Source: a virus
IMG/VR virus record: IMGVR_UViG_3300046519_000312
Location: 1-20,860 of that record
Length of the DNA stretch: 20,860 nt
Reading direction: 5' to 3' (one strand)
In this document: piece after piece, positions 1-20,860 of the stretch
Numbering within the stretch: the first letter of the stretch is position 1
Layout of the letters: every line of letters starts with the position of its first letter
Notes under the pieces: generated by a model
Database searches by the model: none
Told to the model about the DNA's origin: nothing
The model's input: only the letters and a program-made list of their open reading frames with translations
Program-made: the position numbers and the translations under genes

Positions 1-191
1 GGCGCAGGGCCGACTCGCCGACGCCGAGTGAACGGCTGGCTTCGATGTAGCTGTAGTTTTGCTTGAGCACGAGGTCGGCAGCCTCGCGTTTGAATTCAGC
101 GGAAAAGACACGGCGTTGTTTGGTCATCTGACACCTCGATCTGGCGAGCATTCTCGCCTAAATGGGTGTCCGGTTTCATTAGACCACTACA
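1..191 (-). mobile_element. IS3-family insertion sequence, terminal fragment
   Basis: This is the end of an insertion sequence that continues past the left edge of the window. The minus-strand reading begins at base 191 with the dinucleotide TG, usual for IS3-family ends, and the first transposase codon comes 64 bases later at 127. The terminal stretch (about 165-191) would be the left inverted repeat, but the other end is outside the window, so the repeat cannot be confirmed. It sits in host flank, outside the prophage end at about 1294, next to a decayed gene. Together these suggest a region that tolerates insertions. The exact boundary at 191 is inferred from the TG dinucleotide and the loss of recognisable IS sequence. 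Confidence 0.6.
2..127 (-). CDS. IS3-family transposase OrfA, N-terminal part (cut by window edge)
   Basis: The first 42 codons of an OrfA-type transposase start at ATG 127 and run off the left edge. The protein begins MTKQRRVFSAEFKREAADLV and continues into an 'SYIEASRSLGV' segment, the classic start of the helix-turn-helix DNA-binding domain (HTH_Tnp_1) that recognises the IS ends. In this family OrfA overlaps a downstream OrfB carrying the DDE catalytic domain, and the two are joined by a programmed frameshift; that part lies outside the window. The portion seen has no stop or frameshift, so the element could be intact. Confidence 0.8.
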   Translation of the reverse strand, partial: MTKQRRVFSAEFKREAADLVLKQNYSYIEASRSLGVGESALR

Positions 192-262
192 ACTAAGATC
201 AACGAAGGTGAGCACCAAGGTTGGCTTAGCAAGAGTGTGTGGGAATGGATCAACGCACGGCT

Positions 263-1110
263 TTAACGTTGTCCGTACATCTTCGTGTTACGCACTCGTT
301 GCTTGTTCAAGCTATCCAGCGCCCTGAACAACGAAGCTTTAGAATCGGCCCTTTCCGTAAATCCGAATCGGTAGATTTTATTTGTATCTGAGATGATGAC
401 CGTTTCGGTATGGAAGATTGAATCCCCCCAGCCGACCAGCTTACCCAGATCAGGCTGGATCAAATTGTGGCGCTCGGCGATCTCTCGCCACTATTCGCCC
501 TTTTCGTGCATGTGGCGTGCAAGCGTCAACGGAACCGGCGACGCTGTTTCCATCCCTAAATATTTGGCGGTGTCTTGCCACATACGCTCCCAAAGGTAAA
601 TGTCGCCGCTGACCACGTCGAAAGCCTCGCCACGAACTCGCTGAGCGCAGCCCTGGCTCATGGCTGCAAACCGGCGCCCGTGAATTGCAGTAGCTGGCCG
701 TAGGCCTAATCGGTGCCGGGGAATCGCATCGGGATACTTAGCGCATGGGACAGCTCGGCGAAGACACTGATGACCATCGCAATATTCATCGGGTTGCCGT
801 AGATATCCCCGACCATGAGATCAGGATGCTACGCCACATAATCCCAACGGCTATGCTCGGCACGCTTTCTCAGTTGGGATTCCTGAGCGACGTACAGGTT
901 CGGTGGCGTATACCCCGCATCTCTCTCCCGTGCAGGCGTGCGAACCTCGCCCCAAGGTGGGAGCCGTAAATGTTGAAGCCCTAATAGATGACCACGCGCC
1001 GCAACATAGAATTGGCTTGCTCCAGTCCGTCGAGCACGTTGGCCAACATGGCGGCGTTGCGACTGGCTTCCACCACCAGATTCCCTCCGACTGCCTGATG
1101 AGCCGCCAGC
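263..1110 (-). pseudogene. Decayed SDR / NAD-dependent epimerase-like gene (PRISE-type)
   Basis: Fragments of one protein can be read in order on the minus strand, but only by changing frame and passing stops. Near 1030-1076 is 'VVEASRNAAMLANVLDGLEQ', then 'GFNIYGSHLGARF' after a TAG at 981-983, then a frame change to 'GYTPPNLYVAQESQLRKRAE' ending at a TAG near 829-831. Next comes 'HPDLMVGDIYGNPMNIAMVI' and finally 'LGKLVGWGDSIFHTE...NKIYRFGFTERADSKASLFRALDSL' to the stop at 263. The pattern (NYYxxQE-like motif, RP..mvG, N..NiamvisvfAel, MRFPGT, D..K...GF) fits short-chain dehydrogenase/epimerase proteins related to the progesterone 5-beta-reductase-like group. The N-terminal Rossmann glycine motif is missing, so the gene is also truncated at its 5' end. 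It lies between the IS end and the tRNA attachment site, in host flank. Family assignment is from recalled sequence patterns. Confidence 0.6.
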
Positions 1111-1247
1111 TAGGTCCATCTCTGCCCTCCATCACCAAACTTCCTCGGGGGAGCATTGGCACACCGAAATCTTGCGCCCATCTCCTCCCCAAGAGGTGAG
1201 GATTCCACCGAAAGCCGGCCGTTTTGTAGGGGTAAAAACAACCAAAC

Positions 1248-1285
1248 ATAAAAAGGGGTCGCGAGATAAAATCTCGCAACCCCTT
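1248..1285 (-). terminator. Rho-independent terminator following the tRNA-Pro fragment
   Basis: A near-perfect hairpin lies directly after the tRNA 3' end. A 14-base stem (arms 1272-1285 and 1253-1266, one G-T pair) closes a 5-base loop at 1267-1271. It is followed on the minus strand by a run of five T at 1254-1250. This is the normal terminator of a tRNA transcription unit. Its presence beside the fragment indicates that DNA to the left of 1294 is the original host sequence downstream of the tRNA gene. Confidence 0.85.
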
Positions 1286-1293
1286 GAATTATA

Positions 1294-1341
1294 TGGTCGG
1301 GACGGAGTGATTCGAACACTCGACCCCTAGCACCCCATGCT
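1294..1341 (-). other. Prophage attachment site: 3' half of tRNA-Pro(GGG)
   Basis: Read on the minus strand this is the 3' part of a tRNA: an anticodon loop ATGGGGT with anticodon GGG (1336-1334), the anticodon stem 3' arm, a variable region, a perfect T arm (GAGTG, TTCGAAT, CACTC) and an acceptor 3' strand GTCCCG ending in A-CCA at 1294. The D arm and 5' acceptor strand are absent. At the break the second base pair of the anticodon stem is already mismatched (C at 1342). A tRNA 3' end cut at the anticodon stem is what tyrosine-recombinase phages leave at one prophage boundary, with the intact tRNA reconstituted at the other. The intact copy and the integrase should therefore lie to the right of the window. 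Confidence 0.8.
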
Positions 1342-1590
1342 GGGGACTGTAGCGACTTAAGCACTTGTTTTTTAAGGATAATAGCCCTTTCTGATCGTGG
1401 CAAAACATCCTCTTTTTTGTGCTTATGCAAACGGAAACACGCGGCCTCCAGAGGAGGTTTTGCGCACAATCCTCAAGGCGTTCTGCCGACCGAACACAAT
1501 CCTCAAAGCCACATCCCGCAACCAATGAAAATGGAAGGTAAAAACCATGGGCGGTATGGTCGTTCCTCACTCTTACATCAGGGACGAGTC
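1342..1590. other. Non-coding stretch between attachment site and first phage gene
   Basis: I see no convincing gene in these roughly 250 bases. It holds two copies of a 12-base direct repeat, CACAATCCTCAA, at 1465-1476 and 1495-1506, spaced 30 bases apart start to start. It presumably carries the promoter of the plus-strand gene that begins at 1591, but I could not pick a -35/-10 pair with confidence. Confidence 0.4.
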
Positions 1591-1962
1591 ATGAACCACT
1601 TCATAATCACGTACCGTATCAAGCACGACGACAGCTACCAGGGGCGATACGACGCCTTCGTCAGGAAAATAAAAGGATTCTCTCCAGACTTGTTTTGGAA
1701 CGAAACGTCCTCCTTTTATGCCTTGCAGTCCAAAGCAAGTGCCCGAGATATCTGCCAAGTCCTTTGCAACAACACCGGCTTCGATTGCGCGAAGGATTCA
1801 ATTGTCATCATCGACGCGACAAACCGTGATCTGGCAACCAGCGGTGCGATTCAAGATCCGGCGCGACTCAAGGCTTGCATCGGCTTCACTGCTCGGCATT
1901 ATTCTTGGGATATCCTGCCAGATTCCCACAGCGTCAGCGCTCAGCCACCCACCGCATCGTAA
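1591..1962 (+). CDS. Uncharacterised small protein, possible Cas2/VapD-like fold (SinR-type annotation)
   Basis: This 123-residue protein is the only plus-strand gene I accept in the prophage. The ATG at 1591 is preceded by AGGGACGAG at suitable spacing; in-frame ATGs further upstream lack a ribosome site. The pattern is beta 'HFIITYRI', an alpha segment 'QGRYDAFVRKIKG', beta 'SSFYALQS', alpha 'ARDICQVLCNNT', beta 'DSIVIIDAT'. This beta-alpha-beta-beta-alpha-beta order resembles the small ferredoxin-like fold of Cas2 and VapD and of proteins often labelled SinR family. No catalytic residue can be assigned, so function is unknown. The gene converges on the lysis genes and its last 22 bases overlap the end of Rz. 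Placement beside the attachment site and opposite orientation suggest a moron expressed in the lysogen. The last ~20 residues look low in structure and may derive from the overlap with Rz. Confidence 0.7.
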   Translation: MNHFIITYRIKHDDSYQGRYDAFVRKIKGFSPDLFWNETSSFYALQSKASARDICQVLCNNTGFDCAKDSIVIIDATNRDLATSGAIQDPARLKACIGFTARHYSWDILPDSHSVSAQPPTAS

Positions 1963-2456
1963 GCTTTCTCACATATCATTCCGCGGATGCGGGCTTGGTC
2001 AGCAATTGCAGCCAGTTCGCCCGCTCGCTGGTCAGCGCGCTTGAACACGTCGGCAAGCACAGCGGCGGCGCGGGCAGCTGCCTTGCTTGTGGCGGCAGTG
2101 CAGGAATTACCGCTGGCTTCACTGGCAGCGAGGCGACGGGCAAGGTTATCCGCTGCCCCGCGCAAGCCGTCAGCAGAAGCGCGAGCAACGGAAGCATCAG
2201 CCGTCGCTTGATCAATGATTCGTTGGGCATCTTGGACCGCCTTATTGATTGACTGTTGGTAGGCATGTTCTTTAGCCCGCTCGCGAGTTTCGTTCTGAGC
2301 CTTGGCCTCGGCGTCTTGGGTATTGCGGTCATTCCACGCTGATTGCCAGGTTTCGTTCGTGACGGTCACACCGTGGTGGTAGGCACCGAACAGCGCGCCG
2401 GCTACCAGTGTCAGGGCAGCTATACAAGGAAGGATTCGGAGCAGGATTGCGTTCAT
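1941..2456 (-). CDS. Rz: Inner-membrane spanin subunit (i-spanin, Rz-like, DUF2514 type)
   Basis: The 171-residue protein has an N-terminal transmembrane segment (about residues 5-26, 'LLRILPCIAALTLVAGALFG') followed by a long, charged, alanine-rich periplasmic region with coiled-coil character. This is the layout of i-spanins, which pair with an outer-membrane lipoprotein to fuse the two membranes in the last step of lysis. The start codon overlaps the endolysin stop (ATGA at 2456-2453), and AAGG lies eight bases upstream. The family resembles DUF2514 phage proteins. The Rz1 partner is encoded inside it in another frame. The C-terminus overlaps the convergent gene at 1591-1962. Confidence 0.85.
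   Translation of the reverse strand: MNAILLRILPCIAALTLVAGALFGAYHHGVTVTNETWQSAWNDRNTQDAEAKAQNETRERAKEHAYQQSINKAVQDAQRIIDQATADASVARASADGLRGAADNLARRLAASEASGNSCTAATSKAAARAAAVLADVFKRADQRAGELAAIADQARIRGMICEKAYDAVGG
1976..2230 (-). CDS. Rz1: Outer-membrane spanin lipoprotein (o-spanin, Rz1), nested in Rz
   Basis: An 84-residue frame lies entirely within Rz. I chose ATG 2230, which has AAGGCGG about nine bases upstream. The product starts MPNESLIKRR, then a hydrophobic stretch 'LMLPLLALLLTAC' ending in a lipobox (LTAC) with the lipidated cysteine at residue 23, then a proline-rich segment (P in 'LPVKPAVIPALPPQARQLP'), as expected for Rz1 lipoproteins. After signal peptidase II cleavage about 62 residues would remain in the outer membrane facing the periplasm and bind Rz. 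The open frame extends upstream to 2332, but that part lacks signal-peptide features before the M at 2230. A shorter start at the M before LPLLAL (2197) is also possible. Confidence 0.85.
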   Translation of the reverse strand: MPNESLIKRRLMLPLLALLLTACAGQRITLPVASLPVKPAVIPALPPQARQLPAPPLCLPTCSSALTSERANWLQLLTKPASAE

Positions 2457-3004
2457 GCCAATACCTTCAGCGCAGTCGCGTAGAACGCCTGACGCTCGGC
2501 CAAGCCATTGACCCCGCCATTGATGCGACGGGTGATGCCTACAAAGTCGCCGTCATCAGCCAGGGAATTCAGGTTGCGCGAATTCCAGAACCACGCCGCC
2601 GACTTGCACGCCCACTCGGCTTGCTCGAGCAGTTCAGGCGTGCGCAACAAGCGGTCATCACCGTACAGCGCCTTGCTACAGGCCAGGTAGTTGTCATGCC
2701 CCGTAATCTGGATCAGGCCGCGCCCGCGATATTTCTGGCCGTCGCCGTCAGCCTCAGGCGTATTGCCTAGTCGTTTGGCAAGCGGGCCGGTGTCGTACTT
2801 GCTCAGGTAATGGTCGCCGCCGAGCTCCTTGACATACCGAAACTGACCCGACTCATGCCCGACCTGGGCAATGAGCGCCGCCATGCGCATCCTTGTGTTG
2901 ATCTGGTATCGATCCATGGCCAGGTTCAGCGCAGACGCAAAAATGCCGGCCTGTTTGCCGGCGTTCGGGAGGATCTGCAGTAACTGCTGCGCGGTGATAG
3001 GCAT
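2453..3004 (-). CDS. Endolysin, glycoside hydrolase family 19 (chitinase-like lysozyme)
   Basis: The 183-residue protein degrades peptidoglycan at lysis. Visible GH19 features: 'AQVGHESGQFRYVKE' with the proposed general acid Glu51 in HES and the second catalytic candidate Glu60, 'KYRGRGLIQITGHDNY' (residues 91-106) forming the substrate-cleft motif, and a C-terminal 'RRINGGVNG' loop. Length is typical for single-domain phage GH19 lysins. No signal peptide or membrane segment is present, so it needs a holin to reach the wall. No holin gene is recognisable next to it. GGAG lies six bases before the ATG, and the gene begins just after the terminator at 3020-3044. It is coupled to Rz through an ATGA overlap. 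Confidence 0.92.
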   Translation of the reverse strand: MPITAQQLLQILPNAGKQAGIFASALNLAMDRYQINTRMRMAALIAQVGHESGQFRYVKELGGDHYLSKYDTGPLAKRLGNTPEADGDGQKYRGRGLIQITGHDNYLACSKALYGDDRLLRTPELLEQAEWACKSAAWFWNSRNLNSLADDGDFVGITRRINGGVNGLAERQAFYATALKVLA

Positions 3005-3019
3005 GCTTTTCTCCAGACG

Positions 3020-3044
3020 AAAAAAAGCCCGCGTTGCGCGGGCT
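3020..3044 (-). terminator. Rho-independent terminator after the acyltransferase cassette
   Basis: A perfect 8-bp G+C-rich stem (arms 3037-3044 and 3026-3033) closes a TTG/CAA three-base loop and is followed on the minus strand by seven T (3026-3020). It sits between the SGNH gene stop (3087) and the endolysin ribosome site. It therefore ends transcription of the acyltransferase pair, and lysis-gene expression would need antitermination, read-through or its own promoter. Confidence 0.9.
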
Positions 3045-3086
3045 GTGAAGATATGTAGTGTATTACAATAAAATATCAGATCTCGT

Positions 3087-4148
3087 CTACTTATTCAGCT
3101 GCGGCGCTTTCTCCCCCGCACTTAACATCGCAGACCTTACCAAATTACTCAATCGCTCCGACCGCTCTGTATTAGCAGAACAATTCAGGTGGTAGTTCGT
3201 GTCAAAAAAATAACTTGCCGGAAAAAAGAAGTCGGTTGGCCCACCGATAACTGGTATACCGCGCACTTCTAGCTCTCTCCATATATAGCTGAGCAGCGAT
3301 TGATATTTTTCCGATCGCGTCGTGTCGTCATCAACTTGAACCGGCGCGATTACAAATACACTAACCCCACGGGATCTCAGAGCATCTACCGCCTGCTTCA
3401 GTAAAGCGATGGAGACTGGACTAACCTTCGAATACTTCGAGACGCTGTACTCTGAACCATAAATTGCCGCACGTTTGCCACAGGTGTTTCGCATATCCCC
3501 GTGCGTACTTATGTTTACATATTGATAAGAAAATTCTGTCTGAGCACTCGAAAACTTTTGATAGTATTCAAGCGTTTCTTTAGGAGGCAGTAAAACCCTC
3601 ATAGGGTTCTGCCTCAGGATCTCGCCCCTTTCAAATTTAGCGTTGATATTCCGATATAGGCTTGAAGGAGAAACAGCTTTTATATATCTAACCTTATTAG
3701 AAATACTCAACTGATCAAAATATCTGTGATCCCACGCGACAATTTGATCCACCATCCAATCCTGTGGGGCTCGATAATCTTTAACATAATAGTCCCAAAC
3801 AAAAGGGAAAACTACAACGTCGCCGCTACGCGCAGTGCGCAATGCCACATCTAAATGCCAATCAAGCGGGAGACCTCCGTGCAATCCGAGATTCACCACG
3901 GGCATATCTAGACGCGTTTCAATTAGCTCGCTATCCATACCAAATAAAACATTTGAGTCACCTAATAGCAACACTCTATTGCCTTTAGCTTTGATTGCCG
4001 CATCTTCTTTCAAAACTAACCAGTTCGACAAATCATAGGAAGACGGAATCGGCGCCCCAAATTGATAACTAAACGCGGCGCCATACAGCGCCACGAATAA
4101 AATCATAGTTACGGCGGAGGCAATCACAAATTTTCTAAATAATGTCAT
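3087..4148 (-). CDS. SGNH-hydrolase/AlgJ-like O-acetylation partner, membrane-anchored
   Basis: I place the start at ATG 4148, two bases after the MBOAT stop, giving 353 residues. The frame also opens upstream (to 4232), but that would run inside the MBOAT gene. The protein has one N-terminal membrane anchor (about residues 8-26) and an extracytoplasmic domain with SGNH motifs: 'LLLGDSNVLFG' (GDSN, nucleophile Ser65), 'VNLGLHGG' (about 85-92) and a C-terminal 'FDTNYHLN' with the Asp316-x-x-x-His320 pair. This matches proteins of the AlgJ/AlgX/DltD type, which work with an MBOAT partner: the MBOAT passes acyl groups across the membrane and the SGNH protein transfers them to a glycan. The coding DNA is clearly A/T-richer than the tail genes. 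The acceptor is unknown; O-antigen or another surface polysaccharide is likely. Confidence 0.85.
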   Translation of the reverse strand: MTLFRKFVIASAVTMILFVALYGAAFSYQFGAPIPSSYDLSNWLVLKEDAAIKAKGNRVLLLGDSNVLFGMDSELIETRLDMPVVNLGLHGGLPLDWHLDVALRTARSGDVVVFPFVWDYYVKDYRAPQDWMVDQIVAWDHRYFDQLSISNKVRYIKAVSPSSLYRNINAKFERGEILRQNPMRVLLPPKETLEYYQKFSSAQTEFSYQYVNISTHGDMRNTCGKRAAIYGSEYSVSKYSKVSPVSIALLKQAVDALRSRGVSVFVIAPVQVDDDTTRSEKYQSLLSYIWRELEVRGIPVIGGPTDFFFPASYFFDTNYHLNCSANTERSERLSNLVRSAMLSAGEKAPQLNK

Positions 4149-4150
4149 AA

Positions 4151-5653
4151 TTAAAACTGGAAGTATAGAAATGGGCTTGTAGAGACAGTCCCAAAGGTTG
4201 ACAAAATACTGGCTCCCATCAAGGCAACACATATGACCGCAGAAGATATGCAGACTGCAGAGCTCACCTTATGCCCCTCTACCCCATGTACCTGCAGTCG
4301 ATTTTCCAGCAGATCCAAAATTTCATAAACGTTGGGAAAGCACCAGATCACAAACATCGACACCATCAGATAACCAATAAAAAGAAACGCGCTTTGGCCT
4401 TTGAAAATAGATACCCATGCGGCGTCCGCTTGCAAGCCTGCCATGCTACTGACAATTGAAACCGCAGCATGAATATCCTCTGCGCGGAAAAATACCCAGG
4501 CTATGACCACTATAGAAAAGGTAAAGAGGACGCTAAGTGGCACGCTTAAACTACTAGGCAGGCATTTCCCGACTCCAGTTCTTCCTGCAATTTTTTGGAA
4601 AAGGTGATTAATGCACAGATAACCCCCATGGAGTGCACCCCAGATTACAAATGTCCAATTCGCCCCGTGCCAAAGGCCACCCAAAAGCATCGTAAGCATT
4701 AGGTTGACTAGTCGTCGCGTTTCCCCGTGGCGATTGCCGCCCAACGGAATATAAAGATAGTCACGCAGAAACTGTGACAGCGTCATGTGCCAGCGCCGCC
4801 AGAACTCTATGATGTTCTGAGCTTTGTAAGGCGAGTTGAAGTTTATTGGTAGCTTGATACCGAACATCATCGACAGCCCTACGGCCATATCCGAATATCC
4901 AGAAAAGTCAAAGTAAATCTGAATGGTATATGCTAGCGCACCGGTCCAAGCGATGAAAAAACCGATAGTTTCTCCTGCGGATGCTGCATCGAATACAGGA
5001 TCCGCGAAGGCACTGACTGGATCGGCAATCAACAGTTTTTTACTTAGCCCTACCGCAAAAAGAAATATACCTATGGTTAGATTACGTGACCGAACCTGGT
5101 ACACCTCGGGGTTGCGAAACTGCGGCATCATTTGCCCGTGATGCAATATTGGACCGGCTATCAAATGCGGAAACCAAGTAACGAAAAGCAGATAGTGCCA
5201 AAAACTATACTCTTTTGCCTTCCCTCGCCAAGCATCTACTAAAAATGCGATCTGCGTAAATGTAAAAAATGAAATCCCGAGCGGCAGAACCAAATCAAGT
5301 ACGGGCATGTGCGCCCCCGTGGCTCTTGAAATTTCACCCAAAAAGAAATCGGTGTACTTATAGAAACAAAGAAGAACCAAGTTCCCAACAACACCAACAA
5401 CCAGAGAAGCCTTCGCTAGAACAGTAGAACCTTCTCGATAACGCGCAGTTATGTACCCAACGGTATAATTGAAAAGAATGGAGCCAAGTAGCAATGGTAC
5501 GTAAGTTGTACTCCACCATCCATAGAAGAATACCGACGCCGCTGCAAGCCAGACGGCCGCTGCCTCGCGACCTATAAAGCGAGCGATCACGAAAAATCCA
5601 GCAAACACTAATGGCAGGAAAGCGAAAATAAACTCGAAGGAAGTGAAGAGCAT
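4151..5653 (-). CDS. MBOAT-family O-acyltransferase (AlgI-like)
   Basis: A 500-residue multi-pass membrane protein, the usual length for AlgI/DltB/PatA-type enzymes. Visible family features: 'FPHLIAGPILHHGQMMPQF' (161-179), 'IYFDFSGYSDMAVGL' (246-260), 'FWRRWHMTLSQFLRDYLYIPLGGNR' region (284-308) and 'GGLWHGANWTFVIWG' (325-339) with the conserved His329 regarded as catalytic in AlgI. It should move acetyl groups from cytoplasmic donors towards the periplasm for transfer to a polysaccharide. The ATG at 5653 has a weak ribosome site (AAGG) and lies inside an inverted repeat. The gene is followed after two bases by its SGNH partner. The A/T-rich composition and a terminator behind the pair suggest later acquisition into the phage genome. 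It has no role in virion assembly that I can infer. Confidence 0.9.
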   Translation of the reverse strand: MLFTSFEFIFAFLPLVFAGFFVIARFIGREAAAVWLAAASVFFYGWWSTTYVPLLLGSILFNYTVGYITARYREGSTVLAKASLVVGVVGNLVLLCFYKYTDFFLGEISRATGAHMPVLDLVLPLGISFFTFTQIAFLVDAWRGKAKEYSFWHYLLFVTWFPHLIAGPILHHGQMMPQFRNPEVYQVRSRNLTIGIFLFAVGLSKKLLIADPVSAFADPVFDAASAGETIGFFIAWTGALAYTIQIYFDFSGYSDMAVGLSMMFGIKLPINFNSPYKAQNIIEFWRRWHMTLSQFLRDYLYIPLGGNRHGETRRLVNLMLTMLLGGLWHGANWTFVIWGALHGGYLCINHLFQKIAGRTGVGKCLPSSLSVPLSVLFTFSIVVIAWVFFRAEDIHAAVSIVSSMAGLQADAAWVSIFKGQSAFLFIGYLMVSMFVIWCFPNVYEILDLLENRLQVHGVEGHKVSSAVCISSAVICVALMGASILSTFGTVSTSPFLYFQF

Positions 5654-5686
5654 AGCGCCTTGCCTAAATTATTGTGGCGCGTATGC
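5650..5686 (-). promoter_or_regulatory. Inverted repeat covering the MBOAT start codon
   Basis: Arms at 5676-5686 (minus strand GCATACGCGCC) and 5659-5650 (GGCGCTATGC) pair over ten bases with one bulged C, around an A/T-rich 16-base loop. The downstream arm contains the ATG (5653-5651) and part of the weak Shine-Dalgarno. In RNA the structure would hide the start; in DNA it could be a binding site. Either role is inference. Confidence 0.4.
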
Positions 5687-5748
5687 TACTTCACTTTCTC
5701 ATGAGTAGACAGAGCCCGCAGGGTGAATCTTCAGCCTAGACAACGATC

Positions 5749-5958
5749 CTAATCTATAGCTGCCACATTAGGGGTGTGGGCTTCGTACACAGCCATCACC
5801 CTCTCAATGTCCCGCTGGTCCATTGACTCATCGAATGAAAATGTACCGTCGTCGCCCCAAGCGAATGGGAGCCCCATTAAGCTAGCGACTTTCAAATCGT
5901 CTGAGAACGCTGGCCCTATAGCTTTGCTGGCCGATTCCGAGTTTTTCTTGATGTCCAT
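5749..5958 (-). CDS. Small protein downstream of tail fibre, possible fibre chaperone
   Basis: A 69-residue protein follows the fibre gene after three bases, with a good ribosome site (AAGAGG) before the ATG at 5958. It is acidic and contains 'ASLMGLPFAWGDDGTFSFDE' and 'DIERVMAVYEAHTPN'. I do not recognise a named domain. Small genes at this position in contractile-tail phages often encode fibre assembly chaperones or tail assembly proteins, and the motif layout (a G-P-F-W-G core then an Asp-rich turn and a helix) recurs in such proteins as I recall them. No membrane segment or signal peptide is visible. Function is therefore assigned only by position. It is the last gene of the structural run before the A/T-rich cassette. 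Confidence 0.65.
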   Translation of the reverse strand: MDIKKNSESASKAIGPAFSDDLKVASLMGLPFAWGDDGTFSFDESMDQRDIERVMAVYEAHTPNVAAID

Positions 5959-5961
5959 ATG

Positions 5962-6900
5962 TCAGCCTCTTGTGAGAACAGTGAGGACAGTCGAGCTAAG
6001 GGACCAAGTCGCGGTGAAACCTGCCGGTGCAAACCCGTAGACCGATGCGAAATGGTATCCATCACTTGCAAAGGTGGCCGGGACCTGAGTCGTGATGGAA
6101 ACGCCTTGCCCAGCAGTTACAGTGGCAAACGCAGTGGCATACGACGAGGCGTCAGTATAAAGCGCTGTGTTCACGGAGCCCGCGGTATTGATACTTGCGT
6201 TCACTGGGCTACTCATGAATACGGCCTCGTTACCCCACGCCAAGAACTCTAGGCGTTCCGATGCGCTGATTTCCACCATTGTGCTGCTGGTGGTTGACCG
6301 GTTCGCCGCGAATCCGGAGCTTCCGCCGATAGTCTGGCGATTGAACCAATTCAGGCAGAAGCGCTGCTGCTGCGAATTGACGAACTGAATCGTGGCATTA
6401 GTCCGGATCATGCCGACCAGAGATCTAGTCGCATCTCCAGATTTTTGCTCAATGCCAGTCGTGCCGGTTGTATGCCCAATGGTCGAAAGCTCCAGCGTCA
6501 TCGTGCCAGAGTTCATAAAGGTGTAAACGTAATAGACCGTCGACGCCGCGAGGCTAGCGTTACTGATCGTTATACCCGCTGCCGGCACCTGTTGTGGTAC
6601 ACCGTTGATAATCAGGTTGTTGCCGTCGTACGGGGACAGCTTGATCGACGTGGAAGAAACGATGCTGAGTCGGCATTGACCGTGCCCTGACTTTGCAATA
6701 ATGGCTCTGATTGCGGCCAAGACCTGGTCTTGAGTGCCTTTCACTGGCGTGATGCTGCCGGCGCCCAGCACGCTCATCAGTTCTTCTTGCATGTCGTTCG
6801 CCCAAGACGCCGTAACTACGGTCGCTGGAACACCTCCGGCCGGATCGCCTTCGGTGAATTTTTTATCAACCGTTGCGCCAGGCCCATCGATTCTATGCAT
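5962..6900 (-). CDS. Tail fibre protein
   Basis: A 312-residue protein. Its N-terminus 'MHRIDGPGATVDKKFTEGDP' followed by 'GGVPATVVTASWANDMQEEL' is the standard baseplate-attachment segment of many Pseudomonas tail fibre and tail-collar proteins. The rest is rich in Thr, Ser, Asn and Gly with beta-strand character and no enzymatic motif, as in receptor-binding fibres that form trimers. The C-terminus ends 'SVYGFAPAGFTATWSLSSTV' then TVLTRG. It is short for a main fibre, which fits with part of the receptor-binding function residing in the gp48-adhesin fusion just upstream. TTAGGA lies nine bases before the ATG at 6900. The small gene at 5749-5958 follows immediately. Confidence 0.85.
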   Translation of the reverse strand: MHRIDGPGATVDKKFTEGDPAGGVPATVVTASWANDMQEELMSVLGAGSITPVKGTQDQVLAAIRAIIAKSGHGQCRLSIVSSTSIKLSPYDGNNLIINGVPQQVPAAGITISNASLAASTVYYVYTFMNSGTMTLELSTIGHTTGTTGIEQKSGDATRSLVGMIRTNATIQFVNSQQQRFCLNWFNRQTIGGSSGFAANRSTTSSTMVEISASERLEFLAWGNEAVFMSSPVNASINTAGSVNTALYTDASSYATAFATVTAGQGVSITTQVPATFASDGYHFASVYGFAPAGFTATWSLSSTVLTVLTRG

Positions 6901-6911
6901 ATCGTTTTTTC

Positions 6912-8717
6912 CTAAGGGAGAGTTAAGGCGAGGAGGTCGACGTCATTAACGCGCCGCGGGTAATAGCGAAGACTGCGCACTACTCCGTTAAGTTGGCGTA
7001 TCGTGTTGGATGCGCCCACGGTTAGAACACCGGCCCCCATGGAGGCTATGTCCAGTACGCCCGGTGTTGTGCGAACGACGCCGTTAAGAGCCACTGTCAC
7101 ATTTGCGCCGTCGAATGCGACTGCTAATTTCCCTGCCGTTAGGTCGCCGCCAAAGACGGATTGGGTAAAAACCCCACCAGAAGCAGTTCGAGTAACGGTC
7201 GCTACACCGCCGCTTTGCAGGTATACAAAGAGTTGATCGTTACCGTTATTTAGCGAGAGCAGATATCGTCTGTCATTCGCGGCAGCGGTCAACGGAGCAC
7301 GCGTGTAAATATCAACCACGAAGGTGCCAGCACGCAGGCCATACCACGACTGGGCCGCGTTCACCGTGGCTAGATCGATGGTGCGAATTACGATCGCGGC
7401 GGTGGTCGGAATGTAGGTGCTTGGGAAATCGCTCTCTTCTCCTTGCGGACACCCCAGCAAGATTCCGCCGATACCATCGCCCGCGAAGGTAACGCTGTTG
7501 TTAGTGTTGGACACCTCCAGGTTTGCCCCGGCCCCCGTGACACCGGCACCCATTGTGAAGGTGACGGAAACTCTGAACACGCCATCACCTACCGGGATAA
7601 TGCTGTTTTGTATCCCTGCTGCGTTTTGGGTGACCTCTCCCGTCAGGACATCGAAAATTACCCTACCGAGCAAGACGCCACCAGGCGCAACCCGGACGGA
7701 TAGTCGTTGGTAGGCCTCAGCTTTGGCGTACCAACTGAGAGAAACGGTCGACGCGGCCGTGAGGACCAGCGCTCTGCTTATGCTGTGTGCGCTGGAAACG
7801 GTCGACGGCGTGAACTTGAAGAAAGGGATGCCCTTGACGGTTCCGGCGCTGGCTATCGTTCCTTCATTTTTGATCCAGACAGCATTTGAAAGATCTTGGC
7901 TTTGGGTGTACCCGTTGGTTGAAGATGCCTCCATCAGCAGGCCTTCACGCTCCCCGCTGACCGGTGAGTAGTTGATTCCCATGGCACCGATTGCCAGTTG
8001 TTCTATAGCGCCTGCTGCGTTGTACCGAGTGCGGATCGATGACCGAGAAAAGTTCATGATGCTGGCAAGCGGAACGCTCTGTTGCGCTACCAGGTAGGTA
8101 TCCAGTGCAAAGTTCAGATCGAGCGAAGAGTTGGCATACGCGAAAATCGGAATAGTGTGCGCAGGGGCAAGCTGCCTGATCTTGCATTCAAGCGAACCAG
8201 TACCCCACGAACGTAGCGGTTCACCCACCGCGGAAAGCCCTGCGCGGAAAGCCAGCACAGTGGTTTCCGGACCGTTGACCTGCCAGGCGAACTGCCAATC
8301 CCCATTGGTGAATGCATCGCCCACCACGGAAACGCCAACTTTAAAAGGCCTGAACTCGGTGATGGTGACTTCGTAGCCAAGCGCCGCGGCGATGCTGGTG
8401 AAGTAAGCAATCGACTGACCACCCGTACTTGCTAGCTTGGTCAAAAGTGCATTGCGGCGCCCTTGGATCGTTTCCTCCAACACCCCGGAGCATCTGTCGG
8501 GCAAACCCGCCACTCGCTCCCAATCTCGCAGCAACTCAGTGGTTGTCGCGGGATTGGCTTCGAGCGGCATCGTGAAGCCCCTCTCGTCGACTCGAGCAAG
8601 CTCTATCGACATGCCGTCGAGCAAATCGTGGAGTGTGGTGCCTGGGTCGCGCGGGAATGCTTGACCGGGAGGGAGCAGCTGTTTTAGCTGCTCTCTGTAT
8701 TCGGCAGCTGTAGGCAT
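6912..8717 (-). CDS. Mu gp48-like baseplate protein fused to a large C-terminal adhesin
   Basis: The 601-residue protein has two parts. Residues 1-195 match the gp48/YmfQ (DUF2313) family: 'EYREQLKQLLPPGQAFPRDP' near the start, 'LLRDWERVAGLPDRC' (62-76), 'RRNALLTKLASTGGQS' (87-102) and 'RQLAPAHTIPIFAY' (181-194). In Mu this protein is about 200 residues and joins the baseplate wedge to the fibre. Residues 196-601 are an extension of two likely beta-sandwich units: an R..G..... 'EREGLLMEAS' / 'NGYTQSQDLSNAVW' segment like those in phage spike and fibre proteins, and a C-terminal concanavalin A/LamG-like domain ('GTFVVDIYTRAPL', 'RRYLLSLNNGNDQLFVYLQ', 'VRSLRYYPRRVND'). The extension probably binds a surface glycan. 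A ribosome site AGGGGG overlaps the gp47 stop. There is no visible frameshift, so the fusion looks genuine. Confidence 0.85.
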   Translation of the reverse strand: MPTAAEYREQLKQLLPPGQAFPRDPGTTLHDLLDGMSIELARVDERGFTMPLEANPATTTELLRDWERVAGLPDRCSGVLEETIQGRRNALLTKLASTGGQSIAYFTSIAAALGYEVTITEFRPFKVGVSVVGDAFTNGDWQFAWQVNGPETTVLAFRAGLSAVGEPLRSWGTGSLECKIRQLAPAHTIPIFAYANSSLDLNFALDTYLVAQQSVPLASIMNFSRSSIRTRYNAAGAIEQLAIGAMGINYSPVSGEREGLLMEASSTNGYTQSQDLSNAVWIKNEGTIASAGTVKGIPFFKFTPSTVSSAHSISRALVLTAASTVSLSWYAKAEAYQRLSVRVAPGGVLLGRVIFDVLTGEVTQNAAGIQNSIIPVGDGVFRVSVTFTMGAGVTGAGANLEVSNTNNSVTFAGDGIGGILLGCPQGEESDFPSTYIPTTAAIVIRTIDLATVNAAQSWYGLRAGTFVVDIYTRAPLTAAANDRRYLLSLNNGNDQLFVYLQSGGVATVTRTASGGVFTQSVFGGDLTAGKLAVAFDGANVTVALNGVVRTTPGVLDIASMGAGVLTVGASNTIRQLNGVVRSLRYYPRRVNDVDLLALTLP

Positions 8718-8725
8718 TGAGCCCC

Positions 8726-9784
8726 CTAGAAGCTGGAAAAGGTAAGTGTTCCCAACGTGGCCATGTGCCCGGTTGCATGAGGCACGTCGGCTGTCGGTGT
8801 GACGATCGCGTTATCTGCTTCGCCCGATGCTAGCGATACGGATTCCCGTAGACGGCTGATCAGGGTCGGCTCGCCTGGTTTCGAATCCCGCGCAATAAGA
8901 TCTGCAAGCTCGGCGGTGACGGCCGCACGGACGGAAGCGGTATTCGGCTGCAGCTTGATGGTCATGTTGAGGGGATCGGCTATGGGAGCGGCCACAAACA
9001 CTTCGGCGGTGACCGGGCGCCGGGCATTAATGTAGGCCTGGGCTTCCGCCACTTTGGCCGGTGCTGGAATGATGTCTGGTAGGTCGTCACAGACAAACAG
9101 GACCGTAACGGTACCGGCGCCCATCTGGCGCGGGTAGACCCAAACCCGGGTTACGCCAGCGACCTCCAAGGCCCACATCTGGTAGTCAAAATCCGCGCCG
9201 CCGTGTGGTGGTTGCTGAATACGCGCCAGCAGCCTGGCCAACAGTCGTTGATCCGACTCCGTGTCAACGCCGCCTTCGATCGTGGTCGCCGTCGTCCCTG
9301 TCGACTGGACGCCAGCAATCGGGGACAAAAGGAAGATCGGCAGTCCTATTCCAAAATTTCCGGCCTCCCCCGCCTCCAAGGCCAGCACGGGTACAGACAA
9401 CGGACTGGCACCGAACATCGCATCGCCGAGTACCTTGTACTGAACACCATCCTGCCGCTGCACAATAGTGCCATCGACGATGGTTGAACCCGGGACACCG
9501 GAGAATGCAGCCTGGCCGCTGGCGAAACCGGCGGTTTTTCGGGTGATCTTCCAGATTGCGGCCCAGCGCTCGAGGTACTCTTTTTCGGCCGTGTCGATGA
9601 TCGACTGCTTGGCGATCCAATCCAGAAAACCATAGAGCAGATGGACCGCGCCGGCCTCAGACTGGCCAATGATTCCGAGCAGTGAGCGCCGCAGCACCGC
9701 GCCGTCGACGCCCGTTACCCGGCTGCTGATGTCGGTAATGACGCGGTCGATCAGCTCGGTCAATGTTGGTCGAGCAAATGGCAT
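8726..9784 (-). CDS. Baseplate J-like wedge protein (Mu gp47)
   Basis: A 352-residue baseplate wedge subunit. I start it at ATG 9784, which overlaps the gp46 stop as TGATG; the frame extends 33 bases further but has no ribosome site there. The sequence 'MPFARPTLTELIDRVITDIS' then 'FLDWIAKQSIIDTAEKEYLERWAAIW' region and 'SDQRLLARLLARIQQPPHGG', 'VTRVWVYPRQMGAGTVTVLF' are typical of Baseplate_J (gpJ of P2, gp47 of Mu, gp6 of T4). It would form the ring of wedges around the hub that triggers sheath contraction. Neighbours gp46 and gp48 are in the Mu order. Confidence 0.92.
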   Translation of the reverse strand: MPFARPTLTELIDRVITDISSRVTGVDGAVLRRSLLGIIGQSEAGAVHLLYGFLDWIAKQSIIDTAEKEYLERWAAIWKITRKTAGFASGQAAFSGVPGSTIVDGTIVQRQDGVQYKVLGDAMFGASPLSVPVLALEAGEAGNFGIGLPIFLLSPIAGVQSTGTTATTIEGGVDTESDQRLLARLLARIQQPPHGGADFDYQMWALEVAGVTRVWVYPRQMGAGTVTVLFVCDDLPDIIPAPAKVAEAQAYINARRPVTAEVFVAAPIADPLNMTIKLQPNTASVRAAVTAELADLIARDSKPGEPTLISRLRESVSLASGEADNAIVTPTADVPHATGHMATLGTLTFSSF

Positions 9785-10251
9785 CAGGCGGACCTCTTCG
9801 CGGCTTGAGCCGCCCATTCATAGTTGAAGCGATAGCGAACCGGAGAACCGGTTGGCCGGAAAATATCGACGAGGATCAACATCCAGCCTTGGGCGACGAA
9901 CTCCGCAGCCACCTCAACGCGAGTCGCGACCAGGTCCTCCACCATCCAGGCCAGTGCCTCTCGGCAATACTGCTGAGCACGGCCAAGGACTTGTGGAAGT
10001 TGCTTTTCACGCGCCAGCAACCAAAGCAGCGATCCGGTCTGGTTAGAAGTCGTCGCATTGCTGATGTCACCCCAGTAGCCACGCAGATCATCCTGCGGTA
10101 GCTCAACAGGGATCTGTTCAGCGCTGGCACGGCGATCGGTGAAGAGGCTGATGATGACTGCCGTCTCCAGGCCGTCATCACGCGCCAAATCGAAACCCGA
10201 CAACACCAACTCTCCGCCGTTTTCGGTCATTACCATTGCGGCATCAGCCAT
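9784..10251 (-). CDS. Baseplate protein Mu gp46 family (gp25-like wedge)
   Basis: A 155-residue protein of the phage GP46 family. It begins MADAAMVMTENGGELVLSGF and contains 'DDGLETAVIISLFTDRRA', 'RGYWGD' and 'GSLLWLLAREKQ', the segments that define the family: 'WWgD', 'GSrLWLL' and a following charged helix. It is the functional counterpart of T4 gp25/P2 gpW, which attaches the wedge to the sheath initiator. The start ATG overlaps the stop of the spike gene (TGATG at 10251), so the two are probably translationally coupled. No anomaly is visible. Confidence 0.9.
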   Translation of the reverse strand: MADAAMVMTENGGELVLSGFDLARDDGLETAVIISLFTDRRASAEQIPVELPQDDLRGYWGDISNATTSNQTGSLLWLLAREKQLPQVLGRAQQYCREALAWMVEDLVATRVEVAAEFVAQGWMLILVDIFRPTGSPVRYRFNYEWAAQAAKRSA

Positions 10252-10766
10252 CAGATCGGCACTCCTGAGTTTCCACTGCCGGCAGTAACCCCGCCGTGTT
10301 TATGGGTGCTGCCAATGTCCTTGCCATTGTTCGTGACGGTGCCGGTACTGGTGATGTCTCCGATCACTTCTAGGTTGCCCACCACCTTGATCGTCGGCGC
10401 CACCGCTTCAAGGTGCTGAACCGCCGTCACCTTCACCATCTCGCGCAGCAACTCGACCTTGTTGCCCAAGTCGTCGTAGATGGCCACCTCACCGGCAAGC
10501 AAGGGGATGCGGTACCGGCGGTCATCGACCACCAGGACAATTCCCTGCTCCCGGTTGCCACCCAGAAAAGCGACCGCAACATCACCGCCTTGCGGGTGAC
10601 TGGTGAAGCCGTAGTTCTGCATGTGCTCAAGGCCATCGCGCAGTTCGTCCTTGAGCAGCTCAACCTGCACCTGTTGCCTGGGGCCGGAATCATTGACGCC
10701 CCGCAGCACGCCACGGGAAAACATCATCATTACGCGGCTGCCAATCTCGCGGAGCGCTTCCTTCAT
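10251..10766 (-). CDS. Baseplate spike protein (Mu gp45 / gpV-like)
   Basis: I prefer ATG 10766 because it overlaps the stop of the hub gene (ATGA) and is preceded by AGAGGA; the open frame to 10802 would add 12 residues without support. The 171-residue product has an OB-fold-like N-terminal half ('RGVLRGVNDSGPRQQVQVEL', 'GGDVAVAFLGGNREQGIVLV', 'RRYRIPLLAGEVAIYDD') and a beta-helical C-terminal half with 'TIKVVGNLEVIGDITSTGTV'. Near the end is 'STHKHGGV' (153-160), an HxH pair like the one that holds an iron ion at the tip of the P2 and phi92 spikes. It pierces the outer membrane when the tail contracts. Confidence 0.92.
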   Translation of the reverse strand: MKEALREIGSRVMMMFSRGVLRGVNDSGPRQQVQVELLKDELRDGLEHMQNYGFTSHPQGGDVAVAFLGGNREQGIVLVVDDRRYRIPLLAGEVAIYDDLGNKVELLREMVKVTAVQHLEAVAPTIKVVGNLEVIGDITSTGTVTNNGKDIGSTHKHGGVTAGSGNSGVPI

Positions 10767-11887
10767 TTCGGTGGATCCTCTTCGCCAATGGCCTCGGCCC
10801 AAATGTTGCGCTGGCCTTTTTTGCCGGCCTTCGTTTTTTTCGCTTTCTTACCGTCTGGTGGCTCAGGGTCGAAGGCCTGCGGGCTGACGATCTCAAGCTT
10901 GGCCATGGTCCCGCCTTCGCCGCGCTCGTAAGTGACCTGGCGAATCAGCATCCACCCGTCCATGCGTAGCCAGGACGAACGGACATAGACCAGCATGCCG
11001 GGCTCCCACAGTGCTCCGCCCGGGCTTTGCCGCCACCCATATACTGAGACGCTGGCAGCCGCAGACTTGCCGATTCGGCTGTTCGCCTCCCACGAGGCGC
11101 GATCCTGCAGGCTTGCTGTTGTGCCGCCGATCTCGGCGACCAGCAGCATTGGTCGATAACGTCTAATGCTGCTGTCGGTAACGCTGCCTTCGATGTGAGC
11201 CTCGGTTTCTCCGGTGCTGTCGGGGCTGTAACTTGCCTGACCCTTCACCTGGTAGTCGCTGAACCGCTGGCTGTGATCAATGGTACCGCTGGCATTGAGG
11301 ATGTTTTCACCCTGCACAAGCGCAGTTGTGGCGCGCCGAACGCCGGCGCGGGTAATCAACAACCCGCCAGCGCCGTCAGGCATTAACAGCGCCTTGCGCT
11401 GCCGGGCGTAGCGCTCGATCGCTTTGAAGGCTGTTTCACCCTGCTGAAGCTTGCAGACCTGAAATGGCTCACCAACGGCTATATCCGCCCTCACCGTCAC
11501 GCCGAACGGAGCCGCGAGGATCTGCGCAAACTTGAGCAGATCGATGTTTTTCCATTCATCCGGGGCGTGCACGGCACTGCAATCCACCAGGTCGGCAACC
11601 TTATCCCGGCCCTGAACATTGATCGTGTGGTCGTTCGCGCTGTATGACGGTTTGAAAATATCAACGTAGCCGATCACCATCGGAAAGCCGGCTAGCCTGA
11701 CCTCGCACGCATCACCCGGGAGAATCGGCCAGGGCTCCACCTGTGCCAGCGATCTGTTTCCCGCCTCCCATTTTTCGGTGAGCGTTGCCGTGAAGGCCGT
11801 GGTTGCCGCATCGATCGCACGGGTGACCCCAAGAGAAGTCCAGCCGGCGTATTTCATACCGTTGACCAGCAGCTCCAAGTCATCCAT
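10763..11887 (-). CDS. Baseplate hub protein (Mu gpP, gp44-like)
   Basis: A 374-residue hub subunit of the Mu gpP family, equivalent to T4 gp27 and P2 gpD. Features: 'LVNGMKYAGWTSLGVTRAID' at the N-terminus, 'WPILPGDACEVRLAGFPMVIGYVD' region (53-76), 'VQGRDKVADLVDCSAVH' (92-108) and 'ERYARQRKALLMPDGAGGLL', which are the conserved tail-hub segments. The extreme C-terminus is rich in Lys ('DGKKAKKTKAGKKGQRN'), which is not part of the conserved fold. It would form the trimeric ring above the spike. The ATG overlaps the stop of the circularization-protein gene by eight bases (ATGGATGA), with GAGGT upstream. Confidence 0.92.
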   Translation of the reverse strand: MDDLELLVNGMKYAGWTSLGVTRAIDAATTAFTATLTEKWEAGNRSLAQVEPWPILPGDACEVRLAGFPMVIGYVDIFKPSYSANDHTINVQGRDKVADLVDCSAVHAPDEWKNIDLLKFAQILAAPFGVTVRADIAVGEPFQVCKLQQGETAFKAIERYARQRKALLMPDGAGGLLITRAGVRRATTALVQGENILNASGTIDHSQRFSDYQVKGQASYSPDSTGETEAHIEGSVTDSSIRRYRPMLLVAEIGGTTASLQDRASWEANSRIGKSAAASVSVYGWRQSPGGALWEPGMLVYVRSSWLRMDGWMLIRQVTYERGEGGTMAKLEIVSPQAFDPEPPDGKKAKKTKAGKKGQRNIWAEAIGEEDPPK

Positions 11888-13187
11888 CTGCGAGTACCTC
11901 GAGCTGTTGTCCGCCCGTTAAAAACCCAGGATGTCGCGCTGAATTGCGCGTAGCGATGTCATCGGCGCGGCCGGCGTCGCCGTAGATCTGATAAGCCACC
12001 AGCAGGGAAGGCAACGTTTCTCGCGGTACGTATTGAACAATCCGGGCAAGGTTTTGCTCAGAATTTGGCACGGCCTGAACCACACTCGTACGCAAATCAG
12101 ACAATGCGACGTACACCTCATCGTTCGGAGTGACCTCGCTTTCGGCATCTATACGGTCGACCAAATCCTCACGGACCTTGATTGCTGCCTGGTAGCTGTC
12201 GTAAACGGTTGGAACAGGGAGTGTTTGGGTAACACCGGGCGCCGTCTGAGCTGCTCCCGTCGTTGCCGGCGCTGCCCCCAGCGTCGACTGCGTGGTGCTC
12301 GTCGTTGTAACCACCGGGGTTTGCGTGACGACCGCCGCTTTGGCCGCCTCGGCTACAGCCACCTGGCGCACCAGTGCATTCATCGCAATTGCATTGGTGG
12401 CCTGCTGCTGGCGGCTTGGCGTCGCGGTACTGCCCGTATAGGTTGTCGGCGACCGGTCAAACAAACTGGTCAGCATGCTGAAAGCGTTTGTTCCAAAAGC
12501 TGAGCGGACCGAACCGATCAAGCCTGTGATACGGCTGACCATATTCAGTGGCTTCTGGACCAAACTTGAAGCGTCGGATGCAAGTCCGCGCGCTTGCAGG
12601 TAAAAGTCAGAGGCTGCCTTCAAGTCGCCGGAGAAGCTCAAGCCCGGCGCCGCCATGTACTCGCCAAGGGATGCCAGCCCTGACGCAGCAGACTCCGCCA
12701 CGTAAGCGGGAAATCCTGTGGTAAGGAAGTCAGACACAAAGCTTTTTTCCGCCGCAGCGGTGACGGTGTTGCCCTTGGCGCTGATCGCATTGACGCTATC
12801 AGCGTTCGCCGACGGGTAGGCCGCCTCCCCTGCCTCCAAAAATGTGAGTGCAATCGTGCACTTTCCGCCTTCAGCCGCGGTCTCGCTGATGTTCAGGCCG
12901 CGACAGACAACGTTCATTTCCCCGCGATACGGGTGAACCAGAGCACCTGGGCCTGCGACCTCGCAAGCCTTGATCAGTTCGTCCCGGTTTAGGTGGTAGT
13001 CCTTGCCGAGCAGATAACCGATAACCGAAAACTCACGGGACTTCCGACCCAGGTCTTCAGTATACGGAGTGTCGCGTTGTGCAGTTTCGTGCACGACTTG
13101 ACGTCTACCGTGGCTGCTGTCCGCACTTTCCACAAAAAAGGCCACGCCGCGAAAAGTCGCGGCGCGGTAGGTGTCTCGCCAAGTCAT
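11880..13187 (-). CDS. Tail/DNA circularization protein (Mu gpN-like)
   Basis: A 435-residue protein. The N-terminal 100 residues are a clear DNA_circ_N domain: 'MTWRDTYRAATFRGVAFFVE', 'GRRQVVHETAQRDTPYTEDLG', 'REFSVIGYLLGKDYHLNRDEL' and 'ACEVAGPGALVHPYRGEMNV'. In Mu, gpN is a baseplate protein; the 'circularization' name comes from distant relatives and need not mean the function applies here. The middle is a long low-complexity region rich in Ala, Thr, Gln and Pro (about 240-330), and the C-terminal part ('LPSLLVAYQIYGDAGRADDI') is conserved in the family. GGAG lies before the ATG at 13187, 12 bases after the tape measure stop. Confidence 0.88.
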   Translation of the reverse strand: MTWRDTYRAATFRGVAFFVESADSSHGRRQVVHETAQRDTPYTEDLGRKSREFSVIGYLLGKDYHLNRDELIKACEVAGPGALVHPYRGEMNVVCRGLNISETAAEGGKCTIALTFLEAGEAAYPSANADSVNAISAKGNTVTAAAEKSFVSDFLTTGFPAYVAESAASGLASLGEYMAAPGLSFSGDLKAASDFYLQARGLASDASSLVQKPLNMVSRITGLIGSVRSAFGTNAFSMLTSLFDRSPTTYTGSTATPSRQQQATNAIAMNALVRQVAVAEAAKAAVVTQTPVVTTTSTTQSTLGAAPATTGAAQTAPGVTQTLPVPTVYDSYQAAIKVREDLVDRIDAESEVTPNDEVYVALSDLRTSVVQAVPNSEQNLARIVQYVPRETLPSLLVAYQIYGDAGRADDIATRNSARHPGFLTGGQQLEVLADG

Positions 13188-13199
13188 GGAAAACTCCGG

Positions 13200-15044
13200 T
13201 TAGGGGGCCATCATTGAGTAACCGAGGTCGGTGTCGAACGTCGCGCCCTGGCTGCCCTCGGTTTTAACCTTGGTGCCTGGCGGCAGGTTGTTCATGTCGA
13301 CTTGCACCAGCACTTTTTGAGTTGGCTGTTCGACTGCCTGCGCAGCGGTCTGACCGACCTGAGCTGCGCGCTGGCCCAGCTCGTTGACTGAACGGCGAGG
13401 CCCAAGTGCTGCGTTTGGATCGGCGGCCAAAATGGCAACGTTGGAGGTTCCGGGCTCATTCCCCGTCGCGTCACCCCTCGAGGCATCGTCGATACCCAGT
13501 AGCTTTTTCGTCCAGTCGGGCAGACCATTTTTTATCGCCGCAACGGCATCCGAGATTTTTGAGCCGAGGATTGCTCCCAGGTCCCACCCAGTCAGATATT
13601 TGATCAGGCCCCCGAAGGACTCCTGCATCAAAGTGACCGGGTTGTTCTCGCTCCAAACCTTCACAATGGCGCTGAACTTGGCCCCAATGATTGCACTGAG
13701 GTCCCAACCGGTCAGGTATTGAACCAGCCCGTTGAAGGCCTCCATCATCAAGGAGACCGGGTTGTACTCAAGCCAAAGATTCACAATGCCGTTGATGACG
13801 CCGTCACTGAACGCCGCTTTCACGCCTGCCCACTTCTCAGTGAAGAACGAGACGATGCCATCCCAATTTCGGTAGATGACAAACGCGGCTGCACCGATCG
13901 CGACAACCGCGCCGAGAAACCAGCCGACCGGAGTGAGCGCAATTGCTACGCCCAGGCCCTTCAAGGCGAGCGCCAGGTTCAGAACACTCATCACCAGCCC
14001 GCCGCCGATATATAAACCGAGCGCCGCGAAAATCAGATTGGCGCCGCCGAACCCGTCACTCAGATCGCCGACAAGGCTGATCAAAGGTTCGATTCCGTCG
14101 TACAGATCACCGATGAAACCTGTGACTTTTTCAATGTTACTGGGCAGATCCGTCGCGAAAGAAGTTGCGAACGCCTCGATCTGCGGTCGGTACTTGACGA
14201 TGTTGTCGATTAACTTCGAGCCAAGAATGTTCAGCTGAGGCACCAGCGAGCTGCCGATTGAATTGCCAAGCCCACTCAAAGCTGCATGGAGTGTGTCCAG
14301 TGTGTCACCAAAGGTCTCGCCCTCACGCACAGCGCTATCGGAGATGACGATACCCAGGCGACGAGCTTCGTCCGCCATGTCCTTGATGCCCGCACCACCG
14401 CCACGGATCAGTGGCAGCAACTCGGTAGCGCTTTTACCGAAAATCTTCACCGCCGCCTCCGCCTGCAAAGACGGGTCTTTGATCTTGGAGATTCGGTCAA
14501 CGAACGTATCGAACAAGGCATCGGTACTTTTCAGCTTGCCGGACGAATCTTTAATGCTGATGCCCAAACCTTTGAACATATCCTTCAGGTCTTTCGAGCC
14601 TGCCGTCGCCTTACCGACGTTGATCTGCATTTTCTGTAGGGCACCGCCCAAGGTTTCGGCAGAGGAACCGGTCAGCTTCGCCGCAAAGCTCAGCTCCTGG
14701 AACCTCTCACGGCTGATGCCCGTGCGCTCGGCGGTGTCGCCGATCGCGCCAGTGGCATCAGCGAACCCCTGGAAGAACAGATTCAAGGCGGCACCGGTGA
14801 TGCCTAGTGTCGCGCCCAACCCCAAGATTCTCTTCGCACTTGAACTGACGGCAGTACCTATTCCGCCAATAGCGCCACCAACACCCTTGAGGCTGTTCGC
14901 GAACACTGGCAGGCCAGTTCGATCAAGTGCGCCGGACACACCGGCGCTGGCCTGCTTAACCTTGGAGAAAATACCGCGCAATGGGGCGGTGAGCTTGTCG
15001 ACAGCCTTGATGACGACGTCTAGGGAGTATCCTTTGTTTGCCAT
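13200..15044 (-). CDS. Tail tape measure protein
   Basis: It sets tail length and reaches the host membranes during DNA ejection. I place the start at ATG 15044 (MANKGYSL...), which has TGAGGA nine bases upstream; the ATG at 15053 directly abuts that site. The product is 614 residues: an N-terminal alpha-helical part, '[20 protein letters not shown]' and '[20 protein letters not shown]' as in TP901/Mu-type tape measures, a strongly hydrophobic stretch (about 345-400), and two tandem 40-residue repeats (428-507) containing 'YLTGWDL'. This is within the low range for contractile tails. The first 25 bases overlap the end of the frameshift extension of the tail chaperone gene. Confidence 0.92.
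13524..13763 (-). repeat. Two tandem 120-bp repeats inside the tape measure gene
   Basis: Copy one (13763-13644) and copy two (13643-13524) are diverged direct repeats with a period of exactly 120 bases. They encode 40-residue units starting [10 protein letters not shown] and [10 protein letters not shown], both with 'YLTGWDL' and an 'A-I-[IL]-G-[AS]-K' segment. The period keeps frame, so this is an internal duplication that would change tape length. Confidence 0.85.
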
Positions 15045-15148
15045 CCGACCCATTCCTCAGTGCGTTCAAGCCACCAGTCCAGCTGTTCGAAATCCATTTC
15101 CATGACTTCCGTGGGCTGAACGCCCATCACCTTGACGACGACAGTCAC
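15020..15148 (-). CDS. GpE/gp41'-like tail assembly frame, likely made by -1 frameshift
   Basis: A 42-codon frame (42 residues if begun at GTG 15148, which overlaps the upstream stop) reads '[20 protein letters not shown]' then '[11 protein letters not shown]' and ends at TAG 15020. The P-x-E-[VI]-x-x-M-x-[LF]-x-x-L-x-x-W pattern is that of the short GpE family (P2 E', Mu gp41'), which is normally joined to the preceding chaperone. The frame is open upstream through the slippery site at 15178, so the main product is probably a 142-residue fusion (90 residues from the gp41-like gene plus 52). The last part overlaps the tape measure start. A free GTG start has no clear ribosome site. Confidence 0.75.
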
Positions 15149-15447
15149 TCCTGACTCCCACCCCCGAGGTGCTTCAGTAAAAAATCTCGGGCTTCCTGAA
15201 TCAGGACCGCCTGATCATCCTCACTGAGTTCTTCGATCATGGCGGGAGGCTGACCAACCATCTTGGCCGCCAGGTCAATCAGGGTGGCGAAGTCCATGTC
15301 GACGCCACCGCTGCCCTTGCCGTCTGAGGTAATGCGTAGCGCGTGTCCACGCAGGTACTTTAACTTCCGGGTGACGGTGACCTCGGTGAAGGATTGCTTG
15401 CCAAACTCCGCTGGCTCGACCAACTGGATAATTTTTTCCTTTGCCAT
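15145..15447 (-). CDS. Tail assembly chaperone (Mu gp41-like)
   Basis: A 100-residue protein of the Mu gp41 / P2 E family (Phage_TAC type). It begins MAKEKIIQLVEPAEFGKQSF, with 'TEVTVTRKLKYLRGHALRIT', and continues to 'FATLIDLAAKMVGQPPAMIEEL' and a C-terminal 'LSEDDQAVLIQEARDFLLKHL'. These proteins coat the tape measure while the tube polymerises and are not part of the virion. The ATG overlaps the tube stop as TGATG with AGGAGG upstream. Near the 3' end a slippery TTTTTTA would send a share of ribosomes into the -1 frame to make a longer form. Having both a short and a long form is known from lambda gpG/gpGT and P2 gpE/E'. Confidence 0.88.
   Translation of the reverse strand: MAKEKIIQLVEPAEFGKQSFTEVTVTRKLKYLRGHALRITSDGKGSGGVDMDFATLIDLAAKMVGQPPAMIEELSEDDQAVLIQEARDFLLKHLGGGSQE
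15178..15184 (-). promoter_or_regulatory. Programmed -1 ribosomal frameshift site (T TTT TTA)
   Basis: On the minus strand the heptamer T TTT TTA lies in the correct phase (zero-frame codons TTT TTA). Slipping back one base leads into the GpE-like frame without a stop. An SD-like AGGAAG (15197-15192) lies seven bases upstream. A small hairpin (CACC/GGTG, 15171-15159) begins six bases downstream, and a second stem (AGTCA/TGACT, 15156-15143) spans the zero-frame stop. All three resemble elements that stimulate bacterial -1 frameshifting. Confidence 0.75.
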
Positions 15448-15815
15448 CAGCGAACCTCCTCAGCCGACATGCCTTCGAGACGAAGAGCAATGTTGCCCTC
15501 TTCGGTATTGCCAGTGCCCTCGCCGGCATACCAGGCCTCACGCAGCATGATGACCTTGCCGTTGGCCAGCTCCAGCGTGGCAGTGGCGTCATCAAGGGTG
15601 ACCAGATCTTCCAGATTCAACTCATTGCGATCGGTGATCTCGCCCTCAATGAAAGGCACCTGCGGCACTTCTTTGTAGCCGTGGACGCGATCGCTACCGA
15701 CCACACCCTCTTTCTTCGGCTTGCCCAGGTTGTAGGTGAAGTTGCCCTTGGCGAAGTACATATCGCCGTTGACCTTCAAGGCGATGATGCCGCCGATGCG
15801 GTTTTTGCCTGCCAT
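15447..15815 (-). CDS. Tail tube protein (Mu gpM-like)
   Basis: A 122-residue tail tube subunit of the Mu gpM family. The start 'MAGKNRIGGIIALKVNGDMY' and the segments 'FAKGNFTYNLGKPKKEGVVG', 'VHGYKEVPQVPFIEGEITDR' and 'LEDLVTLDDATATLELANGK' followed by 'REAWYAGEGTGNTEEGNI' are the typical gpM motifs. The fold is that of the gp19/Hcp-type tube ring. It lies between sheath and chaperone genes as in Mu. A strong ribosome site AGGAG stands nine bases before the ATG, fitting a protein needed in many copies. Confidence 0.93.
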   Translation of the reverse strand: MAGKNRIGGIIALKVNGDMYFAKGNFTYNLGKPKKEGVVGSDRVHGYKEVPQVPFIEGEITDRNELNLEDLVTLDDATATLELANGKVIMLREAWYAGEGTGNTEEGNIALRLEGMSAEEVR

Positions 15816-15840
15816 GTTCTATTTCTCCTAGCCGCCGCCG

Positions 15841-17313
15841 TTACAGGCGGAACTGAATTTTGTTGGCGACGATCCGCAGTTGATTGACCAGGTCCGGCGG
15901 CAAGAGCACATCCATCCGGTTCGGGTCACTGGCATTGCGCTCGGCAATGAGGTTTGCCTTGAAGTCGTCGATGTTCTCCACCAAGCCCAAATCCTCCCAC
16001 TCGCGGAACTTGGCGATGGCTTCTGCCTTCATCACCACCGGGGTGACTACTGCCTGACCGATGCCGTAACGGGTGCCGTCGTCGGCGAGTTTGTGGCGCG
16101 GGTACTTGCGCAGGATGTAGTCGCGCCAGTCGTGGCGGACGTACATCAGGGTGAACAGCGTTTCGCTGTCCAAGTAACTGATATCCGATGCGCCAGCTGC
16201 ATTGGTTTTGTAGGTGGTGATCAAACGCTCGGCGAGCATCACGCCATCGGAGCTCACCTTCGTGGTCGCGATGCCGTCGAACAACAGCAGGTTGCGCTCC
16301 TGGTTAGTCAGCCGATTGGCAGCTGCCGGTGGCAGGCACCACACGTAAGGCAGGTTCTGAATCGGACGAGCTGGATCAATGGCCGCGTAATACGCAGCGA
16401 TCGCCATCGTTTCAGCAGCCTTTTCGTAAGCCGGCATCGGCTCGTCGTTGGCCATCGCGATGACCAGGTGCTCATTGTTGTGGGTTCGCCCCAGAGCACT
16501 GAGCGTACCCTGGGTACCGCGTGCGGCCGTAAAGGCATGCGCCTCAATTTCACGGCCCCAGGCAAAGCGACTATCCAGCTCTACCTTGAGCTCGGCCAAC
16601 GTTGCGGCATCGGAATACGCGACGCCCCAGGCGTGGAACCACTCATCACCGATAGCAGCCAGTGCCGTGGCCAGCGAAGGGTTGCTGGTGCCGCCGGCCA
16701 GCCCGGTGATGACAAGCGTCACCCCCGCAGGGAGCGCCTGGCCAGCGTAGTAATTCACGCGTGCGTTGATGCTGTTGCCAGCTTCGCCTTTATGACGACT
16801 GGTGAGCGTGACTGTGCCGGTGGCCGCCGCCGCAGTCACTGGCATGTCGGCGACGGCTGTAATCGCCGCGGCGACAGCAGTGGCAATGATCGCGGCAGTG
16901 TTGCCGCTGATAACGCCAACGGATACACGGCGGCCAGCGATCATCAGTTCGATAGTGCCCGACGCTGTGGCTGTACCGGTGAACGCAAGAGTACCGGTCG
17001 CCGCAACGCCAGCGGCATTATCGGCCAATGGCATGACCTGCAGCTCGGTGTAGCTGTCCACAGCCAAAGCCGCGCGCACCATACCAGCCAGCATCGAACC
17101 GGCTCCGAACTGGGTGTCGGCTTGTGCAGCGCTGGTGATACGGATCAACGCGCCCGCAGGCGCGAGGCCAGCGACGAGCTTTTGCCCGATCAGCAGACGA
17201 CGATAAGTCACGGCTTGGGGGCCGCTCACCGCTTGGCTGTTATCTATCTCGCTGTACACACCTGGCTTGCGCAAGGCACCGGGGCCCGGGATAGTGTTAA
17301 ATCCGACGCTCAT
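15841..17313 (-). CDS. Contractile tail sheath protein (Mu gpL-like)
   Basis: A 490-residue sheath subunit, the usual length for gpL. It begins MSVGFNTIPGPGALRKPGVY, with 'SEIDNSQAVSGPQAVTYRRL' and 'GQKLVAGLAPAGALIRITSA' next. A middle insertion ('GTASGTIELMIAGRRVSVGV') is the variable domain that faces outward in such sheaths. Conserved C-terminal parts include 'TTKVSSDGVMLAERLITTYK', 'LMYVRHDWRDYILRKYPRHK' and 'FKANLIAERNASDPNRMDVL'. The start overlaps the preceding stop as ATGA. The protein would form the outer tube that contracts and drives the inner tube through the envelope. Confidence 0.95.
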   Translation of the reverse strand: MSVGFNTIPGPGALRKPGVYSEIDNSQAVSGPQAVTYRRLLIGQKLVAGLAPAGALIRITSAAQADTQFGAGSMLAGMVRAALAVDSYTELQVMPLADNAAGVAATGTLAFTGTATASGTIELMIAGRRVSVGVISGNTAAIIATAVAAAITAVADMPVTAAAATGTVTLTSRHKGEAGNSINARVNYYAGQALPAGVTLVITGLAGGTSNPSLATALAAIGDEWFHAWGVAYSDAATLAELKVELDSRFAWGREIEAHAFTAARGTQGTLSALGRTHNNEHLVIAMANDEPMPAYEKAAETMAIAAYYAAIDPARPIQNLPYVWCLPPAAANRLTNQERNLLLFDGIATTKVSSDGVMLAERLITTYKTNAAGASDISYLDSETLFTLMYVRHDWRDYILRKYPRHKLADDGTRYGIGQAVVTPVVMKAEAIAKFREWEDLGLVENIDDFKANLIAERNASDPNRMDVLLPPDLVNQLRIVANKIQFRL

Positions 17314-17501
17314 TGTTTGTCACCCTTGAATTTCAGGTCCTGCACGGCAGGCTCGACGATTTCAATGTCACCGGCCGCTGCTCTGCGGACCCAGTAACTG
17401 TTCATTTCAACCAGCTTGCCTTCCTCAGGCAGGGCCTCATAAGTCAACGGGTCGCGCACCAGGCAGTCGACGGCGGGTTTAACGTGCTGTTGCGTTGTCA
17501 T
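17310..17501 (-). CDS. DUF2635 protein (Mu gp38-like)
   Basis: A 63-residue protein with the DUF2635 pattern: 'VKPAVDCLVRDPLTYEALPE' then 'EGKLVEMNSYWVRRAAAGDI'. In Mu-like phages this small gene always precedes the sheath gene. Its function has not been established to my knowledge. It overlaps both neighbours by ATGA: its own start with the stop of the tail terminator gene (17501-17498) and its stop with the sheath start (17313-17310). This places it in a tightly coupled run. Confidence 0.9.
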   Translation of the reverse strand: MTTQQHVKPAVDCLVRDPLTYEALPEEGKLVEMNSYWVRRAAAGDIEIVEPAVQDLKFKGDKQ

Positions 17502-18058
17502 GGATTCAGGTCCTCGATGATCGTTTTGGCACGATCCGCCGCATTGGATTGCGCGTTACGCAGGCTGTACTCGGTTGTGACCGTGTTCAGGTCCGGCAAG
17601 CTCTGGTTGAACAGGTCGTCAGGGTGACGATCGAAGTACTCGGCCTCGAAGATGAGGCGGCAGGCACCGGTGAGTTGCTCCGACTGATCGAGCAGCACCA
17701 TGCGCGAGCGCACGTATTGCAGATCATTTGCCGTGCCGCCGAGGGTGTCGTCCATGAGCAGGAGCCGTTCGACCTGCCGAGCCAGCGTATCCAGGGTGTC
17801 GTCCAGCGCTGCATTGCCTTCAGCGTGGATTTCCACCACCAGCTCGACATTGCGCAGGTACTCGCGCGGAGCCTGGTTAAAGATCTCGCCCGCCTCGTCC
17901 ATCGTGTAAACGATGATCGCGGGGAGTTCGCTCTGCCATCCGTTGGAAATGAGCGGCCTCACACGGCTGGCATAAACGCTGGCCCCGGCATTGGTAGCGC
18001 CCAGCAGCAACGCAACAGCCTGCTTTCGGATCAATTCTCTTGGGTGTGCCATGGTCAT
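17498..18058 (-). CDS. Tail terminator / minor tail protein
   Basis: A 186-residue protein. 'ELIRKQAVALLLGATNAGAS', 'VYASRVRPLISNGWQSELPA' and 'IIVYTMDEAGEIFNQAPREYLRNVEL' region, then 'EIHAEGNAALDDTLDTLARQVERLLL' segment and 'GACRLIFEAEYFDRHPDDLF' describe a protein of the tail terminator type (lambda gpU-like), which caps the tail and joins it to the head. The ATG overlaps the stop of the head-tail joining gene (ATGA, 18058-18055); a second in-frame ATG follows two codons later. Assignment rests on these sequence features and on the position between the joining and sheath genes. Confidence 0.75.
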   Translation of the reverse strand: MTMAHPRELIRKQAVALLLGATNAGASVYASRVRPLISNGWQSELPAIIVYTMDEAGEIFNQAPREYLRNVELVVEIHAEGNAALDDTLDTLARQVERLLLMDDTLGGTANDLQYVRSRMVLLDQSEQLTGACRLIFEAEYFDRHPDDLFNQSLPDLNTVTTEYSLRNAQSNAADRAKTIIEDLNP

Positions 18059-18402
18059 GCCTTCCGAAGGGTGATCGTCACGCCGGCCACGCCATCGAAC
18101 TGCGGCTCATTGATCATGTACAAAACACCGCGAGCTCGAACTCGGTCACGGTTTGTTGGGTTGTTTGGTAGATCAACCAGCCGAATGCCAAGGATTGGGT
18201 TTTGGCTCGACACCGGCGCACCTGTCTCCGGGTCAACGGAGATGTGTGCGGTATCGAACACGGCTTGGGCCAGAGGCACACCGGGCTCTACCCCATCAGT
18301 CAGCCAGTACACAGCGCCCTCCGGATCGAGGGTCGCTGACGGTTCGCTGAAGGTACGGATCGAAACGCCGAGCATGCGCTGGGCCATTGAGGCCCAGCCC
18401 AC
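18055..18402 (-). CDS. Head-tail joining protein (lambda gpFII-like)
   Basis: A 115-residue protein starting with GTG at 18402, immediately after the stop of the cement protein gene. An ATG six codons in (18387) is an alternative; neither has a clear ribosome site, so coupling to the preceding gene is likely. The segments 'AQAVFDTAHISVDPETGAPV', 'SSQNPILGIRLVDLP' and 'RVRARGVLYMINEPQFDGVA' resemble head-tail joining proteins of the gpFII / Gifsy-2 type: an F-d-x-A start, 'NPxLGIRxxDLP' and a closing beta strand with a glycine turn. These proteins form the neck ring between the capsid vertex and the tail. Confidence 0.7.
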   Translation of the reverse strand: MGWASMAQRMLGVSIRTFSEPSATLDPEGAVYWLTDGVEPGVPLAQAVFDTAHISVDPETGAPVSSQNPILGIRLVDLPNNPTNRDRVRARGVLYMINEPQFDGVAGVTITLRKA

Positions 18403-18753
18403 TTACACAGGCGCCGGAGCAGATACGCCGTTGAGTCGGCAGGCACCGGTCGCGCTGGGGTTGGCCGCAATTTCGGTGGCCATGCCGACCAGGACCAGAC
18501 CGGTGGCGGACACGTTGGTCAGCGCTCGCGTGGTGGTGTTCATGAACACCAGGTCGCCCACTGCCCAGGCTTGGGCGCTGGTCTTGTTCAAGCCAAACAC
18601 GCCGTCGAGCTTGAGCACCACAGGCGCGCCGGCAACTTCGGTCGTGCCAGCCACACCGATAATGGCGCCGACTTTGTAGAGCTCGCCCGAAGTGGTGCCG
18701 CCGGCCGGTGCAGGAACGGTGATGCAGTCACCGTGCTGGATGAAAGTCTTCAT
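18403..18753 (-). CDS. Capsid cement / decoration protein (DUF2190)
   Basis: A 116-residue protein with 'MKTFIQHGDCITVPAPAGGT' then 'TSGELYKVGAIIGVAG', 'LDGVFGLNK', 'AWAVGDLVFMNTTTRALTNV' and 'GLVLVGMATEIAANPSATG', the pattern of DUF2190. These small beta proteins stabilise the capsid shell from outside. AAGGGGA lies at suitable spacing before the ATG at 18753. The gene is separated from the capsid gene upstream by 84 bases that contain a terminator-like hairpin (18788-18814), unusual inside a run of structural genes. Confidence 0.85.
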   Translation of the reverse strand: MKTFIQHGDCITVPAPAGGTTSGELYKVGAIIGVAGTTEVAGAPVVLKLDGVFGLNKTSAQAWAVGDLVFMNTTTRALTNVSATGLVLVGMATEIAANPSATGACRLNGVSAPAPV

Positions 18754-18787
18754 GCAAGGTCCCCTTCAGAGACTGAAACTTGATAAC

Positions 18788-18814
18788 AAAAAAGGGCGCC
18801 ACGCGGCACCCTTT
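18788..18814 (-). terminator. Terminator-like hairpin between capsid and cement genes
   Basis: On the minus strand a 9-bp stem (AAGGGTGCC / GGCGCCCTT, one G-T pair) with a four-base loop is followed by six T at 18793-18788. It has all parts of a Rho-independent terminator but lies inside the late operon, directly after the major capsid gene. It could be partial, so that capsid is made in excess, or overcome by antitermination. Confidence 0.8.
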
Positions 18815-18837
18815 GGGGTTCAGGTCGAACTGGAGAG

Positions 18838-20820
18838 TTACGCGCCCGGGTTCTTGTACGCGCCGCGGTAATCGATCCAGCCAGCACCGAATACTAGACG
18901 GGCCTTGATCTCCATACCGTCGACTTCGAAACCTTCGCGGGTTTCGGTGAAAACGCCCTGCTCGCCTTCGAGGTATGCGTATTCAAAGGTGTCGACGGCT
19001 CCCGGTGCGGCATACAGGTACCACTGGTTACCAGTGATGCGAGCATCCACGATCACGGTCAGCGAGGCGTTGCGGACATCGTTGATGTCGGCGTTCTTCG
19101 CTGGCACGTAATTGGAACTGGTGAACTGGTACGCCTCGAGCTCTTTGTCAGGACCGACAACCAGGTATTCCGGCGCCAAGTTGAGGAACTCGCCCGCCTT
19201 GCTTTTCTGCTTGCGCATCGCAGCACGAGCTGCAGCCAGTGTGGTGGTGTTGATGGCGCCGCCACTCCCTGCAACGTTGCCGTGGGCCGCGTCGAAGAAC
19301 GGAGTACCGTCAGTGAAGTTGGGGTTGCCGAGCAGGAGAGCCCAGACCACGTTGGATTCAGTCGCAGCAGCGGCATTACCCAGCGCTGCCGGGATGCGAG
19401 TGAGCGCGCCCAGGTCATCGTTCACGATGGTTTCCCAGGTGATCGCGATGATCTTACCGAACTTGGCGACCTTGATCGGGGCGCCATCTTCCGTCAGCGT
19501 GCCGTACTTGTACTCGCCGTGCTCCTTGACATGTTCCAGCGCAGCAATGTCGCCCAGCGCGGCGCGAGTCACGGCACGGAAGTCCGGCACAGTGGTCTGA
19601 CGGCCCAGTGGACGCCAGGTCTGCGGCGCGTTGGTGTAGGCATCGCGCAAGGTGCGATTGACGGTGCTGCCCAGCAGCAGCGGGAAATCGCTGGTCGTGT
19701 GCATGCCGGCAGCCCGAACAGCCTGGCGGTCGCAACCCAAGGCTGCGCGAGCCAGTTCCTGCGGGGTCATGCCACGGGCATTACCACCGGACATCTCGAC
19801 GAACTCACGAGCCATGTCCACCAGGCGCATGCCACGGAACTCCCGGCCGGCATCTTCGAGTTTGATTTTGGCGTCGCAACGGTGCAGCAGAGCGTTCTGC
19901 ATGGCTTCGCGTTTAGCGGTCAGAACAGTCTGGTCTTGTCCGCCAGTCACCACAGTTTGCTGGCTGTTGCGGGTGTTCGGCTGATCCTTTGCCTGGCGCT
20001 CAGCGAGCTTGTCGATCAGCGCAGAACTGGCATCGGCAACCGACACGCCGCGCTCGATCAAGTCATCGACAAAGGCTTCGTCATTGAGACTCACCTTGCG
20101 AGCCATGGTGCGGATGCTCAAACTGCGTTTACGCTCAGCCTCAGCAGATTCACGGCGCAGGGTTTCGTCGGCCGCGCGTTTCGCTTCTTCCGCCGCGCGC
20201 TTCTCTTCTTCGGTCATTGCATCTTCCTCTTGGGTCGTAGGCACGGCGGCCGTTGTTCCGGTTGGCTGGTTTGCCTCCCGAACTTCAAAAATGGTGTTAA
20301 AGCGCTGCCCTTTGTATTCGTCGGCAGTCTTGGCGCTGCGGAACTTGCCGCCGTCGTCGAAGCCGATCGGAACCAGTGAAAGCTCCATGGGCTCCCAATC
20401 GACGGCGCGATAGGTCGGCAGCTTGTCGTCGGCGTTTTCGGTCACCTCGTATCGGTGCACCGCATAGCCGACGCTGATGTTGCGAAGGATCCCGTCCTGA
20501 ACGTCGCTGAAGATTTTCTCGACGTCATCGCGCTTACTGAATCGGACCAAGGCACGGCCCTCTGCCCCATCGATCCAGGCCTTCTCCACGACGCCAATCA
20601 CGTCGTCGAGTTCGTAGGAGTTATGAGCGTTCAGGAATGGGGCGCCGTTGTTGAGGCGATCCAGCCGGACCGCGTCCTCGCTGACCTCCAGTTCTTCCAT
20701 GTAACTGCCGACATCCCAAGACCAACGGCGCCCCTTTGCGCCAGTGGTCCAGGTCAGCTCGACAGTCCGCGCGTCAACGTCTACCGATCCCGCACGCACG
20801 GCGGCGCGCAGGCTGAGCAT
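18838..20820 (-). CDS. Fused prohead protease and major capsid protein
   Basis: A 660-residue single frame that carries two functions usually encoded by two genes. Residues 1-160 form an HK97-type prohead protease (S78): His66 in 'PFLNAHNSYE', Ser116 in 'ILRNISVGYAVHRYE' and the 'DWEPMELSLVPIGFD' end segment. A charged linker follows (about 195-250, rich in Glu, Ala and Lys: 'EEKRAAEEAKRAADETLRRE'), with the look of the scaffold (delta) domain. From about 300 to the end is the capsid domain: 'HTTSDFPLLLGSTVNRTLRD', 'HVKEHGEYKYGTLTEDGAPI', 'GKIIAITWETIVNDDLGALT' and 'GTPFFDAAHGN', resembling gpT-like/HK97-type capsids. The protease would cut itself and the linker away during assembly. The ATG at 20820 has no strong ribosome site and lies seven bases after the preceding stop. 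Fused forms like this are known in some Pseudomonas phages. Confidence 0.9.
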   Translation of the reverse strand: MLSLRAAVRAGSVDVDARTVELTWTTGAKGRRWSWDVGSYMEELEVSEDAVRLDRLNNGAPFLNAHNSYELDDVIGVVEKAWIDGAEGRALVRFSKRDDVEKIFSDVQDGILRNISVGYAVHRYEVTENADDKLPTYRAVDWEPMELSLVPIGFDDGGKFRSAKTADEYKGQRFNTIFEVREANQPTGTTAAVPTTQEEDAMTEEEKRAAEEAKRAADETLRRESAEAERKRSLSIRTMARKVSLNDEAFVDDLIERGVSVADASSALIDKLAERQAKDQPNTRNSQQTVVTGGQDQTVLTAKREAMQNALLHRCDAKIKLEDAGREFRGMRLVDMAREFVEMSGGNARGMTPQELARAALGCDRQAVRAAGMHTTSDFPLLLGSTVNRTLRDAYTNAPQTWRPLGRQTTVPDFRAVTRAALGDIAALEHVKEHGEYKYGTLTEDGAPIKVAKFGKIIAITWETIVNDDLGALTRIPAALGNAAAATESNVVWALLLGNPNFTDGTPFFDAAHGNVAGSGGAINTTTLAAARAAMRKQKSKAGEFLNLAPEYLVVGPDKELEAYQFTSSNYVPAKNADINDVRNASLTVIVDARITGNQWYLYAAPGAVDTFEYAYLEGEQGVFTETREGFEVDGMEIKARLVFGAGWIDYRGAYKNPGA

Positions 20821-20827
20821 TGGTGTT

Positions 20828-20860
20828 TCATGCGTCTTGTTCGTCGTCGCCTGATTCGGA
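20828..20860 (-). CDS. C-terminus of the upstream gene, probably portal protein (partial)
   Basis: Only the last ten codons are in the window: SESGDDEQDA followed by TGA at 20830-20828. An acidic tail directly before the prohead protease/capsid gene fits a portal protein, which precedes the protease in lambdoid-type head modules. The sequence is far too short to identify the protein itself, so this rests on position and on a frame that ends close to the next start. Confidence 0.4.
   Translation of the reverse strand, partial: SESGDDEQDA

Follow-up and report, generated by a model that had tools for sequence, protein, structure and literature searches.

In phage Mu, gp48 is wedge protein 3 of the baseplate, present once in each of the six wedges; the tail fibre is docked by its loop 133-155 (excerpts of PMC11915804). 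Carbohydrate-binding modules have been described on a wedge 3 protein of Bacillus phage Vp4, where Gp119 has CBM folds that are missing from the Deep-Blue homologue, and a GFP fusion of Gp119 decorated B. cereus cells (excerpts of PMC11406892). The wedge proteins gp45 of Pseudomonas phage E217 and gp46 of phage Pa193 attach the fibre through a loop; both appear in cryo-EM models of the baseplate with their C-terminal domain built, E217 gp45 over residues 1-504, and this domain is given no receptor role in the available parts of these reports (PMC10329688, PMC11042391). Two further virion proteins enter the comparison, for which we likewise draw on parts of the published accounts: the head-spike fibre Rcc01080 of RcGTA, reported to bind capsular polysaccharide (PMC10218006, PMC7296036), and gp17 of Shigella phage Sf11, with a large C-terminal appendage whose function its authors describe as unknown (PMC12724387).

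Here we analyse a stretch of viral DNA of 20,860 nucleotides (IMG/VR virus record IMGVR_UViG_3300046519_000312, positions 1 to 20,860; hereafter the window), in which a gp48-type protein is continued by an extension of 406 residues. We find that this Mu-type baseplate wedge protein has a real, recurrent and exchanged module, lectin-like by its predicted fold. There are precedents for its parts: wedge 3 has binding modules in Vp4, and the inner domain of the extension is known from a wedge protein of E217 and Pa193. The gp48 fusion itself, taken over 80% of its length, is new relative to the cultured phage and plasmid records compared, as 0 of 110 matching phage records and 0 of 70 matching plasmid records cover at least 80% of the 601-aa query. 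A limited literature search, which does not prove absence, found no published gp48/YmfQ/DUF2313 fusion.

As in the window, the wedge gene of E217 and Pa193 (PDB 8env, 9b45) lies directly upstream of the fibre gene, and its product has a C-terminal domain homologous to the inner domain of the extension. Unlike the window protein, however, only chain residues 182-403 align, and the N-terminal part of E217 gp45 is PF11041 (DUF2612) and not PF10076; by Pfam, the same domain is therefore found on two different wedge proteins. The E217 gp45-type protein is also conserved in the phage collection (at least 90% identical in 292 of 393 matching records), whereas the domain is exchanged in the lineage of the window. 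Vp4 Gp119, compared by description only, is similar in having extra carbohydrate-binding-type modules on wedge 3 that are not present in all homologues, but the phage belongs to the Herelleviridae, its hosts are Gram-positive, and the folds are CBM16 and Xyn10B-like; by analogy, it may serve as a functional precedent for the fusion. Rcc01080 has a homologous inner domain but sits on the capsid and has no gp48 part, and Sf11 gp17 (PDB 9occ) carries a homologous inner domain on a tail protein that is not a fibre, in this case the distal tail protein of a siphophage. In the evolved Dit proteins of siphophages, a carbohydrate-binding module is likewise grafted onto a structural tail protein, although anchor and hosts differ from those of the window.

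A gp48 gene with a long extension in a Mu-type tail operon

A first-pass annotation, made from the sequence, had described the gene at 6912-8717 as a gp48 baseplate protein extended by about 400 residues of adhesin-like sequence. The coordinates are correct and enclose one frame of 601 codons without an internal stop; the annotation had left out the strand, which is minus. It sits in a Mu-type tail operon, preceded in order by genes for the sheath, the tape measure, a gpN-like DNA circularisation protein, gp44/GpP, gp45, GP46 and baseplate J (gp47), and followed by those for a 312-aa fibre, an MBOAT acyltransferase and its weakly SGNH-like companion, then a GH19 endolysin and a protein of the DUF2514 family. 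The Mu-type order gp44-gp45-gp46-gp47-gp48-fibre is present. The features discussed below are as follows.

6912..8717, minus strand: gene of gp48 fused to the putative adhesin, one open frame of 601 aa plus stop, with orthologues in L002-L004 and L020
8133..8717, minus strand: Mu gp48 / baseplate wedge 3 domain, residues 1-195, with the presumed fibre-docking loop (PF10076, phrog_203, Foldseek)
7989..8132, minus strand: start of the module, residues 196-243 (LDLNF...FxR strands), read as N-terminal strands of a ConA/LamG-like sandwich
7359..7988, minus strand: inner CBM-like jelly-roll, residues 244-453 (homology and fold match), the swapped segment being about 224-446
6915..7358, minus strand: remainder of the predicted ConA/LamG/CBM40-like sandwich, residues 454-601 (fold match to the NanC lectin domain)
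5962..6900, minus strand: separate tail fibre, 312 aa, with conserved N-terminus MHRIDGPG... and variable C-terminus (PHROG and relatives)
8726..9817, minus strand: gp47 / baseplate J, partner wedge protein (PF04865, E 2.3e-66)
4151..5653, minus strand: MBOAT O-acyltransferase of the neighbouring glycan-modifying cassette (PF03062, E 6.5e-38)
3087..4232, minus strand: partner of the MBOAT protein, possibly SGNH-like (weak; PF19040 at E 0.2 only, nothing at E 0.01)

The assignment of the first 195 residues to gp48 is well founded: PF10076 (Mu gp48) covers residues 10-195 (E 9e-33, 113.7 bits, against a curated cut-off of 37.4), and the baseplate wedge family phrog_203 matches at E 2.1e-69. A Foldseek search also retrieved Mu gp48 (9ki1_a, E 2e-7), a tentative fold match given the block pLDDT of about 39-74 in this part of the model. 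The separate tail fibre that the annotation had placed just downstream is also there, and its N-terminus is kept in 70 of the 81 loci examined. The nearest cultured phages, which are Bordetella phages, share only short DNA stretches with the window (11% of an 8-kb query at 69%). In a survey of the phylum of a Desulfovibrio genome, PF10076 was found in 3 of 198 genomes, a count that is uninformative on fusions.

The fusion is recurrent and optional

Scanning IMG/VR with a gp48 profile gave 349 relatives, the best 80 of which were kept. Among these, gp48 is short in 66 (191-224 aa) and long in 12, and two sequences are cut off too early; the long forms measure 577-610 aa, apart from one of 419 aa and one of 563 aa that are both ended by the contig. 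Full-length relatives of the 601-aa protein are found in L002, L003 and L004 (L018 is the same contig as L003). We compared 11 fused junctions, from the window and 10 other contigs, with 8 short ones. Short gp48 ends in ...FAYG(D/E/A)-stop, with the ATG of the fibre gene a few bases on, while the fused frames read through here and continue as ...LDLNF/LDLLF..., with the fibre ATG placed after their own, later stop. Since the end of the short form is the very point at which the fused frames read on, the extension is inserted exactly at the C-terminus of gp48.

The first-pass annotation had raised the concern that a sequencing error at about 8100-8140 might join two genes. An assembly or sequencing artefact of this kind is ruled out, to near certainty, by the identical, uninterrupted junction in the 10 other contigs and by dN/dS values well below 1: between the window and L003, we obtained 0.08 for gp48, 0.12 for residues 196-222 and 0.11 for the C-terminal part, and residues 196-222 gave 0.06 in the comparison with L002. 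Judged by these substitution ratios, gp48, the junction and the C-terminal part of the intact frame are under purifying selection. When the fused state is mapped on a quick tree built from 79 gp48 domains, it takes two changes (gains or losses), both forced by well supported branches. As a separate observation, there is a third, distant lineage of fused gp48 (L088:2487-4316, L089:6001-7830), whose nearest gp48 relatives (the L081 group) lack the fusion and encode a GDSL tail protein separately.

We also asked what lies between gp48 and the fibre. Counting the window, there are 81 loci: 43 with short gp48 directly before the fibre, 17 with short gp48 and other sequence in between, 13 with fused gp48, and 8 with short or cut gp48 and no fibre seen. 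Four intervening genes were scanned (L073, L074, L081, L022), with matches to GDSL lipase in two of them (below the cut-off in L022), to SASA carbohydrate esterase in one and to a right-handed beta-helix in one. As these relatives have a separate tail gene between gp48 and fibre, the extension fills that slot. Searched at E 1e-3, the ORFs of these loci contain the module only in fusion with gp48.

Homology and predicted fold of the extension

Residues 198-599 match positions 356-761 of the 801 positions of phrog_5939 ('tail protein') at E 7.5e-40. This match lies near the C-terminus of the family, and the whole extension is therefore a module already found in other phage tail proteins. A second family, phrog_11600, matches residues 263-453 (E 2.6e-12). 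The resemblance of one part of the extension to phage spike and fibre segments, proposed in the first-pass annotation, was borne out in single-sequence comparisons, where residues 226-468 match Rcc01080 (E 7.4e-16) and residues 263-450 match Sf11 gp17 (E 9.6e-16). A profile built from four extensions and run against PDB sequences retrieved Rcc01080 (E 3e-36), Sf11 gp17 (1.2e-29), Pa193 gp46 (2.2e-9) and E217 gp45 (2.4e-9), and the C-terminal domain of the Pbunavirus-type wedge protein matches phrog_5939 over residues 193-449 (E 2.9e-27). One homologous domain thus ties together four virion parts, including the RcGTA spike with its reported polysaccharide ligand and the Sf11 gp17 appendage, described as being of unknown function in the parts of the reports we draw on; the E217 wedge part is tied in by the shared domain, with no receptor role given to it in the parts available.

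The whole protein gave a poor model (mean pLDDT 62.8), whose fold matches were used as leads and which was replaced by an AlphaFold model of the extension only, built with 19 aligned sequences (pLDDT 86.0, pTM 0.84). This model is almost all beta and has two domains, a CBM-like jelly-roll (244-453) and a ConA/LamG-like sandwich (196-243 plus 454-601). The jelly-roll (extension residues 49-258, protein residues 244-453) superimposes on residues 182-403 of Pa193 gp46 (Z 22.0, 3.4 Å, 200 residues) and on E217 gp45 (Z 19.9, 3.5 Å, 200 residues). The ConA-like part superimposes on the lectin domain of NanC (Z 16.1, 2.4 Å, 162 residues), on AbnA (Z 16.1, 3.2 Å, 187 residues) and on R. gnavus CBM40 (Z 15.4, 2.7 Å, 164 residues). 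The fold neighbours of the model include CBM40, sialidase lectin domains and laminin G; several are ConA-like domains of clostridial neurotoxins, and those matches reflect the common fold only. The module as a whole matches predicted phage proteins, for example the 414-aa A0A6J5NSP0, named 'Concanavalin A-like lectin/glucanases superfamily' (TM 0.81/0.80). The structure prediction and fold search called for in the annotation thus returned a carbohydrate-binding-like fold for residues 196-601.

The alignments to ConA-type domains span extension residues 1 to 406, and one of them pairs 183 residues though only 148 follow residue 258. Because some alignments pair more residues than follow residue 258, the N-terminal strands seem to be part of the ConA sandwich, and the jelly-roll is apparently inserted into this predicted sandwich, judging by alignment ranges and counts and not by coordinates. 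The annotation had described two beta-rich units. Both are present, but they do not simply stand in a row, as the spike-like unit is apparently nested inside the LamG/ConA-like one. Its comparison of the latter to LamG also holds in part: the predicted ConA-like beta-sandwich supports it, but at the level of sequence, the match to PF13385 (E 0.0033, 18 bits) falls under the cut-off of 27.6. The inner domain of L029 matches Pfam CBM_4_9 weakly and under the cut-off (E 7.7e-4).

Both domains are exchanged among relatives

Comparison of gp48 across relatives had been suggested as a way to see whether the extension varies, and it proved to be not only optional but also exchanged. Between the window and L003, amino acid identity is 0.92 over residues 1-225, 0.30 over 226-446 and 0.86 from 447 to the end, and none of 50 shuffles gave as good a three-segment fit. 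DNA identity follows the same pattern (87.7% over residues 1-195, 41.1% over 223-453, 81.5% over 454-601), and synonymous differences (pS) are 0.37, 0.86 and 0.47 over these three segments. Synonymous sites are thus saturated between conserved flanks, which argues that the inner part was replaced by recombination and did not arise by fast vertical change or selection. The outer part, too, was replaced, as L002 and L020 show at 439-580: amino acid identity is 0.96 over residues 1-438, 0.47 over 439-580 and 1.00 from 581 to the end, and DNA identity falls from 98.1% in gp48 to 80.2% in the inner part and 56.3% in the C-terminal part. L021, L023, L024 and L027 form a second fused group, in which gp48 blocks are 0.87-1.00 identical, blocks in 276-425 0.18-0.25 and later blocks 0.57-1.00. 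Such exchange of both domains among relatives is as expected for a receptor-binding module.

The neighbouring acyltransferase cassette

The MBOAT gene and its overlapping, weakly SGNH-like partner (window 3087-5653) are sited between the fibre and the lysis genes. Close to the corresponding place, AT3, AT3-SGNH or other proteins are encoded in relatives (L018, L020, L023, L027, L045, L054, L056, L059). Near fused gp48, we found acyltransferases of the MBOAT (window), AT3 (L018, L027) and AT3-SGNH (L020) types, that of L020 being located past the lysis genes. For loci with at least 3 kb downstream, a cassette was counted in 5 of 5 with fused gp48, in at least 11 of 27 with short gp48 directly before the fibre, and in 0 of 6 with an intervening gene. 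L023 is counted as positive though its 765-aa protein has no Pfam match and thus no recognised acyltransferase; L002, L022, L025 and L064 had matches but were excluded as fragments or weak. The comparison of fused and short forms (Fisher p 0.043) is not trusted, both on these grounds and because the query set was biased, with 7 of 9 query proteins taken from fused loci. Acyltransferase genes also occur beside short gp48, and the cassette is therefore independent of the extension. In other prophages, acyltransferase genes serve serotype conversion. A link between adhesin and cassette is plausible ecology and does not in itself speak for specificity, and the separate esterase tail genes and O-acyltransferases in the same prophage group might possibly reflect a contest of acylation and deacylation.

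Possible function of the extension

We consider it likely that the extension of 406 residues acts as an adhesin for the host surface, one that can be exchanged and that is carried at the periphery of a simple baseplate of the Mu type. With it, the phage family probably has, in addition to the tail fibre, a second and exchangeable means of gripping sugars on the bacterial surface. The position of the extension in the virion, the type of its ligand and its role in adsorption we infer as follows. The gp48 part would sit in the wedge and dock the tail fibre, as is known for Mu, and, if the copy number is as in Mu, about six extensions would ring the fibre attachment points. Most likely, the module would bind, in a weak and multivalent manner, a polysaccharide of the bacterial surface such as O-antigen, capsule or exopolysaccharide, and would keep the virion close to the cell until the fibre meets its own receptor. 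The lineage may change specificity by swapping the inner and outer domains separately; relatives either have no such module or use this genomic slot for an esterase or beta-helix tail protein encoded on its own. The proposal of the annotation that an adhesin-like module is attached covalently to the wedge protein, beside the fibre, is upheld by the carbohydrate-binding-like predicted fold and by the optional presence and exchange of the extension. A second, exchangeable, surface-binding-like module is thus covalently placed on the fibre-anchoring protein in a family of contractile-tailed prophages, and the fibre gene by itself may not suffice to read their host range.

Some points count against the adhesin reading. 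ConA-like and jelly-roll folds also have roles that do not involve sugars, and the LamG match in the sequence is under the cut-off. In E217 gp45 and Pa193 gp46, the same inner domain is given no receptor role in the accessible parts of the reports and is not exchanged in this way. An alternative would be a mainly structural extension that packs on the wedge, on a neighbouring wedge or on the resting fibre and stabilises the extended baseplate, with the lectin-like folds as a relic; in the E217 baseplate, the corresponding domain of gp45 is ordered, as far as the available text goes, and the conservation of that protein in the phage collection would fit. Of the 80 gp48 relatives, however, 66 lack the extension, and the inner domain falls to about 20-30% identity in groups where gp48 remains at about 90% or above, which is unlike a packing interface, and we regard a mainly structural role as unlikely. 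An enzyme (depolymerase or esterase) instead of a binder is suggested by the GDSL, SASA esterase or beta-helix genes that occupy the same slot elsewhere. Neither Pfam nor PHROGs gave a hydrolase match to the extension, though, and the fold neighbours listed are lectin- or CBM-like, those from enzymes lying outside the catalytic domain according to entry titles and ranges; catalytic activity thus seems very improbable.

A special case of the adhesin reading follows the suggestion of the first-pass annotation that the adhesin recognises a host glycan in its unmodified form; by acylating that glycan, the MBOAT cassette would shield the lysogen. The window, L018, L020 and L027 indeed have both the extension and a nearby acyltransferase. 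This part of the proposal is not supported, however: at least 11 of 27 loci with short gp48 have such cassettes as well, and the contrast with 5 of 5 fused loci is biased, includes L023 with its lack of a Pfam acyltransferase, and depends in L020 on a gene past the lysis genes. We consider such specificity rather unlikely, and return to an adhesin for surface polysaccharide in general as the preferred reading. More tentatively, and with some doubt, the nested module, or the inner domain alone, could be a general polysaccharide plug that has been grafted onto the gp48 wedge protein, the Pbunavirus wedge protein, a siphophage distal tail protein and the GTA head spike, and that in this lineage would form a two-slot system with independently exchanged domains, coevolving with the O-acyltransferase cassettes. 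If true, this would also account for the appendages of Sf11 gp17 and E217 gp45.

Additional observations

The capsule-binding spike domain of RcGTA has homologues in the Sf11 gp17 appendage (PDB 9occ) and in the wedge protein of Pbunavirus, in its C-terminal part (8env/9b45; L121:10156-11670). The LDLNF...FTRAS module is found in several unrelated phage proteins (L102-L120), with apparent repeated copies in L102, L112, L113 and L120. Lastly, at 18838-20820, the window contains an ORF of 660 aa. Its C-terminal half (357-657) is a major capsid protein of the Phage_capsid_4 family, and its N-terminal half resembles what we take to be a fused prohead protease.
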